Shown: in pieces, positions 1 to 64,000 of the stretch | How the letters are laid out: the number at the start of each line of letters is the position of its first letter | Numbering within the stretch: the stretch's first letter is position 1 | NCBI GenBank assembly: GCA_900321655.1 | Contig: ONWU01000003.1 | Coordinates: 113,367-177,366, forward strand | DNA from: an uncultured Bacteroidales bacterium | GTDB taxonomy: Bacteria > Bacteroidota > Bacteroidia > Bacteroidales > UBA932 | Direction: 5' to 3' | DNA length: 64,000 nt | Program-made: the position numbers and the translations under genes | Notes under the pieces: model-generated | Databases searched by the model: none | Seen by the model: the letters and a program-made list of their open reading frames with translations, nothing else | What the model was told of the DNA's origin: nothing

Positions 1-30
1 TTACCTGTTCCGATGCCATAAAGATGAAGG

Positions 31-1839
31 CTACAGCTTGATATAAAGGGTCATCTCCTCATCGAAATTGCGGATGAAGAGGCGGTAGGTGCCGGAGGGA
101 TATTGTATGACAGCACGGTATTCGTTGGTCTCCCGGGTCCAGCGGGTAACCAGGGAATAGAACAGACCGTCGATTCTCTCGGATTTGCCCCTGGACTGAC
201 TGGTGGCCAGAAGCCTGTCCTTGTCAACGGACCAAATCTCCCAGTAAATATCCTTGACTCCACGAAGATACAGGTAAGGAATCTTGTTCAAGTGCGGATT
301 GTCTTCATCTCCCAGCATATAGTCAAGAGACAGCAGCTCCGATATCTTCTTCCCAGGATGGAATTCCAGATAGGCATTGGCCGATTGCTGGACGGGGATC
401 CACTCTCCGTCCACCAGCTGTGCCAGCTTCAGGCAGTCTCCCTCCTCTATTTCGCAGGTGATGTGGCAGGTAAGCTCCGGGATATATGGATTCCTGGTGC
501 TCACCAGCACCGGTTCTCCCGTTGTGGCCTCTTTGAACCTACCCTCCCGGTCAAACAGCACAAATCCCATCTGCGCCTCCGTCTCTTCAGAAGAATAGGC
601 CGTGAGCTCCCGACCGCCCACCGGGAAGGACTTGCTCCGGAAATCCCAGGGAAAAGCAACCAGTTCGTCATCCGTGAATTGGGGAACCGTTTCCCCTCCC
701 TGGTCCGGGAAGATATGGGTTATCATACCTGGCCATAGGGTAAAATCGGTAACGGCATGCGGGTCCAAATCCACAGAAGGCTTAAGCAGATAGAAATCAT
801 TTCCAAACCCGCTCCAACCATAATTGATGCTGAAATAATGACCTTTATAACCATCCACAACAAAAGCGTGACCTTCCCAATCCTTATCATAGCCAAAATA
901 GAATATCGGGCGGGCGAGGTTGATTTCGTCCCGTATCATTTGTTCCCAGACTTCCATTGAGTAGTAATCCGCTTCAGACAACCTCATCTGCTTGTCATAG
1001 CCGAAGTATTGTGTCAGACGAAAAGGACAATCCCCTGCTGCACCCGAGCCCCAGGGACTAAAATCCATCTCGCTCATGATGGCCAGGTCGTACAGGAGTT
1101 GTGCCACCTGGTCTGCCTGTTCCTGGGTATATTGCCCCGGCTCATAGACGAGCGGCATCTGGCTCCAGTCGTAGACGTGGCCCAGTGCGTGTCCTTCTAT
1201 CTCCCTTCGGCCGCTATACCAATAATAGCCGGGCAGCGTGCCAGTCCCTTTTTCCGGCCACTGGTGGTACCGCATAACGATGGCCATGGCCGTAGCCACA
1301 CAGCCGGCATGGCACTCCTTCCCGTCAAGAGTAGGAACCAAGGCATTCCAGGGAAGGCCGGTTTGGTCCCAGCGCGCTGTTTCCAGCAGCACTTCTTCTT
1401 CATCATTGGTTTGCACAGACTGCCATTGCGCCCGCGTATCGGCCGATGCCTCCAAATGATGCTTTCGGGCATAGTCGATCATAGAAGCGTGCCAGTCCAA
1501 CATATACAGCAGGTTACAGGGCAATATGTCCTGAGGAAGCCGGTCCGTCAGGGAATAGCCGATAATCGGCAGCGATACATCGTCGGCCGCTACCACGGCA
1601 TAACCGCCTCCATCCCGTTCAAAGAGGTAAAGCGCCGGTTCCTGTGTCTCACCCTTGGTCTGGGCCTGAGGCCAGGTACCTCTCAGGCGAAGGGGGGTGC
1701 CGGAGGCCTTGGTTGCGGGAGATTCGGCCGAAAGAAAACGTTCCGCCACCGCAGCGGCCTTCTGCGGGGGTACTTTATCGGCCCGGAGAGGGACCGATAG
1801 GGCAAACAGGAAAATGCAGGCCGGGACAAATCTTCTCAT
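31..1839 (-). CDS. C10 family (streptopain-like) cysteine protease, secreted
   Basis: A 602-residue secreted protease precursor. Residues 1-20 form a signal peptide (hydrophobic stretch ending LRA). Residues 20-125 look like the Spi-type propeptide, with the motif GGGYAVVAADD near 77-87 that is typical of C10 zymogens. The catalytic cysteine is C180 in ECHAGCVATAMA and the catalytic histidine is H324 in EGHAFVVDGY, followed by INYGWSG. About 250 residues after the peptidase domain match no family I recognise and may be an adhesion or substrate-binding part. The start overlaps the stop of the upstream BACON lipoprotein by 4 bp, so the two are probably translated together. C10 proteases of Bacteroides are often paired with a small inhibitor gene; here the partner is a larger lipoprotein instead. 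The family call is secure and the substrate unknown. Confidence 0.9.
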   Translation of the reverse strand: MRRFVPACIFLFALSVPLRADKVPPQKAAAVAERFLSAESPATKASGTPLRLRGTWPQAQTKGETQEPALYLFERDGGGYAVVAADDVSLPIIGYSLTDRLPQDILPCNLLYMLDWHASMIDYARKHHLEASADTRAQWQSVQTNDEEEVLLETARWDQTGLPWNALVPTLDGKECHAGCVATAMAIVMRYHQWPEKGTGTLPGYYWYSGRREIEGHALGHVYDWSQMPLVYEPGQYTQEQADQVAQLLYDLAIMSEMDFSPWGSGAAGDCPFRLTQYFGYDKQMRLSEADYYSMEVWEQMIRDEINLARPIFYFGYDKDWEGHAFVVDGYKGHYFSINYGWSGFGNDFYLLKPSVDLDPHAVTDFTLWPGMITHIFPDQGGETVPQFTDDELVAFPWDFRSKSFPVGGRELTAYSSEETEAQMGFVLFDREGRFKEATTGEPVLVSTRNPYIPELTCHITCEIEEGDCLKLAQLVDGEWIPVQQSANAYLEFHPGKKISELLSLDYMLGDEDNPHLNKIPYLYLRGVKDIYWEIWSVDKDRLLATSQSRGKSERIDGLFYSLVTRWTRETNEYRAVIQYPSGTYRLFIRNFDEEMTLYIKL

Positions 1840-3011
1840 TGGGCTACCTCCTTCTTAACTATTCTGCTGAAATCAATCACCATTCCGTCTTCCAGCTCGG
1901 AAATACGGATAGGAGCCACAGGGTCTCCTTCTATCACAACCGTATGCTGGCCCGCTTCCGGGAAAAGGTGGACAAGGTCCGGAGCATACGGCTCAAAACT
2001 GCCGTCTCCCCAGAAAATGAGAACTCCTTCTCCGGGCTCCTTGAGCCAGGGGGCCGTCACTTCCTGCCGGGAAGTCGTAAAGGAGAATCCGGGCTGGTAC
2101 TGCTGCCTTACGTGCAGGGCTTCCGAGAGCCCGTATTCTTCGTTTTGAAACACCAGATCCATTTCACGGGTTTCCCCGGTCCCGTTGGGCGCGGCTGCAA
2201 AGTAATACGTATGGGTAGAGATCATCTTGGTCTTTACCTCTTCCACCCAGTCACAGGAAGCGGGCTGTATCTGTATCTGCACATCCAGGTTGCTGGAAAT
2301 CTGCACCTGGAAGTTGCCTCCTGCGGTGGGAACCTCCACCTCCCGGGAACTGATGATCAGCGCCGGGCTCTCCCCTGCCTGATAGACCGTAACGGTCTCA
2401 TTCCCCAGGGAGCTGTTCACCGTCAGAGCAGCCTGACGGGGCTCCAGATTTGTATTGGGATCGGCCTCGATGGTAATCTTATGGGATGTCAGTCCCTTTG
2501 TCTGTACTTTGTGCAGCCATTGGGAGGCATCATCCGGGATGGATACGGTAAAATCTACATTGGTTTTCACTTCAATGGCAAACTCTCCGCCTTCCTCCGG
2601 CAATTCCACACGCCCGGGAGACAGCAGAAGGGCGTCCTTCTGCTTTTGCGTTACCACGATCCTGCGCTGCAGATCCTCGCAGCGCAGCAGAATCACGGCC
2701 GAACGTTCGTCGTAATCTCCATTCTCTTTGACAGTGACTTTCAACGTATAGGTGCCTTTCCCGCCCTTTTCAGAGGAAAGGGAACACCATCCCCGGGCCC
2801 GGTCATTGACAAACAAGGCCGTCCAGTTCCTGTTGGTTTTCATTGACAGGGAGGCCGATCCCGCCAGGGAGGTAAACACCATGGAGATCTGTGTCCCGTC
2901 TTCGGTAATCTCCGTACCCTGGGCAGGGTTGGGGCCTGGCGTTACCTCCAGCTCCGGCTGGCAGGCCGCCAGCGCGATGAGGGCACAAATAAAGAGGATC
3001 CGTTTTTTCAT
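1836..3011 (-). CDS. BACON-domain surface lipoprotein
   Basis: A 391-residue lipoprotein. The signal ends in the lipobox LAAC with the lipidated Cys at residue 17. About three BACON-like beta-sandwich repeats follow (roughly 35-130, 130-215 and 215-305), recognisable by the pattern of an aromatic residue in a W-x-polar context, a glycine turn and a terminal VxVxQ strand (IVVTQKQ, VTVYQAG, LHVRQQY). BACON repeats are mostly spacers or mucin/carbohydrate-linked modules of Bacteroidota surface proteins. The final 85 residues are not assigned. Its stop overlaps the start of the C10 protease, so it may anchor, chaperone or present that protease at the cell surface; this is inference from position only. 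Confidence 0.8.
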   Translation of the reverse strand: MKKRILFICALIALAACQPELEVTPGPNPAQGTEITEDGTQISMVFTSLAGSASLSMKTNRNWTALFVNDRARGWCSLSSEKGGKGTYTLKVTVKENGDYDERSAVILLRCEDLQRRIVVTQKQKDALLLSPGRVELPEEGGEFAIEVKTNVDFTVSIPDDASQWLHKVQTKGLTSHKITIEADPNTNLEPRQAALTVNSSLGNETVTVYQAGESPALIISSREVEVPTAGGNFQVQISSNLDVQIQIQPASCDWVEEVKTKMISTHTYYFAAAPNGTGETREMDLVFQNEEYGLSEALHVRQQYQPGFSFTTSRQEVTAPWLKEPGEGVLIFWGDGSFEPYAPDLVHLFPEAGQHTVVIEGDPVAPIRISELEDGMVIDFSRIVKKEVAQ

Positions 3012-3039
3012 TCTTCGACAGTTTGTAAATTACCTGTTT

Positions 3040-5856
3040 TCAGTCATTGTAGAAGAGATTGGCTGCCTCCAGACTGTAAGGGAAGGCCGGCTGGTCCGTA
3101 AGGATGCTGGCTTTTCTCAGATACTTGTTCAGGGCCGGGCGGAACTTGGGATGGGCGCAGTTGTCAATGATGCAGCGGGCGCGTTCTATCACATCCAGGC
3201 CACGTAAATCGGCCACTCCCTGCTCTGTCACAATCACCTGCACCGTTTTGTTGGTGTGGTCCACGTGGCTGGCAATGGGGACTATGCAGGAAATCTGTCC
3301 GTTTTTGGCCGTAGACTTGGTGATGAACACCGACAGGCCGCTGTTCTGGCAAAAATCACCGCTGCCGCCCACTCCGTTCATAAGAATACTGCCATCCACA
3401 TAGCTGGAATTGGTGTTTCCGTACAGGTCGGCCTCGATGATGGTGTTGATGGCAATCACATTCAGGCGGCGGATCACTTCCGGGCTGTTGCTGATTTCCA
3501 TCGGCCGCAGGACAATCTTGTCCTTCAGTCTGTCCACCTTCTTCAGGAAGGCTTCCATCTTCCTAGGAGACATAGTGATGGCGGTGGCCGATGCAGCATC
3601 CACCTTTCCGCTCTCGATCAGGTCCACGAGAGAATCCTGCATTACCTCGGAATAGACGGTAAGATGCTCGAAACTGGACTTTTTAAGCCCGGCAAGCACC
3701 GCATTGGAGACGGCACCGATACCGGCCTGGATCGGCGGCAGAGGGTTGCAGAGTCTTCCGGCATCCACTTCCTGTTCCAGGAAATGGATGAGGTTCTCGC
3801 TCATTCTGTCGTAGTCTTCGTCTCCCACCGCATCGGCAATGCCGCAATCGGGAATATCGCTGTGCACGATGGCAACGATCTTGTCCGGGTCGCAGGGAAT
3901 ATAGGGAGTACCCACCCGGTCGCTCACCTTGGTGATGGGAATGGGCTGGGTGTTGGGGGCCAGTTCCGGCGAATAGATGTCGTGGATGCCCCGGATGTTC
4001 TCAGGAACGGAAGTATTGATTTCCACAATCACCTTCTTGGCGCAGGCTACATAAGTCTCGGATGCGCCCACGGAGGTGGTGGGAATGATGTTTCCCTGCT
4101 CGTCGATGGAGCTGGCTTCGATGAGGGCCACATCGATGGGGTTCAGATATCCGCTGCGCACCCATTTGGGCATCAGGCTCAGAGGCATATCTACGTATTT
4201 CACCTTTCCTTCGTTGATGGCTTTCCTTAAATCGGCATTGGTCTGATAAGGCATACGGCACTTCAGCACGCCGGAACGGGTAAGGAGGCCGTCAAAATCG
4301 TCTCCCAGCGAAGCGCCGGAATAGACGGTCAGGTCCAGTTTTTCCCCCTTCTTGGCCTTCATAGAGAGCGCCTTCGCCACTTTCTTGGGATAACCGGAAA
4401 GGGTGAAGCCGGACACTCCCAGGGTCATTCCCGGCTCAATGTAGCTGGATGCCTCCCGGGAAGAGCGGATCTTCTGGCGCAGAGCTTTCAGTTTGATGCG
4501 GTTCTCAAAGGAGTCCGTAACATTGGAGTTAGCGTCCACAAAATCGGGCTCCGGGATGCCGTAATACCGCTTGTATTCTACGGGAGCGTGTCCCCTGCTT
4601 TCCATTTTCTTGAGAAGCGTCACCGGAATGCCCAGTTTATCCATCGCGGCGGCCACCGCATCGGCATATTTGGAGGTTTCGAAGTTCTGGAGGAAGGTAA
4701 TGGAGAATTCATCCCCTACTTCCACCATCGTGATCATGGGAATGCGGCGGATGGCCGATGTCCAGCAGAGGTCCTCGATCTCATTGAGATATCCGTGGTC
4801 TGCCAGACGGCCTATGTAGCTGAAAACGTAGGTTCCGATGAAGATGGAATAATTCTTTGCATAAAAAGACAGCCGCTCGCGGAAATCCGAATACTTCTCG
4901 GCCTCCTGGGTGATGGCGTTGTAGGCATTGAGGGTGCTTTTCAGCTGGTCCGGGCTGATGAGTTCCTTCAAGTCGGCCCTGAGCTGGGCCCCCAGCTCTT
5001 TCTCACTTTGTTTCAGCTGCTCCGGAAGGACAGACTGGAAGGCGAAGGTCCAGCCGTTGCGGTGGGTGTTCTCCAAGCCTACGGCCGTACGGCAGTTCAC
5101 CGGAAGGGCGGCTGTAATCTGCTTCTCGTTGTCCGGGTACATCTCCTGCAGTACGCGGGCCATGATGGCTTGGAAGGCCGATGCCGGGGAATGGCCGTTT
5201 TCCTTGCAGAAGGCCATGAACTCAGCGCTTTTGATTTTCAGATGATAACGCGTCATGCCGGCCCCCTCGTAGATGAATTCATCGTCCTTGGACTTGTCTA
5301 CCGCAAGGGTTTCGGGCATGTAGAAGATGTCCTCGTCCCGGGGCGCGGGTTTGGGGACAAAGCCGGGAGTCACTTCATACTGATGGTCTCCCAGGTCTTC
5401 AAACATTCCTTCCCGCACAGTGCCGTCATTGAGCCATATACCGGTGGAATCGTACTCCTTTCCGTTCTTGAAGGTGAAGTAATAATACATCAGCGTATCG
5501 TAGAAACGATTGCGGCCCACTCCGTCCGTAAGTCCGTGGAAGTAGGAAATCCAGATCTTGTTTTCTATGTAGGAGATACTGAACATACGCCCGCCGGCGA
5601 ATGCGCCGCCGATATTGGCCGGACCGTACATCTCCACGGCCCTGAAAGGTGTATCAGCTTCCTTGTAACGGATATCGGCCCCGTCGATATCCAGGACAAA
5701 ATTGATCCAGGGATGGACTTTGACCGCTTCATCTATGGCCTTCTGCAGGATTTCTCCGTTGACATTCTCGTTAAGCTGGATATACTGCGTATTACCGGCA
5801 TCCAGGAAGTAAAAATACAACCAGGCACAGTAGCGGATAGGAGTTTGTGTCGTCAT
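3040..5856 (-). CDS. Fusion of condensation/alcohol-acyltransferase-like domain with acetyl-CoA hydrolase/CoA-transferase
   Basis: A 938-residue two-domain protein. Residues 1 to about 430 resemble the CAT/condensation superfamily (alcohol acetyltransferase, PapA-like): H107-G-L-T-D111-G112 fits the HxxxDG active-site motif. Residues from about 455 to the end form a complete class I CoA-transferase of the acetyl-CoA hydrolase/succinyl-CoA:acetate type, with GVSGFTLSGYPKKV near the start, the region IIEADLYGNTNSSYVDG containing the expected acceptor glutamate, and the loop NGVGGSGDF. CoA-transferases of this family normally stand alone at about 500 residues. The fusion suggests the CoA-transferase makes or consumes an acyl-CoA handled by the first domain. 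The gene sits 28 bp upstream of the BACON lipoprotein and 35 bp downstream of a phosphoesterase on the same strand. Reading is open throughout, so a frameshift artefact is unlikely. Confidence 0.8.
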   Translation of the reverse strand: MTTQTPIRYCAWLYFYFLDAGNTQYIQLNENVNGEILQKAIDEAVKVHPWINFVLDIDGADIRYKEADTPFRAVEMYGPANIGGAFAGGRMFSISYIENKIWISYFHGLTDGVGRNRFYDTLMYYYFTFKNGKEYDSTGIWLNDGTVREGMFEDLGDHQYEVTPGFVPKPAPRDEDIFYMPETLAVDKSKDDEFIYEGAGMTRYHLKIKSAEFMAFCKENGHSPASAFQAIMARVLQEMYPDNEKQITAALPVNCRTAVGLENTHRNGWTFAFQSVLPEQLKQSEKELGAQLRADLKELISPDQLKSTLNAYNAITQEAEKYSDFRERLSFYAKNYSIFIGTYVFSYIGRLADHGYLNEIEDLCWTSAIRRIPMITMVEVGDEFSITFLQNFETSKYADAVAAAMDKLGIPVTLLKKMESRGHAPVEYKRYYGIPEPDFVDANSNVTDSFENRIKLKALRQKIRSSREASSYIEPGMTLGVSGFTLSGYPKKVAKALSMKAKKGEKLDLTVYSGASLGDDFDGLLTRSGVLKCRMPYQTNADLRKAINEGKVKYVDMPLSLMPKWVRSGYLNPIDVALIEASSIDEQGNIIPTTSVGASETYVACAKKVIVEINTSVPENIRGIHDIYSPELAPNTQPIPITKVSDRVGTPYIPCDPDKIVAIVHSDIPDCGIADAVGDEDYDRMSENLIHFLEQEVDAGRLCNPLPPIQAGIGAVSNAVLAGLKKSSFEHLTVYSEVMQDSLVDLIESGKVDAASATAITMSPRKMEAFLKKVDRLKDKIVLRPMEISNSPEVIRRLNVIAINTIIEADLYGNTNSSYVDGSILMNGVGGSGDFCQNSGLSVFITKSTAKNGQISCIVPIASHVDHTNKTVQVIVTEQGVADLRGLDVIERARCIIDNCAHPKFRPALNKYLRKASILTDQPAFPYSLEAANLFYND

Positions 5857-5891
5857 GGTCTAAGAATTAGAATGTTCTATTTGTTTTAGTA

Positions 5892-7025
5892 TTATTTGTT
5901 TTCATTATTGTCAACCATATCGTCTTCGGGGACATGGAGGGTTTCAGGCTTACCGGATACAAGGTGCAGTACCAGATATTCCGAGCGGGTACCCACCCGG
6001 ATCTTCGGCCCCCAGATGCCCAGGCCGGAGCTGATGTAATAGCGCGTATTTCCCCGCCGGTGATGTCCCCAGGATTTTTCGAACAGGGCATCCGTAACCC
6101 AGGAAAGCGGCCATACCTGCCCGCGGTGCGTGTGTCCGCTGAACTGGAAATCCACTCCTGCCTCCTCCGCCTCTTCCAGGTGATAGGGCTGGTGGTCCAG
6201 AAGGATGGTAAAGCCGTCGGCCCCGTCAAAAAGCTCGGAAAGAGGTTTGCGGGAGCGGTTGCTGCGGTCGTCCCGGCCGATGAGGGTGAGCCCCTCAAAA
6301 TGGGCCACAGAGTCTCTCAGAAGGGTAATCCCGGCATCGGTAAAGAATTTTTCAGACTCGGGTTCACTGCCGATATATTCGTGATTGCCAAGAACCGTAT
6401 AGATTGGAACGCCGATGCGGGCGAATTCTGCAGCGTAATTGCCTTCCACCAGGGGCCGGAGCTGGATATCCACGATATCTCCCCCGAAAAGCACCAGATC
6501 CGGCTTTTCGGCATTGATGAGGTTTACCCATCGGGACAGTTCCTCCCGGCGGTTGCTGTATCCCAGGTGCAGATCGCTGGCCAGAACAACCGTAAGGGGC
6601 CTTGGAAGGGATTTTTCCGTCTGAATAGTCAGCTCCTCGCGGTACTTGTGCCGGTAGTGGATTCCGCCGGAAACAAGGATGGCGGCCACCACTGCGAAGA
6701 TGCCGGCCATCAGATAACCGTTATCGGAGAGCCATTCCCTGGGGATGAGCCGGACCAGTACGCCGATATCCAGCAGGAGAAAGGCCACAAGCAGGTACAG
6801 ATAGGCAATCATCCAGGGATGGCCGATTTCGTACAGGGCGGTGATGGTGGAGAGGGAGGCCCGGTTGCGGAACGCCATACTGGCAAAAGCCGCCACCATC
6901 CAAAGGAGAAAAAGCAGGGAAACGGCCAGTTTGGGAATCCATCCTCCGGGTGTAAGGCACCACAGATGCCAAGTCACAAACGTAACCGTAATCAGAAACA
7001 GCAGCAGTATGCCCATAAGAAACAT
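5892..7025 (-). CDS. Membrane-anchored metallophosphoesterase
   Basis: A calcineurin-like phosphoesterase with about four N-terminal membrane segments within the first 135 residues and a catalytic domain after that. The metal-binding signature is complete: SDLHLG (DxH), GGDIVD (GDxxD), LGNHEY (GNHE), LLDHQP and SGHTHRGQ (GHTH). Proteins of this layout (YaeI/YkuE-like) are often annotated as UDP-2,3-diacylglucosamine or phospholipid phosphoesterases, but the substrate is not shown here. I start at the ATG at 7025; the ATG at 7016 is equally possible because a -7 box (7030-7037) lies immediately upstream. A longer open frame to 7223 crosses the divergent gene's promoter and is not credible. Confidence 0.85.
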   Translation of the reverse strand: MFLMGILLLFLITVTFVTWHLWCLTPGGWIPKLAVSLLFLLWMVAAFASMAFRNRASLSTITALYEIGHPWMIAYLYLLVAFLLLDIGVLVRLIPREWLSDNGYLMAGIFAVVAAILVSGGIHYRHKYREELTIQTEKSLPRPLTVVLASDLHLGYSNRREELSRWVNLINAEKPDLVLFGGDIVDIQLRPLVEGNYAAEFARIGVPIYTVLGNHEYIGSEPESEKFFTDAGITLLRDSVAHFEGLTLIGRDDRSNRSRKPLSELFDGADGFTILLDHQPYHLEEAEEAGVDFQFSGHTHRGQVWPLSWVTDALFEKSWGHHRRGNTRYYISSGLGIWGPKIRVGTRSEYLVLHLVSGKPETLHVPEDDMVDNNENK

Positions 7026-7029
7026 CTTG

Positions 7030-7037
7030 CAAAGATA
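7030..7037 (-). promoter_or_regulatory. -7 box for the metallophosphoesterase
   Basis: TATCTTTG on the minus strand fits the Bacteroidota TAnnTTTG consensus. It ends only 4 bp before the ATG at 7025, so the transcript would be nearly leaderless or the true start is the ATG at 7016. No good TTTG -33 box is visible. Confidence 0.5.
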
Positions 7038-7067
7038 CAATAATTTAGGAGAACTAAGTTTTTTTCG

Positions 7068-7075
7068 TAATTTTG
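7068..7075 (+). promoter_or_regulatory. -7 box for the gene at 7099
   Basis: TAATTTTG fits TAnnTTTG and lies 23 bp before the ATG. A weak TTTA stands about 20 bp upstream. It is divergent to the box at 7030-7037, so both genes share a 70 bp regulatory gap. Confidence 0.5.
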
Positions 7076-7098
7076 TGTTTGTCAAAAACGCTTTCCTT

Positions 7099-7992
7099 AT
7101 GAAAAAAGTCTTTCTGGCTCTCCCCTTCCTTTTCTTCTCCCTGGTTTCCGGGGCCCAGACGCCCATTGCCCCGCCGGACTGGAGCACACCCAGCAAGGTG
7201 GCCCCGCTGTACTTCGGTCCCAATGCTTTCCCGGTACCGGAAACGCCGGACGGAAGGGTGAAAAAGGATATCTACATCGAACTGGCGGCAGATGCCTATT
7301 GCGGAAAGTTGGGCGGAAAGGACAACACAGAAGACGTTTTCGTACGTTTGAGCGTTCCGCTATGGTCCCGGCGGGTATCCCTGGAACTGTGGGCCCCGCT
7401 GGTGGAGCACTGGAACTTTTCCCGGGAAACAGCCTTGTTCCGGCGCCTGCCGGATGCCCTGGAGAAGCAGCAATGGAAGGGGTTCGATATGGGAGATATA
7501 TACCTGGCCACCAATCTGCAGGCTCTCGTGGGCCGTCCCAATTCCTTCCGTCCGGATATCCTGGTAAGGGCCGTTCTGAAGACGGCATCGGGCAATACTT
7601 TCGGCCAGGCCCGTTATTACGATGCGGCGGGTTATTTCTTCGACGCCACCTTCGCCTGGAGCCGGGTATGGGAGGGCTCTTTTGTCCGGGAACTGCGGGC
7701 GGCCTTAAACGGAGGATTCCTGTGCTGGCAAACCGGTACCGGAAAGCAGAATGACGCCTTCCAGTATGGTCTCACGGCCCTTTTGGACACGCGGGCCTTT
7801 TCTTTTACGGCCGACTGGGGCGGTTATGTGGGCTGGGAAAAGGACGGGGATGCTCCCCGCCGCGTCCGCCTGCGCCTGGATGGCCATATCGGCCGATGGC
7901 AGCCCTTCGTCCAATATACCCTGGGAACCCATCATTATCCTTTCCAGGGGGTACGTCTGGGCATTGCCTGCCGCTTTGGCATCGGCCTATAG
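7099..7992 (+). CDS. Secreted, probably outer-membrane beta-barrel protein of unknown function
   Basis: A 297-residue protein with a clear signal peptide (MKKVFLALPFLFFSLVSGAQ). The rest shows alternating hydrophobic/aromatic strands typical of Bacteroidota outer-membrane barrels (for example SVPLWSRRVSLELWAPLVEH, WGGYVGWEK and the closing strands WQPFVQYTLGTHHYPFQGVRLGIACRFGIGL). I recognise no family. The start is set by the signal peptide and by the -7 box at 7068; the open frame extends 86 codons further upstream but that part overlaps the promoter. It is followed after 38 bp by a GNAT-like gene that has its own -7 box, so it may be monocistronic. Confidence 0.7.
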   Translation: MKKVFLALPFLFFSLVSGAQTPIAPPDWSTPSKVAPLYFGPNAFPVPETPDGRVKKDIYIELAADAYCGKLGGKDNTEDVFVRLSVPLWSRRVSLELWAPLVEHWNFSRETALFRRLPDALEKQQWKGFDMGDIYLATNLQALVGRPNSFRPDILVRAVLKTASGNTFGQARYYDAAGYFFDATFAWSRVWEGSFVRELRAALNGGFLCWQTGTGKQNDAFQYGLTALLDTRAFSFTADWGGYVGWEKDGDAPRRVRLRLDGHIGRWQPFVQYTLGTHHYPFQGVRLGIACRFGIGL

Positions 7993-8002
7993 TTTTTTTT
8001 GC

Positions 8003-8010
8003 TATCTTTG
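8003..8010 (+). promoter_or_regulatory. -7 box for the GNAT-like gene at 8031
   Basis: TATCTTTG, 20 bp before the ATG. A TTTG at 7975-7978 could be the -33 box, but the 24 bp spacing is longer than the usual 19. Confidence 0.5.
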
Positions 8011-8030
8011 CAGGATAGATCTAATCTAAA

Positions 8031-9173
8031 ATGAAACCTACAACCTCCATTGTTCCTGTCCAGGGGAAGAAAATGCTGAAGGCATTCATCCGCTTCCCGC
8101 TGGACCTCTACAAAACCTGCGAGAACTGGGTTCCGCCGTTTGAAAGCGATGAATTCAATTCCCTGGGTCCCAAGAATCCCTCCCTGGAATTCTGTGAAAG
8201 AGAACTTTTCCTGGCTTTCCAGGGTAAGAAGATAGTGGGCCGCGTGGCGGCCATCATCAACCACCGCGCCAATGAAAAGTTCAACGAGAAAACCGTCCGC
8301 TTCGGCTGGATAGATTTCATCGAGGACTTCGACGTGGCCAAAGCCCTCATCAATACCGTTATGGTATGGGGTGCCAAACGCGGCGCCAACCTTATCAAGG
8401 GGCCCCTCGGCTTCACGGATATGGACCGCGAAGGCCTGCTGGTAGACGGTTTTGAGAACGAAAGCCCCTTCACGGTCATCTACAACTACCCTTATTATGT
8501 GGAATACCTGGAGCGGATGGGATTTAGCAAGGATGTGGACTGGACCCAGAGATACCTCACTTTCGACTCCGAGCTGCCGGCCATGTACAAGTATGCCGAC
8601 ATCATTGAAAGCCGTTTCGGCCTTCATATCTACAAAGCCGATACGCTTAAGCAGATGGCCCGCCGCGGCCGGGAGATGTTCCACGTGCTGAATGCCGCCT
8701 TCGCCCCCCTGTATGAATATACCAAACTTTCCGAAGAGCAGATTGACGGCTATGTGAAGCAATATGTGCCCGTCCTGAACAAAGACCTGGTGGCCTTTGT
8801 CGTGAACGAGAAGGACGAACTGGTTGCCTTTACCGTCACGATGCCCCACATCAGCGCCGGCGTCCGCAAGGCAAAGGGCCGCATCTTCCCCTTCGGCTGG
8901 ATGCACATCCTGCCCCAGCTCAACGCCAAAAAGAATCACATCACCGAAGGCCTCCTGATCGGCATCCTTCCGGAGTACCAGGCCAAAGGCGCCGCCCTCC
9001 TGATGACCAAGTACCTGCACGAAAATTACATCCGCCTGGGAATCAAGCGGATGTTAATGAACCCGCAGCTGGAAGAAAACTACAAGGTGCAGACGCTCTT
9101 CGAGCCCTACAACCCGCAGCCGTATCAACGTCGCCGCAGCTATGTAAAAGAGATCAAAGCAGAGGAGATTTAG
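8031..9173 (+). CDS. GNAT-like acyltransferase family protein (first of two paralogues)
   Basis: A 380-residue protein of a Bacteroidota family usually annotated as GNAT N-acetyltransferase-like. It shares with the gene at 24872 the blocks LYK..NWVPP, a GRxAAIIN-type strand, GPLGFTDMDREGLLVDGFE (in the paralogue GPLNFSDLEREGLLVEGFD) and a C-terminal stretch with E-x-Y-x2-KGA, which resembles the acyl-CoA-binding end of a GNAT fold. No substrate is known to me. The paralogue lies inside a fatty-acid kinase/PlsX operon, which hints at a lipid-linked role for both. The end overlaps the convergent ACP gene by 4 bp. Confidence 0.7.
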   Translation: MKPTTSIVPVQGKKMLKAFIRFPLDLYKTCENWVPPFESDEFNSLGPKNPSLEFCERELFLAFQGKKIVGRVAAIINHRANEKFNEKTVRFGWIDFIEDFDVAKALINTVMVWGAKRGANLIKGPLGFTDMDREGLLVDGFENESPFTVIYNYPYYVEYLERMGFSKDVDWTQRYLTFDSELPAMYKYADIIESRFGLHIYKADTLKQMARRGREMFHVLNAAFAPLYEYTKLSEEQIDGYVKQYVPVLNKDLVAFVVNEKDELVAFTVTMPHISAGVRKAKGRIFPFGWMHILPQLNAKKNHITEGLLIGILPEYQAKGAALLMTKYLHENYIRLGIKRMLMNPQLEENYKVQTLFEPYNPQPYQRRRSYVKEIKAEEI

Positions 9174-9421
9174 TTCTCACCCCTCTCTTCAATAATAGTG
9201 TCACACACTTCCCCGACGGTTACCGGTAGCGGTTTCCCTTCGGGGAATTTCATTTGGAATTTCTCCTCGGAGGCCAGGGCCAGCAGCATCATCGAAAGGG
9301 AGTCGATAGCAAGTTCGCGGACGAGCTCGGTATCGAAATTCACCTTGGAAAGGTCCGTCTTGGGACGGATTACGGTAAGGACCTCCTTGAGGCCTTCAAA
9401 CACTTCTTCCCTGGTCATCAT
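9170..9421 (-). CDS. Acyl carrier protein
   Basis: An 83-residue carrier protein. The phosphopantetheine serine is S41 in ELAIDSLSMM, a variant of the usual DSL motif, followed by the helix SMMLLALASEEKF. Its ATG overlaps the stop of the AMP-ligase gene by 4 bp, so the two are translationally coupled. This strongly suggests the ligase activates an acid and loads it onto this ACP. It is not the housekeeping AcpP: the sequence around the serine and the acidic helix differ from the GADSLD type seen at 27023. Confidence 0.85.
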   Translation of the reverse strand: MMTREEVFEGLKEVLTVIRPKTDLSKVNFDTELVRELAIDSLSMMLLALASEEKFQMKFPEGKPLPVTVGEVCDTIIEERGEN

Positions 9422-10914
9422 ACACGGCTTACTTTCATACTGCCGGTGCGCTTGAAGTCTTCCGTACGCACGGTTACTTTGCGGATCTGATGGGTAGAAG
9501 GCAGGGTGGCGTTGATCTTGTCTACCAGCTTGTGCATGTAGGCTTCCACCTCCTCGAAGGGCTTGCCGTCGAAGGCGGGCATCAGCGGGAGAATCTCCAC
9601 GGCGATTACCTGGGTGCCGTTGAGCTCGTCTTCCTTCACCATGGCATCCCTTACGCAGGGATCGGCATAGAAGGGCTCTTCCAGAGACTCGGGGCTTACG
9701 TTCTCGCCATTGGCCAGCACGATGAGGTTCTTGATGCGGCCGGTTATGTACAGGAAGCCTTCTTCGTCAAAGCGGCAGAGGTCTCCGGTGCGCAGCCAGC
9801 CGTCTTCGGTGAGGGCTTCGGCCGTCTTCTCAGGGTCTTTGTAATAGCCGGAGAAGATGTTGTCGCCCTTCACCCACAGCTCTCCGTCCACAATCTTGGC
9901 TTCCTGGCCGGGATAGATGCGGCCGATGGAAGTGGGCTTGCGTACGGCGTCGGCATTGGCGGAGGTGAGGTTGGCGCTTTCTGTGAGGCCGTAGCCGAAG
10001 CAGAATTCCACACCCAGCTTGGTGAAGATGTCCACCAGACGCGGCGGCACGTTGGCGGCGCCGGAGATGATCATCCTCAGCTGGCCGCCCAGGAACTGCG
10101 GACCGTACATCTTCACAAGGCCTGCCAGGATGTCGCAGATACCGGGCACGATGACCAGGATGGTGGGCTTGATGGCGGGCAGTTTGCCCACGGCGGCCTT
10201 CATATCCTCGCAGGTGAAGATGAGGTTGCCGGTGTAGAAGCAGCCCATGGTGCCGGCGATGAGGCCAAACACGTGGCTGAGGGGCAGCAGGGCCAGATAG
10301 CGGTGTACGCCGATCACTTTGCCGGGCTTGAAGATGGCGTTGTAGTTACCTCTCATCAGGGCGCGGTGGCTGAGCACGGCTCCCTTGGGAGCACCGGTGG
10401 TTCCGCCGGTGAAGAAGATGGCGGCAGGGCTTTCGGGATCTATTTCGGCCGAAGGGACTCCGCTTTCCGCGATGGAAGCGGCGGGAAGCACCTTGGTGCC
10501 CTGGATCTTGGCGGTGAGGGGCATAAACTCCTCCCGCACGAAGATGGCGGCGATGTCAAATTTCATACAGCAGCCCACAACGGCCATTTCCGGCAGGGAG
10601 GCCGGGAAGTTCATAGCCACATAACCGGCCGATGTGACGGCCAGGAACAGTTCGATGGCGTCCTGGCTGTTACGGTCGAAGATGGCGATGTGGGAACCCT
10701 TGGGAAGGCCCAGGCCCTCGATGAAGGCGCGGCGGCGGGCTACCCGCTCTCCCAGTTCCTTGTAGGTAATGGTGTTGGTCTGGTCTGAAATGGCCGGATT
10801 CCCGGCAAATTCCTTGGTGAACCAGTCTACAAATTTGCCCATAGTGGGCAGGTAAGGGATGCGTTCAAACTCTTCCCTGGGAAGCATGGAGTGAAAATAC
10901 TCTGCGTTTGTCAT
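9418..10914 (-). CDS. AMP-forming acyl-CoA/acyl-ACP ligase
   Basis: A 498-residue ANL-superfamily adenylating enzyme. Motifs in order: the P-loop FFTGGTTGAPKGAVLSH near 169, LPLSHVFG near 210, the adenine-binding FGYGLTES near 310, the hinge TGDLCRFDEEGFLYITGRIKNLI near 376-398, and the C-terminal catalytic Lys within FKRTGSMKVSRV. The length is that of a full ligase with both N- and C-terminal domains. It overlaps the downstream ACP by 4 bp and follows the PriA-like gene on the same strand after 54 AT-rich bases. The role is inferred as loading a fatty or aryl acid onto the partner ACP; CoA as acceptor is the alternative. Confidence 0.88.
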   Translation of the reverse strand: MTNAEYFHSMLPREEFERIPYLPTMGKFVDWFTKEFAGNPAISDQTNTITYKELGERVARRRAFIEGLGLPKGSHIAIFDRNSQDAIELFLAVTSAGYVAMNFPASLPEMAVVGCCMKFDIAAIFVREEFMPLTAKIQGTKVLPAASIAESGVPSAEIDPESPAAIFFTGGTTGAPKGAVLSHRALMRGNYNAIFKPGKVIGVHRYLALLPLSHVFGLIAGTMGCFYTGNLIFTCEDMKAAVGKLPAIKPTILVIVPGICDILAGLVKMYGPQFLGGQLRMIISGAANVPPRLVDIFTKLGVEFCFGYGLTESANLTSANADAVRKPTSIGRIYPGQEAKIVDGELWVKGDNIFSGYYKDPEKTAEALTEDGWLRTGDLCRFDEEGFLYITGRIKNLIVLANGENVSPESLEEPFYADPCVRDAMVKEDELNGTQVIAVEILPLMPAFDGKPFEEVEAYMHKLVDKINATLPSTHQIRKVTVRTEDFKRTGSMKVSRV

Positions 10915-10968
10915 AAATGTTTGTGGTTTTAGTAATATTAGCTGACTATAATAAAATAAATATTGTTC

Positions 10969-12702
10969 TTAAGCGGGGTCTACATCAAGGACGATATGGC
11001 CCGGATACTTGCGGGCCTGTTCAAAAGCAGTAACGATGGGGCCGATTTGGGCCTTCCGGGCCGACAGGGCTTTGTCCCTCGGGAGAAGAAGCCTTATCTC
11101 CCTGAGGGGTTCTTCCTTCGCATAGGAAGGCGAATAAGGGCCTTCTACGGGAATGCCGAGGGGAGCAATTTCGCGGGATAGTTCCTTTGAAAGATACTCC
11201 AACCTTTTTTCATTGGAATCCTTCAAGAGGATTTTTATCATTCGGGTAAAGGGCGGATAACCGGCCACGCGGCGCTCCTGCAGGAGACGCTCCGCAGGGT
11301 CTCCCCCTTCCTTGAGAATCTGGAAGACGGGATGATGCGGGTCCCGGGTTTGTACAACCATCCGGCGGCAGCAACCCCGGAACTGCTCCAGAAGCTGAAA
11401 AGCCCGCTCATCGGCCCGGAAATCCTGCCGGGAGAGAAGGCCGTCGGTTTCCACCAGGGCCACCAGGGATAATTTTTCGCTCTGGAATCCCCTGGTTGTA
11501 AGGGTATTACCCAAGAGTATATCCAATTCTCCTTGAGAAAAGGCTTGAAGGGTGTTGGCCCGGTCCTCAGGCGTTCCGTCCAAAAGGCCGATGCGGGCCT
11601 TCGGGCAGAATTCCAGCAGTTCATCTTCTACTTTGCGTCCGCTGGCATAATATCTTCTGGGGGCTATCAGGAGCACCTGCTCCCCTGCCTCCAGGGTTTT
11701 CTGGATGAGCCCCAGCAGTTTCAGGGAAAAACTGCCGGCCATTCCTTTTTTCCGGAATTCCGCTCCGGTATTGATAAGCTCCAGCGGAGCCTTGTCAGTA
11801 GACTTTATGTTTTCCTTCAGGTCAACCTGCGTAAAGCGGCTACACTGAGCGTTATAGACGGAATCCAGCGAAGGAGTTTCGCTTCCGAGGAGAACTCCGG
11901 CCCCGTGAACGAGGGCCAGCATAATGGCGCTTTCGCGGGCGTGATACCGCGGGGCGGGAGCCTCTTGCTTGTAGGCGGGATCCTGCTCCTGGTCCACAAT
12001 CACCAGTCCGAGGTTCCGGTGCGGCAGGAAAAGGGCGCTGCGGGTTCCCAGCACCAGCTGCGGCTCCCCTTTCCGGAGCACTTCGGCCACCATTTTTTTC
12101 TTTCCGGGGGTTAATGCGCTGTGATAGAGAAGGGCCGATGGCATCTCTTCCCTCACGCGGTCGAAAAGGGCCGTATCCACATCCGGAACCAGGTAAAGGA
12201 CGCTTTTCCCCTCCCGGAGCGTTTTGAGAGAAAGATTCAGGTAAATTTCCTCCCGGTCTTTTCCCCACAGGAGGACAGGTTTATCCTTTTCCAGGGCCGT
12301 TCGGACGGCATCGGCCTGTGGAGATAACGCCGGAGCCTCCTTCCAATCAGACCTTTCAGGAAGCTTCAGGCGGCTTTTGTGGTTCTTGCTGCCGGGATAG
12401 GCGGCCTTGTACACCTCCCCCACCGTGCACAGGTAATAGTCGGCCACCTTCCTCCAGAAAGCCATCTCTTCCGGAGTAATGGAAGGAAGGTCTTTCTCCA
12501 GGGCTTCGACAGGAAGGATGCGGGAAGGTTCCAGGGAAGGATTTACATTCACGGCACTGACGGCACCCACATAGAAAGCATTGGCGAAGACCACTCTCAC
12601 GCGGTCTCCAAGGGCTGCCTCCATCCCCTCAGGAAGCTTGTAATAAGGTTCCCACTCCAGTTTCAGCGGCAGCATTACCTGTATGTAGCGCTCTTGGGCC
12701 AT
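10969..12702 (-). CDS. priA: Degenerate PriA-like primosomal protein lacking ATPase and zinc motifs
   Basis: A 577-residue homologue of the PriA restart helicase, which is usually 730-830 residues. The N-terminal 3'-DNA-binding domain is present (RYIQVMLPLKLEWEPYYKLP, GDRVRVVFANAFYVGAV). In the helicase part the Walker A loop GxTGSGKT is replaced by LLWGKDREEIYL near 144-155, and DEEH is replaced by DQEQ at 237-240 although the flanking DPAYKQEAPAPRYHARESA is kept. The cysteine-rich zinc domain is absent: LLIAPRRYYASG runs directly into GRKVEDELLEF. The GRAGR motif is FRGCCRR. The rest (FRADERAFQLL, GYPPFTRM) aligns well to the end. The reading frame is intact, so this looks like a maintained, helicase-inactive protein rather than a decaying pseudogene. 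I cannot see whether a normal priA exists elsewhere. Confidence 0.8.
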   Translation of the reverse strand: MAQERYIQVMLPLKLEWEPYYKLPEGMEAALGDRVRVVFANAFYVGAVSAVNVNPSLEPSRILPVEALEKDLPSITPEEMAFWRKVADYYLCTVGEVYKAAYPGSKNHKSRLKLPERSDWKEAPALSPQADAVRTALEKDKPVLLWGKDREEIYLNLSLKTLREGKSVLYLVPDVDTALFDRVREEMPSALLYHSALTPGKKKMVAEVLRKGEPQLVLGTRSALFLPHRNLGLVIVDQEQDPAYKQEAPAPRYHARESAIMLALVHGAGVLLGSETPSLDSVYNAQCSRFTQVDLKENIKSTDKAPLELINTGAEFRKKGMAGSFSLKLLGLIQKTLEAGEQVLLIAPRRYYASGRKVEDELLEFCPKARIGLLDGTPEDRANTLQAFSQGELDILLGNTLTTRGFQSEKLSLVALVETDGLLSRQDFRADERAFQLLEQFRGCCRRMVVQTRDPHHPVFQILKEGGDPAERLLQERRVAGYPPFTRMIKILLKDSNEKRLEYLSKELSREIAPLGIPVEGPYSPSYAKEEPLREIRLLLPRDKALSARKAQIGPIVTAFEQARKYPGHIVLDVDPA

Positions 12703-12709
12703 AAACGTA

Positions 12710-12717
12710 CAAAAGTA
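12710..12717 (-). promoter_or_regulatory. -7 box for the PriA-like gene
   Basis: TACTTTTG on the minus strand, ending 7 bp before the ATG at 12702. A TTGG about 19 bp further upstream (complement of 12737-12740) could serve as a weak -33 box. Confidence 0.45.
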
Positions 12718-12762
12718 GGAATAATTTCTGGCATTACCAAGTCATATAAATATCGTGGAACT

Positions 12763-12793
12763 TTTGTGGAACACATTTTTTTCTTTATCTTTG
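12763..12793 (+). promoter_or_regulatory. parA promoter with nearby parS-like half-sites
   Basis: TTTG at 12763-12766, a 19 bp spacer and TATCTTTG at 12786-12793 make a full-consensus Bacteroidota promoter 21 bp upstream of parA. GTGGAAC occurs at 12755-12761 and GTGGAACA at 12766-12773, 11 bp apart in direct orientation and flanking the -33 box. GTGGAACA equals one arm of a TGTTCCACGTGGAACA-type parS site, so ParB or another regulator may bind here. Confidence 0.65.
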
Positions 12794-12814
12794 TGAGTTA
12801 AAATTTATAGAGAA

Positions 12815-13591
12815 ATGGGCAAAATCATAGCTATCGCCAACCAGAAGGGCGGTGTGGGCAAAACCACGACGGCCATCAACCTGGCCGCCTCCCTGGCTGT
12901 TCTGGAAAAGAACGTCCTGGTCATAGACGCAGACCCTCAGGCCAACACCACTTCCGGTCTCAACTTTGACCCCGAAAACGAAGAGCATCGTACCCTGTAC
13001 GAGATTCTCATCGGCAAAATCCCGGCCTCGGACGCACTTATCCAGACAGAGCTTCCCAAACTGCATATGATTCCCTCCCACATCAACCTGGTAGGAGCAG
13101 AGATTGAACTTCTGGAAACTCCGGACCGTGAATCCATTCTCAAGAAGGCCCTCGCACCCATCAAGGACCAGTACGACTATATTATTATAGACTGCTCTCC
13201 TTCCCTCGGCCTCATCACGGTGAACTGCCTCACCGCGGCAGACTCCGTGATGATCCCCGTGCAGCCGGAGTTCTTCGCCCTGGAAGGCCTCGCCAAGCTC
13301 ATCCAGACCATCCGTCTGGTGCAAAACGGCATCAACCCCTCCCTCACCATCGAGGGTTTTGTGGTCACGATGTACGACGGCCGCACCAAGGTGCACAACC
13401 AGGTGGTGGCCCAGCTGCGGGATCATTTCAAGGATATGGTCTTCAATACCGTCATCCAGAGAAGCATCCGTCTGTCGGAGGCTCCTTCCTACGGCAAGCC
13501 CATCATCCTGTACGACGTGATGAACAACGGTACGTCCAACTACCTCAATCTGGCAAAAGAAGTTTTAGACAAGAATTCAGATGGCGAATAA
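12815..13591 (+). CDS. parA: ParA/Soj chromosome-partitioning ATPase
   Basis: A 258-residue MinD/ParA-type ATPase. The deviant Walker A motif NQKGGVGKTTTAINLA spans residues 10-25, the Walker A' region DADPQANTTSGL follows near 41, and the Walker B strand YIIIDCSPSLGLIT lies near 119. It works with the adjacent ParB to segregate the origin region. The end overlaps parB by 11 bp. The four-gene run parA-parB-DUF5683-lytic transglycosylase is a widespread order in Bacteroidota, and its length is normal for chromosomal ParA. Confidence 0.96.
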   Translation: MGKIIAIANQKGGVGKTTTAINLAASLAVLEKNVLVIDADPQANTTSGLNFDPENEEHRTLYEILIGKIPASDALIQTELPKLHMIPSHINLVGAEIELLETPDRESILKKALAPIKDQYDYIIIDCSPSLGLITVNCLTAADSVMIPVQPEFFALEGLAKLIQTIRLVQNGINPSLTIEGFVVTMYDGRTKVHNQVVAQLRDHFKDMVFNTVIQRSIRLSEAPSYGKPIILYDVMNNGTSNYLNLAKEVLDKNSDGE

Positions 13592-14504
13592 CAATCCGTC
13601 CCGCCTGGGAAAAGGCCTGGGAGCCCTCCTGGGAGGAGAAGATCTCTCCGAACTGCGTAAACCCGTCGGGTATATTAACAAGCAGGTGGTATCGGCCGAA
13701 ACCAAGCCCCAGGATACTTCCGATGTCCTGCGCATCCCTGTGGGGCTCATCGAGCCCAACCCCTACCAGCCCCGTATGAACTTCGACAACGAGGCCATGC
13801 AGGAGCTCAGCGAAAGCATCCGCACCTTCGGCCTCATCCAGCCCATCACGGTACGCCGGAAAGGAGACAAATACCAGATTATCAGCGGTGAACGCCGATA
13901 TCGTGCCTCAATCATGGCCGGGATGGATATGGTTCCCGCCTATATCCGGGATGCTTCCGAGCAGGGAATGCTGGAGATGGCCATCGTGGAGAACATCCAG
14001 AGAGAAAACCTGGACCCTATCGAAGTGGCTATGAGTTACCAGCGCCTGATGGAGGAATGCCGCCTCACCCAGGAGCAGATGGCAGACCGCGTGGGTAAAA
14101 AACGCGCTTCCGTAGCCAACCAGCTTCGCCTTCTGAAGCTGCCCGCCAAGGTGCAGCATGATCTGAAAGTGGGCCTGGTGAGCGTGGGACACGCCAAAGT
14201 ACTGCTGGCCGTGGAAGATCCCGCCACCCAGGAAATGCTCTGCGACCTCATCGTCAAGGGTGGTCTTTCCGTACGGCAGCTGGAAGAGAAGGTGAAGGCC
14301 CTGGGAAAGGAGCCCTCGGCCCGTAAAAAAGAAGAGCCCGGCACCCTGCCGGAGATGTATTATCGTCTTCTGGAGAATGTGGGCAAATACTTCGGAGAGA
14401 ACATTTCCCTTCGCCGCAGCCGGGAAGGAAAGGGCGTTCTTACCATCAAGTTCGATTCTGACGCCCAGATGGAAGAGTTTATGAAGGCCCTGGACCAGAG
14501 ATGA
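13581..14504 (+). CDS. parB: ParB chromosome-partitioning protein
   Basis: A 307-residue ParB. The N-terminus has the Soj-interacting segment RLGKGLGALLGG. The CTPase domain carries IEPNPYQPR near 58 and the box ISGERRYRAS near 100. The helix-turn-helix region ENLDPIEVAMSYQRLMEE leads to KKRASVANQLRLLKLP, and the C-terminal dimerisation part ends at DALDQR-like sequence. It overlaps parA by 11 bp and DUF5683 by 4 bp. A candidate binding site is noted at 18234-18249 and half-sites in the parA promoter. Confidence 0.96.
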   Translation: MANNNPSRLGKGLGALLGGEDLSELRKPVGYINKQVVSAETKPQDTSDVLRIPVGLIEPNPYQPRMNFDNEAMQELSESIRTFGLIQPITVRRKGDKYQIISGERRYRASIMAGMDMVPAYIRDASEQGMLEMAIVENIQRENLDPIEVAMSYQRLMEECRLTQEQMADRVGKKRASVANQLRLLKLPAKVQHDLKVGLVSVGHAKVLLAVEDPATQEMLCDLIVKGGLSVRQLEEKVKALGKEPSARKKEEPGTLPEMYYRLLENVGKYFGENISLRRSREGKGVLTIKFDSDAQMEEFMKALDQR

Positions 14505-15406
14505 ATATAAGAAGGCTCATAGTGCTTGCGGGCTGCCTTTTGGCCGCCCTTCCTGCGTTGGCCCAGTACCGGGACGACCAGTTCAAGCGGGATGCCTTCA
14601 CCCAAACCTACGCGGACACCACGGAAAAAACGCCGGCAGACACCAGCCAGCTCTTCAGTTTCAAGGAGTTCTTCGGCGGCCTCGCACACAAGCGTACGGC
14701 CTCCCTCAAGACCCTGACGATGGGCTCTGTGGTCTTTATCGGCGCCAACCAGATTTATCACAAGCAGTACTGGAAACTGCCCATCATTTATGGAGGAATC
14801 GGAGCCGGCATCTACGGCGGCATCCATTTCAACAAACAGTTCCTCGCCACCGGAGACCAAAGGTTCAAAACTTACAGTACCCTCTCCTTTGTGGGGGCCG
14901 GTCTCTTTTACTGGGGTTCCCTGATGGACGGTGCTTTCATGTATGAGCGCAACAAATACCCCGTTCCGGCCAAGGCGACGGTGTATTCCCTGCTCCTTCC
15001 CGGTCTGGGCCAGATCTACAACGGAGAGTTCTGGAAAGTGCCCATTTACTGGGGCCTGATGGCCGGCAGCCTGCACTTTGTGATAGACAACAACACCCAG
15101 TACAAACGCTGGAAGTGGATTTACGACCAGGCCACTTCCACCGATCCGGAGGTGGAAAAACCGCCCCAGTCGGCCGAAAACGCCAAATTCTATCGGGATT
15201 CCTTCCGAAGACTCAGGGATTATTCCGTCCTGGCCCTGGCTATCTCTTATTTGTTGCAAGTCATTGATGCCAACGTATTTGCCTATATGCAGGATTTCGA
15301 GGTAAACGACGATATCAGCATGAAGGTGGCGCCCACGGTGATGCCCCTTGACAATTACGCCATGGCTCCCCCGGCCGTCGGAGTGTCTGTCGGCTTTAAG
15401 TTTTAG
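14501..15406 (+). CDS. DUF5683 membrane protein
   Basis: A 301-residue protein with a signal peptide (residues 1-21, ending ALPALAQ) and several hydrophobic segments, including the conserved core YPVPAKATVYSLLLPGLGQIYNG near 155-175, which defines DUF5683. This family almost always lies directly between parB and a MltD-type lytic transglycosylase in Bacteroidota, so a role in cell-envelope growth is plausible, though its biochemical function is unknown. The ATG overlaps the parB stop (ATGA) and the stop is 3 bp from the next start. Confidence 0.85.
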   Translation: MNIRRLIVLAGCLLAALPALAQYRDDQFKRDAFTQTYADTTEKTPADTSQLFSFKEFFGGLAHKRTASLKTLTMGSVVFIGANQIYHKQYWKLPIIYGGIGAGIYGGIHFNKQFLATGDQRFKTYSTLSFVGAGLFYWGSLMDGAFMYERNKYPVPAKATVYSLLLPGLGQIYNGEFWKVPIYWGLMAGSLHFVIDNNTQYKRWKWIYDQATSTDPEVEKPPQSAENAKFYRDSFRRLRDYSVLALAISYLLQVIDANVFAYMQDFEVNDDISMKVAPTVMPLDNYAMAPPAVGVSVGFKF

Positions 15407-15409
15407 AAT

Positions 15410-16825
15410 ATGCGAAAGTTAGTAGTAATAATCTGTAGTATCCTTATAGTTTCTTTGCCGGCGTCCTCCCAGATCCTCAAAAGCCGGAAAGCCCTTCAGA
15501 AAGAGAACGAAGAGCTTCTTAAGAAAGTAGCGCAGTTGGAAGAAGAGGTGGCCGCGTACAAGGCCGATGCCATAGACCGGGAGTTCATTGAGGAAGAACT
15601 CTCCGGAGAGAATGAGAACAAAGTGTCTGCCGGGCTGGAAGACTACAACACTCCGGCCAATACGGATACCCTTCTGAGCCAGTGGTATATGCACCGCCAG
15701 TCCCGCATCCCGGGCCGGGAGCAGTACGATATGGACTCCGTGGTGTTCACTACGGATGTACCGGATTCTGTCCTGATGCGCCGTCTGGAGGAAATGAATT
15801 CCTTCATCACCCTCCCCTTCAACGAAACGGTCAAGAATTTTATGATCCTGTATTCGGAGAAGATGCCGGCTAAAATGTCGGAGATGATGGGTCTTTCCCA
15901 GTATTATTTCCCCATCATCGAGGAAACCCTCCGCCGCTACGACCTTCCGCTGGAGCTCAAGTATGTAGCCATCATCGAAAGTGCTTTCAATCCCCGGGCC
16001 GAATCCCGCGTGGGAGCCAAGGGAATGTGGCAGTTTATGTACCGCACGGCCATCAGTTATGGCCTTCGCATAGATTCTTACGCCGATGAGAGAATGGATC
16101 CCATCGCCTCCATCGATGCCGCAGCCCGCTATTTCAAGGATGCCTACCGCATTTTCGGGGACTGGTCCCTGGCCATTTCCTCCTACAACTGCGGTTCCGG
16201 CAATGTGAACAAGGCCATCAAGCGCGCCGGTGGCCGCCGGGATTTCTGGAGTATTTACACCTATCTCCCGCGCGAGACCCGCGGATATGTTCCGGCTATG
16301 GTGGGTGCCATGTACGCTTTCCGCTATGCCAATGAATATGGCCTGAAGCCTGCTCCCATGTCCCTCCCCACCTATGTAGATACCTTCCATATCCACAAGA
16401 ACCTGCATTTCGGCCAGATCAGCGAAGTGCTGGGCATTCCCCTGGCCGACGTAAGGGATCTCAATCCCCAGTACTACCAGGACGTCGTTCCCGGCGCCCA
16501 TTCCGAAGAAGTCATCCGCCTGCCGTTCAACTATTCATCGGCCTTCCTGGATATGCAGGACAGCATTTACCGCTACAAGACGGATGTTTTCTTCGCCACC
16601 AAGGTGGAAGACGGCCGCGAAACCGTAAACGGACGCCCTGTCCAAACGGCTCGCCCCTCTGCCTCCGCCAAGTCCCAGTGGGTATACTACAAAGTCAAAT
16701 CCGGAGACAACCTGGGCAAGATTGCCCGCAAATACCACACCTCCGTCCGCCAGCTCAAAAGTTGGAACAACCTCAAGAGCGACCGCATCGCCATCGGCCA
16801 GCGCCTGAAGGTGGGTAAGCGGTAG
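15410..16825 (+). CDS. MltD-like lytic transglycosylase with LysM domain
   Basis: A 471-residue periplasmic murein hydrolase. After a signal peptide (1-20) comes a short coiled coil (KALQKENEELLKKVAQLEEEVAAY). The SLT domain begins near residue 170; the catalytic Glu is in AIIESAFNPRAESRVGAKG and is followed by the motifs GMWQFM, YADERMDP and AISSYNCGSGNV. A single LysM domain closes the protein (YYKVKSGDNLGKIARKYHTS to IGQRLKV). It cleaves glycan strands to 1,6-anhydro ends. It ends the parAB operon; the palindrome at 16847 follows 21 bp after the stop and could serve as terminator. Confidence 0.93.
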   Translation: MRKLVVIICSILIVSLPASSQILKSRKALQKENEELLKKVAQLEEEVAAYKADAIDREFIEEELSGENENKVSAGLEDYNTPANTDTLLSQWYMHRQSRIPGREQYDMDSVVFTTDVPDSVLMRRLEEMNSFITLPFNETVKNFMILYSEKMPAKMSEMMGLSQYYFPIIEETLRRYDLPLELKYVAIIESAFNPRAESRVGAKGMWQFMYRTAISYGLRIDSYADERMDPIASIDAAARYFKDAYRIFGDWSLAISSYNCGSGNVNKAIKRAGGRRDFWSIYTYLPRETRGYVPAMVGAMYAFRYANEYGLKPAPMSLPTYVDTFHIHKNLHFGQISEVLGIPLADVRDLNPQYYQDVVPGAHSEEVIRLPFNYSSAFLDMQDSIYRYKTDVFFATKVEDGRETVNGRPVQTARPSASAKSQWVYYKVKSGDNLGKIARKYHTSVRQLKSWNNLKSDRIAIGQRLKVGKR

Positions 16826-16846
16826 AAAGACACCTTGAATTATTAT

Positions 16847-16899
16847 ACGGAGGAAAATTATTTTTTGTGCAGTAGCCCAAAAAACCAATTTTCCTCCGT
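16847..16899. repeat. Palindromic element, copy A (intergenic)
   Basis: A 53 bp imperfect palindrome between the convergent ends of the transglycosylase and HhH genes. The outer arms are ACGGAGGAAAATT and AATTTTCCTCCGT. An inner stem TTTTTTGTGC / GCCCAAAAAA surrounds the loop AGTA, with a fixed CC mismatch beside the inner stem. The central 47 bases (GAGGAAAATT through AATTTTCCTC) are identical to the complement of copy C inside citC at 54099. Here it probably also acts as a bidirectional terminator. Confidence 0.85.
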
Positions 16900-16907
16900 T
16901 GAATTTA

Positions 16908-18530
16908 TCAGTAGGTGGCCTGAAGTTGGAAATTCAGGGTGGGGGTGCTTTCGCGGCCGATGCGGAGCATATAGCCGGCGCGGAGGTGCGCTTTGAGCGT
17001 AATTCGCCAGAGGCGGAGTTTGTAACCGGCCACCAGGGAGGCCGAAAGGCCGGTTCCGGAGTAAGCAGGAACGGAAAAGGTCCCCGGAGCGTCACGCTCG
17101 TAACAATAGATGCGGTCATTCCATTGGGGGATGTGGAAAGCATTGAACCTCAGGTAAGCCGAAAGGGACTCATCCTTGTACCCGCCTTCCAAGTAGGAGA
17201 GAAATCCCCAGGCCTCACAGCGGACGGCTTCGGTCCGAAAGGCAGAAAGCCAGGGGCCATAGGCGAAGCGGACATCCGTCCGAACATCCGTGCGGGGATT
17301 TTCATAATTGCGGTAGCGTTCCGTTATCCTTAAGGCCAATTCCCAGGCCGATGCCACTTGCCAGCTGGCGGTGAGGTATGAGCGGATTTGCAGGCGGCGG
17401 GGATCAACGCCGGGAACCGGCAGCAGGGCGGCATCCAGCGTCAGGGACAGTTTCCAGGCGGGGACGGAACTGCCGAAACCCGTTTTCCCGGCGAGGGCCT
17501 GCCATTTGCCGCTTTGCAGCTGATAGCCGGCCGCCAGGGCATATTCCCCATTCTTCTTTCCGCTAAACCGTTTCGGCAAAACACGGACCTGCGCGGCCAG
17601 TTTGCCGTTAACTCCCACTTTCCATCGGGCCGATGCCTTCCCGCCCACCGCCTGGCTCCGATAGGCGAATTCGGCCGTACAGTCCATTCCGTGGAGGTTC
17701 AACCGCCCCTCCACCGAGGCGGACAGCCCCACGGATGGCTTCCAGGAGAGGGTCCCGCCCAGTTCTCCCCATCGGCCCAGATAAGCGCTTTGTGCACCGA
17801 ATACCAGGGCCGTCGTGCCCCAGGCCGAGGCCCGCCAATGCCTCCCTCCATATTCATAGGCCGCTCCACGATGTACGTTGGAAGAGGTGTATGACCAGAC
17901 GGGTGAGATGCCGGTGGAGCGGCGGATGAAGGCATCCACGGTAGAAAGGCTTTCCATCGAGAAGCCGCTCCACTGCGCCAGCCCTTCGCCGTAGCGGACG
18001 TTGAAATCGCCCAGCACCAGTCGGCCCAGACGGGTATCCAACTCTCCGTGCACCGTCCAGTCCGGGTTTCTCCAGGCTCCTCCCACGCGCCAGTTTTCCC
18101 CGCTTACCCTGGCCTTGGCCCCCACGTTTTTCAGTGTGGTTCTCAGCAGGGCTTCGGCCTTGATGCGGACGGTGTCTACTGCTCCTGGCAAGCGCCTGGA
18201 TTCCAAGGAAAGAAACGGCCTCAATGCATCCACTGCTTCACGTGAGAAACCATCCACCAGCATCAGCTCTTCCCAGGAGAGAATGTCCCCGTGAGCTGCC
18301 CTGTAATCGGCCAGGGTGGCAATCTGGTAATCCGTCAGAATCCCCGGCCTGAGATGGCCGGAATTGACCCGCACCCGGTTCATTCCTTCCAGCCGCTGGA
18401 TCCAATCCTGGTCAATTTCTTCCTCGGAATCGGCCCCGGAGAGGTAGAGGGCGGCGCGTAAAATCTCGTCCTGGGCGTGCACTTGAATGAAGAAAAGGGC
18501 CGCAATGGCCCCCGTAATAATACGTCTCAT
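16908..18530 (-). CDS. Helix-hairpin-helix (ComEA-like) outer-membrane beta-barrel protein
   Basis: A 540-residue exported protein with a signal peptide (1-19, ending IQVHA). Residues 45-110 carry ComEA-like helix-hairpin-helix repeats (LRPGILTDYQIATLADYRAAHGDILSWEEL, VDGFSREAVDALRPFL). From about residue 120 the sequence is rich in alternating strands with W/Y/R and ends LNFQLQATY, as outer-membrane barrels do. This domain pair is known in Bacteroidota as a helix-hairpin-helix domain-containing protein of unknown function; DNA binding or uptake at the outer membrane is a possibility suggested only by the HhH module. A weak -7 box (TAACTTGG, complement of 18536-18543) lies 5 bp before the ATG. 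The parS-like sequence at 18234 is inside this gene. Confidence 0.75.
   Translation of the reverse strand: MRRIITGAIAALFFIQVHAQDEILRAALYLSGADSEEEIDQDWIQRLEGMNRVRVNSGHLRPGILTDYQIATLADYRAAHGDILSWEELMLVDGFSREAVDALRPFLSLESRRLPGAVDTVRIKAEALLRTTLKNVGAKARVSGENWRVGGAWRNPDWTVHGELDTRLGRLVLGDFNVRYGEGLAQWSGFSMESLSTVDAFIRRSTGISPVWSYTSSNVHRGAAYEYGGRHWRASAWGTTALVFGAQSAYLGRWGELGGTLSWKPSVGLSASVEGRLNLHGMDCTAEFAYRSQAVGGKASARWKVGVNGKLAAQVRVLPKRFSGKKNGEYALAAGYQLQSGKWQALAGKTGFGSSVPAWKLSLTLDAALLPVPGVDPRRLQIRSYLTASWQVASAWELALRITERYRNYENPRTDVRTDVRFAYGPWLSAFRTEAVRCEAWGFLSYLEGGYKDESLSAYLRFNAFHIPQWNDRIYCYERDAPGTFSVPAYSGTGLSASLVAGYKLRLWRITLKAHLRAGYMLRIGRESTPTLNFQLQATY
18234..18249. promoter_or_regulatory. Candidate parS site
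   Basis: TGCTTCACGTGAGAAA matches 13 of 16 positions of the general parS consensus TGTTTCACGTGAAACA, including the whole TTCACGTGA core. It lies 3.7 kb downstream of parB inside the HhH gene. A second, weaker match (12 of 16) is centred near 27580. Both could be chance. Confidence 0.3.
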
Positions 18531-18617
18531 AGCCCCAAGTTACGAAGCCTGTTCCGGATTGAACAGAATCTGTTGATAAAATGTGTTGTTTTAGGGGGTA
18601 TTTTGTGTGTTTTTTAC

Positions 18618-18625
18618 TATTTTTG
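18618..18625 (+). promoter_or_regulatory. -7 box for hpt
   Basis: TATTTTTG fits TAnnTTTG and stands 23 bp before the hpt ATG. No convincing -33 box is seen. Confidence 0.45.
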
Positions 18626-18648
18626 CATAGATTTTTGTACACAAATCG

Positions 18649-19200
18649 ATGGAAAACAAAGTTACCCTTCACGACAAGACATTCAAACTGTTCATCCCCA
18701 ACGAAAAGATTGAAAAAGCCATCGATGAGGTGGCCGGCCGCCTGAACAGGGATTATGCCGATGCCACGGACGAAAATCCGGTTATCCTGCTCTGCACCCT
18801 GAACGGAGCCATCATCTTTGCCGCAGAACTGCTGAAAAGAGTCAACTTCCCGCTGGAACTCAAAGCCTGCAAGCTCTCTTCCTATTCGGGAACCCAGTCT
18901 ACGGGCGTTATCAAGACGGAAGTTCCGCTTCCCGCCCATCTGGAAGGAAGAAGGGTCCTTATCGTGGAAGACATCGTAGACACGGGAAACACCATTGCTG
19001 CCATGAAGCAGCTTCTGGAAGCTTCCCAAGTGAAGGATGCCCGGATCTGCACCCTCCTGGTCAAGCCGGAGGTGTACAAGAAAGATGTCAAGCTGGACTA
19101 TGTTGCCATGGAAATTCCCAACCGCTTCATAGTAGGCTTCGGCCTGGATTACGACGAACTGGGCCGCAACATCAAAGACATCTACGTCCTGGACGATTAG
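18649..19200 (+). CDS. hpt: Hypoxanthine phosphoribosyltransferase
   Basis: A 183-residue purine salvage enzyme that joins hypoxanthine or guanine to PRPP. The PRPP-binding loop VLIVEDIVDTGNT lies near 104-116, the PPi-binding start LCTLNGAIIFAAEL near 46-58, and the purine-binding KPEVYKKDVKLDYVAMEIPNRFIVGFGLDYDE near 142-173. Length and motifs are those of a bacterial Hpt. The start follows an AT-rich leader with a -7 box. adk follows after 18 bp on the same strand, so two nucleotide-metabolism genes form an operon closed by the terminator at 19801. Confidence 0.95.
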   Translation: MENKVTLHDKTFKLFIPNEKIEKAIDEVAGRLNRDYADATDENPVILLCTLNGAIIFAAELLKRVNFPLELKACKLSSYSGTQSTGVIKTEVPLPAHLEGRRVLIVEDIVDTGNTIAAMKQLLEASQVKDARICTLLVKPEVYKKDVKLDYVAMEIPNRFIVGFGLDYDELGRNIKDIYVLDD

Positions 19201-19218
19201 ACCACAAACACACTAGAT

Positions 19219-19791
19219 ATGAAATACTATGTTTTATTCGGCCCTCCCGGTGCAGGCAAAGGCACCCAGGCCGGTTCAATGGTAGAGCGCTACCAGCTCT
19301 GCCATCTCTCTACGGGTGAACTCCTCCGCAGCGAAATCTCTGCCGGAACTCCGCTGGGCCTGCAGGCCAAAACCCTTATCGAGGCCGGCAATCTGGTCCC
19401 GGACGAGGTAGTTGAAGGAATGATAGAGTCCAAGTTCCGCAGCGTAAAGAATGTCAAGGGTTTCCTGCTGGATGGTTTCCCCAGAACCATTGCCCAGGCC
19501 GAGGCCCTGGACGCCATGCTGGCCAAAAATGGAGAAGCGGTCACAGCCTGCGTGTCCCTGATGATTCCGGACGCGCTCATCCACGAGAGGATTGCCCACA
19601 GGGCCAACATTGAAGGCCGGGCCGATGATGCCCGCCCCGAGGTGGTGGAAAACCGCGTGAAAACCTACCACGCCAAGACCGAGCCGCTCATCGAGTTCTA
19701 CCGCAAGGCCGGCCGCTACCACGAAATTGACGGCGTAGGCACCATCGAGGAGGTCCGGGAGAGGATCTTCACCGAAATGGACAAATTCTGA
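19219..19791 (+). CDS. adk: Adenylate kinase
   Basis: A 190-residue kinase (ATP + AMP to 2 ADP). The P-loop GPPGAGKGTQAG is at residues 8-19, the AMP-binding block LSTGELLRSEI near 31-41, and LLDGFPRTIAQAEAL near 80. The LID is of the short type without zinc cysteines, giving the shorter length of this Bacteroidota form. It shares an operon with hpt and is followed 9 bp later by a strong intrinsic terminator. Confidence 0.96.
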   Translation: MKYYVLFGPPGAGKGTQAGSMVERYQLCHLSTGELLRSEISAGTPLGLQAKTLIEAGNLVPDEVVEGMIESKFRSVKNVKGFLLDGFPRTIAQAEALDAMLAKNGEAVTACVSLMIPDALIHERIAHRANIEGRADDARPEVVENRVKTYHAKTEPLIEFYRKAGRYHEIDGVGTIEEVRERIFTEMDKF

Positions 19792-19800
19792 TTCTGACAG

Positions 19801-19825
19801 GCCCGGGTTCTTCCCGGGCTTTTTT
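19801..19825 (+). terminator. Intrinsic terminator after adk
   Basis: GCCCGGG, loop TTCTT, CCCGGGC, then a run of six T. This is a perfect 7 bp GC stem 9 bp after the adk stop. Confidence 0.92.
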
Positions 19826-19890
19826 GTGAACTTCCGCAACGGACAGGATGGGGAACGGCCCAAAGTGTTCATTATTAGCAGAAAAATGTT

Positions 19891-19898
19891 TATCTTTG
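19891..19898 (+). promoter_or_regulatory. -7 box for the exporter/fakA/plsX operon
   Basis: TATCTTTG, 26 bp before the ATG of the exporter and just after the adk terminator, so it should drive the whole seven-gene run. Confidence 0.55.
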
Positions 19899-19924
19899 AA
19901 AGATTTTAACATAGAACGAAGATT

Positions 19925-22408
19925 ATGCACAGAATTTTTCTGCCGATATACCGTTTCTTCCAGAAGAACAAAGCATTGATGTATGGGCTTCTGATTGCTT
20001 CGACGGTGGTTTTCGGCTGGTTTGGATCCAAACTGCAGTATGAGGAGGACATCATCAAGCTCCTCCCCCGTTCCTCCACCTCCAACGAACTCGCGTTCAG
20101 CGATATCGGCCTCATTGACAAAATTTTCGTTCAGGTTACCTCCCGGGACACCCTGAACCCGCTTCCGCCGGAGCAGCTGGGCGCCCTGGTAGAGGAATAC
20201 TGCAACCTGCTGGAGCAGAAAGACAGTGCCACGCACTATCTCAAGGGCGTTTTTGCCGCCCTGGATATAGATACGGCCCTGGAAGCCATGGACTATGGTC
20301 TGGGGCACCTTCCCTCCTTTGTAGACACCTCCTGGTATGCCCTTATAGAACAAAAACTGGAGCCGGAAGCCTTCCAGGCCCAGATGGAGAAGAACTATGA
20401 GATCATCGTGAACGATGAAACCGGAGAGGATTCCCAGCTGGTATCGATGGATCCCCTCAGTCTGAGAGACCTTTTGGGAGAAATCCTGGGTTCCACCACC
20501 AGCGCCGGCGGTGTAACCATCTATGACGGCCACCTCTTCTGCCCGGACAAAACCGTGGCTCTGGCCTTCCTCTCCCCTTCCTTCACTTCCACCAACTCCG
20601 GTGCCTGCACCCGGCTGGTGAACATGATGGAGACTCTCCAGGAAGAGTTTGAGGTCCAGCACCCGGAAGCAGAGCTGCATATCCACGGAAATCCTCAGGG
20701 CAGCGTTTCCAACGCCGGGACCATCAAAAGAGACCTGTTCTGGTCCATCGGCCTGTCCCTGGTCCTGATTCTGATCATCATGCTCCTGAGCTTCCACAAA
20801 ATGGCCTTTGTATGGCAGCAGGTGGTGCCCGTACTGTACGGAACCCTCTTCTCGCTGGCCTGTATGTACTGGATCAAGGGATATATGTCCCTGATGGCCC
20901 TGGGAATCAGCGCCATTGTGCTGGGCGTTGCCATCAGCTACTGCCTCCACGTCCTCATCCACTATTACTACGTGGCGGATACGGAGAAGATGCTGAGGGA
21001 GGAATCCACGCCCGTATTTATGGGCTGCATTACTACCATCGGCGCCTTTATGGGCCTTCTGTTCACGGAAAGTGACCTTCTGAGGGACTTCGGCCTTTTT
21101 GCCACCTTCGCCCTGATCGGCAACACCCTCTTCGCCCTTATCTTCCTGCCTCATTTCCTGAAGCCGGAGCAGATTTCCTTCAAGCGCACGCACGGTTTCC
21201 CGCTGGTGGAAAAGTTCAACAACCTCCCCTGGGACCGCAACAAATGGTTTATCGCCCTGCTGCTCGTCGTCATCGTGGTAGGCATCATCTACAGCCCGCG
21301 TGTAAAGTTTGACAGTGACCTGATGCACCTGGACTACGACAACCAGAAACTCCGCCAGAGCCAGGAACTGTATAACCGCAAGAGTGCCGACGGCTATTCC
21401 CACCAGTATTTCGCCGCCTGGGACGACAACGACCTGGACCAGGCTCTGGAGAACAACAAAGGCCTGGTAAGGGCCCTGGATTCGCTGAAGGAAACCGGTC
21501 TGGTGAAAAGCTATGTTCCCGTGACCAAGCTCCTTCTCCACTCTACCCGGGACCAGCAGGAGCGCATCGACGCCTGGAACAAGTTCTGGACCCGCGGCCG
21601 CGTAAGGTACCTGAGGCATCTGATGGCCGAATCCGAAAAGCAGTACAACCTGCCGAAGGGCTTCTATGATCCCTTCCTGGGAATAGTCAGCACCCGGTAC
21701 GAGCCCGGCAACCTGGTAGAATCCGGCATCGTACCCGAAGGAATGCTCTCCAACTATGTGGAGAAGCAGCAGAGTGGCCGCTATATGGTGTACACGGATG
21801 TCTCCTATGACGCCGAGGACCAGTCGGAAGTTTGGAAAGCCCTCACCAGCGTAGACCATGTACTGGTGCTGGAGCCCTTCTACTATTGCCGTGACATGGT
21901 GGAAATTGTCCACGACGATTTCAATACCACCCTCTGGATCTCCAGCCTGTTTGTGCTGCTGGTCCTGCTGTTCAGTTTCCGCAACATCTTCATCGCCCTC
22001 ATCGCCTTCCTCCCCATGTTTGTGAGCTGGTACGTGATGCAGGGTTATATGGCCATTTTCGGCCTGGAATTCAACCTGATCAACATCGTTATCTCCACCT
22101 TCATTTACGGTATCGGCGTAGACTACAGTATCTTTGTGATGGAGGGACTCCTTGCGGAAGCCCGTAAGGGTGAAACGAAGATGCTGGAATACCACAAGGT
22201 GGCCATCTTCTACAGTGCCCTGGTGCTGGGAATCGTCACCTTCTCCCTCATCTTCGCCCGCCATCCGGCCATCCATTCCATCGGCCTGATAACCCTGATC
22301 GGCATGGCCTCCACCATCCTGATAACCTATTCCATCCAGCCCTGGATTTTCCGCGCCCTGCTGAAGATTCCCTTCTTCCGCCGCGGATTCCGAATCCCTG
22401 AACAATAA
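19925..22408 (+). CDS. RND/MMPL-family exporter
   Basis: An 827-residue inner-membrane transporter of the MMPL branch of RND. Layout: TM1 near 19-36, a large periplasmic loop (FEEDI-like YEEDIIKLLPRSSTS at the start), TM2-6 near 265-400 with the conserved GISAIVLGVAISYCLHVLIHYYY, a second TM at about 440, a second loop, and TM8-12 near 670-815 with the cognate FIYGIGVDYSIFVMEGLL. The GxxxDY-type residue needed for proton relay is present in the second half (GVDYS). A paralogue fused to an acyltransferase lies in the aryl-polyene cluster at 32139. It starts a plus-strand operon with fatty-acid activation genes (3 bp to fakA), so its cargo is probably a lipid or an acylated product. No adaptor or TolC gene is adjacent. 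Confidence 0.85.
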   Translation: MHRIFLPIYRFFQKNKALMYGLLIASTVVFGWFGSKLQYEEDIIKLLPRSSTSNELAFSDIGLIDKIFVQVTSRDTLNPLPPEQLGALVEEYCNLLEQKDSATHYLKGVFAALDIDTALEAMDYGLGHLPSFVDTSWYALIEQKLEPEAFQAQMEKNYEIIVNDETGEDSQLVSMDPLSLRDLLGEILGSTTSAGGVTIYDGHLFCPDKTVALAFLSPSFTSTNSGACTRLVNMMETLQEEFEVQHPEAELHIHGNPQGSVSNAGTIKRDLFWSIGLSLVLILIIMLLSFHKMAFVWQQVVPVLYGTLFSLACMYWIKGYMSLMALGISAIVLGVAISYCLHVLIHYYYVADTEKMLREESTPVFMGCITTIGAFMGLLFTESDLLRDFGLFATFALIGNTLFALIFLPHFLKPEQISFKRTHGFPLVEKFNNLPWDRNKWFIALLLVVIVVGIIYSPRVKFDSDLMHLDYDNQKLRQSQELYNRKSADGYSHQYFAAWDDNDLDQALENNKGLVRALDSLKETGLVKSYVPVTKLLLHSTRDQQERIDAWNKFWTRGRVRYLRHLMAESEKQYNLPKGFYDPFLGIVSTRYEPGNLVESGIVPEGMLSNYVEKQQSGRYMVYTDVSYDAEDQSEVWKALTSVDHVLVLEPFYYCRDMVEIVHDDFNTTLWISSLFVLLVLLFSFRNIFIALIAFLPMFVSWYVMQGYMAIFGLEFNLINIVISTFIYGIGVDYSIFVMEGLLAEARKGETKMLEYHKVAIFYSALVLGIVTFSLIFARHPAIHSIGLITLIGMASTILITYSIQPWIFRALLKIPFFRRGFRIPEQ

Positions 22409-22411
22409 ACT

Positions 22412-24010
22412 ATGAACCTGGACGCAGAACTATACCTGAACCTCATCCGTGGCGGAGCCGCCAGCCTGGCCCAAAGCCGCCAGGAAATCAATGACCTCAA
22501 TGTCTTCCCCATCCCTGACGGAGACACGGGAGACAATATGTATATGACCATTCAGGCCGGTGCTGCCGCCAGTGGAAACACGTTGGGAGAGATGGCCGAT
22601 GCTGTCTCCAGAGGAATGCTCCTGGGTGCCCGCGGCAATTCCGGAGTTATCCTCTCCCGCATCTTCGCCGGTATGGGAAAAGGCTTCCAGGGACTGAAAG
22701 AGGCCGATATCCAAGCATTTACAGCTGCTATGAAGGCCTCTGTGGAAGAGGCCTACAACGCAGTCTCCAAGCCGGTGGAAGGCACCATCCTCACCGTTCT
22801 GAGAGAAGGCGTGAGCGCGGCCGAAGGATCGGCCAGCATAGAGGAATTCATGGACCTCTGGATTGCCGGAATGGACCTGAGCCTGCAGCATACTCCGGAA
22901 CTTCTGGACGTCCTTAAGAAAGCCGGCGTGGTGGATAGTGGCGGCGCAGGCCTCCTGTGCATTGCCGAAGGGATGCGGGATGCCCTTCACGGCAAGTCCC
23001 CTGCCCTTCCGGCCGAAGAGAACCACCCTCAAAAGGCCACCCAGATAGACTTTGGCGCTTTCACGGAAGACAGTGAGCTGGAGTTCGGCTACTGCACGGA
23101 ATTCCTCCTTCGTCTGCAGCGCAGCAAAGTGGACCTGGACAGCTTTGACGAATCCCTCATCAAAAGCTACCTGGAAACGCAGGGAGACTCCCTGGTCTTT
23201 TTCCGGGACGGATCCATCATCAAAGTGCACGTCCATACCAAGGACCCCGGCGCCATCCTTTCCCGGTGCCGCCAGTGGGGGGAATTCCTCACCATCAAGG
23301 TGGAAAACATGACCCTCCAGCACCACGAGAACCATATGGACGAGCGTTTCAAGCGCGCCCGCAAGGCAATGGGGATAGTCACGGTGGCTTCCGGCGCCGG
23401 TCTCACGCATTCCTTCCGGGAAATGGGGGCCGATGCCGTCATCGAAGGCGGTCAAACCATGAATCCCCCGGTTGAGAGCTTCCTGGAGGCGTTCGACGAA
23501 GTATCGGCCGATACCATCCTGGTGTTCCCCAACAACAGCAATATCATCCTCACCGCCCGGCAGGCCGGAGATATGTACAAGGGTGCCCGGGTGGTAGTAA
23601 TCCCCACCAAAACGCTGGGAGAGGGGTATTTCGCGATGGCTAACCTCGATGCGGACCTTCCCCTGGAGGAACTTTGCAAGAGCCTGGAAGAGGCCGCCGC
23701 ATCCGTCACCACGGGCTCTGTTTCCAAGGCAATTCGCACCACGGCCGATGCCCGTGAGGGTGAATACATCGGCTTCAGCGGCAAGGATGTGCTATGCTGC
23801 TGCCCCGGCCGCGCGGAAGCCGTAAAGGAACTGGCCGGCAAATTATCGGCCGGCGAATCCGATATCATCCTCCTCCTTCAAGGGGCCGATGCTCCCGCGC
23901 AGGAGGCCGGAACCCTGCAAGAGGAACTTCAGAAAGCCTGCCCGATGTCCGAAGTCATTCTCCTGGACGGCGGACAGCCCGTATACGATTATATTCTAGT
24001 ACTATGCTAA
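22412..24010 (+). CDS. fakA: Fatty acid kinase catalytic subunit (DAK2-domain protein)
   Basis: A 532-residue protein like Staphylococcus FakA (YloV). The N-terminal DhaL domain (1-200) carries the nucleotide/magnesium motif NDLNVFPIPDGDTGDNMYMT and GARGNSGVILSRIFAGM. A linker leads to the C-terminal domain (about 310-532), which has VASGAGLTHSFREMGADAVIEGGQTMNP. It phosphorylates a fatty acid carried by FakB to acyl phosphate. It overlaps the FakB gene by 7 bp and shares its operon with plsX, so the acyl phosphate can go to acyl-ACP or glycerol-phosphate acylation. All key motifs are visible. Confidence 0.88.
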   Translation: MNLDAELYLNLIRGGAASLAQSRQEINDLNVFPIPDGDTGDNMYMTIQAGAAASGNTLGEMADAVSRGMLLGARGNSGVILSRIFAGMGKGFQGLKEADIQAFTAAMKASVEEAYNAVSKPVEGTILTVLREGVSAAEGSASIEEFMDLWIAGMDLSLQHTPELLDVLKKAGVVDSGGAGLLCIAEGMRDALHGKSPALPAEENHPQKATQIDFGAFTEDSELEFGYCTEFLLRLQRSKVDLDSFDESLIKSYLETQGDSLVFFRDGSIIKVHVHTKDPGAILSRCRQWGEFLTIKVENMTLQHHENHMDERFKRARKAMGIVTVASGAGLTHSFREMGADAVIEGGQTMNPPVESFLEAFDEVSADTILVFPNNSNIILTARQAGDMYKGARVVVIPTKTLGEGYFAMANLDADLPLEELCKSLEEAAASVTTGSVSKAIRTTADAREGEYIGFSGKDVLCCCPGRAEAVKELAGKLSAGESDIILLLQGADAPAQEAGTLQEELQKACPMSEVILLDGGQPVYDYILVLC

Positions 24011-24870
24011 AGATCTACACCGACACCGACACCGACATTACTCCCGCCATTGCTGCGGAGTATGGCTATCAGCTCATCTCTATGCCCTACAGCATCGATG
24101 CGCAAACCACCTACCCTTACGTAGACTTTAAGACCTTTGACGCACATGCCTTCTATGACAAGCTGCGCGGAGGAGTACTGCCCACTACCAGTGCCATTTC
24201 CAAGGACCAGTACATGAATTATTTCATCCAGGATTTTGCAGCCGGCAACGAGATTCTTTACGTGCACTTCTCCCGAGCCATGACCAACACTTTTGACGCC
24301 ATGGACCAGGCCATAGCCCAGCTGAAGGAACAGTTCCCCGCCGCCCGGTTTGAAGAAATCGACACCAAGGGCATTACCACCATCAGCTATGCCATCGTCC
24401 GCGAAGTGGGAGATCTGGTCAAGGCCGGAAAAACCCTGGACGAAATCCTGGCCTGGGCCCGGGAAGAAGTGGATCATTTTGCGATGTATTTCTTTGCCGA
24501 CGACCTCAAGTTCTTCCGCCGCAGCGGCCGGGTGAGCGGCCTTGCCGCCACGATGGGAACCCTCATCGGCGTACGTCCGCTCATCCATATGAGCCAGGCC
24601 GGCAAAATGGAATCCATCGGCACCGTCAAGGGCCGTCAGAACGCCATGAAGGCCCTGGTGGACAAGGTGGCCGAGCTGGGCAGCGACATTGACAGGCACC
24701 GCATCTGCATCGGCCATACCGATGCCCTGGTCCTTGCCCAGGAAATTGGAAGAATGATTGAGGAGCGTTTTGGAAAGCAGAATATCGAATATGTGGACGT
24801 GAACCCCACGGCCGGCAGCCACTGCGGCCCCAACGGAGTGGGTGTATGCTTCCACGCTATCCACCGCTAA
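24004..24870 (+). CDS. fakB: DegV-family fatty-acid-binding protein (FakB)
   Basis: A 288-residue DegV fold protein, partner of FakA. The start ATG overlaps the fakA stop. Features: TDTDTDITPAIAAEYGYQLISMPY at the N-terminus (with an unusual repeated Thr-Asp), the ligand-contacting TTSAISKDQY and FSRAMTNTFDA, then FFRRSGRVSGLAATMGTLIGVRPLIHMS near 175-202, and the end GSHCGPNGVGVCFHA. It binds one fatty acid in a deep tunnel and presents it to FakA. Its position between fakA and plsX supports the assignment. Confidence 0.88.
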   Translation: MLKIYTDTDTDITPAIAAEYGYQLISMPYSIDAQTTYPYVDFKTFDAHAFYDKLRGGVLPTTSAISKDQYMNYFIQDFAAGNEILYVHFSRAMTNTFDAMDQAIAQLKEQFPAARFEEIDTKGITTISYAIVREVGDLVKAGKTLDEILAWAREEVDHFAMYFFADDLKFFRRSGRVSGLAATMGTLIGVRPLIHMSQAGKMESIGTVKGRQNAMKALVDKVAELGSDIDRHRICIGHTDALVLAQEIGRMIEERFGKQNIEYVDVNPTAGSHCGPNGVGVCFHAIHR

Positions 24871-24871
24871 A

Positions 24872-26002
24872 ATGATTGAGGTCAAACAGGTTACCAGCCC
24901 TGAGCAGCAGAAGCAGTTTCTGAACCTGGCGCTGGATCTATACAAAGGCAATCCGTACTTTGTGCCGCCGCTGTACATGGACGAGAAGAAGATGTTCTCC
25001 CGGGACTATGTTTACAACGGCAGCTGCGACTGGACGTGCTTTCTGGCGTACCGGGATGGAAAACCGGTGGGACGCATCCAGTGCATCATCCAGAAGGATG
25101 CGAATGCCAAGAACGGGGAAAAGCGCTGCCGTTTCTCCCGCTTCGATGCCATAGAAGACCTGGAAGTATCCCGTGCCCTCTTTGAAAAGGCCGAAGCCTG
25201 GGCCTTGGAAAAGGGAATGGACACCGTGGTGGGTCCGCTCAATTTCTCAGACCTGGAGCGGGAAGGCCTGCTGGTAGAGGGATTCGACCAGCCTTCCACC
25301 TTTGAGCAGAATTATAACTTCAGCTATTACAAAGACCACATTGAGGCCCTTGGATATACCAAGGAGATTGACTGGACGGCCAGTCGCCTCTACGGCCCGG
25401 AAAGCCCGGAAACCCTTCAGGAGATGGAACAGTTCACCAGCTTCATCTTCAAGCGCTACAAACTGCACTACGGCACGGCGAAAAACGGCCCTCAGCTCCT
25501 GAAGAAGTATTCCAAGGGTATATTCGACCTTATTGACGCTTCCTACGAGGGCCTTTATGGAACGGTGCCCTTTACCGAAGGGATGAGAAAGCTGGTACTC
25601 GATAATTTCGCCCTGGTCATCAGCCCTAAATATACGGCCGTCATCCTGGACGAGAACGAGAAGATCGTCTGTTTCGGCCTGGCCTTCCCGGGCCTGGCTC
25701 CGGCGCTGGTGGGAACCCGGGGAAAATTCACCCCCGGAACTCTTGCCAAACTCCTTTACGCCATCAAAAGGCCTCAGATCCTGGATTTGTGCCTGGTGGG
25801 AGTGGACCCGGAATACCTCAATCGCGGCGTTTCCGGAGCCCTTTCCCTGGCAATCATGAAAATGCTGAGGGACAATCCCCGAATCCAATGGGCCGATACC
25901 AACCTGAACCTGGAAGACAACTACGCCATCCTGAACCAGTGGCGACGCTTCCGCAGGGAAGAATGTAAAAGATATCGTGCATACGTAAAGAAACTGGTAT
26001 GA
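24872..26002 (+). CDS. GNAT-like acyltransferase family protein (second paralogue)
   Basis: A 376-residue paralogue of the protein at 8031, with ALDLYKGNPYFVPPLYMDE, VGRIQCIIQ, GPLNFSDLEREGLLVEGFDQP and the C-terminal LVGVDPEYLNRGVSGALSLAIMKML. The ATG is 1 bp after the fakB stop; an open frame begins 30 bp earlier inside fakB but has no reason to be used. It overlaps plsX by 4 bp. Being tightly placed between fatty-acid kinase and PlsX, it may transfer an acyl group to an unknown acceptor; function is not established. Confidence 0.72.
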   Translation: MIEVKQVTSPEQQKQFLNLALDLYKGNPYFVPPLYMDEKKMFSRDYVYNGSCDWTCFLAYRDGKPVGRIQCIIQKDANAKNGEKRCRFSRFDAIEDLEVSRALFEKAEAWALEKGMDTVVGPLNFSDLEREGLLVEGFDQPSTFEQNYNFSYYKDHIEALGYTKEIDWTASRLYGPESPETLQEMEQFTSFIFKRYKLHYGTAKNGPQLLKKYSKGIFDLIDASYEGLYGTVPFTEGMRKLVLDNFALVISPKYTAVILDENEKIVCFGLAFPGLAPALVGTRGKFTPGTLAKLLYAIKRPQILDLCLVGVDPEYLNRGVSGALSLAIMKMLRDNPRIQWADTNLNLEDNYAILNQWRRFRREECKRYRAYVKKLV

Positions 26003-27018
26003 TCAAGATTCTGGTAGACTGTTTTGGCGGAGATAAAAGCCCTCAGGCACCTGTAGAAGGCGCTCTGAGAGCCTTGAAGGCCAACAAGGACCTGTATATC
26101 CTCCTGCTGGGAGACGAGGCCCTGCTGCAGAAAGAACTGCAGGGGAAGGCTTATGACAAGAGCCGGCTGGAGATTGTGCATGCCCCGGAGGTGATCGGTT
26201 GCGACGAAAAGCCCACGGATGTGGTTCGTCTCAAGCGCAACTCCTCCATGATGAAGGGTATCATCATGCTCCGGGACTGCGATGACATATCCGCCCTGGT
26301 TTCCACCGGTTCCACCGGAGCTCTGGTTACCGGCGCCCTGGTACGTCTGGGCCGCATTCCCGGTGTCATCCGCCCGGCCTTTTGCCCCATCCTCCCCACC
26401 ATGAACGGAGGCATCGTGGGCATCTGCGACAGCGGAGCCAACGTGGAGGTGACATCGGCCCACCTGCGCCAGTTTGCCATTATGGCGTCCCTCTATATGG
26501 AGAACGTCTATGGCGTGAAAAGCCCCCGCGTAGCCCTTCTGAATGTGGGGAAAGAGGCCGAAAAGGGAGACGACATCCGCCGGGAGGCATACGGACTGCT
26601 GCAGGAAACGGAAGGCCTTAATTTCGTAGGCAATATGGAAAGCCGGGACCTTCTTTCCGGCAGCTACGACATTGTGGTGGCCGACGGCTTCAGCGGCAAT
26701 GTGCTGGTAAAAACCACGGAAGGAACCGCCCTGGAGCTGCTGAAAAAGCTGAAAAAGGAGATTTTCAGCCGCGCCCTCTACAAATTGGGCGCCCTCTTGA
26801 TGAAAAAGATGTTTGCCGACATGAAGGAGTTCATGAACTACCAGAATTACGGCGGCAGCGTGCTTCTGGGCACCTCCAAAGTAGTGGTCAAGGGCCACGG
26901 CTCCTCCAACGCCACGGCCGTGGAAAAATGCATAGAGCAGGCCTATAAGATGGAAGTGAGCCGGCTCTCCGGTAAGATAGAGGCGGAAATTGCCAAGTAT
27001 GAACACTATGAAGACTAA
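25999..27018 (+). CDS. plsX: Phosphate acyltransferase PlsX
   Basis: A 339-residue PlsX that interconverts acyl-ACP and acyl phosphate at the membrane. Motifs include the N-terminal DCFGGDKSP (normally DAMGGDxxP), VSTGSTGALVTGALVRLGRIPGVIRPA near 94-120, LLNVGKEAEKGDD and the C-terminal VVADGFSGNVLVKTTEG and GHGSSNATAVEKCI. Length is normal. Its place directly after fakA/fakB makes sense because both pathways meet at acyl phosphate. The ATG overlaps the GNAT-like stop. Confidence 0.92.
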   Translation: MIKILVDCFGGDKSPQAPVEGALRALKANKDLYILLLGDEALLQKELQGKAYDKSRLEIVHAPEVIGCDEKPTDVVRLKRNSSMMKGIIMLRDCDDISALVSTGSTGALVTGALVRLGRIPGVIRPAFCPILPTMNGGIVGICDSGANVEVTSAHLRQFAIMASLYMENVYGVKSPRVALLNVGKEAEKGDDIRREAYGLLQETEGLNFVGNMESRDLLSGSYDIVVADGFSGNVLVKTTEGTALELLKKLKKEIFSRALYKLGALLMKKMFADMKEFMNYQNYGGSVLLGTSKVVVKGHGSSNATAVEKCIEQAYKMEVSRLSGKIEAEIAKYEHYED

Positions 27019-27022
27019 CGAT

Positions 27023-27256
27023 ATGTTTGAAAAAGTACAAACCATCCTTGCGAAGCAGCTTCGCATCGATGCTTCCAAAATTACCATGGACTCCCTCATC
27101 AAGAAAGAACTGGGGGCCGATTCCCTGGACATTCTCCAGCTGCTGATGCGCATCGAGGACCAGTACGGCATTGTCATCCCGGATCAGGAACTGGCCCAGT
27201 TCAACACGGTAGGAGACGTGGTCCGCTATCTGGAAAAGCAGGAAGTTAAATTATAA
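27023..27256 (+). CDS. Acyl carrier protein
   Basis: A 77-residue ACP starting 4 bp after plsX. The phosphopantetheine serine is S34 in KELGADSLDILQLLMRIEDQYGI, close to housekeeping AcpP. It is probably the ACP used with PlsX, although AcpP is usually beside fabF in Bacteroidota and I cannot tell whether this is the only housekeeping copy. A longer reading from 26990 would overlap plsX and adds no ACP sequence. Confidence 0.9.
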   Translation: MFEKVQTILAKQLRIDASKITMDSLIKKELGADSLDILQLLMRIEDQYGIVIPDQELAQFNTVGDVVRYLEKQEVKL

Positions 27257-27261
27257 TTATT

Positions 27262-28917
27262 ATGGTTCAGGTCTATTGTAAGAATACCAAGGAGACAAAA
27301 CGTTTCCCCGAAGGCACTTCCCTTCTGCAAATGCTCTCGGAGTTTGACTGCCACACACCCTTCCCCATCGTATCGGCCAAGGTGAACAATGTCTCCCAGG
27401 GCCTCAAGTTCAAGGTTTACCAGAACAAGGACATCGAGTTCATAGATGTCCGGGAGCCCAGCGGGATGCGGGTATACTGCCGCTCGCTGTATTTCTTACT
27501 GTACAAGGCCGCCTGCGACGTACTGCCCCAGAGCAAGCTGTACATAGAGCATCCCATTTCCCACGGCTATTTCTGTCACGTGAGAAAGGCCGATGACCAG
27601 GACATCACCCCCCAGGAAATTGCCGGCATCGAACAGCGGATGCGGGATCTGGTGGAGAAAGATCTCCCCTTCCACCGTTACGACGTGCAGACGGAAAAGG
27701 CCATCAAGGAATTCCGGAAAGCCGGCTTCGAGGACAAGGTGCGCCTGCTGGAAACCAGCGGAGAAGCCTACACGGACTATTATACCCTGGGAGATACGGC
27801 CGACTATTTCTACGGAAAGCTGGTCCCTTCCACCGGCTATCTGACCGTTTGGGGCATCCAGCCCTACCACGACGGCCTGCTGCTGCGGGTCCCCTCCCGG
27901 GAGAATCCCTCGGAACTGGCTTCCTTCGAAGACCAACCCAAAACTTTCGAGATGTTCAAGGAAGCCCTGCGCTGGAACATCATTATGGGCCTGAGCACGG
28001 TAGGAGATGTGAACGAGGCTTTCCTGAACGGCCGCGCCAGCGAACTCATCCAGATTGCTGAAGCCTTGCAGGAAAAGAAAATCGTAAAGATTGCCGAGGA
28101 AATCGAGCGCCGCTACAACAGCGAGAATCCGCTGCAGGTGGTCCTTATCACCGGCCCCTCCTCCTCCGGTAAAACCACTTTCTGCAAGCGCTTGTCCATC
28201 CAGCTGAAAGCCTGCGGCTTAAGGCCGATGTCCGTGAGTACGGACGATTATTTTGTCAACCGGGAAGACTCTCCCCGCTTCCCCGACGGTTCCTTCGACT
28301 TCGACAATTTCGAAACGGTGGACCACAGGCTGATGGAAAGCGATATCATGAAGCTTCTCTCAGGAGAAGAGGTGGAAGTGCCTGAATTCAACTTCGTAAC
28401 GGGCCTGCGGGAGTACAACGGAAAGAAACTGCGCCTGGGAGAAGGCCGCATCCTTCTTATCGAAGGCATCCACGCCCTCAATCCCGCCCTTACCAGTGAG
28501 ATTCCGGAAAGCGCCAAGTTCAGGATCTTTATCAATACCCTGACGGGAACCCTCCTGGACGACCACAACAGCATCCCTACCAGTGACAACCGCTTGCTCA
28601 GGCGCATCGTGAGAGACTACAATGCCGGGGCCTTTACGGCCCGGGAATCCATCTCCAACTGGCAGAACGTCCTGAATGCGGAGGAAAAATGGATCTATCC
28701 CTACCAGGAAACGGCGGATGTCATGTTCAATAGCGCCTATCTCATTGAGTTTGCAGTGCTTAAGAACCACGCCGAGCCCATCCTCCGAAGCGTTCCGCAG
28801 AACTGCGCAGAATTTGCCGAAGCCCACAGACTCCTCAAGTTCATCCATTACTTTACGCCGGTTCCGGATAAGGAAATCCCCGCCACATCGCTGCTGCGGG
28901 AATTCATCGGCGGCTAG
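27262..28917 (+). CDS. TGS-domain nucleoside (uridine-like) kinase
   Basis: A 551-residue protein. Residues 1-65 form a TGS-like domain (VQVYCKNTKETKRFPEGTSLLQML), residues about 65-240 match the ThrRS second additional domain (IEHPISHGYFC resembles the HxxxH region), and residues 280-551 are a uridine/phosphoribulokinase-type P-loop kinase with Walker A GPSSSGKTTFCKRL and STDDYFVNRED. This architecture is common in Bacteroidota and is annotated as nucleoside kinase; the role of the ThrRS-derived part is unknown. It ends the fak/plsX run and overlaps the convergent acyltransferase by 4 bp. Confidence 0.85.
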   Translation: MVQVYCKNTKETKRFPEGTSLLQMLSEFDCHTPFPIVSAKVNNVSQGLKFKVYQNKDIEFIDVREPSGMRVYCRSLYFLLYKAACDVLPQSKLYIEHPISHGYFCHVRKADDQDITPQEIAGIEQRMRDLVEKDLPFHRYDVQTEKAIKEFRKAGFEDKVRLLETSGEAYTDYYTLGDTADYFYGKLVPSTGYLTVWGIQPYHDGLLLRVPSRENPSELASFEDQPKTFEMFKEALRWNIIMGLSTVGDVNEAFLNGRASELIQIAEALQEKKIVKIAEEIERRYNSENPLQVVLITGPSSSGKTTFCKRLSIQLKACGLRPMSVSTDDYFVNREDSPRFPDGSFDFDNFETVDHRLMESDIMKLLSGEEVEVPEFNFVTGLREYNGKKLRLGEGRILLIEGIHALNPALTSEIPESAKFRIFINTLTGTLLDDHNSIPTSDNRLLRRIVRDYNAGAFTARESISNWQNVLNAEEKWIYPYQETADVMFNSAYLIEFAVLKNHAEPILRSVPQNCAEFAEAHRLLKFIHYFTPVPDKEIPATSLLREFIGG

Positions 28918-30017
28918 GCCATAACAGGCGAAGCATAGATTCTCAAAAGAATATCCCGGAGCTCTTCGGGATATTCTTCTGTTATCTCCCCTATGTGCTT
29001 TTCGAAGGCTTCTTTCTCTGCATTCGTATAGCTGTGAGCGCGTTTTCCGGCCAGAAGGTCTGCCGCAATGTAATTATTGGGATACAGGCGATAGCCCGCC
29101 CGGATACGGCTGTCTACAAGGTCTGCCACGGCTTTGTTGAAATCCGGATTGCTGTACTCACAAAAGGGTTCCAGTTCTTCCCGGCGGATGGGCTCGCAAA
29201 CCGTAAGATGCACCCTTCCCTTGGGCTGGGTAATGCCCGTGAGGATGCTGTTCAGGTCCTCTCCCGGCTTTTTGATATACGGCTGCCCGGAACTTCTGGC
29301 ATACAGTTCCAGGGCCTTGAGCTGGTCGCAGGGTTCCCACTCGTAGGAGATGGAAAGCGGAGCCAGGTTGAGCTCCGCGAGGGACTGCACGCGGTCTTCC
29401 CCGCCGGAGAGGTTGAACATCTTGATGATGCCCTGGTCCGTGAGGTCTTTCCCGTCTTTGGTGCGGCCGTTCCGCTGGGCAATCCAGACGCTTTCCTTTT
29501 TCCGGGTGATGGCGTAACGGATATACTCCGAAGCATACTGGCTTTTTTTCAGGAAATCCCGGGCCGATGTAACGGTAGAAGGCCTTTCGATGCGGAACAT
29601 CTTGTTGCATCGGCCCACATCGATCACCAGCTGTCCCTGCATCAGATTGGCCCCGAAGGTGATTTCTGAGGTCCTTCGGCCCGCTTCCGAAAGAAGGACC
29701 TGCAGGAAGGCGGCATCCAGCATAATATCCCGGTGATTGGAAATGAAAAGATAGTCCTTTTCGGGATCCAGCCTTTCCATCCCGGAGACGGACAGGCCGC
29801 TGGTGGTTTTTTCTGCTATGGAGTAGATGACCTTGTACATCACGCGGGTCTGGAACTCCTCTACCGTACGGCAACTACCCACCAGTCCCGCTACGGTCTG
29901 AAGCGGCATTTCCGGGAAGAGGAAACTGCACACCAGCGGAAAGTACTTGTCAGAGACAATCCTCTGCATCGCGGCAGGGATTTCCGCATCTACATAAGGT
30001 CTGATATCGTCAAACAT
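28914..30017 (-). CDS. PlsB/PlsC-like acyltransferase
   Basis: A 367-residue member of the glycerol-phosphate acyltransferase superfamily. The catalytic block is YLFISNHRDIMLDAAFL near 89-105; the histidine is followed by Asp at +2 and at +6, so the usual HX4D spacing is altered, a form I associate with Bacteroidota paralogues. ITFGANLMQG, SVWIAQRNGRTKDG (a variant of FPEGTRS with RNGRTKD) and a C-terminal helical part follow. It overlaps the PaaK-like gene by 8 bp, so it is the last gene of the aryl-polyene-type cluster, where acyltransferases attach the finished polyene to a lipid. Confidence 0.8.
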   Translation of the reverse strand: MFDDIRPYVDAEIPAAMQRIVSDKYFPLVCSFLFPEMPLQTVAGLVGSCRTVEEFQTRVMYKVIYSIAEKTTSGLSVSGMERLDPEKDYLFISNHRDIMLDAAFLQVLLSEAGRRTSEITFGANLMQGQLVIDVGRCNKMFRIERPSTVTSARDFLKKSQYASEYIRYAITRKKESVWIAQRNGRTKDGKDLTDQGIIKMFNLSGGEDRVQSLAELNLAPLSISYEWEPCDQLKALELYARSSGQPYIKKPGEDLNSILTGITQPKGRVHLTVCEPIRREELEPFCEYSNPDFNKAVADLVDSRIRAGYRLYPNNYIAADLLAGKRAHSYTNAEKEAFEKHIGEITEEYPEELRDILLRIYASPVMA

Positions 30018-31311
30018 GTTGGGAGCGCTTATCGATGAATTTGACGGGCTTGCGGCTCTTGGCCGGGAAATTGATGGCCGCCACCTCGGGAACGGGCAGA
30101 ATCTCTATCCTCGGGGCCACCCGGATACGGGAGCGGAAACGGTCCTTGAGGTCCTTCACGGGATCGAAATCGGGCTGGTATTTAAGCCCCAACTGCACCA
30201 GGACATCGTCTGTCCCGGCATCGGAATCCTGCACAATCACCACGTAATTCTCTACATAAGGGGCATTGTCCAGCACATCATTCACAGCCGGCGGATATAG
30301 CGTGGTGCCCTTGAGCTTGATCATATTGTTCTTGCGGCCCACCAGCGGAGTGAGCCGGTAACTGTATCGGCCGCACTGGCACCGTTCGGTAATCCTGGCG
30401 GCCATATCGCCCGTCCGGAACCGCAGCAGCGGCATTCCTTCCACCCCCAGGGTGGTAACCACAATCTCTCCCACCTGACCGTCCGGAACGGGAAGGTTGT
30501 CTTCGCCGATGATTTCCACGATGATGAGTTCCGGATGCACGTGACCGCCGCAGCCATACGGACACTCGGAGAAAGTGGCGCCCATCTCTGTAGAAGAATA
30601 GGTGGCAAAAAGCTCCACATCCCATTTCTCCCGGATGCGGCGGCCCAGCAGGTTCAGGTTGAAATCCTGGTCCCTCAGGCCTTCTCCGATGCCGATGATA
30701 CGCTTGATGGAAGAATTCCGGTAGTCTATTCCGTGCTCCTCGGCATACTGGATAAGTCTGAGAATAAAAGAAGGAACGCACATAATGGTGTCCGGCTTCA
30801 AGCGCTCTATGGTGTCCCACTGCAGCTCCGGGATACCGTTCCCCACCCGGATGATACTGGCGCCCAGTTCCCGGATTCCCAGGAAATACGCCAGGCCGGC
30901 CATAAAACGCTTGTCCAGGGTGGTCATCAGCTGGACAATGTTGCCGGGCCTCACACCTGCGCACTCGAAGCTCTTCTTCTCGTTGTAGGCCAGCCTCTGC
31001 AGGTCCTTTTCCGTGCAGCCGAAGGTGACCGGGTCTCCCAGCGTACCGGAAGTGGTCACGTAATCTACAATCTTCTCCCTGGGACAGCAGAGGAACTCAT
31101 CGTTGAACAGCTGCAGGTCCTTTTTCTCCGTGAAAGGAATCTTCTGCAGGTCCTCGATGGTACGGATCTTCTCAATATCAATGTGATACTTGTCAAACAT
31201 CCGCTGGTAATACTTGGAGTGGTCCTTCAAGTACACCAGGGCTTCGTGCAGAAGTCCTTCCTGGAATTCTTTGATTTCCTCTGGTTTCTTGAACTCAATA
31301 TCCATTGTCAT
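30010..31311 (-). CDS. Phenylacetate-CoA-ligase-like AMP-forming enzyme
   Basis: A 433-residue PaaK-type adenylating enzyme. Motifs are VTTSGTLGDPVTF (P-loop, near 86-98), GASIIRVGNG, FATYSSTEMG near 237-246, TTLGVEGMPLLRFRTGDM near 288-305 and a C-terminal domain with VGRKNNMIKLKGTTLYP. In aryl-polyene and flexirubin clusters such a ligase activates the aromatic starter acid for loading onto a carrier protein, which is my inference here. The start may be the ATG at 31311 or the one at 31305. It overlaps both neighbours. Confidence 0.85.
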   Translation of the reverse strand: MTMDIEFKKPEEIKEFQEGLLHEALVYLKDHSKYYQRMFDKYHIDIEKIRTIEDLQKIPFTEKKDLQLFNDEFLCCPREKIVDYVTTSGTLGDPVTFGCTEKDLQRLAYNEKKSFECAGVRPGNIVQLMTTLDKRFMAGLAYFLGIRELGASIIRVGNGIPELQWDTIERLKPDTIMCVPSFILRLIQYAEEHGIDYRNSSIKRIIGIGEGLRDQDFNLNLLGRRIREKWDVELFATYSSTEMGATFSECPYGCGGHVHPELIIVEIIGEDNLPVPDGQVGEIVVTTLGVEGMPLLRFRTGDMAARITERCQCGRYSYRLTPLVGRKNNMIKLKGTTLYPPAVNDVLDNAPYVENYVVIVQDSDAGTDDVLVQLGLKYQPDFDPVKDLKDRFRSRIRVAPRIEILPVPEVAAINFPAKSRKPVKFIDKRSQHV

Positions 31312-32155
31312 TTAACCATTTAATAAATGATTGTTGCCATTTTCTGGTATTCTGGTCCTGCTTGGCAGGATTGGCGCCGAAGCCATGGCCGCCGGTTTCA
31401 TACTGCGTATACAGATGCGGCACGTTCTTAGCGGTGAGAGCGCTGTCCAGCAGCACCGAATTGCGATAATCCACGATAGGGTCGTCCACGCAGTTCAGAA
31501 GAAATACGGGTGGAGTATCGGCCTTTACGTGATGCTCCAGGGACAGGGAATCCCGCATGGAAGGGTTCATCGCCGTCCATTCACCCAGAAGGCCCAGCCG
31601 GGAGCGTTTATGCACGGGAGGGGCCGACAAGGTAACCACCGGATAAATGGAAGCCACAAAGTCCGGCCGGAGGGAAACGGAGGGCTCTATGCCGTATCGG
31701 GTAAGGAAATTGGTATCAAAGTATTCTCCGGCGCTCATCACCAGGTGTCCTCCGGCACTGAAGCCCATAGCCCCTACAGGGCCGCTATACCGCTCCCTAA
31801 CCAGCTGGATGGCCCTTTGCAGGTCACAGATCATATCCGGATGCCGGTTTCCCCTGAAAAGGCTCCGGTATTTCATCACAAACTCTATCTTCCCGGCCGC
31901 CCGGTATCGGAGCACATAGGCCGCATACCCTTCCGAGCAGAGCCACTGTGCCACCTTCTTCCCTTCCGAATTCATATCCAGCCAGTGATAACTGCCCCCG
32001 GGGCACACCACAATGGCCGCCTTGGGAGTGCCCTCCGGCAGATACGCCGTCATCGTCACCTGCCGGCTGTGGCACGCCGTACCCTCCCAGATCCTCTCCT
32101 GCGCCATACCGGGAAAACAGACCATCAGCAACAGTATGTTAAGAATCCTTTTCAT
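31295..32155 (-). CDS. Secreted alpha/beta hydrolase (esterase-like)
   Basis: A 286-residue exported hydrolase with a signal peptide ending PGMAQ at 19. The oxyanion region is VCPGGSYHWLD, the nucleophile elbow GFSAGGH near 131-137, the acid is in LNCVDDPIVDY near 230, and the catalytic His is in ETGGHGFG near 262. These match the acetyl-xylan-esterase/BD-FAE group. It overlaps the exporter gene by 17 bp and the PaaK-like gene by 17 bp, so it is part of the cluster and may remove or transfer an acyl group from the exported product; it could also be an unrelated carbohydrate esterase caught in the operon. Confidence 0.82.
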   Translation of the reverse strand: MKRILNILLLMVCFPGMAQERIWEGTACHSRQVTMTAYLPEGTPKAAIVVCPGGSYHWLDMNSEGKKVAQWLCSEGYAAYVLRYRAAGKIEFVMKYRSLFRGNRHPDMICDLQRAIQLVRERYSGPVGAMGFSAGGHLVMSAGEYFDTNFLTRYGIEPSVSLRPDFVASIYPVVTLSAPPVHKRSRLGLLGEWTAMNPSMRDSLSLEHHVKADTPPVFLLNCVDDPIVDYRNSVLLDSALTAKNVPHLYTQYETGGHGFGANPAKQDQNTRKWQQSFIKWLNDNGY

Positions 32156-34922
32156 ACCATTGCAAATAAAAATGTCTCATCTGACGGGTAAAGTCGGCTA
32201 TATCGGCCTGCAAAGGCGCCTGCACCCTCTCCCCTATCTCCAGGGAAAGCGGATGGAAGCGGAGGAAGAAATCGTGCTTCGGCAGGGCCTCGTGGAAGCC
32301 GCGAAGAAGAAGAGGCAGGACATCCATCCCCAGTTCCCGAGCCGTGAGGAAAGCGCCGCGATGGAATCGGCCGATGCGACCATCTACCGAGCGGGTTCCT
32401 TCGGGGAAAATGACCACCGAATAGCCCTCGGCCACCATTTTCCGGATATGCTCGGTTCCTTCGGAAAGCCCCCGGGACGCCGGAAAATACCCGGTCTTGC
32501 GGATAACCATCCTATAAAAGGGGAAGTTCCATACCCAGTCGTTGGTCATCAGGATGAGCCTGGGTTGCAGCGCTATCAGGGCCAGTACGTCCAGGTGGCT
32601 CTGGTGATTGCAGATATAGACCGCCGGACGGGAAAAATCCTCCCCGTGGGGGTTCTTAAGGGTATACGGACAACCGGGAATGATTCTGATGGCACAGGAG
32701 GCCACCCGGCGAACCAGCTTGTTATAGGCCGGTCCTTTCGGGAAAAACGGGGCCAGAAGGGAAAGTAGCGTCATTCCCAGCACCATCATAAAGCCGATAT
32801 ACACCGTGGAAAGCATTCCCAGGAAAGAACGCGGTTTCCAGCGGTACAGAAGGGGCGGAAGGTAGCAGGCCATAGCCACCACCGTTACCATTCCAATTAC
32901 CGTTACAAGGCCCAGGGAACGCATAGCCGGATGGCGGGCAAAGGCCAGCACTCCAATTCCGATGAACATAATGAGGGCGCTCAGAACCACGGCATTGCTG
33001 TAGGAATGAAGTATCTTCTTCCCCGTCTTGTATTCGTAGTCCAGCCCCTCGGTAATGAAGATGCTGTAATCGTCCCCCATCCCAAAGATGAAGGTGGCCA
33101 GAATGATGTTGACAATGTTGAATTGAAGGCCTGTAAGCCCCATCATTCCCCGAATCCAGATCCAGCTTACGGCCAGCGGAAGGAAGGCGATGAGCGTGAG
33201 TCTCAGAGAGCCAAAACTGATCCAGAGGAAGACAAGGACAATGAGACTGCACACCAGGCCGATGGTGTTGAAATCCTCCGAAAGGGCACTGACCAGCGCA
33301 CTGGCGGCACTCTCCCGCGGAGAGAAGTCTACCGGACGGAAATAAGCCCTTTCCTGCGGTTCCCAGGTAGTATCCAGGGCATCGAAGAAAGGCTGAAAGC
33401 CATGGGCGGTAAAGCCGGCCTGAAGACCCTGCTCAACGAGGACATCCGGCAAATCCGCATGCCTTTCCCAGAATTCCTTCCACAGGCCGATCCTCTCTTC
33501 CTGCTCCTGAAGCCCGGGCAGCGGGAAGGCTTCGGCCTCGGGAGCAAGGGACTCCAGCAAGGCGAATCCTTCCTCCTGCTCCCGGGTCATATAATTGATG
33601 TTATGCAGGTCGGCATCGAAGGAAAGCCTCTTGCCGAAGAAGAAAAATGCCACGGTAAGGGCCAGAAAGCCGATGAATACCCATCGGCGGGTGGCTTCGG
33701 AGGGATGGAGGTAGCGGGCAGGATCCAGTTGGATTACCTTCCTCTCTCCCTTGTACACAGGCATAAATACCGGCAGGAAAACCAGCACAAAAAGGATGGT
33801 TCCCACCAGCATCATCGCCCCAATGAAGCCAAAGTCGTGAAGGGCTTCGGATTTCAGGAGAAGAAGGCCGAGGAAAGCCCCCACGGTTGTGATATTGCCG
33901 GTCAGAAGCGGGCTTACCTGCTCCTCAAGGGCCTTCCGGCGGTCCGGCTGGTATTTCAGATGGTCTATGTAGTGCAGCGGATAATTGACGGCTATGCCGA
34001 TAACCGTACAGCCGATTCCGAGGACTATCAGACTCACGCTCTCCTTGAAGCAGGCTATGATGCCCAGGGCAAATACGGCCCCGGCCGATATGGAAAGAAG
34101 GATCCAAAGCACGTCCTGCACGCGTTTGTAGCTGAGCCACAGCACGATGCAGATAAGAAGAAGGGCAATGCCGAGCGCCAGGATGGAATCTGTCTTGATG
34201 CGGCTGGCATTTTCCACGGCTACTTCCGGGCCGCCGGTAGAAGTAATCTGAACCATGGGACAGGCCTTCCGGATATCGACCTTGATCTGCCTCAAAGAAT
34301 CCAGCAGGACGGCATTCCGGCCACTTTCCGTACTGCCGTAGGGAGAATCGAAAAAGAGAAGATCCATCCCTTCCAGGGCTTCCGGCTGTGCCTTCTGCAG
34401 GCGGGAAAGTACCGGGGAATACAGGCCCAGAGGGTCTGTCCTCAGGTATCGGAGGGCAAAGGGATTATCCCCTGTGATCCTTTCGCGGTCTTCTTCCAGC
34501 TTGTCGGGAATGAAACCGGGAACCGCCAGGAGGGAATCCATCCGGACATAATCCTTCTCCTGGAGAAAATAAGGCCAGTTGGCGCAGAGGAAAGAAAAAG
34601 CATCGGCCACCTCTTCTCCGGCCGATCCTTCATAGGTTTCTATCTCCGGAAATGCAGCTTCCCAGCGGTCCTGGGAAGCGTAGAGGGCCTCCCGGCGCTC
34701 CTCGTCACCGTCCCCGCGGAAAAAGATCACCATCTTGTTGTCTCCCCCGCTGGAAAGCAGTTGCTCCCGGGAATCCCGGGGCAGGAAGGCCGATATGTCT
34801 TCCTCAAAATGCAGACGGGAGGCACTGAAGCCGCAAAGGACGAGAAGAAGCACCAGCAAAGCGCCTGCCAGCCCCCGGTGGGCCTGCAGCCAGTCGTATA
34901 GCTTTAGGATAAGAAGCTTCAC
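32139..34922 (-). CDS. MMPL/RND exporter fused to a 1-acylglycerol-phosphate acyltransferase domain
   Basis: A 927-residue fusion. Residues 1 to about 740 are a full MMPL transporter: LHFEEDISAFLPRDSREQ after TM1, GIGCTVIGIAVNYPLHYIDHLKY in the first TM bundle and ATFIFGMGDDYSIFITEGLDY in the second. Residues about 750-900 are a PlsC/LPLAT domain with ICNHQSHLDVLALIAL (HX4D) near 770 and VIFPEGTRSVDGRIGRFHRGAF near 838. The gene starts with GTG at 34922, 24 bp after a TATCTTTG box. Exporters of this class move the aryl-polyene lipid, and the fused acyltransferase would finish or load the lipid at the membrane. The separate exporter at 19925 lacks this domain. Confidence 0.88.
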   Translation of the reverse strand: MKLLILKLYDWLQAHRGLAGALLVLLLVLCGFSASRLHFEEDISAFLPRDSREQLLSSGGDNKMVIFFRGDGDEERREALYASQDRWEAAFPEIETYEGSAGEEVADAFSFLCANWPYFLQEKDYVRMDSLLAVPGFIPDKLEEDRERITGDNPFALRYLRTDPLGLYSPVLSRLQKAQPEALEGMDLLFFDSPYGSTESGRNAVLLDSLRQIKVDIRKACPMVQITSTGGPEVAVENASRIKTDSILALGIALLLICIVLWLSYKRVQDVLWILLSISAGAVFALGIIACFKESVSLIVLGIGCTVIGIAVNYPLHYIDHLKYQPDRRKALEEQVSPLLTGNITTVGAFLGLLLLKSEALHDFGFIGAMMLVGTILFVLVFLPVFMPVYKGERKVIQLDPARYLHPSEATRRWVFIGFLALTVAFFFFGKRLSFDADLHNINYMTREQEEGFALLESLAPEAEAFPLPGLQEQEERIGLWKEFWERHADLPDVLVEQGLQAGFTAHGFQPFFDALDTTWEPQERAYFRPVDFSPRESAASALVSALSEDFNTIGLVCSLIVLVFLWISFGSLRLTLIAFLPLAVSWIWIRGMMGLTGLQFNIVNIILATFIFGMGDDYSIFITEGLDYEYKTGKKILHSYSNAVVLSALIMFIGIGVLAFARHPAMRSLGLVTVIGMVTVVAMACYLPPLLYRWKPRSFLGMLSTVYIGFMMVLGMTLLSLLAPFFPKGPAYNKLVRRVASCAIRIIPGCPYTLKNPHGEDFSRPAVYICNHQSHLDVLALIALQPRLILMTNDWVWNFPFYRMVIRKTGYFPASRGLSEGTEHIRKMVAEGYSVVIFPEGTRSVDGRIGRFHRGAFLTARELGMDVLPLLLRGFHEALPKHDFFLRFHPLSLEIGERVQAPLQADIADFTRQMRHFYLQWYEKDS

Positions 34923-34946
34923 TTACTACTTTGGATTGCTAACCTA

Positions 34947-34954
34947 CAAAGATA
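34947..34954 (-). promoter_or_regulatory. -7 box for the exporter-acyltransferase gene
   Basis: TATCTTTG on the minus strand lies between the GT2 stop and the GTG start. It would give the last four cluster genes their own promoter within the longer operon. Confidence 0.5.
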
Positions 34955-34969
34955 GCAAAAAACCGGGAA

Positions 34970-35677
34970 TTATGAGCGCCGGATACGACGAAGAAGAGTC
35001 CTGGGCCAGCCATAGAAAAGGCTGAAAAACAGTAAAACCGTATTTAAAAGGGAAATACGGAGAAAATCCGCTCCGGGCCGAAAATGAGAAACGCGGTCTT
35101 CCGGATACGCAACTTGTACCGGAACGGGCTTTAACTTGATTCCCTTCCAGGCGCTGAAAACCAGCAGCGTGAGCTCTGCCTCGTACCGGGCGCTGAGCAG
35201 TTTCAGGGTAGGAAGACGCTTAAGAGGGTACAGTCTGTAACCGGTCTGGGTATCCGGAAGAGGAACTCCAGTATATAGGCGGAACCAGAAATTGGAAAAG
35301 CGGTTGGCAAAAGAGCCTCCTCCATCGGCCCCCTTCTGGTTGCGGCTTCCCACCACCAGGGTATTCTCTCCCTTTTGGGCCAGCAGGGCCGGGATATCCT
35401 CCGGGAAGTGCTGCCCGTCGGAATCCAGGGTGATGGCGTAGGAGTAACCCTCTGTCAGGGCATATTGGAAGGCGGTTTTGAGGGCCCGGCCCTTTCCCCG
35501 GTTTACCGGATGAGTGAGGGTTTTCACGCCCAGGCGGGAGAGGATATCCCGGGTTCCATCCGTGGAGCCGTCGTCTACGACAAGAAGCGGCAAGCCCTGT
35601 CTCTGACAACGCACCAGCACCTCTTCCAGCGTACCGGCGTTGTTATAAGTAGGCACTATGAGAAGGGTATCCTTCAT
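34970..35677 (-). CDS. Family 2 glycosyltransferase
   Basis: A 235-residue GT2 of the dolichyl-phosphate-mannose-synthase group. The nucleotide-sugar site is VPTYNNAGTLEEVL, VVDDGSTDGT and TLDSDGQHFPED (the DxD), followed by VVGSRNQKG and the loop RFSNFWFRLYTGVPLPDTQTGYRLYP. A hydrophobic C-terminal helix (ISLLNTVLLFFSLFYGW) suggests membrane contact. The ATG overlaps the preceding stop by 4 bp (35674-35677), which sets this start over the one at 35701. GT2 genes occur in aryl-polyene clusters, where they are thought to modify the lipid anchor. Confidence 0.88.
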   Translation of the reverse strand: MKDTLLIVPTYNNAGTLEEVLVRCQRQGLPLLVVDDGSTDGTRDILSRLGVKTLTHPVNRGKGRALKTAFQYALTEGYSYAITLDSDGQHFPEDIPALLAQKGENTLVVGSRNQKGADGGGSFANRFSNFWFRLYTGVPLPDTQTGYRLYPLKRLPTLKLLSARYEAELTLLVFSAWKGIKLKPVPVQVAYPEDRVSHFRPGADFLRISLLNTVLLFFSLFYGWPRTLLRRIRRS

Positions 35678-36003
35678 ACCCCCAGGGTCATCTTGACGCA
35701 CAGTTTTTCTTCCGGAAGCAGAAAAATGGAAACCTGGGCCCGGCCTTCTTCTGAAACGGCCCAGTCGTAACGCAGGACGGGACCATCGGCACTGGGAAGA
35801 ATGGGCTCTATGAATTTGATGTCCCTGGCTCCTTTCAGCTGTTTTCCCATCATTTCCGTGGCTATCTGAACCAGCGTGACGCCCGGAGTGATGGGGTAGC
35901 CGGGGAAATGGGCCTTATAGATGGGGCAGGAAGGAATGAGTTTGATAGTAGCAGAACCCTCTTCCTTCCCTGTCAGTTCGTATAAAAAGCCTTGTAACAT
36001 CAT
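35674..36003 (-). CDS. Hotdog-fold protein, FabZ/ApeI-like dehydratase homologue
   Basis: A 109-residue single hotdog domain. It has the FabA/FabZ signature region YKAHFPGYPITPGVTLVQIATEMMG, with the catalytic His in AHFPG. Where FabZ carries a catalytic Glu (VLIIEAMAQ) this protein has Gln in TLVQIATEM, as I would expect of an ApeI-like or non-dehydrating variant. It may act as a dehydratase using another residue, or as thioesterase or structural partner of the second hotdog protein at 41577. It is coupled by ATGA overlaps on both sides. Confidence 0.75.
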   Translation of the reverse strand: MMLQGFLYELTGKEEGSATIKLIPSCPIYKAHFPGYPITPGVTLVQIATEMMGKQLKGARDIKFIEPILPSADGPVLRYDWAVSEEGRAQVSIFLLPEEKLCVKMTLGV

Positions 36004-36497
36004 TGTTTCTTTATATCCTTGAACGCAATCACTGTATGATCCCCGTCGGTTCCGAGAATGGTAACATCCTGCAGTTCAAATGTTTTCTTATCAACCCGAA
36101 GGACCACCTGACTAAGCATCTGCTTGAGGTCCCTGCGGATGGGCGTCAGTTGGATGGAATAGACATCACTCTCCAGAACCTGCACCCGGAAGTCCTTTTC
36201 CGAAGGCATCCGGAAGCGCCCCTTCGGCCGGGTACCATCCAGTTCCGTTACCCGGGGAAGCGGTTTCAAGGTCTCCCACCTGAGATAATCCGGCTGGCGG
36301 ATACTCACCGTACCCTCGCTTTCCACAGGCTCCTGCAGCATCGGAGAACAATAGGTTCTGTGCCACCGGGCCTCCAGATGGTCTTTGGGGAAATTAACCT
36401 CTTTTACGCGGTTCCATACATCCTCCTGGGCAAGGGCCGGAAAGGCTCCTGCCAGGAAAGCGACAGCCACCGCGACAATATACTTGAAATGAATCAT
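36000..36497 (-). CDS. LolA-like outer-membrane lipoprotein carrier protein
   Basis: A 165-residue periplasmic protein with a signal peptide (MIHFKYIVAVAVAFLAGAFPALAQ region, residues 1-22). The mature part has the LolA pattern of strands: WHRTYCSPMLQEPVESEGTVSIRQPDYLRWETLKP, then FRVQVLESDVYSIQLTPIRRDLKQML and VVLRVDKKTFELQDVTILGTDGDHTVIAFKDIKK. A dedicated LolA homologue (ApeL-like) is a regular member of aryl-polyene clusters, presumably shuttling the product across the periplasm. The start is fixed by the ATGA overlap with the preceding gene; the open frame runs another 103 codons upstream without signal features. Confidence 0.85.
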   Translation of the reverse strand: MIHFKYIVAVAVAFLAGAFPALAQEDVWNRVKEVNFPKDHLEARWHRTYCSPMLQEPVESEGTVSIRQPDYLRWETLKPLPRVTELDGTRPKGRFRMPSEKDFRVQVLESDVYSIQLTPIRRDLKQMLSQVVLRVDKKTFELQDVTILGTDGDHTVIAFKDIKKQ

Positions 36498-36880
36498 CTG
36501 GCTATGAATCCGCAGCCCAGCAGGATGAAGAAAACCCCCACCCACTGCTGCCACACAACGGTTTCCTTGAAGAAAATGATGGCAATAAACATACCAAAAA
36601 GGAAACTGAGGGAAGACATGGGATATATGACGCTGAAGGGATAAGTCTTGAGCATATACATCCATTCCACCAGGCCCATGATGCCCACAATGCCGGAGAT
36701 CAGAAGCCACCAGTTCAGAAGAATACTGTCCCGGAAGAAGGCCCACGTCCAGCTGAAGGAGGACATATGGGTGGCCGCCACTTTGAACAAAGACTGGGCC
36801 GAACAAACCAGAATGGCCTGTACCACACAGAGAATTATCATTTTAAGCATATCGCTACTCTTGATTTTTATCGGGTTCAT
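36494..36880 (-). CDS. Four-helix DMT (EamA/SMR-like) membrane protein
   Basis: A 128-residue membrane protein with four predicted helices: MLKMIILCVVQAILVCSAQ, an ILLNWWLLISGIVGIMGLVEW region, VIYPMSSLSFLFGMFIAIIFF and WQQWVGVFFILLGCGFIA. This is half the size of EamA transporters and close to small multidrug resistance proteins or ArnE/ArnF flippase subunits. In this cluster it may flip a lipid-linked intermediate. The start ATG overlaps the preceding ketosynthase-like stop by 4 bp, and its stop overlaps lolA by 4 bp. Confidence 0.8.
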   Translation of the reverse strand: MNPIKIKSSDMLKMIILCVVQAILVCSAQSLFKVAATHMSSFSWTWAFFRDSILLNWWLLISGIVGIMGLVEWMYMLKTYPFSVIYPMSSLSFLFGMFIAIIFFKETVVWQQWVGVFFILLGCGFIAR

Positions 36881-37650
36881 AAGGGTTGAATGAGAACGCG
36901 GGAATAATCTTCCCCTCCCGTGCCAAGCACCTGCAGGGGCTGCCTGTCCAGCAAATGGGCGCCCATATACAGGCCCGCCGCCGAGGAAACGGCACACTCT
37001 CCGAACAGGGGTTTATAGTCTGAATCCCGGAGCACAGGGTCTTGAGTGACTTCCGGAGCCGCCCCGTGCCGGATCTGCACATCGGCCAGCTTGCAAAGAG
37101 CTCCCCGGGGACTGGTGGAAAGAACCATCGCCACGGAAAGATTCTCCTCTCCGGCACACACCAGGGCCGATGACAGGAGCCCGGCCTTCAGTTGCAGGAA
37201 AGCATCCAGCAAAGCGCTTTCAAAGGAAACGCTGCCCTGCGAATAGGTGCAGTTGTAACCGTGGCATTTGAGGTGAATGGCAATGGTGGAAGCTATGGTA
37301 TTATGCGTGGATTGCATAAAGTCCGTAGGGCTGACGCTTCCTTCTCCCGACTCCCGGAAGGTAGCCAGAATACGCTCTGTCGGCTCCATACAGCCCAGGC
37401 CCGTACCGCACAGAATGGCATCCGGCATCGGGATCCCGGAAAGCGCAAGGGCTTTTTTGGCCGTTACCAGGGCCCGTTTCAGAAGGGTTCCCATCCTTCT
37501 GGCCTGCACGGGAGGGATGAATTCCCTGAAATCCGGATCCAGGCAGGGAGCCGCCCCGGACGCCAGTTTTTTCGGAGCCAGCATCCAGGCTTCGCTCAGC
37601 GGTTCCTGTGCGGAAATCTGCGTGGCCGATATAATGTACACCGGGTTCAT
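36877..37650 (-). CDS. Beta-ketoacyl synthase-like chain-length factor
   Basis: A 257-residue thiolase-fold protein of the Ketoacyl-synt_2 type, shorter than an active ketosynthase (about 400). At the nucleophile position it has Gln138 in NCTYSQGSVSFESALLDA instead of Cys, the exchange known from chain-length-factor subunits of type II polyketide synthases. The upstream strand STHNTIASTIAIHLKCHGYN corresponds to the TIASQLAKKFGLKG-type segment of active enzymes. It overlaps the active ketosynthase at 37647 by 4 bp, so the two probably form a KS-CLF heterodimer that sets polyene length. Confidence 0.8.
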   Translation of the reverse strand: MNPVYIISATQISAQEPLSEAWMLAPKKLASGAAPCLDPDFREFIPPVQARRMGTLLKRALVTAKKALALSGIPMPDAILCGTGLGCMEPTERILATFRESGEGSVSPTDFMQSTHNTIASTIAIHLKCHGYNCTYSQGSVSFESALLDAFLQLKAGLLSSALVCAGEENLSVAMVLSTSPRGALCKLADVQIRHGAAPEVTQDPVLRDSDYKPLFGECAVSSAAGLYMGAHLLDRQPLQVLGTGGEDYSRVLIQPL

Positions 37651-38819
37651 AGGGCTCTGCTCAGGATAAGGGACGTGTCATTGCCGCCAAAGCCGAAGGC
37701 ATTGCACAGCACGTGGGAAAGCCCGGGAGCAGGTACGGATTGTTCCTGGGGCACCACCCCGCCCTCGAAAGGCGTCTGAAAACCGGGATTTCCGGGAATA
37801 AAGCCTTCCCGAAGCGCCAGCAGGCAGAAAACCGCTTCAATGCTGCCGGAGGCCGATGTGGTATGCCCCGTAAAGCCCTTGGTGGAGGATACGGGAGGCA
37901 TTTTCTCTCCGAAGACACGGAAAAGCGCACGGCTTTCGCTGGCGTCGTTGTTGGGCGTTCCGGTGCCGTGGGCGTTGATATAATCAATGTCCGAGGGCCT
38001 GAGACCCGCCATCGAAAGGGCTTTGGTCATAGCCAGGTATGCCCCCTCCCCTTCCTCGGAAGAGGCGGTCTGGTGATATGCGTCGCAGGCATTTCCCCAG
38101 CCGTCCAGATACGCCAGGGGTTTAACTCCGCGGGAAAGCGCGTGCTCCTCGGTTTCCAGAACAAGATAGGCGGCTCCTTCCCCCAGATTGAGGCCCTGAC
38201 GCGTGGCATCAAAAGGCCGGCAAGGCTCCGGATCTACGATCATCAGGGAATGGAAGCCGTTCAGGTGGAAACGGGACATGCATTCCGAGCCGCCGGCCAC
38301 AACCACGTCGAATTCTCCGGATTGCAGCAGCAAAGATCCCAGAATGAGGGAATTGGCGGCCGAGGAACAGGCCGTGGAAGGGCTGGTGACCAAGGAAAAA
38401 CCGCCCAGATAATCGGCGGCCCGGTTAGAGGAAGAGCCGCAGCCCTGAGGGCCTTCAGCAGGGTTCCCCTCTCCCAGGTATGAACGTTCCTTGATATCCA
38501 TTTCTCCTACGGTGGTGCCGGAAATGAAGGCCTTCCGGCCCCCGGGCATCCCGGCCTCCTGCAACGCTTCCCGGGCGGAGAGCATAGCCAGAAGAGACGT
38601 TCTGGGGATGGTTTCATTCTCCGGAAGGCCCAGCCGCTTTTTCAGCTCCCCGTTGGAAAGAGGAACCTCTCCGATGGGAAGGTTTTTGTGGACGGTATTC
38701 AGGTACCGGGGAGCAGAGAGGCCGCGCCGACCCTCCAAAAGGGCCTTCAGGGACTCCTGTTTCCCTATTCCCACCGCGCTCACAACGCCGCTGCCGCTGA
38801 TGCAGATTCTTCCGGACAC
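37647..38819 (-). CDS. Beta-ketoacyl-ACP synthase (active KAS II-type)
   Basis: A 390-residue condensing enzyme. The catalytic triad is complete: C151 in SPSTACSSAANS, the His in INAHGTGTPNND and the His in KGFTGHTTSASG. The C-terminal CNAFGFGGNDTSLIL is the usual KAS end. It elongates the ACP-bound chain in the aryl-polyene-type pathway, probably with the following chain-length-factor-like subunit. It starts with GTG at 38819, 6 bp after the ACP stop. Confidence 0.92.
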   Translation of the reverse strand: MSGRICISGSGVVSAVGIGKQESLKALLEGRRGLSAPRYLNTVHKNLPIGEVPLSNGELKKRLGLPENETIPRTSLLAMLSAREALQEAGMPGGRKAFISGTTVGEMDIKERSYLGEGNPAEGPQGCGSSSNRAADYLGGFSLVTSPSTACSSAANSLILGSLLLQSGEFDVVVAGGSECMSRFHLNGFHSLMIVDPEPCRPFDATRQGLNLGEGAAYLVLETEEHALSRGVKPLAYLDGWGNACDAYHQTASSEEGEGAYLAMTKALSMAGLRPSDIDYINAHGTGTPNNDASESRALFRVFGEKMPPVSSTKGFTGHTTSASGSIEAVFCLLALREGFIPGNPGFQTPFEGGVVPQEQSVPAPGLSHVLCNAFGFGGNDTSLILSRAL

Positions 38820-38825
38820 GATCCT

Positions 38826-39083
38826 TTATTTTGTGCGGTTGGCCTGGATGTATTCGGCCATCGTATGGATGGACTTGAAAATCTGCTTGCCTTCGGCGGG
38901 GCTGGCCAGACGGATGCCGTAGTTCTTTTCCATCAAAAGCATAAGCTCCAGAGCATCAATGCTGTCAAGGCCCAGGCCTTCCATAAAGATGGGGGCATCG
39001 TCCTCAATATCCTGCGGGGTAAGATCCTCCAGGTTGAGCGCATCGATGATCTTTTCTTTCAATTCCTGTTTCAGGGTTTCCAT
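38826..39083 (-). CDS. Acyl carrier protein of the polyene cluster
   Basis: An 85-residue ACP (METLKQELKEKIIDAL onward) with the phosphopantetheine Ser41 in GLGLDSIDALELMLLMEKNYGI. Reading frames upstream to a TTG at 39107 or an ATG at 39098 are open, but a -7 box (39105-39112) would place the transcript start at or after them, so I choose the ATG at 39083. One of two cluster ACPs; having two is typical of aryl-polyene clusters, one for the starter and one for elongation. Confidence 0.88.
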   Translation of the reverse strand: METLKQELKEKIIDALNLEDLTPQDIEDDAPIFMEGLGLDSIDALELMLLMEKNYGIRLASPAEGKQIFKSIHTMAEYIQANRTK

Positions 39084-39104
39084 ATTCGATATTTCCATAA
39101 TTTG

Positions 39105-39112
39105 CAAAGATA
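39105..39112 (-). promoter_or_regulatory. -7 box before the cluster ACP
   Basis: TATCTTTG on the minus strand, 21 bp upstream of the ATG at 39083 and inside the 57 bp gap after the LpxL-like gene. It suggests an internal promoter for the second half of the cluster. Confidence 0.5.
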
Positions 39113-39140
39113 GGGATTATATTCTCCATTTTCAAGGGAA

Positions 39141-40025
39141 CTAGTCCCAGAATTCGTAGAAGTTATACCACTGCAGGGGGCTTTCCCGGAGCGTTTTAGT
39201 CAGTTCCGCGGCATAGCGGGAAGAGAGCAGTTCCAGTTTCTCTTTCTTCGAAAGCAAGGCCATTTCCGGGGTGTCCAGGCGTACCAGACGCCCCCGGTAA
39301 CTCTTGTAGCCCGTCTTCACGGAAAATGCCGCTATCACCGGAAGGTCCCGTGAAACGGCCAGGTTGAAAGGGCCCAGCGGCAGTTTGGCATCGGCCCCGA
39401 GGATGTTGGCAGTCAGAAATTTGGTCGATCCGAAGAGACGGTCTGCGTGGATGCTCACAATCTCTCCGTCGGAAAGGGCGGCGTTCAGGGTAAAGAGCCA
39501 GTCCATCCCGTCGGCCGATATCAGGCGGATATTCTTATCCCCGAAAATGCGGTCCCGGTTGGCACGGATGCTGGATTTTTCTCCCGGGAAAGCGATGGCA
39601 TTCATCCTTTTGTTCGGGCTTCCCAGCATATAGCCGGACATCTCGTGGTTTCCCACGTGTGAGGCCAGCATCACAAAGCCCCCTTCCTTTTCCGACAGTT
39701 CAAAGAAAAGATCCGTATGGGCAATATCTACCTGGAATTTCTTGCCGGCAAAGGCGGCGAAGCGGTCCATAAAGGAGGTGGAGAAAAGAAAGTGGTTGGC
39801 GTAGCAGCCCAGGAAAGATTTCAAGGGGCCCCAACCCTGTCTGTTTCTCAGGTAGTGGTAAATGGCCAGATACCCTTTGTGGTTGAAGAGCATATAGAAG
39901 GGAACCACCAGAACCGCCAGAAGATACATCGCCCACAGGGGAAACACCTTCAGAAGGCCGATGAGAGCCCGGTGCATCCAGGGGGCTCCGTCCGTTTTTC
40001 CGCTCCACTGCCGTTCCCCGGTCAT
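39141..40025 (-). CDS. LpxL/HtrB-like lysophospholipid acyltransferase
   Basis: A 294-residue membrane acyltransferase. One N-terminal membrane segment (LLKVFPLWAMYLLAVLVVPFYML) is followed by the catalytic HX4E motif in VMLASHVGNHEMSGYMLG, then SIHADRLFGSTKF and GPFNLAVSRDLPVIAAF. These fit the lipid A late acyltransferase family. The ATG at 40025 overlaps the preceding stop by 4 bp and is preferred to the longer frame from 40082. In aryl-polyene clusters such enzymes join the polyene acyl chain to a glycerol- or lipid-like anchor. Confidence 0.86.
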   Translation of the reverse strand: MTGERQWSGKTDGAPWMHRALIGLLKVFPLWAMYLLAVLVVPFYMLFNHKGYLAIYHYLRNRQGWGPLKSFLGCYANHFLFSTSFMDRFAAFAGKKFQVDIAHTDLFFELSEKEGGFVMLASHVGNHEMSGYMLGSPNKRMNAIAFPGEKSSIRANRDRIFGDKNIRLISADGMDWLFTLNAALSDGEIVSIHADRLFGSTKFLTANILGADAKLPLGPFNLAVSRDLPVIAAFSVKTGYKSYRGRLVRLDTPEMALLSKKEKLELLSSRYAAELTKTLRESPLQWYNFYEFWD

Positions 40026-40513
40026 AGCTCTTCTCTGTCTACAAGCCAGCCCCGGGCATCCCAGAGGGTGTCCGAAGGGCAATCGGCCCAGATGACTACG
40101 GCCGATTGGGTAACCGGGTCCTGGAAAGCCTCTTTCACCAGGGCGAAGATGGCTTCCTCGTCATATTTTTCCATCACAAAGGCCGACGTCTCTCCGGCAT
40201 ATTTGTTCCGGATGGCAATTTCCCCGGCCACAATGTTGGGAAGGGTATACACAAAGAGGGAGGGCGAAGGGAAATCCTTCATCGACTCTGCATAATGGCG
40301 GTCGTTGGCAATGCTCCCCTCCCGGCTGAAAACCAGCACGGCGCGGTCTTCCCGGGGCTGAAAACGATTCTCGTCGGTCCCGACGAGGCGCTCCGTAAGG
40401 AGAAAGCCCAGGCGGGAAAGGACATCCATCTTGAAAAACTTGGGGTAATCCCCCACTTCCTGCCGGTACAGCTGGGTGAGAGGGGACGGACAGGGAATGC
40501 TTGTCTTTTTCAT
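40022..40513 (-). CDS. Small ketosynthase-like protein without catalytic residues
   Basis: A 163-residue protein resembling only the N-terminal half of a thiolase-fold ketosynthase: YPKFFKMDVLSRLGFLLTERLV, RAVLVFSREGSIANDRHYAESM and PSPSLFVYTLPNIVAGEIAIRNKYAGETSAFV correspond to the strand-helix elements before the active site. The cysteine and both histidines are missing. Similar small genes sit beside ketosynthases in flexirubin-type clusters of Bacteroidota. ATGA overlaps on both sides show it is kept in the operon, so it is more likely a structural partner than a remnant. Confidence 0.65.
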   Translation of the reverse strand: MKKTSIPCPSPLTQLYRQEVGDYPKFFKMDVLSRLGFLLTERLVGTDENRFQPREDRAVLVFSREGSIANDRHYAESMKDFPSPSLFVYTLPNIVAGEIAIRNKYAGETSAFVMEKYDEEAIFALVKEAFQDPVTQSAVVIWADCPSDTLWDARGWLVDREEL

Positions 40514-41580
40514 CGGGCACCTCCTTTTCTGAGGAGAATGGCTCCGTTCACTCCGCCAAAGCCGGAAAGCAGTTTGATGAAACTGTTGCCGATGGCCGGC
40601 TGTTCCTTGTCCGAAACCCGGACGGGCACGGAAACGCCCAGCTGGGAAAAGCCCCTGGTGGCGGGGACAATGCCGGCTTCCAGGGCCTTCATGGAAAGGA
40701 TGCTCTCCAGCAGGCCGGCGGCCCCCATCGTATGGCCGAAATAGCCTTTGAGGGCATTGACAGGCACGTCCGTGAGTCCGGCACGGCCCAGCGCGATGGA
40801 TTCCATTTCATCGTTATAGACGGTAGCCGTTCCGTGCACATTCACAAAGGCCAGGTCTTTTTTCTCTACAAAAGGCAGGACAGCGCGAAGGGCATTGTAA
40901 CTGCCCTCTCCCGTCCGGGAAGGGCCGGAAATGTGATTGGCGTCGTTGCGGATGGCTCCTGCCACCAGTTCCCAGTCTCCCTCATCGGCCTTCAGGACGA
41001 TGGCGGCGGCAGCCTCCCCGAGGTTGAGTCCCACGCGGGATGCGTCGAAGGGTTTGCAGGCTTCGGGCGAAAGCGCCTTGAGGGACTGGAAGCCCGTCAC
41101 CACAAAGGGGGGCTGAAGTTCTGCTCCCACCACAATAACCTGGCGGAAACGGCCGCTGCGAATCATTCTCATTCCCTGTACGAGGGCGGCCACCCCCGAA
41201 ATACAGGCGTTGGAAACTACTATGGGAGAAGATGTCACCCCCAGACCGGCGGCCAGATGAGCGGCCGTGGCAGCCAGGGAAACATCTTTTTGGTCTATCT
41301 GCTCGATTTCCCCCTTGATGGTGGAAAGGACCAAACCTGTGGAAGGGTCCTCGGGGTCTATACCGGCTTCCCGGATGGCCGACTCTGCGGCCTGAAGGGC
41401 AATCCGGCCGAAAAATCCTTCCCTGCCGGCCGGTCTGGGAAGCAGCGAAGCAAAGAACGGTTCCGGAAAACCCGGATGCAGCGACAGGGCGCTCTTTCCC
41501 TCCCGGACAGCGGAGAAAACGCCATCCGGAGTGTTCCCCAGCGGGGTTACCAGACCTGTACCGACAATGCCCGTTTTCAT
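40510..41580 (-). CDS. Beta-ketoacyl-ACP synthase (active)
   Basis: A 356-residue condensing enzyme, second active ketosynthase of the cluster. C126 lies in VSNACISGVAAL, one His in VNVHGTATVYND and the second in KGYFGHTMGAAG; the end is LLSGFGGVNGAILL. It is shorter than KAS II and resembles the ApeR/ApeO class. With the small ketosynthase-like protein overlapping at 40510-40513 it may form a second heteromeric condensing unit, one for initiation and one for extension. Confidence 0.9.
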   Translation of the reverse strand: MKTGIVGTGLVTPLGNTPDGVFSAVREGKSALSLHPGFPEPFFASLLPRPAGREGFFGRIALQAAESAIREAGIDPEDPSTGLVLSTIKGEIEQIDQKDVSLAATAAHLAAGLGVTSSPIVVSNACISGVAALVQGMRMIRSGRFRQVIVVGAELQPPFVVTGFQSLKALSPEACKPFDASRVGLNLGEAAAAIVLKADEGDWELVAGAIRNDANHISGPSRTGEGSYNALRAVLPFVEKKDLAFVNVHGTATVYNDEMESIALGRAGLTDVPVNALKGYFGHTMGAAGLLESILSMKALEAGIVPATRGFSQLGVSVPVRVSDKEQPAIGNSFIKLLSGFGGVNGAILLRKGGAR

Positions 41581-41999
41581 TTTATGGCCGTTTTTAACGT
41601 TGCGCGGGCCAGCACTTCTTCCCCGGAGCGAACCACCACGTCACAAAGAGACACCTTGAACACTTCGTATTTAAGGGTAACGGTAGTGGTAAGCCGTTCT
41701 CCGGCCCTGGGCAGGCGGTGAAGGGTAAAATCCTTTACCTGGCCGATGTAGCCGATGTCCACGGGGGCTTTCAGGATGTAGACGCAGTAGTACCCCATCC
41801 GGGCGGCATTGGCCTGGGCCATATGCTCTATGACCCCGGCGGCACTCAGACAGCCCTCTTCCATCAGCAGGTTCCCTTCTCCCGGGGTGAACGAGACAAC
41901 GGACTCCTCCTGGGAGAAAGAATCCAGCCTGTGCACGAAGCGGAAGGGCGGCTGCTGCAGCACTATGCTGTTTATGTCTATGCTGCGGGTATCTGTCAC
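41577..41999 (-). CDS. Hotdog-fold 3-hydroxyacyl-ACP dehydratase-like protein (ApeP-like)
   Basis: A 140-residue hotdog protein. PPFRFVHRLDSF is typical of the start of ApeP/FabZ-like dehydratases, and LSAAGVIEHMAQANAARMGYY holds the Glu-His-Met-Ala-Gln motif at the start of the central helix, which matches a functional FabZ/ApeP active site. The start codon is GTG at 41999. It overlaps the ketosynthase by 4 bp. It should remove water during each polyene extension cycle; together with the hotdog at 35674 it may form a heterodimeric dehydratase. Confidence 0.82.
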   Translation of the reverse strand: MTDTRSIDINSIVLQQPPFRFVHRLDSFSQEESVVSFTPGEGNLLMEEGCLSAAGVIEHMAQANAARMGYYCVYILKAPVDIGYIGQVKDFTLHRLPRAGERLTTTVTLKYEVFKVSLCDVVVRSGEEVLARATLKTAIK

Positions 42000-42006
42000 A
42001 CCGAAA

Positions 42007-42249
42007 TTACTCTACGTGATCCTGGATAAAGTGGCAGAAATCGTCCAGGGTTATCAAGGTACGGAAATCCTCGGGCTTCATCTTGTATCCGAACTGGTCG
42101 TCCACGAGGACCACCACATCCACCACTTCCAGGGAGTCTATTCCCAGATCTTCTTTGAGGCGGGCGGTGCCGCAGATCTTCTCTTCATCTATTTCAAGAT
42201 CTTCCACCAGGAAGTATTTCACAATTTCATTGATTTTCTCGAGAGTCAT
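42007..42249 (-). CDS. Acyl carrier protein, first gene of the polyene cluster
   Basis: An 80-residue ACP. The phosphopantetheine serine is S39 in RLKEDLGIDSLEVVDVVVLVDDQFGYKM. The ATG at 42249 is chosen because it gives a normal ACP N-terminus (MTLEKINEIVKYFL) and lies 27 bp after the TATATTTG box at 42277-42284; the longer frame from 42339 crosses the divergent gene's promoter. It leads the run of minus-strand polyene genes. Confidence 0.9.
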   Translation of the reverse strand: MTLEKINEIVKYFLVEDLEIDEEKICGTARLKEDLGIDSLEVVDVVVLVDDQFGYKMKPEDFRTLITLDDFCHFIQDHVE

Positions 42250-42276
42250 AGCAAGTATTGTTTCCAAAATCGGCAG

Positions 42277-42284
42277 CAAATATA
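42277..42284 (-). promoter_or_regulatory. -7 box of the polyene cluster
   Basis: TATATTTG on the minus strand, the promoter element for the leading ACP and probably for the long cluster. It is only 21 bp from the divergent box at 42306. Confidence 0.55.
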
Positions 42285-42305
42285 GCGTTTCTCGTCTTTT
42301 TTTCC

Positions 42306-42313
42306 TAATTTTG
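42306..42313 (+). promoter_or_regulatory. -7 box for the deoxyhypusine-synthase-family gene
   Basis: TAATTTTG, 62 bp before the preferred ATG at 42376 and 11 bp before the alternative ATG at 42325. Confidence 0.5.
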
Positions 42314-42375
42314 CAGCTAATCCGATGGTTGGAAGCCAAAGACTGGCTTCGCCTGAGGAAACACTATTTCAAGAA

Positions 42376-43350
42376 ATGGAAAAGGGACCTATCTCTCAAT
42401 TCATTACCCATCATTACCGTCATTTCAACGCTGCCTCGCTGGTAGACGCCGCCAAGGCCTACGAAGACCTCCTCAATAAGGGTGGCAAAATGTTTCTCGC
42501 CATGGCCGGTGCCATGAGTACCGCCGAACTGGGCCTCTCCCTGGCCGAAATGATCCGCCAGGACAAGATTGCCTTTGTCTGCTGCAGCGCCAACAACCTG
42601 GAAGAAGACATTATGAACCTGGTGGCCCACAGCCACTATTACAGGGTTCCCGGTTACAGAGACCTCACGCCCAAGCAGGAGCAGGAACTCCTGGACAACC
42701 ACTACAACCGTGTAACGGATACCTGCATCCCGGAAGAGGAAGCTTTCCGCCGTCTGGAAAAGCACCTCGTAGAGGTTTGGGACAAGGCCAAGGCCGAAGG
42801 CAAGAGATACCTTCCCTACGAGTTCATCTATCAGATGATCCGCAGCGGTGTCCTCGAGCAGTACTACGAGATCGATCCCAAGGACAGCTGGGTGGTCGCC
42901 GCCTGCGAGAAGAACATCCCCATCATCTGCCCCGCCTGGGAAGACTGCACCACCGGTAACATTTTCACCGCCCATGTCATCCGGGGAGAGTACGACCCCC
43001 ATATGGTTATCCAGGGCGTAGAGGTTATGATGTTCCTGGTAGACTGGTACAAGAAGAACAGCCAGGGCGCCGGCGTCGGTTTCTTCCAGATCGGCGGAGG
43101 TACCGCCGGAGACTTCCCCATCTGCTGCGTTCCTATGATGGAGCAGGATCTGGGCTGGACGGGTACTCCCCTCTGGGCGTATTTCTGCCAGATCTCAGAC
43201 TCCACCACTTCCTATGGTTCTTACTCCGGCGCTGTCCCCAACGAGAAAATCACCTGGGGCAAGCTGGCACCGGATACGCCCAAGTTCATCGTTGAGAGCG
43301 ATGCCACCATCGTAGCTCCGCTCATCTTCTCCTATGTTCTGGGCTGGTAA
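42376..43350 (+). CDS. Deoxyhypusine-synthase-family enzyme
   Basis: A 324-residue NAD-dependent polyamine-modifying enzyme of the DHS superfamily. Visible blocks are MEKGPISQFITHHYRHFNAASLVDAAKAYE, FLAMAGAMSTAELGLSLAEMI, CPAWEDCTTGNIF and GFFQIGGGTAGDFPICCVPMM. The lysine that forms the enzyme imine in DHS is conserved in NEKITWGKL. Bacteria have no eIF5A, so these homologues act on small polyamines (for example homospermidine-type products); which one is not readable here. I prefer the ATG at 42376 because family members begin at this point; 42325 adds 17 unconserved residues. The AraC-type gene overlaps its end by 17 bp. Confidence 0.85.
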   Translation: MEKGPISQFITHHYRHFNAASLVDAAKAYEDLLNKGGKMFLAMAGAMSTAELGLSLAEMIRQDKIAFVCCSANNLEEDIMNLVAHSHYYRVPGYRDLTPKQEQELLDNHYNRVTDTCIPEEEAFRRLEKHLVEVWDKAKAEGKRYLPYEFIYQMIRSGVLEQYYEIDPKDSWVVAACEKNIPIICPAWEDCTTGNIFTAHVIRGEYDPHMVIQGVEVMMFLVDWYKKNSQGAGVGFFQIGGGTAGDFPICCVPMMEQDLGWTGTPLWAYFCQISDSTTSYGSYSGAVPNEKITWGKLAPDTPKFIVESDATIVAPLIFSYVLGW

Positions 43351-43774
43351 GCATTCTTTCAAAGAAAACTTCAGGAGCCTGTTTCCCAAAAGAAAACAGG
43401 CTCCTTCTTTTTCTGTGCCTTCCCTTCCCGATCAGTGCCGGGAAGAGATCCAGGCCAAACTGCAAAGCTGGGTGCAGCAAAAAGGGTATCGGCAACCCGC
43501 CCAAACCCCTATGGAGGTTGCCTCCAGCATAGACATTCCCTATTCCTTATTATATAGGTATTTTCAGGACAGGCAGGAGGACTTCCGTTCCTGGCGGTCC
43601 CGGCTTCGGCTGCAGGAAGCCCTTCAACTGATGGAGGCCCATCCTTCCCTCCCCATTTCCGCCATCAGCCGGATGGCCGGCTTCTCCGACCGCAGCAATT
43701 TCTCCCACGTATTCAAACAGTCTGTCGGCCTTACTCCCGGGCAGTGGAAAAATAAATTGAAAAATTGTAAATAA
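43334..43774 (+). CDS. AraC-type helix-turn-helix regulator
   Basis: A 146-residue protein whose last 95 residues are a two-helix-turn-helix AraC/XylS DNA-binding domain: FRSWRSRLRLQEALQLMEAHPSLPISAISRMAGFSDRSNFSHVFKQSVGLTPGQWKNK. The first 50 residues are basic and low in structure, and there is no effector domain. It starts inside the end of the deoxyhypusine-synthase-family gene (17 bp overlap), so it is probably cotranscribed with it; the target is unknown. The family call is firm. Confidence 0.8.
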   Translation: MFWAGKHSFKENFRSLFPKRKQAPSFSVPSLPDQCREEIQAKLQSWVQQKGYRQPAQTPMEVASSIDIPYSLLYRYFQDRQEDFRSWRSRLRLQEALQLMEAHPSLPISAISRMAGFSDRSNFSHVFKQSVGLTPGQWKNKLKNCK

Positions 43775-43776
43775 AA

Positions 43777-43807
43777 TTTGCAATTTGAATTTTTCTTTTT
43801 ACCTTTG
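43777..43807 (+). promoter_or_regulatory. Promoter of the GntR/ABC operon
   Basis: TTTG at 43777-43780, exactly 19 bp, then TACCTTTG at 43800-43807. This is a full-consensus Bacteroidota promoter 34 bp before the ABC ATPase ATG. Confidence 0.75.
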
Positions 43808-43808
43808 C

Positions 43809-43832
43809 AGTGTACTAATGAACTAATACACT
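43809..43832. promoter_or_regulatory. Operator palindrome for the GntR/YtrA-type regulator
   Basis: Inverted repeat AGTGTA - 12 bp - TACACT placed directly after the -7 box, over the transcription start. Half-sites of this sequence are, as far as I recall, typical of YtrA-subfamily GntR proteins. The GntR gene at 45495 in the same operon is the obvious ligand, giving autoregulation. Confidence 0.75.
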
Positions 43833-43841
43833 ACAAAAGAT

Positions 43842-44666
43842 ATGATCCAAGTCAAAGATTTATCCTTCAACTACGGTTCCAAAAAGGTGCTCAAAAACAT
43901 CAGCATGGAACTTAAAGGAGGCAATATCTACGGCCTCCTGGGAGAAAACGGAGTAGGTAAGACCACCCTCCTCACCCTTCTGTGCGGCCTCAAAAAGCCC
44001 CTGACCGGCACCATCGACACGGACGGGCGTAATCCCTTCGACCGGCAGCCTTCCCTGCTGGCAGAACAGTTTTATCTGCCGGACGAGGTGAGCCCCGTGC
44101 GGTACAAGGCCATAGATTTCGGCCGGGAAAACGGCGCCCTCTGGCCCCGGTTCGATTTCAACAAGTATCTCGCCATTCTCACCGAGTTTGAAGTGGATTC
44201 CATCCAGCGGATGGATTCCATGAGCGCCGGCCAGCTCAAGAAAACCTGGATTGCCTTTGCCCTGGCCTGCAATGCCCGCCACTACTTTATGGATGAGCCT
44301 ACCAACGGGCTGGACATCCCTTCCAAGAGCCAGTTCCGCAAGGCCATTATGAAGTACACCTGCGAGGACAGCGCCATAGTCATCTCCACCCACCAGGTAA
44401 GGGACCTGGAAGAAATCATCGACCCCATCATCATCCTGGACAAGGAAGATGTTCTTTTGAACGCCAGCCTGGAAACCATTACCCGAAAGCTTTTCTTCGA
44501 CTATGGCAACCAGATCCACGCGGACGCCCTTTACCTGGAACACACGCCTTCCGGCGCCATCCAGGTGTATCCCAACAGCACCGGCGAAGAGTCCAAGGTG
44601 AACCTGGAAGCCCTCTTTAACGCCGTGCATTCCCACAAAGACATTATCAAAGCCCTGTTTGCCTAA
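43842..44666 (+). CDS. ABC transporter ATP-binding protein
   Basis: A 274-residue ATPase. Walker A is GLLGENGVGKTTLL near 32-45, the signature is MSAGQLKKTW near 128, Walker B is HYFMDEPTNGLD near 146-157, and the switch His is in ISTHQVRDLEEI. The C-terminal 60 residues are an accessory region found in YtrB-like ATPases. With the permease and the GntR regulator that follow, it forms a YtrA-type exporter operon, which in Firmicutes responds to cell-wall or antibiotic stress; the substrate is unknown here. Confidence 0.9.
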   Translation: MIQVKDLSFNYGSKKVLKNISMELKGGNIYGLLGENGVGKTTLLTLLCGLKKPLTGTIDTDGRNPFDRQPSLLAEQFYLPDEVSPVRYKAIDFGRENGALWPRFDFNKYLAILTEFEVDSIQRMDSMSAGQLKKTWIAFALACNARHYFMDEPTNGLDIPSKSQFRKAIMKYTCEDSAIVISTHQVRDLEEIIDPIIILDKEDVLLNASLETITRKLFFDYGNQIHADALYLEHTPSGAIQVYPNSTGEESKVNLEALFNAVHSHKDIIKALFA

Positions 44667-44678
44667 ACGCATTGCCCT

Positions 44679-45491
44679 ATGAAAAGTGAAGTGTTCAACG
44701 GTTCTCGTTTCTGGACCTATTTCAAATATGACCTTATGCAGATGTGGAGAAACCACGTCAAGGCAGCCATCCTCATCGGCTTTTCCGGCCTCATTCTCTA
44801 TGTCCTAGGCATTTCGTTCAACGCCCTTGTAGACAAAGTATGGCAGGCTCCCAATTTTACTGCCCGCGCCGTGGTATTTATGATAGCTGTATTTGCCCTG
44901 GAACTGTACCAGACCCGCACCTACGGCTACCTCACCAACCGGCGCAGAGGCGCCGCCTGGCTGATGGTTCCGGCCTCCGGCTTTGAAAAATGGCTTTCGA
45001 TGATGGTTATGACCCTGCTGGTGATTCCCGTTGCTTTCCTGTTCACCTATACCGCCATCGACGGCATCCTCTCCCTGGCAGATCCCACTTACGGCCCTAT
45101 GCTGCTGGGATCCTTCAAGGGTGCATTGCAGAAGGTGAGCGTCGCCCTGGCCCAGGCCAATGCAGAATACTCCACCACCTGGACGCTGGGTCTTTTCATC
45201 GTTCCTATGATTGCCAGCTATCTGTTAAACTTCCTGTATTTCCTCCTTTGCGGCATCTGCTTCCGCCGCAACAAGATTCTCTGGGCGTTCCTGATTATGT
45301 TTGGGGCCAGCATCCTCCTTTCTATGGGAATGACGGCTTTCGGCCTGAAGACCAACTACGATGTGGATGATCTGTGCAGTGCAGAAATTCAACTCCGGGC
45401 CATCCTGAACTGGACCAGCGCCATCACCTTCGCCATCAGTGCCTGCCTTGCCGGAGGTATCTATTACAGAATCAAAACTTTAAAGCATTAA
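44679..45491 (+). CDS. ABC-2-type permease
   Basis: A 270-residue integral membrane protein with about six hydrophobic segments (for example AAILIGFSGLILYVLGISFNALV, VVFMIAVFALELYQ, MMVMTLLVIPVAFLFTY, LGLFIVPMIASYLLNFLYFLLCGI, LWAFLIMFGASILLSMGM, ITFAISACLAGGIYY). It has no recognisable substrate motif. It is 12 bp after the ATPase and 3 bp before the GntR gene, so it is the membrane half of the same transporter. Confidence 0.82.
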   Translation: MKSEVFNGSRFWTYFKYDLMQMWRNHVKAAILIGFSGLILYVLGISFNALVDKVWQAPNFTARAVVFMIAVFALELYQTRTYGYLTNRRRGAAWLMVPASGFEKWLSMMVMTLLVIPVAFLFTYTAIDGILSLADPTYGPMLLGSFKGALQKVSVALAQANAEYSTTWTLGLFIVPMIASYLLNFLYFLLCGICFRRNKILWAFLIMFGASILLSMGMTAFGLKTNYDVDDLCSAEIQLRAILNWTSAITFAISACLAGGIYYRIKTLKH

Positions 45492-45494
45492 TAT

Positions 45495-45830
45495 ATGGAC
45501 TTCCACGGAGAAAAACCCATCTACCTGCAGATTGCGGATGTGTTCTGCGAGAACATCCTCTCCGGCAGTCTGAAGGCCGATGAAAGAATCCCCTCGGTGA
45601 GAGAATATGGAGCCGATATCGGGGTGAACCCCAATACGGTGATGCGGGTTTATGAGAAACTCACCGCCGACGGAATCATCTACAACAAACGTGGAATCGG
45701 CTATTTTGTATCGGCCGATGCCCGGGACAAGATTTTGGAGGCCCAGCGGGCAGACTTCCTGGAAAAAGAAGTACCTGCCATCAAACGAAAGATGGAGCTG
45801 CTGGGGCTGGACGCCAAGATATTCAACTAG
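45495..45830 (+). CDS. GntR-family (YtrA subfamily) transcriptional regulator
   Basis: A 111-residue regulator: an N-terminal winged helix-turn-helix (FHGEKPIYLQIADVFCENILSGSLKADERIPSVREYGADIGVNPNTVMRVYEKLTADGIIYNKRGIGYFV) and a short C-terminal helical tail of about 35 residues, the size that defines the YtrA subfamily with no ligand-binding domain. It closes the ABC operon and probably binds the palindrome at 43809-43832. Confidence 0.9.
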   Translation: MDFHGEKPIYLQIADVFCENILSGSLKADERIPSVREYGADIGVNPNTVMRVYEKLTADGIIYNKRGIGYFVSADARDKILEAQRADFLEKEVPAIKRKMELLGLDAKIFN

Positions 45831-45841
45831 TTAAACAAAAT

Positions 45842-45865
45842 AGAGGGGCTCTTACCAGCCCCTCT
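45842..45865. terminator. Bidirectional terminator hairpin
   Basis: AGAGGGGCT - 6 bp loop - AGCCCCTCT between the convergent GntR and dehydrogenase genes. It begins 11 bp after the GntR stop and includes the last codons of the dehydrogenase gene. Confidence 0.75.
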
Positions 45866-46778
45866 TGATGTTTTCGGCCATTTCGTGCGCCAGCCGGGCG
45901 CGTGCCTCCTTGGAGTACCACGCGATATGCGGCGAGAAAAGCAGGCGTTCGGGATGCACCAGATGCATCAGCGGACTTTCGGCCGGAAGCGGTTCCTTCA
46001 CATAGACATCCAGGGCGGCACCGGCGATAAGGCCTTCGTCCAGGGCACGGGCCAGGTCTTCCTCTACGGCAATGCCTCCCCGGCCGGTGTTTACCAGATA
46101 GGCGGTGGGCTTCATCTTCCGGAACTGCTCATAGCCTATCAGGCCGGCGGTTCTTTCGTTATAAGGGGCGTGGATGGAAATGACGTCTGAACGCTCCAGG
46201 AGTTCATCCAGACTTACGCAGGGATAATCCTTGCAATGACCGGTGCCGGAAGTGGAGAAATAGACAACCTCCATCCCGAAGGCCCGGGCGATGGCGGCCA
46301 CCTTCTGGCCGATGGCTCCCATACCCACTATGCCCAGCGTCTTGCCGGCAAGTTCGACAAAGGGATGGCGATAATCCACGTGGACAGGGTTTTTGCTGTA
46401 CTGTCCGGAGCGGACAAACTCCTGATAATGGAAAGCATGGCCCGCCAGGTTAAGGATATGCATCCAGGCGGTCTGGGCCACGGAATCCGTGGAATAGCCG
46501 GCCACATTGCGAACCACCACACCCCGCTTTTTGCAGAGTTCCACATCTATATTGTTGATACCTGTTCCGGCCTCACAGACCAGTTTCAGCCGGGGAGCGG
46601 CATCCAGGAAGGCCTGGTCCACCACTACTTTGTTGAGAAGGACCACATCGGCGTCCTTTACCCTTTCGCGGGCCTCCTGGGCCGTAGAGCTGGGATAGGA
46701 AGTAAAATCACCCAGAGCAGCAATTTCCTCCAGGGACACATCTCCCATGGAGATGGCATCTAAAAATACAATTTTCAT
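45852..46778 (-). CDS. D-2-hydroxyacid dehydrogenase (glycerate/hydroxypyruvate reductase type)
   Basis: A 308-residue NAD(P)-dependent enzyme. The Rossmann motif is GIVGMGAIGQKVAAIARAFG near 148-167; catalytic Arg lies in NTGRGGIAVEEDLARAL, Glu in LDVYVKEPLP and His in FSPHIAWYSKEAR. The early LLNKVVVDQAFLDAAPRLKLVCEAGTGINNIDVELCKKRG is typical of the HprA group that reduces hydroxypyruvate or related keto acids. A TACTTTTG box lies 5 bp before the ATG. It is divergent from the gene at 46821. Confidence 0.88.
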   Translation of the reverse strand: MKIVFLDAISMGDVSLEEIAALGDFTSYPSSTAQEARERVKDADVVLLNKVVVDQAFLDAAPRLKLVCEAGTGINNIDVELCKKRGVVVRNVAGYSTDSVAQTAWMHILNLAGHAFHYQEFVRSGQYSKNPVHVDYRHPFVELAGKTLGIVGMGAIGQKVAAIARAFGMEVVYFSTSGTGHCKDYPCVSLDELLERSDVISIHAPYNERTAGLIGYEQFRKMKPTAYLVNTGRGGIAVEEDLARALDEGLIAGAALDVYVKEPLPAESPLMHLVHPERLLFSPHIAWYSKEARARLAHEMAENIKRGW

Positions 46779-46783
46779 AGCTG

Positions 46784-46791
46784 CAAAAGTA
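46784..46791 (-). promoter_or_regulatory. -7 box for the 2-hydroxyacid dehydrogenase
   Basis: TACTTTTG on the minus strand, 5 bp from the start codon, implying a leaderless or near-leaderless transcript. On the opposite strand TATATTTA at 46804-46811 is a near match serving the gene at 46821. Confidence 0.45.
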
Positions 46792-46820
46792 ATAGAAAAT
46801 TTGTATATTTACCACTCGTA

Positions 46821-47351
46821 ATGGCAAGTGTAAAGGAAATATTGGCCCGGATAGACGAAAAGGCTCCTTACTCGATGGTTCTGGAAGCCAGCGTGAGGGA
46901 CTACTGCGTGCTGGCCCTGCAGTTCCTGCGGGAAGAGGCAGATTTCAGCCGGTATTTTGAGTCTTCCCTGCCCAATCCCTTCCCCTGCATGGAGAAAGAG
47001 CTTCAGGAGCAGAGACACGCCCGGGAGCGTTACTGCGTCCAGTTGTATGCTCCTTCCGAAGAAGCCCTGCTGGCCGATGCCATAGCAGACCTCGCCTTCG
47101 CCCAGTCCCAGCGGCTCACCCTGGCCACTCCCGCTACTCCCCAGGCCGATGACCGGGAAAGGGCCTGCGTGTATATCACGGCCGTATACACCCTTTTTGC
47201 CCTGGCTCTCCACTCAAGGACAGACTTCGCCGTCCTTTTCCTGGAAGCCTGGGACAATTTCAACGAATTCGCCAGCGCCCGCACCATTCGGAAGCACTAC
47301 GACCGCAGCTGGAACAGCCGCTACGATCCCCTGTTTTATCCCCTGGGTTAA
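46821..47351 (+). CDS. Uncharacterised protein
   Basis: A 176-residue soluble, mostly helical protein of no family I recognise. It has no signal peptide or membrane segment. It contains several aromatic and charged positions suggesting a folded helical bundle (PYSMVLEASVRDYCVLALQFLREEADFSRYFESS; ACVYITAVYTLFALALHSRTDFAVLFLEAWDNFNEFASART). It stands alone between a divergent dehydrogenase and a convergent HAD phosphatase, with whose end it overlaps by 4 bp. Codon use is like its neighbours, so it is a real gene. Confidence 0.65.
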   Translation: MASVKEILARIDEKAPYSMVLEASVRDYCVLALQFLREEADFSRYFESSLPNPFPCMEKELQEQRHARERYCVQLYAPSEEALLADAIADLAFAQSQRLTLATPATPQADDRERACVYITAVYTLFALALHSRTDFAVLFLEAWDNFNEFASARTIRKHYDRSWNSRYDPLFYPLG

Positions 47352-47998
47352 TCCAGTACGGAAAGAAGCTGGGAGAAACGGTCAAAGACGTAATCGGCCC
47401 CGGCGGCCTTCAGGTCTTCCGGGCTGGAATTGCCGTATGTAAAGCCCACCGTCCGGGCTCCGGCCCTGGCTCCCATCAGAATATCCACGGGCATATCCCC
47501 TACCATCAAGGCTTCATCGGCCCGGTAGCCTGTTGCGCGAAGAGTCTGCAATACCGGTTCCGGGTCGGGTTTTGCCTTCTTCACATTATCGGCCCCCAGC
47601 ACATACTGAAACAGCGGGGCGATGCCCATATTCCTAAGGAAATCGTTGAGCGAGGAGGAGTGACGGGAAGAGGCCACGGTCATAACGTAGCCCCTTTCAT
47701 GCAGCGTATCCAGCGTTTCCTTGACTTCCGGGAACAGGCCGGGGACAATCTGGGTTTTCAGGACGTCGAAGATTCTGCGATAAGTGGCGCACCACTCCGG
47801 CAATGCTTCTTCCGGCAGTTCCGGGAACAGGGTCTGGATGCATTTTTCCAGCGGCAGGCCGATGGTTTTGCTGATGGCTTCCTCGTCCCTGACGGGATAG
47901 TTCATCGCCTTCATGGCCTCCTGGTTGGTACGGATGATGAGTTCGTGTGTATCGGCCAGCGTTCCGTCAAAATCAAATATGATAATCTTTGTCTTCAT
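47348..47998 (-). CDS. HAD-superfamily hydrolase (phosphoglycolate phosphatase-like)
   Basis: A 216-residue HAD phosphatase. Motif I is IIFDFDGTLADTHEL at residues 6-20, the cap helix contains ETIGLPLEKCIQTLFPELP-like sequence, motif II is MTVASSRHSSS, and the Lys of motif III and the acidic pair of motif IV are in KKAKPDPEPVLQTL and ALMVGDMPVDILMGARAGARTVGFTYG. It fits the Gph/PgmB/YjjG group. The ATG at 47998 is 10 bp from a TATCTTTG box and gives the normal family start; the longer frame from 48181 has no support. Confidence 0.88.
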   Translation of the reverse strand: MKTKIIIFDFDGTLADTHELIIRTNQEAMKAMNYPVRDEEAISKTIGLPLEKCIQTLFPELPEEALPEWCATYRRIFDVLKTQIVPGLFPEVKETLDTLHERGYVMTVASSRHSSSLNDFLRNMGIAPLFQYVLGADNVKKAKPDPEPVLQTLRATGYRADEALMVGDMPVDILMGARAGARTVGFTYGNSSPEDLKAAGADYVFDRFSQLLSVLD

Positions 47999-48008
47999 TT
48001 TCGAAGCG

Positions 48009-48016
48009 CAAAGATA
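48009..48016 (-). promoter_or_regulatory. -7 box for the HAD phosphatase
   Basis: TATCTTTG on the minus strand, 10 bp before the ATG at 47998. Confidence 0.5.
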
Positions 48017-48035
48017 CGCATTTTTGTCAAATGCC

Positions 48036-49319
48036 CTAGGCCAGATCGCTCTCCTGCGTCTCCACAGACAGTCCCAGGGACTGCAGCCGGGCCAGGAAAG
48101 CCTGCTCAAAACGGCTGCTGACAATCTTCCGGGTAAGGTGGATATAAAGCTTACCGTTGTATCCCAGGCAAGAAACGGCACCGCTGTTTCCCCGCTGACG
48201 GCCCAGCGAGAAATCTATATCCTGGATATAGGGGAACAGGGCCGAAGGAACATCCAGGTTCCCCATATTGGAAAGAGTCTGGGAGACAAAGCGGTCTCCG
48301 TGCAGGAGATTGATCAGATCGATGATGGGGTGCTTGATCTTAAGGGGCAGGAGCCGCACAATCAGCATCTCTTCCAGGGCCACGTTGGCGGCAATCTTGG
48401 ATTCCAGCCTGTCCTGCTGCATATCGTACGCTTTCTGTTCCCGGATGGCCTTCACCAGTTCCGGGAAAGAGTAATAGCCGTCCTTTACGTCCACGCCCAG
48501 GTTCACGTAAGAAGAGAAGTTGCGGACGGTCCGGCTGCCGTAAAAGGGCCTCAAGTTCACGGGAACGGATACTTTGAGCACCGAGCGTTTGCGGCGCGCC
48601 CCGTCCCTGCGGTGTTCCTCCTGGAGCGCCCAGATCATGGCGGCGGTCAGGAATTCGGTCACCGTGCAGCTGTACTGGCGGCACAGCCTCTTCACATCTT
48701 CGGAAGACACCACCATCCGGACATCTTTGATGGCCGAATCGGGCAGGGCATCTCCCTGAATATGGTATGCGTCCACATTCTTCTCCAGCTTGCCATTCCG
48801 GCCGCTGAAAACAGACTTGAAACTGTCCTCTACCTCGGCATACACCGGATGGTCCTTGGGATCCAGCACCAGCTGGTTATACGGAATCTCCACTCCGCAG
48901 CGGCGGCGGAGGTATTCACCGGTCAGAGTCATCATGAAGGTCATGGCGCCGGTACCATCGGCCAGGGCGTGGAAAACATCCAGATAGATGCAGCATCGGC
49001 GGGCACTAACGCGATACAGAAGACCGTCCTGGTCTTCGAAACGAAAATCCTTCAGCGGCTTCAGGCCCCTCACCTCCGGCTTCACCGGACAACGGTCCAA
49101 ATACCACCAGAAGGCACCGGCCTTGAGCGTGCAGCGGAACGTAGGGATGCGTTCGGCCACACGCAGAAGGGCTTCTTGCAGAAGGGTAATGTCTACTACC
49201 TCTTTAAGGGTTACTTTGATTCGATACAGGGAGCTGTACTGCTTGGACATGGATGCCGGATAGATATTGGCAGCGTTGTCCAACTTCAGACGAGCGGGGA
49301 TGGAAGCTATCATTGCCAT
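48036..49319 (-). CDS. Stand-alone condensation/alcohol-acyltransferase-like protein
   Basis: A 427-residue member of the CAT/condensation superfamily. The active-site motif HxxxDG is H117-A-L-A-D121-G122 in LDVFHALADGTGAMTF, and the second-half landmark NLRPFYGSRTVRNFSSYVNLGVDVKDG corresponds to the bridge region of condensation domains. No carrier or adenylation domain is attached. It shares its fold and motif with the first domain of the fusion at 3040. I choose the ATG at 49319 because a TACCTTTG box lies at 49345-49352, inside the longer open frame from 49379. The acyl donor and acceptor are unknown; the AMP-ligase/ACP pair at 9170-10914 is a candidate donor system. Confidence 0.75.
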   Translation of the reverse strand: MAMIASIPARLKLDNAANIYPASMSKQYSSLYRIKVTLKEVVDITLLQEALLRVAERIPTFRCTLKAGAFWWYLDRCPVKPEVRGLKPLKDFRFEDQDGLLYRVSARRCCIYLDVFHALADGTGAMTFMMTLTGEYLRRRCGVEIPYNQLVLDPKDHPVYAEVEDSFKSVFSGRNGKLEKNVDAYHIQGDALPDSAIKDVRMVVSSEDVKRLCRQYSCTVTEFLTAAMIWALQEEHRRDGARRKRSVLKVSVPVNLRPFYGSRTVRNFSSYVNLGVDVKDGYYSFPELVKAIREQKAYDMQQDRLESKIAANVALEEMLIVRLLPLKIKHPIIDLINLLHGDRFVSQTLSNMGNLDVPSALFPYIQDIDFSLGRQRGNSGAVSCLGYNGKLYIHLTRKIVSSRFEQAFLARLQSLGLSVETQESDLA

Positions 49320-49344
49320 TTTATTCGTTTTCCTTGGTTTGGTG

Positions 49345-49352
49345 CAAAGGTA
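49345..49352 (-). promoter_or_regulatory. -7 box for the condensation-type gene
   Basis: TACCTTTG on the minus strand, 25 bp before the ATG at 49319. A TTTG 24 bp further upstream (complement of 49377-49380) is a loosely spaced -33 candidate. Confidence 0.5.
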
Positions 49353-49380
49353 AAGGCTTCCATCGGGCCGATAAAACAAA

Positions 49381-49478
49381 TGTCACCTGTGACGGGCACA
49401 AGTGACAAAAACAAGCATTTTGGGACGAAATATCCCGTTTTGGGACGAATGAACGGGCTTTCCGCCATTCGTCCCAAA
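49381..49478. other. Gap of 168 bp after icd with two hairpins and a repeated decamer
   Basis: Two inverted repeats are seen. TGTCACCTGTG pairs with GCACAAGTGACA-type sequence at 49381-49407 (11 bp stem with one mismatch). TTTGGGACGAATG at 49438-49450 pairs perfectly with CATTCGTCCCAAA at 49466-49478. TTTTGGGACGAA also occurs as a direct copy near 49419-49430, so the decamer appears three times within 60 bp. The 13 bp perfect stem may end the cit-acn-icd transcript; the repeated decamer may be a binding site. Confidence 0.6.
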
Positions 49479-49487
49479 CGAAAAAAA

Positions 49488-50702
49488 CTAAGCGCCGAGA
49501 CGAACTTCCAGTCTCTTTCGGATTTCCTGGAGGAACTGCAGGGAGGTAAGGCCCTTGGGAGTGATGCCCTCGGAGAGGTTCACCAGGTCCTTGGTCTCCA
49601 GACCTTCGTTCAGGGTATCGAAGCAGGCCTGTTCCAGTTGGTTGGCGTAATTCACCAGTTCCGGCAGCTTGTCCAGCTCTCCCCTCTTGCGGAAAGCACC
49701 GCTCCAGGCAAAGATGGTAGCCATCGGGTTGGTAGAAGTTTCCTCACCCTTGAGATACTTGTAATAGTGACGGGTGACGGTACCGTGGGCGGCTTCGTAC
49801 TCGTATTTGCCGTCCGGGCTCACCAGAACGGAAGTCATCATGGCCAGGGAACCGAAAGCGGTGGATACCATATCGGACATCACATCTCCGTCGTAGTTCT
49901 TGCAGGCCCAGATGAAACCGCCTTCAGAACGCATCACGCGGGCTACAGCGTCGTCGATCAGGGTGTAGAAGTACTCGATGCCGGCGGCTTCGAACTGCTC
50001 CTTGTACTCCTTCTCGTAGATTTCCTCGAAGATAGCCTTGAATCGGCCGTCATACTTCTTGGAAATGGTATCCTTGGTGGCGAACCACAGGTTCTGCTTG
50101 AGGTCCAGGGCGTATTTGAAGCAAGCGTGGGCGAAGCTCTGGATGGACTTGTCCGTGTTGTGCATACCTTCAATGACACCGGGGCCGGCAAACTCGTGGA
50201 TCACTTCCTCGATGCGCTCTCCGGAAACACCTTCAAACACCAGCTTGGCCACACCGGGCTCGGTAGTCTGGATTTCCACATCGCGGTAGACGTCACCATA
50301 GGCGTGACGGGCGATGGTGATGGGCTTCTTCCAGAACTTCACGGCCGGATGGATGGAGGGGATGGTGATGGGGGTACGGAACACAGTACCGTCCAGCATG
50401 GCACGGATGGTACCGTTCGGGCTCTTCCACATCTGGTGCAGGTTGTACTCGCTCATACGCTGCACATTAGGGGTGATGGTGGCGCACTTGACGGCCACAC
50501 CCAGGCGCTTGGTAGCGTTGGCCGAGTCTATGGTCACCTGGTCGGATGTCTTGTCGCGGTACGGCAGGCCCAGGTCGTAATACTCGGTCTTGAGGTCTAC
50601 GAACGGGAGGATGAGCTCGTCCTTGATCATTTTCCAGAGGATTCTGGTCATTTCATCGCCGTCCATCTCCACGAGCGGCGTAGTCATTTTGATTTTTTCC
50701 AT
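49488..50702 (-). CDS. icd: NADP-dependent isocitrate dehydrogenase, eukaryotic-type
   Basis: A 404-residue homodimeric IDH of the subfamily close to the eukaryotic cytosolic/mitochondrial enzyme: [29 protein letters not shown] at the N-terminus, [41 protein letters not shown] with the substrate serine and arginines near 95-110, [64 protein letters not shown] with the metal-binding Asp residues, and [10 protein letters not shown] for NADP. It oxidises isocitrate to 2-oxoglutarate. It is the last gene of the operon, 3 bp after the aconitase stop. Confidence 0.95.
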
Positions 50703-50705
50703 AAT

Positions 50706-52943
50706 TTATTTGCGGTTTTTGTAATAATTCATCAGGCAGCCATCGGCCAGGATCTGGCGTTCGTCTTCCGTGAGGTTCTGGAAGTACAGGACGATGGGCG
50801 TAGATTTGCCGTCGCGGGTGATGACGCGGGCATCGATCTGCTCGGCGCCGCCCAGGATGGCCTCCCGGATTCCGGGAACAAACACATAGTCCCCCACCTC
50901 ATAATCGAAAGGCGTTCCCTTGTCGATGGTGAAAGGAACGATGCCCCAGTTGATGCAGTTGCTGCGGTAACGCTTGGTGGCGTATTCGTAGCAGATGTTG
51001 GCATCACCACCCAGCACCTTCTGGCAGGAAGCGGCCTGCTCGCGGGCGCTGCCGTCTCCGGGCTTGTTGGCGAAGACGCAGGAGCCGAAGGAAGTGCTTT
51101 CGGCCGATGTTCCGGCCACGGCAAGGGCTTTGCGGAGGTCATCGGTGAGCTCTCCGGCACGGCGGGAGCGGTCATCGGCCTGGATGCGCTTGGAACGGCC
51201 CACATATTCGGGGACGCGGCGGCTGAGGGCGAACTCGGAGAGCTTTAGCGGGTTGGAACGATAGCTGGAGGTTTCTCCGGAAGGGATCAGCTCGTCCGTG
51301 GTGGTCACGGGGTCGTGGATCACGGCAGCCAGTTCCAGCAGCATATTCTCCTGCATGGCGGGCATCACGGGCCAGTCCTTGATATTGGGGCCATAGCGGA
51401 GCTCCTGGCTCAGGTCGGCCTTGCCGAAACCGTTGTAAATGCGTTTTTCGTAGATATGGCCGTCAAACTGGTAAGGCTTGTGGGTATCTTCGTATTCGAT
51501 GTCCGTTGCTGCGGTGATAACACCGCCGTTGGCAGCCGTGGCGGCGATGGAACGGGCATCCATCAGGGCCACCATCGAAATCTGTCCCTGGCCGGGCTTG
51601 GAGCCTTCGCGGTTGGGGAAATTACGGGTGGTGTGGCGGATGGAGAGGCCATTGTTGGATGGCACGTCACCGGCGCCGAAGCAAGGGCCGCAGAAGGCGG
51701 GTTTGATCACCACACCGGCTTCCAGAAGCTCTTCAGCGATGTGGTTACGCGTGGTAGCCAGATACACCGGCGTGCTCTGGGGATAGGCGCTCATCGTAAA
51801 GTAATCGTTGCCGATGGATTTGCCTTTGAGGATGGTAGCCGCCTCGGAAAGGTTGTCGTAAGTACCGCCGGAGCAGCCGGCGATGATGCCCTGATCGGCA
51901 TAAACCTTTCCGCTGCGGATCTTGCTCATCAGGTCGGGATGTACCTTGTCGCCAAAGCGCTTGACGGTGTCTTCCTCGATGGCCTTGAGCACCTTTTCGG
52001 GGTTCTCCTGCAGCTCGTGGATGGTGACGGCGTTGGACGGATGGTAAGGCAGGGCAATCATGCTCTCCTGCTGACTCAGGTCGATGGTGATCATCGCATC
52101 GTAGTACGCCACCTGGCCGGGCTCCAGTTTCTTGTAAGCCTCCGGCCTATTGTGCATTTCAAAGTATTTCTTCACCTCATCGTCCGTAATCCAGATGGAA
52201 GAGAGGCAGGTGGTCTCGGTAGTCATCACATCAATTCCGTTGCGGAAGTCGATGGGGAGTTCCTTGACGCCGGGGCCGGCAAACTCCAGCACCTTGTTCT
52301 TCACGAAGCCACTCTCGAACACGGCCTTCACCAGGGAAATGGCTACATCGTGAGGGCCGATACCGCGCTTGGGCTTCCCTTCCAGCCATACCAGCACCAC
52401 CTCGGGGGCTTTGATGTCCCAGGTGTTCTCCAGCAGCTGCTTCACCAGCTCTCCGCCGCCTTCACCAACACCCATATTGCCCAGGGAGCCGTAACGGGTA
52501 TGGGAGTCCGAGCCCAGGATCATGTTGCCGCAGGCGGTGAGGGCCTCGCGGGCATACTGGTGGATAACCGCCTGGTTGGCAGGCACGTAGATGCCGCCAT
52601 ACTTCTTGGCAGCACTGAGGCCGAACACGTGGTCGTCCTCATTGATGGTACCACCCACGGCGCACAGGGAATTGTGGCAGTTGGTCATGGCATAAGGCAG
52701 CGGGAACTTCTCCAGTCCGCTGGCACGGGCCGTCTGAATGATGCCCACATAGGTGATGTCATGCGAAACCATGGCGTCAAAGCGGATCCTCAGGTCCTTT
52801 CCCTTGGAGCCGTCTACGTCGTGCTTGCGCAGAATCTGGTAAGTAATGGTGTTTTCGCGGGCCTCGTCCTTTCCGAGAGCCGCGTCCTTGGCGATGGTCT
52901 TTCCATCGAGGAGATAAACTCCATTCGGGTTTAGTGTAATCAT
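50706..52943 (-). CDS. acnA: Aconitate hydratase
   Basis: A 745-residue [4Fe-4S] aconitase of the Bacteroidota type, close to the mitochondrial group. Recognisable parts are HDITYVGIIQTARASGLEKF, the loop GSDSHTRYGSLGNMGVGEGGGELVKQLL near 160-185, the first cluster cysteine region IIAGCSGGTYDNLSEAA, the other two cysteines in KPAFCGPCFGAGDVPSN, and the C-terminal swivel domain with GSCVFANKPGDGSAREQAASCQ. It converts citrate to isocitrate. The ATG at 52943 overlaps the citC-citG stop by 4 bp and is preferred to the longer frame from 53030. Confidence 0.93.
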   Translation of the reverse strand: MITLNPNGVYLLDGKTIAKDAALGKDEARENTITYQILRKHDVDGSKGKDLRIRFDAMVSHDITYVGIIQTARASGLEKFPLPYAMTNCHNSLCAVGGTINEDDHVFGLSAAKKYGGIYVPANQAVIHQYAREALTACGNMILGSDSHTRYGSLGNMGVGEGGGELVKQLLENTWDIKAPEVVLVWLEGKPKRGIGPHDVAISLVKAVFESGFVKNKVLEFAGPGVKELPIDFRNGIDVMTTETTCLSSIWITDDEVKKYFEMHNRPEAYKKLEPGQVAYYDAMITIDLSQQESMIALPYHPSNAVTIHELQENPEKVLKAIEEDTVKRFGDKVHPDLMSKIRSGKVYADQGIIAGCSGGTYDNLSEAATILKGKSIGNDYFTMSAYPQSTPVYLATTRNHIAEELLEAGVVIKPAFCGPCFGAGDVPSNNGLSIRHTTRNFPNREGSKPGQGQISMVALMDARSIAATAANGGVITAATDIEYEDTHKPYQFDGHIYEKRIYNGFGKADLSQELRYGPNIKDWPVMPAMQENMLLELAAVIHDPVTTTDELIPSGETSSYRSNPLKLSEFALSRRVPEYVGRSKRIQADDRSRRAGELTDDLRKALAVAGTSAESTSFGSCVFANKPGDGSAREQAASCQKVLGGDANICYEYATKRYRSNCINWGIVPFTIDKGTPFDYEVGDYVFVPGIREAILGGAEQIDARVITRDGKSTPIVLYFQNLTEDERQILADGCLMNYYKNRK

Positions 52944-54745
52944 ATGATGATTGAGTGAATAAATATTGTCAAAGCCAGCATATCGGCCGCCCCGCCCGGG
53001 GAAATGCCCTCTGCCGCATACTGTTTGCACAGTTCCCTCCCGGCAGAAGAAAAATGGTTTTTTGCAAAGCCTTGCGAAAAATTATTTTCTTCTGCCTCTA
53101 ATATCGCTGAAGCTTCCTGTTTCACCTCCTGCGCCCTGTCATACCCCACTCTCTTGATCACGCAGGTATCGTCCAGGGTGCACATAATCCTGAGGAGCGT
53201 CTTCAACTCCCCTGCGCCGGAAGCATAATACGGAAGCCAGTCTTCAAACAGCAGCCGATAGCCCTCATCGGCCATCGCCTTCGCTCCCTTCACATCCTTC
53301 GCCCCGCTGGCGCTTTCACGTAACTCTCTGTCACTGAGCGACTTCCCGTACAAGCGGTGCACCTGCGCGTGCACCCCTCTACGTAGAACTTCCTGAATAT
53401 CAGCGGATTGAGCATTAGGGTAGAAAACGTTCAGGACCAGGCCGATGCAGAAGATAGCGCCGCGGTGGGTATTGACCCCGCCGGTGGCGGATAGCATAGC
53501 CGATTCGGCCTGAATCCCCAGCTTACGAAGCTCTTCCGGCGAGGAAGCGAGGGCCATCCGGGGCCAGAAGGGCCGAAGGGCGGCTATTCCCCGCTGCATA
53601 GTATTATAGTCCATATCCCGATGCGCACCGCAGGAGTCCGGCCCCACAAGGCCCGGTTTGCCGGGGGTGTCCAGTTCCAGCTGAAGCGCCCGGTTGGCCA
53701 GATCGGCCAGAAGATACGGCCAGGTACTTGAAGGACAAAGGGCCGATGCTTCCCGGAAACAGCCCCTCTCCAGAGCCGCACGAACGGCCGATGCCGATAC
53801 CTGCGTGCGCGGTATCTCCACCACCTGAGGCAGCAGTTCCTTCATAAAAGCGTTGTACTGAGCCGTAAGGGCATCCGTGGGCTCCGTGCCCACAAAACGG
53901 ACGGAAGCATTCAGGGCCGGTGCAATCCACCGGGTATACAGGTCAAGGTCCAGACGCATCTGCGTTTCCGCCGCATCAGACAAGTTTTTCAAGAAATAAG
54001 TAGGAAAAGTAGCGGCCGATATCTGGTACTCACTTCCCTCCAGAAGTATAAGGGTGGCAGAGGATAATTGGTTTTTGGGACAGTTGGGAACAGTTAGAGC
54101 AGAGGAAAATTGGTTTTTTGGGCTACTGCACAAAAAATAATTTTCCTCTGCCTTTCTAATCATGGAAACTCGTTCAGAATAGGAAAACCGCTGGCCTTCT
54201 TCCTTAACAGGAATCACATAGAGCGTATCTACTTGAGACGCAGCCTGCTGCAGAAGATACAGATGCCCCAGCGTGAACGGATTTGCGTTCATTACCACAA
54301 CGCCACTCCGGCCCTCCCGGCGGAAAGAACGGAGATAATCACAGTACTTTTCCAGCCCCCTTCCCTTTTCCATCAAAAGGGCCTTGGGAGCGCGGGCCAG
54401 CACATGGAAGCCCAGACTCTCAAACACCGCCTCATTCTCCGGCTTGGTGAACAGCTTGAGCTCCGACATGCCCCTGGACGCAGCCAGGGAGATGAGATGG
54501 GACACCAGCGGCGCCACCAGGCCTTCGGAACGGGCCTGCTGCGCAACGGCAATGCACTTGATTATATCCCTGTAAAGACCGGCGCCGGCTAAGATTTCTC
54601 CGGCATCGTTTTCTATGGCACAATACACATCAAGTACTTCCAGCCGGAGGCCATTTTCTCCGAGGAAGCGCTCCACCTTCTGGCGGAAAAACGGACTGCT
54701 CAGAGGCAGTTCCTGTATGTTGTGCTCTCTGTAGCTTTGCATCAT
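52940..54745 (-). CDS. citC-citG: Citrate lyase ligase fused to triphosphoribosyl-dephospho-CoA synthase (CitC-CitG) with two palindromic-element insertions
   Basis: A 601-residue fusion for citrate lyase activation. Residues 1 to about 340 are CitC, which acetylates the lyase prosthetic group: a GNAT-like start (AGAGLYRDIIKCIAV), VVMNANPFTLGHLYLLQ for the nucleotide, FSYSERVSMIRK and LLEGSEYQISAATFPTYFLKN. Residues about 345-601 are CitG, which makes the triphosphoribosyl-dephospho-CoA precursor: SCGAHRDMDYNTM, GGVNTHRGAIFCIGL, DDTCVIKRVGYDRAQEV and SPGGAADMLALTIFIH. In CitC, residues 199-216 (AEENYFLCSSPKNQFSSA) plus a decayed second piece enlarge a loop that is normally short. In CitG, residues 551-568 (AEENNFSQGFAKNHFSSA) do the same. 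Both are encoded by the palindromic element in the same reading phase. The fold cores around the insertions are intact. Confidence 0.9.
   Translation of the reverse strand: MMQSYREHNIQELPLSSPFFRQKVERFLGENGLRLEVLDVYCAIENDAGEILAGAGLYRDIIKCIAVAQQARSEGLVAPLVSHLISLAASRGMSELKLFTKPENEAVFESLGFHVLARAPKALLMEKGRGLEKYCDYLRSFRREGRSGVVVMNANPFTLGHLYLLQQAASQVDTLYVIPVKEEGQRFSYSERVSMIRKAEENYFLCSSPKNQFSSALTVPNCPKNQLSSATLILLEGSEYQISAATFPTYFLKNLSDAAETQMRLDLDLYTRWIAPALNASVRFVGTEPTDALTAQYNAFMKELLPQVVEIPRTQVSASAVRAALERGCFREASALCPSSTWPYLLADLANRALQLELDTPGKPGLVGPDSCGAHRDMDYNTMQRGIAALRPFWPRMALASSPEELRKLGIQAESAMLSATGGVNTHRGAIFCIGLVLNVFYPNAQSADIQEVLRRGVHAQVHRLYGKSLSDRELRESASGAKDVKGAKAMADEGYRLLFEDWLPYYASGAGELKTLLRIMCTLDDTCVIKRVGYDRAQEVKQEASAILEAEENNFSQGFAKNHFSSAGRELCKQYAAEGISPGGAADMLALTIFIHSIII
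53042..53096. repeat. Palindromic element, copy B (in frame inside citG part)
   Basis: A 55 bp imperfect palindrome with arms GGCAGAAGAAAA and TTTTCTTCTGCC. It is the most diverged full copy, with loop region GCAAAGCCTTGC, but keeps the AAAAAACC mismatch on one inner arm. It encodes about 18 extra residues just before the conserved SPGGAADML of CitG. Confidence 0.85.
54056..54090. repeat. Decayed partial palindromic element in citC
   Basis: GGCAGAGGATAATTGG then TTTTTGGGACAG resembles one arm and the inner stem of copy C, which starts 9 bp further on. The second arm is missing. It adds residues like SSATLI before the conserved LLEGSEYQIS, and suggests a partial duplication or an older insertion. 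Confidence 0.55.
54099..54151. repeat. Palindromic element, copy C (in frame inside citC)
   Basis: A 53 bp palindrome, arms GCAGAGGAAAATT and AATTTTCCTCTGC. Its complement is identical to copy A over 47 bases, although copy A lies 37 kb away between genes. Read with citC it gives AEENYFLCSSPKNQFSSA. Confidence 0.88.
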
Positions 54746-54811
54746 CCAACAGGCTTTCCAATACTCCCGGTTCCGCCTGTTAGGGAATCACTATGCGAAG
54801 ATAGCAATTAA

Positions 54812-55570
54812 CTATCGATTTCCCAAGGAATCTTCCACGATATTCGCCACCATCGTCCCCTTCTTGCCCAGGGGTACATACATCCCCAGGACAATACGGG
54901 CTCCCTCGGCCTCTCTCCAGAGTACCACCTCGTTGCCGCTGCCGTTTTCCATTATGCCCCGTTCCGTAAGCACCAGGCGCAGCCGCTGGGCCTGATGCCC
55001 AGGATAACGCTCCAGATCCGTTCCCTCCCAGGTGATGGTTCCCCGATAAGGTTTGCCGCCGATAAGGACTTTTACCTCGCAGGGCACTCCTTCCTGGAAA
55101 TCATAAGTTCTGGCGAAATACAGGAGGGACATCATCTCCATCGTCCTACCGTCGTTGGGATAGGTAAAACTCTCAGGGGCCGGCATCTTTTCAAAAAAGC
55201 GCCAGTAATGCACCCCTTCATCCCCATCCGTGTAGCGGCACCAGCCCTCTCCCTTGGAGGAGGGACAATAGTAATAGAGCGGCTTCATCCCGGGGCGCGT
55301 AAACTGGCCTTCCACGGCATACTCGTCTTTCAGGAAAAGGCGGAAGATGGATTTCACCCGTATACTGATATTCAGGGTATTGACCTCTTTTCCCTCCCAG
55401 ACGTCCGGTTTCATATCAAAAAAGGCCGATGCTGCCCGCGCGTTGATGGCACCATAAAGGTACCGCACCTCATATTCCGTATGCTCCACTCCGGGATTCT
55501 GCGGCGTGGGCGTTTCCTCCGGGGGAACCCCCAGAAGAAGCATCAGCGGTAATAACAAAAGACGAATCAT
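54812..55570 (-). CDS. DUF3108 periplasmic protein
   Basis: A 252-residue exported protein with a hydrophobic signal (IRLLLLPLMLLLGVP). The core YEVRYLYGAINARAASAFFDMK, IRVKSIFRLFLKDEYAVEGQFTRPGMKPLYYYC and SLLYFARTYDFQEGVPCEVKVLIGGKPYRGTITWEG fits DUF3108, a family near LptD-related and outer-membrane beta proteins. No cofactor or catalytic motif is visible. It overlaps citX by 4 bp although it has no evident link to citrate metabolism; the 66 bp gap to citC-citG holds the inverted repeat AACAGGC/GCCTGTT. Confidence 0.75.
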   Translation of the reverse strand: MIRLLLLPLMLLLGVPPEETPTPQNPGVEHTEYEVRYLYGAINARAASAFFDMKPDVWEGKEVNTLNISIRVKSIFRLFLKDEYAVEGQFTRPGMKPLYYYCPSSKGEGWCRYTDGDEGVHYWRFFEKMPAPESFTYPNDGRTMEMMSLLYFARTYDFQEGVPCEVKVLIGGKPYRGTITWEGTDLERYPGHQAQRLRLVLTERGIMENGSGNEVVLWREAEGARIVLGMYVPLGKKGTMVANIVEDSLGNR

Positions 55571-56112
55571 ACTTTAACCATTTCTTCAATCCGGGCTAGC
55601 AACTCTTCCGTTGTATGCGTCTTGGCCCTCATGCAATATCTTACTTCATTCCCGCACAAAAGGCATTTGCGGGGTTCCAGGCCGATGTCGGAACGCGACA
55701 GGGACAGGGCCGGAGAAAAATATTTTTCGTGCGGCAGCCCGAAAAACCATTTTTCTCCGGCCTGAGCATCAGCGAAAAGGACATCAATATCCATCAGGCG
55801 GCCCAGCGGGTGGGTGTCTTCAATGCGGCAGGCCAGGCGCTTGGCATCCGGGGCCGGAAGTGAGACCAGGAAATAACCTTCATAGCCCGTTTCCAAATCC
55901 CTCAGTTCTTCATATTCCGGCGAAAATGCCTCCCGGATGGCATCCACACCGGCCTTGGCAATAGCCAGCGAATATTTGTTCCGCTTTTCAGGCCCCGGCA
56001 ACTGCACCGTCATGCAAAGGAGGGACCTGCCGGGGTTCTTTCCCAGCAGGTCCTTCTGATGCTTTGCGCGGTTGTCCCGGCTTTGCAGCAATTGCTCCAG
56101 GGTCACCGGCAT
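55567..56112 (-). CDS. citX: Apo-citrate lyase phosphoribosyl-dephospho-CoA transferase with palindromic-element insertion
   Basis: A 181-residue CitX, which transfers the prosthetic group to the serine of CitD. Family landmarks: LLQSRDNRAKHQKDLL at the N-terminus, LPGPEKRNKYSLAIAKAGVDAI, the active-site strand HPLGRLMDIDV near 102-112, and the C-terminal RSDIGLEPRKCLLCGNEVRYCMRAKTHTTEELLARIEEM. Between LMDIDV and LSRSDIG, where relatives run straight on, residues 118-136 (AGEKWFFGLPHEKYFSPA) are encoded by copy D of the palindrome. Its stop overlaps DUF3108 and its start overlaps the citF stop by 1 bp. Confidence 0.92.
   Translation of the reverse strand: MPVTLEQLLQSRDNRAKHQKDLLGKNPGRSLLCMTVQLPGPEKRNKYSLAIAKAGVDAIREAFSPEYEELRDLETGYEGYFLVSLPAPDAKRLACRIEDTHPLGRLMDIDVLFADAQAGEKWFFGLPHEKYFSPALSLSRSDIGLEPRKCLLCGNEVRYCMRAKTHTTEELLARIEEMVKV
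55708..55762. repeat. Palindromic element, copy D (in frame inside citX)
   Basis: A 55 bp palindrome with arms GGCCGGAGAAAAAT and ATTTTTCTCCGGCC, inner stem TTTTTCGTGC / GCCCGAAAAA and the same CC mismatch. Relative to the gene it is inverted with respect to copies B and C, yet it keeps an open frame in the same phase. Confidence 0.88.
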
Positions 56113-57533
56113 TATTCCACGATGTTGTAGATCTTATCCAGAACAGAGCCGTCCCGGTTCATCACAACGCCCACCACCTTGTCTCCGAAAGGAAGCGGAT
56201 CCGGGGTGCCGATGATGGAAGAAGCCTTGGCGGCCAGGTCCTTGATATCCACGATCTTGAGACCGGCGTCCTTAAGCATCTGAGCCATCTCCGGCCGGGC
56301 GGGATTCACCGCAATGCCATACTCTGTCACCACCACATCCACGGACTTGCCGGGCGTGATGAGGGTGGTTACCTTGGGCACCACACAGGGAATGCGGCCG
56401 CGAAGGAGCGGGCAAACGATGATGCTGAGGGCGCTGTCTGCCGCCGTATCCTGGTGACCGCCGATGGCGCCACGGATAATGCCGTCAGAGCCCACCAGCA
56501 CGTTCACATTGAACTGGGTATCCACCTCCAAGGCACTCAGGATTACAATATCCAGGGCATGGGTAGCAGAGCCCAGATGCTCTCCGGAGGCATATTCCAC
56601 GGCCGATACTTCCTGGTGCGAAGGGTCGTTTTTGATGGATTCGGCCGCCACCTTGTCAAAGGACTGGACGTCTATGAGCTTGCCGATAAGGCCTTCTTCA
56701 TGGAGTTTGACCATATGGGCCGTGATGCCGCCTAGGGCAAAGGACGCCTTGATACCCCGGCTCAGCATCTCTTCCCGGATGTACTTGACGGCAGCCAGGG
56801 AGGCGCCGCCGGTACCCGTCTGGATACTGAAACCATCCTTGAAGTAACCGGAGTTAATAATCACTTTGGCAGCCTGTTTGGCCAGCAGGATATCTCGGGG
56901 ATTCTTGGAATCCCGGATGGCTCCGGCCGCAATCTTGGAGCTGTCTCCCACGCTGTCCACCACCACCACGGATTCCACATCGGCGGCCGATATGGACATG
57001 GGCATGTTGGGATAAGCCACCAGGTCGTCGGTGATCACCACCACGTGCCGGGCGTAACGGGCATCCGGAAGGGCATAGCCCAGGGATCCGCAGATGCTCT
57101 TGGCGTTCTCGCTGCGGGAATAGCCACAGGCGTTGCCCAGTTCATCGGAAGAAGGGGCGCCCAGGAAGGCCACGTCAATCTTGAGTTCTCCCTTGGCAAT
57201 GGCGCTGCCGCGGCCGCCGTGGGAACGGAATACGACCGGCTCCTTCAGCAGGCCGTGAGAGATGGCATCGGCCAGGGCTCCTCTTAAACCGGAGGTGGAG
57301 ATGTCGGTGATTACTCCATTCTTAATATGATCGATAAGCGGAGCGTGAACATCCGAAAGGCTGGAGGCGGCCAGCTTGAGGCCTTTGAACCCCATTTCGG
57401 CGAGTTTGTCCACCACCATATTCACCACCTTGTCTCCTCCACGGAAATGGTGGTGGAAGCTGATGGTCATTCCATCCCGGAGGCCGGAACGCTTGATGGC
57501 CTCTTCCAGGGTTACTACTTTGCTGTTTCTCAT
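56112..57533 (-). CDS. citF: Citrate lyase alpha subunit (citrate:acetyl-ACP transferase)
   Basis: A 473-residue CitF of the CoA-transferase fold. It shows MTISFHHHFRGGDKVVNMVVDKL at the N-terminus, HSRGGRG-like FRSHGGRGSAIAKGELKIDVAFLGAPSSDELGNACG, YFKDGFSIQTGTGGASLAAVKYI and the C-terminal VVVTEYGIAVNPARPEM. It exchanges the acetyl on CitD for citrate. Slightly shorter than the 510-residue enterobacterial protein but with no motif missing. ATGA overlap with citE. Confidence 0.94.
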   Translation of the reverse strand: MRNSKVVTLEEAIKRSGLRDGMTISFHHHFRGGDKVVNMVVDKLAEMGFKGLKLAASSLSDVHAPLIDHIKNGVITDISTSGLRGALADAISHGLLKEPVVFRSHGGRGSAIAKGELKIDVAFLGAPSSDELGNACGYSRSENAKSICGSLGYALPDARYARHVVVITDDLVAYPNMPMSISAADVESVVVVDSVGDSSKIAAGAIRDSKNPRDILLAKQAAKVIINSGYFKDGFSIQTGTGGASLAAVKYIREEMLSRGIKASFALGGITAHMVKLHEEGLIGKLIDVQSFDKVAAESIKNDPSHQEVSAVEYASGEHLGSATHALDIVILSALEVDTQFNVNVLVGSDGIIRGAIGGHQDTAADSALSIIVCPLLRGRIPCVVPKVTTLITPGKSVDVVVTEYGIAVNPARPEMAQMLKDAGLKIVDIKDLAAKASSIIGTPDPLPFGDKVVGVVMNRDGSVLDKIYNIVE

Positions 57534-58420
57534 AGGGCTTCCTCCTCAGAAATAACGCCGGCGGCAACGGCCAGGGCTATGGTTCGCTCGGCCCTCAGCA
57601 CCACCGGACGGTCTACCATCTTTCCGTTCACGGCTATCACACCGGACCCCTTGGCCTGGGCCTCCCGGATGGCGGCCACCACGGCGCGGGCCTTGGTGAT
57701 TTCCTTTTCCGTAGGGGTAAACACGCTGTTCACCACTTCAATCTGACGGGGGTTGATGATGGATTTTCCGTCAAAGCCCAGCGTCTTGATCAGTTCCACT
57801 TCCTTGCGGAAGGTTTCCATATCGTCCAGGTTGGAATAGACGGTATCGAAGCAGCAGATGCCGGCGGCACGGGCGGCCACCACAATCTGCTCCCGGGCCA
57901 GCAGCAGTTCTGCTCCGCCGGGCGTGCGGTTGGTCTTGAGGTTGGCGCTGTAGTCTTCGGCCCCGAGGGCGATGCCCATCATCCGGGGCGATGCCGTTGC
58001 GATGGCGTAAGCATTCACAATGCCCAGGGCGCTTTCAATGGCGGCCATAATCCGGGTCTCCCCTACCCGGCCGATTTCCTGTTCCACTTTCAGGATTTCG
58101 GCCTCGAGTTCGCGGACTTCGTCGGCCGTTTCCGTCTTGGGCATACGGATGACGTGCACGCCGGCTTTCACCACGGCTTCCACGTCTTTCTTACCATATG
58201 GAGTGTTGAGCGGGTTGATGCGGACCACCATCTCCGTATGGCCGTAATCTATGGTTTTGAGGGCGTTGTACACCAGCAGGCGTGCAGCGTCCTTTTCGGC
58301 CATCGTCACGGAGTCTTCCAAATCCAGCATTATGCTGTCCGGCCCGTAGATGTGGGCATCGGCCATCATTCCCGGATTGTTGCCGGGAACGAACATCATC
58401 GTTCTCCTTAGTCTTTCCAT
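57530..58420 (-). CDS. citE: Citrate lyase beta subunit (citryl-ACP lyase)
   Basis: A 296-residue HpcH/HpaI-type aldolase: RLRRTMMFVPGNNPGMM at the N-terminus, SIMLDLEDSV with the metal Asp/Glu, VRINPLNTPYGKKDVEAVVKAGVHVIRMPKTE near 85, IESALGIVNAYAIATASPRMMGIALGAEDYSANL near 140-170 and SIINPRQIEVVNSVFTPTEKE near the end. It splits citryl-ACP into acetyl-ACP and oxaloacetate. The ATG at 58420 overlaps the citD end by 13 bp and gives the normal N-terminus. Confidence 0.95.
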   Translation of the reverse strand: MERLRRTMMFVPGNNPGMMADAHIYGPDSIMLDLEDSVTMAEKDAARLLVYNALKTIDYGHTEMVVRINPLNTPYGKKDVEAVVKAGVHVIRMPKTETADEVRELEAEILKVEQEIGRVGETRIMAAIESALGIVNAYAIATASPRMMGIALGAEDYSANLKTNRTPGGAELLLAREQIVVAARAAGICCFDTVYSNLDDMETFRKEVELIKTLGFDGKSIINPRQIEVVNSVFTPTEKEITKARAVVAAIREAQAKGSGVIAVNGKMVDRPVVLRAERTIALAVAAGVISEEEAL

Positions 58421-58677
58421 ACATCCTTTCCTGTTGCCCGGACGGCAGCGGCGGTTACCCGCGCCCGGATGGTACAATCCAGTGCTCCCTTGTCCACGGC
58501 TTCCACGTGGGCGTCCTTGATGCCGAGCCCCTGAAGGGTCTCGGTGATGACGGCCTTGATCTGACGGCCGAACTGTGCAGCCACGGAACTCTGCAAGTCT
58601 ATCTGCAGGCCTTCTCCGGGGCCGATGGTGACCATGATGTCACCGCTTTCTAACGTTCCAGCAATAGCGTTCTTCAT
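58408..58677 (-). CDS. citD: Citrate lyase gamma subunit (acyl carrier protein)
   Basis: An 89-residue carrier. The serine that carries the phosphoribosyl-dephospho-CoA group is in AGTLESGDIMVTI near residue 11, and QIDLQSSVAAQFGRQI and the acidic/basic C-terminus fit CitD. The ATG at 58677 follows the pdxB-DUF4301 stop by 5 bp; the longer frame from 58794 lies in that gene and is rejected. Confidence 0.94.
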   Translation of the reverse strand: MKNAIAGTLESGDIMVTIGPGEGLQIDLQSSVAAQFGRQIKAVITETLQGLGIKDAHVEAVDKGALDCTIRARVTAAAVRATGKDVWKD

Positions 58678-58682
58678 AATTA

Positions 58683-61220
58683 TTATCCTTGATGCGCAGG
58701 ACGAAGCAGGTCCAGCACAACTTTTACAGGGTTGAAGGTTTCCACGGGCACTTCTACAAAGAGGGTGTTCCAGTCGCTCATGGCACCGTTCCACAGACCG
58801 GGAAGTTCCAGGGCCTTCAGCTCCCGGCCTTCATAGCTCTTGGAGCTCATGAAGCCGGCTTCGGGGTCTACGAATTTGAGGAGGTCGAAGTGCTTTCCCT
58901 TGTAATCGTTCAGGCAGCACACCAGATCCACGGGGTTGAAGTGCGTGGCACGGGACATAGCGCCCATGGCGCCGGCGTCTTCCTTGTTGATCTGGACACT
59001 TTCCAGAATCTGGAGACTGGTGCAGCCGTCCTTTCCGGCAATCACATAAGGGCCGCCGCCGGGCTCTCCCTCGTTTTTCACCATTCCGCAGACACGGATG
59101 GGCCGGTTAAGCTTGGCCCGCAGCATCTGGATGCGCTCTGCCTCGCTGTGAGGCAGCGGCATCTGGACGCACAGCTCCTTGTCCAGGAATTTTTCTATTT
59201 CGTTGCACAGCTGCACGGTAGGATTTTCGTCCAGTTGGCGGAGGTATTCGAAGATGCGGTCTCTCAGCTGCAGGGCGCAGCCCATCAGAACCTGCTTGTA
59301 CTGAGCCGTGACGGGCAGCAGTTTCTCGTGAGCCACGTTGTCTATATTCTTAATGCTCACCAGTTCGTCCGTCACCTTATTGAGGTTGTAGATGAGGGCG
59401 CCGTGGCCGGCCGGGCGGAACAGCAGCGTGCCGTCTTCCTTTCGGAAAGGCTTGTTGTCCGGGGTTACGGCTATGGTGTCCGTGGCCTTGTCCTGGAAGG
59501 TGAAGGTAATGTTGTACTTCACTCCGTATTTCTTTTCATAGGCCTCCTTGATGGCGCCAATGGCAATTTCAAAAAGGCTCTGGTGCTCCGGAGAAATGGT
59601 GATGGTGAGGTTGCAGGTTCCGTCGGAATTGCGCATATACTCCTGGGCTTCCACCAGATGCTCGGCAATGGCGGTCCTCACCTCCTGGGGATAGCGATGG
59701 AAGGCTAGGACGCCCTTGGGCTTGCTGCCATACGCCAGACCATCCTCTTTCAGAAGCTTTTTGAGGGTTTCCAGCCGATATTCCCGGCTGTCCTCGGGCT
59801 CACCGAAAAGTTCTTCGGAATAGAAGGCAAAATCCTTGATGCGGGCCGATAATTTGGCGCCGGGAGCATCCTTCGGGAGGTCTTCCCCGGCTTCCAGGGT
59901 TGCGAGGCCCTGGAACATATCCTTGAACATACGGGAGGCAGCGCCGGATGCGGGCACGAACTTGCTCTTTCCGTAGACATCGGCCTTCTGATAATAGGCT
60001 ACGGCGGCCTCCTGGGCCTCGGAATCCAGCACCTTGATGCCCCTCTGAGGGGTGGCGGGTCCCACGATCTTCATCCAGGGGAAGCCGTTTTTGAAGTGCT
60101 CAATCTGCTCTTTTACCTGAGAGAGGCTGGCGCCTCTTTCCAGGATTTGCTGTTGGTCGGTAGGGCTGAACATAGTGTTATAGTGGTTATCTAGTGAAAA
60201 TTCTCGGCGGTAGTTGTATTCGCTGCGGAGCTTCTCGAAGCTTTCCGGGCTGCTGCGGAACAGGAAATCGTCTGTGAAGATGGGGTAATTGTACTGCATC
60301 ACGGCGGCAATCTCTCCCTGGGACTTTCCCCACAGATCCAGGATGGTAGGCGTCATCGCTTCGTCTTCCAGAGCCGGGCGGAAATTCATCAGGGGCTCTA
60401 TGCCGAAGTGCCGGGCCAGGGCCTGTACGGCCATGGCGGTGCCGTTCTGCTTGCCCTGGTAGGAATAGCCGGCAATGTGCGGAGTGGCGATGTCACAGAG
60501 CTCAATGAGGTTGGGATTCACATTGGGTTCATTGCACCAGGTGTCCAGCACCAGGGCTCCCAGTTTGGGACGGGCGTGAATAAGAGCGCCTTCGTCCACC
60601 ACTTCCCCGCGGGAAGCGTTGATAAAGATGGATCCGGGCTGCATCCGGGAGAAGAAATCTTCCCCGGCCATGCCCCTGGTGATTTCGTCCAGAGGGACGT
60701 GAAGGGTAACCACCGTGGCCTTTTCCAGCAGTTCTTCCAGGCTCACAAAACCTTCCGGGCCTTCTTTGGCGGCGCGCGGAGGGTCATTGAGGAGCACCTT
60801 GAAGCCCAGGGTCCTGGCCATATACTCCACTTTTTTGCCTACATTTCCCACACCGATGATGCCGATAACGGCCTCGTCCAGCTTGATGGCGCGGCGGGAA
60901 GCTACCCCGTACAGGGCGCTGAAAACATAATCCGCCACACCTCCGGCATTGCAGCCTTCGGCATTCTGCACCTCAATCCCGTGCGCTTTGCACCAGGGAA
61001 TGTCTATGTGGTCCATCCCGATGGTGGCGCTGGAGATCATCTTCACCCGGGTGCCGGAGAGGGTTTCCTCGTTGCAGCGGGTGCGGGTGCGGATGATGAG
61101 GGCATCGGCATCCACGAGGGCTTCCCGGCCGATGGAACGGCCGTCGAGGTACTCTACCTCTGCATAGGGCTCCAGGACGCCTTTCAGAAAAGGAATATTT
61201 GTATCGGCAACTACCTTCAT
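58683..61220 (-). CDS. pdxB: Fusion of PdxB-type 4-phosphoerythronate dehydrogenase with DUF4301
   Basis: An 845-residue fusion. Residues 1 to about 345 are a D-2-hydroxyacid dehydrogenase of the PdxB group: MKVVADTNIPFLKGVLEPYAEVEYLDG, TIGMDHIDIPWC, IIGVGNVGKKVEYMARTLGFKVLLNDPPR, INASRGEVVDEGAL, LDTWCNEPN and TPHIAGYSYQGK, followed by the dimerisation end. Residues about 350-845 are DUF4301: FKNGFPWMKIVGPATPQRGI, KFVPASGAASRMFKDMFQGLATLE, LLFRPAGHGALIYNLN and VCGMVKNEGEPGGGPYVI. Each is normally a separate gene in Bacteroidota, as far as I know. PdxB acts in pyridoxal phosphate synthesis; DUF4301 resembles a sugar-nucleotide or kinase-like fold but is undefined. It leads the cit-acn-icd operon. 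Confidence 0.85.
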   Translation of the reverse strand: MKVVADTNIPFLKGVLEPYAEVEYLDGRSIGREALVDADALIIRTRTRCNEETLSGTRVKMISSATIGMDHIDIPWCKAHGIEVQNAEGCNAGGVADYVFSALYGVASRRAIKLDEAVIGIIGVGNVGKKVEYMARTLGFKVLLNDPPRAAKEGPEGFVSLEELLEKATVVTLHVPLDEITRGMAGEDFFSRMQPGSIFINASRGEVVDEGALIHARPKLGALVLDTWCNEPNVNPNLIELCDIATPHIAGYSYQGKQNGTAMAVQALARHFGIEPLMNFRPALEDEAMTPTILDLWGKSQGEIAAVMQYNYPIFTDDFLFRSSPESFEKLRSEYNYRREFSLDNHYNTMFSPTDQQQILERGASLSQVKEQIEHFKNGFPWMKIVGPATPQRGIKVLDSEAQEAAVAYYQKADVYGKSKFVPASGAASRMFKDMFQGLATLEAGEDLPKDAPGAKLSARIKDFAFYSEELFGEPEDSREYRLETLKKLLKEDGLAYGSKPKGVLAFHRYPQEVRTAIAEHLVEAQEYMRNSDGTCNLTITISPEHQSLFEIAIGAIKEAYEKKYGVKYNITFTFQDKATDTIAVTPDNKPFRKEDGTLLFRPAGHGALIYNLNKVTDELVSIKNIDNVAHEKLLPVTAQYKQVLMGCALQLRDRIFEYLRQLDENPTVQLCNEIEKFLDKELCVQMPLPHSEAERIQMLRAKLNRPIRVCGMVKNEGEPGGGPYVIAGKDGCTSLQILESVQINKEDAGAMGAMSRATHFNPVDLVCCLNDYKGKHFDLLKFVDPEAGFMSSKSYEGRELKALELPGLWNGAMSDWNTLFVEVPVETFNPVKVVLDLLRPAHQG

Positions 61221-61243
61221 TTGTGCTCAAATATTGTATCTAG

Positions 61244-61251
61244 CAAATATA
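61244..61251 (-). promoter_or_regulatory. -7 box of the pdxB-cit-acn-icd operon
   Basis: TATATTTG on the minus strand, 23 bp before the ATG at 61220. As the next genes overlap or nearly touch, it may drive about 11.7 kb down to icd. Confidence 0.55.
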
Positions 61252-61273
61252 CGAATTATTTCGGCTTTTTGAC

Positions 61274-61281
61274 TAACTTTG
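61274..61281 (+). promoter_or_regulatory. -7 box for the EamA transporter
   Basis: TAACTTTG, 13 bp before the ATG at 61295 and divergent from the box at 61244-61251. Confidence 0.5.
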
Positions 61282-61294
61282 CGGGCCGAAAATT

Positions 61295-62167
61295 ATGTGG
61301 TGGCTATTGTCCTTTGCATCGGCGGCCCTGCTGGGCTGCTACGACTCCTTCAAGAAGATTTCCCTGAAGGACAATGCCGTCATCCCCGTTCTCTTTTTTA
61401 ACACGCTCATATCCACCGTCCTGCTCCTTCCACTGTTGATCCGCACAGGGTTCGGCTCCTGGGAAGTGCAGCGCTGGATTGTCCTCAAGAGCGCCATCGT
61501 GCTCTCTTCCTGGCTGGCGGGCTACTATGCCATGAAGCACCTCCCCCTCACCCTGGTGGGGCCGATAAATGCCACCCGGCCCGTGCTGGTCCTGCTGGGT
61601 GCGGTGCTGCTTTTCGGGGAGCGGCTCAACCTGCTGCAAAGCATAGGCGTGGGGCTGGCCATCCTGGCATATTTCCTGATGCGGATTTCGGGGAAAAAGG
61701 AAGGGATTGTCTTCCATCGCAACAAATGGATCTTCTGCCTTATCTTTGCCGTGCTGATGGGAGCCGTAAGCGGCCTGTACGACAAATACCTGATGTCCCC
61801 GGACAGCGGACTGGGCCTGGACCGCCTGCAGGTTCTGAGCTGGTTCATGTTCTATCAGACCCTGATGATGCTCCCGCTGCTGTTGTTTGTCTGGATGCCC
61901 AGGCGGGAGCAGTCCACGCCTTTCCGCTGGCAGTGGTCCATTCCCCTGATCAGTGTCTTTCTGGTATCGGCCGATTTCCTCTACTTCCAGGCCCTTTCCC
62001 AGCCCGGCGCCCTCATCGCCGTCATTTCCATGATCCGCCGCGGCAGTGCCGTGGTGAGTTTCCTGATCGGCGCTTTCTTCCTTAAAGAACAAAATATCAA
62101 GTCCAAAGCTTTCGATCTGGCGCTCCTGCTGCTTAGCATGGTGTTCCTTTACCTGGGTTCCCGGTAA
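61295..62167 (+). CDS. EamA/DMT-family transporter
   Basis: A 290-residue membrane protein with ten hydrophobic segments in two EamA repeats (SFASAALLGCYDSFKK, IPVLFFNTLISTVLLLPLL, SAIVLSSWLAGYYAMKHLPLTLVGPINATRPVLVLLGAVLLFGERLNLLQSIGVGLAILAYFLM; then FCLIFAVLMGAVSGLYDKYLM and FLYFQALSQPGALIAVISMIRRGSAVVSFLIGAFFLKEQNIKSKAFDLALLLLSMVFLYLG). The substrate is unknown. It stands with its own -7 box and is followed by a glycosyltransferase with its own box. Confidence 0.88.
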   Translation: MWWLLSFASAALLGCYDSFKKISLKDNAVIPVLFFNTLISTVLLLPLLIRTGFGSWEVQRWIVLKSAIVLSSWLAGYYAMKHLPLTLVGPINATRPVLVLLGAVLLFGERLNLLQSIGVGLAILAYFLMRISGKKEGIVFHRNKWIFCLIFAVLMGAVSGLYDKYLMSPDSGLGLDRLQVLSWFMFYQTLMMLPLLLFVWMPRREQSTPFRWQWSIPLISVFLVSADFLYFQALSQPGALIAVISMIRRGSAVVSFLIGAFFLKEQNIKSKAFDLALLLLSMVFLYLGSR

Positions 62168-62199
62168 CAAGACACGCTCCAACCTTTCCAAACTTTTCG

Positions 62200-62207
62200 T
62201 ACCTTTG
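62200..62207 (+). promoter_or_regulatory. -7 box for the GT4 gene
   Basis: TACCTTTG, 23 bp before the ATG at 62231. A GTG at 62213 in the same frame would be only 5 bp from the box and is less likely the start. Confidence 0.5.
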
Positions 62208-62230
62208 TATAAGTGAAACTGAAACGAAAG

Positions 62231-63394
62231 ATGAAGAAAGTAGGATTATTCATAGACACGTGGTATCCCATGGTGGACGGTGTCATCAAGGTGGTGGACA
62301 ACTATGCCCGCCGGCTGGTCAAATACTGTGACGTGGTTGTCTTCTGCCCGGCCACCCACAACTACAGCAAGACGGACGACGAAGCGCTTCCCTATGAGGT
62401 GGTCCGCTGCGCGTCGCTTCCCATCATCGGCAACGACTATGATATTCCTACGGCTGTGCTGGATCCCAAGTTTGACGCCCAGCTTTTCCGCAGCGGAATA
62501 GATTTTGTCCACATCCACTCCCCTTTCTCCGTCGGCCTGGCCGGCGCCCTGTTTGCCAAATTGCACAAAATACCGGCCGTTGCCACCCTGCACAGCCAGT
62601 ACAGGCAGGATTTTGAGCAGCAGACCCACCTGACCGGAAAAATCAAACCGGCCGTAGACCTGGCCATGAGCAGTGTGATGCATGTTTTCAACATGTGTGA
62701 CGAGTGCTGGGCCGTCAATGGAGCCATCCGGGACCTGTATATCAACGATTACGGGCTCACGGCACCCTGCAAGGTGCGGCTCAATGCCACGGACCATCTG
62801 CCGGTTCAGGACCCTGCAGCCGCTGCGGAAGAAGTGAACCGGAAATACGGTATCCCTGCGGACGCCACGGTCTTTCTCTTTGTGGGCCGCATCAATTTCA
62901 TCAAGAACATCGATTTTACCATCCGTTCGCTGGCTATCGCCAAGAAAATGGGCCTGAAAAACTTCCGTATGCTCTTTGCCGGAAAGGGACAGGACGAGGA
63001 CAAGCTGGCCGCCCTGGTTCAGGAAGAAGGCCTGACGGAAGAGGTGGTGATGTGCGGCCTGACGGATAAGCCGATGCTGGAAAAACTCTATTCCCGCGCA
63101 AAACTTTTCCTGTTCCCGTCCCTCTATGACGCCAATTCGCTGGTCCAGATAGAAGCGGCCTGCCAGGGCACGCCCACCGTCTTCCTGGAAGGAGCCCGTA
63201 CCGCCGCCACCGTCACCCCCGGCGTCAACGGTTATATATCGGCCTGTTCAGAAGAGGAATACGCCCGCACCATTATGGACATCCTCCACGATGAGGAAGG
63301 TTACTCCCGCATCAGCGCCCAGGCCAAAGCCACCCTCTACCACAATTGGGACGACGTGGTACGGGAAGTCTATTCCGACTACTGTTCCTTTTAA
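62231..63394 (+). CDS. Family 4 glycosyltransferase
   Basis: A 387-residue GT-B enzyme. The N-terminal acceptor domain starts GLFIDTWYPMVDGVIKVVDNYARRL, with FVHIHSPFSVGLAGALFAKLHKIPAVATLHSQYRQDF. The C-terminal donor domain has FLFVGRINFIKNIDFTIRSLAIAKKM, FAGKGQDEDKL, VVMCGLTDKPMLEKLYSRAKLFLFPSLYDANSLVQIEAACQGTPTVFLEGARTAATV, the E(x7)E-type signature region. The closest known members act on diacylglycerol or phosphatidylinositol-like lipids; the acceptor cannot be read from the sequence. It is followed by the greA-like gene after 17 bp. Confidence 0.88.
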   Translation: MKKVGLFIDTWYPMVDGVIKVVDNYARRLVKYCDVVVFCPATHNYSKTDDEALPYEVVRCASLPIIGNDYDIPTAVLDPKFDAQLFRSGIDFVHIHSPFSVGLAGALFAKLHKIPAVATLHSQYRQDFEQQTHLTGKIKPAVDLAMSSVMHVFNMCDECWAVNGAIRDLYINDYGLTAPCKVRLNATDHLPVQDPAAAAEEVNRKYGIPADATVFLFVGRINFIKNIDFTIRSLAIAKKMGLKNFRMLFAGKGQDEDKLAALVQEEGLTEEVVMCGLTDKPMLEKLYSRAKLFLFPSLYDANSLVQIEAACQGTPTVFLEGARTAATVTPGVNGYISACSEEEYARTIMDILHDEEGYSRISAQAKATLYHNWDDVVREVYSDYCSF

Positions 63395-63411
63395 ACAGGC
63401 CGTTGCCAGCC

Positions 63412-63891
63412 ATGGAATACCTGTCCAAACAAAGATACGACGAGATTGCCGCCGAGCTGAAGCATCTGATTGAAGAGGTTTACCCCAAGGTGGCCGATGA
63501 CCTCGCGGAGGCCAGCGCCCAGGGAGACCGGAGCGACAATGCGGGATATCGCGAGGCCAGGCGCATCCAAGGGAAGACCATCAGCCGCATCCGCTTCCTG
63601 CAGAAGATCCTGGAGCATTCCCGCGTAATAGACACCGGCTTCCTTCCCAAAGACAGGGTGAGCCTGCTGAGCCGGGTAGAATTCACGAACCTCTCTACCC
63701 ATGCCCGAATGACATTCGAGATAGTGAGTCCCCACGAGATGGACCTGGAAGCCGGGAAGATTTCACTGAAATCCCCCATCGGCGCTGCCTTGATGGGAAA
63801 GAAAGTCGGAGAAACAGTTCAGGCGCAGGCCCCTTCCGGCACCCTGCACCTGAGAATAGAAAAAATCACGCCTCCTGACGGGCAGGATTAA
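63412..63891 (+). CDS. GreA/GreB-family transcription elongation factor
   Basis: A 159-residue Gre factor. The N-terminal coiled coil includes MEYLSKQRYDEIAAELKHLIEEVYPKVADDLAEASAQGDRSDNAGYREARRIQGKTISRIRFLQKIL, with the acidic tip GDRSDNAGY (GreA usually GDLxENAEY). The C-terminal FKBP-like domain has VEFTNLSTHARMTFEIVSPHEMDLEAGKISLKSPIGAALMGKKVGETV. It rescues stalled RNA polymerase by stimulating transcript cleavage. The ATG at 63412 gives the normal family start; a frame open from 63346 lies in the preceding gene. Confidence 0.9.
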   Translation: MEYLSKQRYDEIAAELKHLIEEVYPKVADDLAEASAQGDRSDNAGYREARRIQGKTISRIRFLQKILEHSRVIDTGFLPKDRVSLLSRVEFTNLSTHARMTFEIVSPHEMDLEAGKISLKSPIGAALMGKKVGETVQAQAPSGTLHLRIEKITPPDGQD

Positions 63892-63909
63892 TCGGCCATT
63901 TTCATTGCT

Positions 63910-63929
63910 GTCCACTAAAAGTTGTGGAC
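63910..63929. repeat. Short inverted repeat next to the partial gene at the window edge
   Basis: GTCCAC - 8 bp - GTGGAC, starting 18 bp after the greA-like stop and directly upstream of the C-terminal end of a minus-strand gene. It could be a terminator stem or the terminal repeat of an insertion sequence. Confidence 0.4.
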
Positions 63930-63940
63930 GGGGTTAAAAG

Positions 63941-64000
63941 TTAAACATCAAACAACGTGGGTTCTTGGAACCCGTCAAGTTCTTTGTCAATACTGAAGTT
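63941..64000 (-). CDS. Partial gene at the window edge (C-terminal 19 residues), possibly a transposase
   Basis: The minus strand is open from 64000 to a TAA at 63941 and gives NFSIDKELDGFQEPTLFDV. With only 19 residues no family can be assigned. An ending of the type QEPTLFD together with the inverted repeat outside it suggests a transposase gene of an insertion sequence, but this is a guess. Confidence 0.3.
   Translation of the reverse strand, partial: NFSIDKELDGFQEPTLFDV

Follow-up and report, generated by a model that had tools for sequence, protein, structure and literature searches.

A dispersed hairpin element, probably tolerated in flexible protein loops, in a genus of Bacteroidales

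Our analysis points to a hairpin element of Bacteroidales that is very probably genus-restricted, dispersed and non-autonomous, and tolerated in flexible loops of the proteins in which it is read. Until now, coding palindromes have been regarded as an oddity seen chiefly in Rickettsia and Wolbachia. The family described here belongs to a gut (mostly rumen) genus with more than 400 sequenced species and is variable at the same loops. Because it is large and variable in this way, insertion, phase choice, decay and tolerance become statistically traceable, and the family offers tests of insertion and tolerance in ordinary enzymes. It also calls for caution, as an insert in a protein loop may derive from a repeat when the sequence comes from a metagenome assembly.

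Results

Copies in the window

The window, i.e. the whole stretch of 64,000 nucleotides that was analysed (window position equals contig position minus 113366), contains four full copies of the element and half of a decayed one. The four palindromes of 53-55 bp reported in a preliminary description of this DNA were recovered at the same places by R1, a covariance model built from nine copies of the window's genome. The copies and their genes are as follows, with strands in TTATTTTT...AAAAACCAA orientation:

53042..53096, minus strand: palindromic element within the CitG-encoding portion of the citC-citG fusion (R1 E=9.3e-17; peptide AEENNFSQGFAKNHFSSA)
54098..54152, minus strand: palindromic element within the CitC-encoding portion of the citC-citG fusion (R1 covariance model; peptide AEENYFLCSSPKNQFSSA)
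~54056..54080, minus strand: remnant of a decayed copy, its right half, read from the sequence (peptide ...NCPKNQLSSA)
55708..55762, plus strand: palindromic element in citX (R1 E=2.0e-20; alignment; peptide AGEKWFFGLPHEKYFSPA)
16846..16900, plus strand: intergenic copy, just past a gene's stop codon (R1 E=1.8e-18)
52940..54745, minus strand: citC-citG fusion, 601 aa, one open reading frame (Pfam PF08218 and PF01874 on orthologue L093)
55567..56112, minus strand: citX, 181 aa (Pfam PF03802 on orthologue L099; the insert is residues 118-135)

All four full copies fold well below shuffles as single-stranded DNA, with z of -4.5 at 53042 (where the loop is shorter in most orthologues), -7.8 at 54098, -7.4 at 55708 and -9.8 at 16846. 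The feature first described as a decayed arm represents one half, the right one, of a copy and lies just downstream, in the direction of the gene, of the 54098 copy; its sequence match covers 54050-54079, the last seven query bases coming from the query's own flank. The copies had been assigned to three genes, citC, citG and citX. Actually, citC and citG form a single frame, whose product joins a citrate lyase ligase to a triphosphoribosyl-dephospho-CoA synthase, and the three cit copies therefore occupy two genes. In citX it is the other strand of the element that is read.

A core of 43 bp is identical in three copies, those at 54098 and 16846 and one that lies outside the window, within an rRNA-methylase-like gene of this genome. 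The first two, numbered 54099 and 16847 in the preliminary description, were said to be identical over 47 bases; they share 47 bases overall on opposite strands, and the exact run is of 43 bases (two matches, against none in 100 shuffles). At the gene end next to the intergenic copy, the relatives have no copy within 170 bases in 10 of 10 readable flanks (an 11th was cut). The neighbouring gene differs in these relatives, so there is no exact empty site with which to compare the 16846 copy.

The predicted model of CitX has a pLDDT of 86 overall, and in it the insert would interrupt the structure between two strands; confidence is lowest inside the insert (pLDDT 48, residues 121-130). This low-confidence loop, together with the variation in loop length, is what would suggest that the insert is exposed at the surface, as was proposed initially. 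The model of CitC-CitG is too poor (mean pLDDT 57) for structural claims, and we therefore make none.

Distribution across genomes

The genome, of 2.11 Mb, has nine strong copies according to R1 and one further hit at chance level; each copy is detected on both strands because the element is symmetric. Eight of the nine lie in open frames of at least 188 codons and one, at 16846, is intergenic. In a sample of the genus, the element was found in 69 of 400 genomes at E<=0.01 and in 63 at E<=1e-5, where copy counts per genome are floors, since only 14 candidates per genome were scored. The proposal of a dispersed element thus holds, and further copies are present both in the genome itself and in many related ones. 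Distant genera were covered with the DNA model, rather than with an alignment of Cit proteins: among 149 sampled genomes of the family, evenly drawn from 25 genera, there was no strong hit outside the window's genome, and four others scored 24-26 bits versus 69-82 for strong copies.

An exact pattern search of named species genomes returned at least 115 stretches. Among the matches listed, almost all are Bacteroidales/Bacteroidia assemblies, many with ruminant names, and the named genomes are all metagenome assemblies or uncultured bacteria. One listed match is labelled Clostridia and one Crocinitomicaceae, which we provisionally take to be mis-binning and chance. The same pattern had no exact match in viral contigs, and a 27-residue peptide had no tblastn match in plasmids and phages at E<=1.

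Hairpin architecture and spread

In the alignment of the nine genome copies, variable outer arm bases are followed by GAAAATT, by the A that faces CC, by TTTTTYG and by a loop region of 12 bases, after which the complement follows. The core hairpin consists of AATTATTTTTCG, about 10 nt, and CGAAAAACCAATT. The CC mismatch noticed earlier as constant takes the form of an asymmetric internal loop with A opposite CC. Covariation among the nine copies gave 25 double-changed cells, where shuffling gave 8.5 on average and none of 500 shuffles reached the observed value, the tested structure having been derived from the same nine copies. In the broader set of 144 copies, 41 form a GC-rich class in which columns 2, 3, 5 and 6 are mostly unpaired in the same register. 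Among 102 copies outside this class, columns 4 and 52 are Watson-Crick paired in 86% versus 26% when shuffled, and all four pair types occur (L083 and L084 were excluded from this analysis and from that of loop likeness).

Pairing is also kept where sequence is not. The outer bases differ between the three copies with the identical 43-base core, and remain paired. Orthologous copies in the methylase gene have arms GACTCTGTGG/CCACAGAGTC (in the window's genome), GATTCTGCGG/CCGCAGAATC and GAGTTTGTGG/CCACAAACTC, different yet paired; in the relatives L312, L316 and L319, only about 4-5 bases pair there and the full-length right end is kept. We read these differences as arms grown or repaired by copying from the opposite side, the alternative being that pairing was lost in the L312/L316/L319 group.

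The full-length form is about 100 bp long, with another inverted repeat outside the core. Of 141 copies, 63 have an outer stem of at least 7 bp, compared with 8.9% when arms of different copies were matched and 5.1% in shuffles. The outer arms are 82 nt apart in 14 of 19 GGCATCTGC pairs and 84-86 nt apart in all seven GGCTTGCC pairs. As no pair of either kind (0/19 and 0/7) is spaced by less than 25 nt, such arms apparently move together with the element. A separate hairpin, GTCATTCGCCGG...CCGGCGAATC, provides the TTCGCCGG pairs, nine of which are solitary with a loop of 5-7 nt and six of which are split by the element (one more, at 29 nt, overlaps a solitary hairpin). The occurrence of these pairs in both states suggests that the element inserted into the loop of another repeat. 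One idea is that outer arms are an inverted target duplication.

Copies of one genome have more similar loops than copies of different genomes (87 of 458 pairs, 19.0%, versus 510 of 9553, 5.3%; 0 of 2000 permutations). This fits local spread, but it could equally come from tandem duplication, conversion or common descent. Neither an exact empty site nor a target-site duplication was readable, the relatives being mostly about 15% or more different in DNA; among the sites listed by the empty-site search, flanks were about 70-97% identical and the loops variable, so that no duplication rule could be read from them.

The mover may be a Y1 (RAYT/IS200-like) transposase that recognizes the hairpin with its bulge, a proposal that we hold tentatively and at less than even odds. 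The Y1 transposase domain PF01797 was found in 46 of 69 genomes with the element and in 164 of 331 without it (odds ratio 2.0, p=0.012), i.e. its presence is weakly associated with the element. The bulge of the hairpin and this weak enrichment would also fit a diverged REP family moved by a RAYT (Y1) transposase, and in-gene REPs are known elsewhere (PMC3733652, in the part consulted). We nevertheless consider it somewhat doubtful that the element is of this type: no CGTC or GTAG tag accompanies the copies (within 30 nt of 133 copies, CGTC occurs 69 times near versus 70.5 far and GTAG 34 versus 36.5, which is no enrichment), and in several copy-rich genomes no Y1 gene was detected at E<=1e-5.

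Strong hairpins with compensatory change might instead reflect a structured RNA, or a transcription or mRNA element, whose transcript hairpin is kept for regulation, and many of the GC-rich copies do look intergenic. This is improbable, because Rfam 15 has no match at gathering score within the window, position within genes and orientation vary, and most orthologues checked are devoid of a copy.

Reading frame, phase and host proteins

The commonest reading frame of the element is AEENYF....KNQFSSA, and its inserts add about 18, sometimes about 33, amino acids to conserved proteins. In 60 cit loci, 35 of 36 palindrome places were inside the CitC-CitG or CitX frame (the 36 places come from 77 model rows on both strands, excluding the weak L254 5334, L256 5267 and L257 3490). 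The frame with its first codon at column 2 is used by 27 forward and three backward placements; two are backward in another frame and three have a shifted left part. Insertion in frame and in either orientation, as described initially, is thus confirmed, and the claim that the phase is always the same becomes one of a preferred phase.

The broader set gives a similar picture. There, 112 of the 144 copies are in an open frame of at least 200 codons and 70 of these are forward in the column-2 frame, counts to be read with the caveat that GC-rich DNA can contain spurious open frames. In Pfam-supported hosts, 79 of the 144 copies are in frame in 19 protein families, mostly in one phase. The column-2 frame accounts for 73 copies in 17 families, named here by interpretation of the Pfam hits: CitC-CitG, CitX, HhH-GPD/NUDIX_4 (MutY-like), HAD, ATP synthase a and gamma, SpoU/MRM3-like methylase, nucleotidyltransferase, glycosyltransferase, DNA_alkylation, Ala_racemase_N (YggS-like), GDP_Man_Dehyd, FAD_syn/flavokinase (RibF-like), IGPS, UDP-glucose dehydrogenase, RmlD and RNase P protein. 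The start codons of ATP synthase a need checking, because its inserts are near the N terminus and outside the Pfam domain. The reverse column-3 frame accounts for six copies (two in CitC-CitG, two in HAD, one in an MFS protein and one in a beta-lactamase-fold protein).

The column-2 host counts come from Pfam runs on one representative per cluster (27 representatives), with a cluster scan of the column-2 frame alone. Two column-2 representatives with a Pfam hit, L088 and L125, were left uncounted, as the copy precedes the domain and perhaps the start codon. Another frame is the longest in 41 copies, of which 23 were scanned with Pfam, two are known CitC-CitG and 16 were unscanned. In the GC-rich class, 19 copies scanned in one frame gave one supported host (IGPS, L054).

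Citrate lyase genes had seemed to concentrate the element. They are often struck, with 26 of 83 column-2 host frames, but are not exclusive hosts: they hold three of the nine strong copies genome-wide and share the element with the rest of the 19 families.

The frames at column 3, forward and reverse, are as open as the column-2 frame, yet little used. Therefore, openness alone does not explain the phase bias, which is not predicted by pure tolerance. The bias might mean that the AEENYF....KNQFSSA peptide is itself selected for a protein-level role and that DNA symmetry is a by-product of its spread. The dominance of one codon phase in the cit genes, the 73 column-2 versus six column-3 placements in Pfam-supported hosts (with 16 other-frame copies unscanned) and the equal openness of two other frames would all favor a selected peptide. 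Still, the hosts are functionally unrelated, the middle residues vary, most orthologues have no such peptide, and the same loops accept unrelated ones (SERSEES, FAQND, MPDxDRAS), which makes selection on the peptide unlikely.

Presence and absence at the same loops

In an alignment of 61 CitC-CitG sequences, loops vary in length and reach 77 residues. The palindrome is present in 11 (CitC loop), 7 (linker) and 9 (CitG loop) of 60 rows, and these patterns require at least 7, 7 and 6 changes, respectively, plus one in an N-terminal loop, on a FastTree tree with weak support at 18 of its 57 inner branches (the count excludes L251, and seven loop states were set by hand, six as present, including two remnants, and one as absent). 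The loop of the rRNA methylase measures 39 to 264 bases between fixed flanks, in multiples of three at 29 of 30 loci; the exception, L308, looks like a projection error (the count covers 30 of 34 loci in 26 genomes, four loci being incomplete and four repeating a genome). The palindrome occupies this loop in 7 of 26 genomes, and different repeats occupy it in many others. In both CitC-CitG and the methylase loop, most orthologues checked are without the palindrome.

In the close pair L147/L148, the latter is without 27 bases of the hairpin center, in frame. Both orientations of the element occur at one site. Copies are present or absent at the same loops across species and the peptides do not look ancestral. 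The inserts had been thought to lie exactly where relatives have no sequence; for CitX and for CitC-CitG, most relatives have a shorter loop. That the peptides are old protein parts lost in some lineages can practically be dismissed, even if some sites are common to close species (the CitC loop of the window, L212, L203 and L201), given that the four loops together require 21 or more changes on that partly weakly supported tree, that a single genome has the same core in unrelated genes, that one site holds either orientation, that some copies are intergenic, and that the sampled genomes of the family have no strong hits outside the window's genome.

Discussion

Our preferred explanation remains a genus-restricted, non-autonomous hairpin element that would insert, or be copied, at many places. 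Insertions that break genes would be lost, and those in frame in flexible loops would survive as tolerated peptides. Outer arms and linkers may then erode and the inner palindrome be kept, probably by hairpin-templated copying from arm to arm or by selection on the hairpin. We propose templated copying because arm changes are matched between orthologous copies.

The element is not alone in using these sites. The CitC, CitG and methylase loops also carry SERSEES/FAQND peptides (DNA gtcattctgagcg...) and MPDxDRAS/IPDQVGND peptides (catgcccgac...), which are encoded by two further hairpin repeats unrelated to the element. The methylase loop holds a fourth insert as well, one whose inverted ends are long. 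CGTC heads the MPDxDRAS/IPDQVGND repeat in 51 of 74 cases and the SERSEES/FAQND repeat in 2 of 35. REPs headed by CGTC are a described class, and CGTC repeats are reported in Bacteroidetes too, in the part of PMC3733652 consulted. One may speculate, with some doubt, that hairpin-forming DNA is generally captured in frame by the same permissive loops and that its arms are written from the flanking gene. If this were true, host codons would become part of a mobile-looking palindrome via hairpin-templated copying, and DNA secondary structure, not the target site of a transposase, would decide where a new peptide enters proteins.

Comparison with known systems

Palindromes within coding sequence have been published for Rickettsia, Wolbachia and the archaeon Methanocaldococcus (excerpts of PMC2996958), and the parts of the literature covered by our search included none for Bacteroidales. 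The closest behavior is that of the Rickettsia palindromic elements (RPEs), which, according to excerpts of PMC2229807 and PMC10969869, are found in frame in conserved protein genes and between genes, encode a conserved peptide and, in the one host enzyme tested, leave it active. Calling the element Rickettsia-type, as was done initially, is justified by its in-frame insertion in conserved genes, and it shares with RPEs the occurrence of a palindromic repeat both there and between genes. The likeness concerns behavior rather than membership. RPEs measure 105-146 bp in Rickettsia (PMC2229807, in part); the element has a core of 53-55 bp and a full form of about 100 bp, belongs to another phylum, and has an asymmetric A/CC bulge and arms that differ by copy.

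In-gene REPs described in several bacteria (consulted sections of PMC3733652) are short hairpins with imperfect pairing, and the ORFs that contain some of them include repair genes; the in-gene repeats of R. conorii correspond to RPE-4 and RPE-6. The element resembles GTAG/CGTC REPs in being a short imperfect hairpin sometimes found in ORFs. It differs in that conserved genes hold about half of its copies, REPs being mostly intergenic, and CGTC-headed hairpins coexist with it, as separate families, in the same loops.

The full form of about 100 bp with inverted ends recalls MITEs such as Correia/NEMIS, RUP and ERIC, and in-frame fusions are known for ERIC and Correia (PMC2229807, in part). The outer inverted repeat varies here by subfamily, no parent transposon was found, and no target-site duplication could be read in comparisons with relatives mostly diverged by about 15% or more. 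Finally, PARCELs, like our element, code for protein, show dyad symmetry and move from gene to gene. In the portions of PMC2996958 available to us they are largely tandem domains of membrane or surface proteins, whereas the element is usually a single insert in mostly soluble enzymes, which would set it apart.

The variable-length loops of the fused CitC-CitG protein, into which the palindrome inserts in frame, also accommodate other repeats. Hairpin repeats of two unrelated families, one encoding SERSEES/FAQND peptides and the other MPDxDRAS/IPDQVGND peptides, are inserted in frame in these same loops (loci L100, L070, L093, L113, L204, L220 and others). In the CitG loop of one locus (L254), 27 bases of the hairpin centre are missing relative to a close relative (L147), with the reading frame kept.

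In five genomes (loci L302, L305, L306, L308 and L318), the loop of the SpoU/MRM3-like rRNA methylase carries yet another insert, which measures some 110 bases or more and has long inverted ends of the form GGAGGGTGTTGTGTCGCAAATC...GATTTGCGATACAATACCCTCC and variants thereof. At two loci (L317 and L319), this loop is enlarged by short peptide repeats in tandem, whose units are CHTEDLNPS and AMPSEVSP.

Outside this genus, the covariance model of the palindrome gave three weak matches, scoring 24-26 bits, in a different genus within the same family (L021, L025 and L026, genome G077); they may come from a relative of the element that has diverged, or may have arisen by chance. Six full-length copies of the element (L064, L027, L071, L086, L117 and L127) lie within another hairpin repeat, in its loop; that repeat is distinct from the element and is also found without it.
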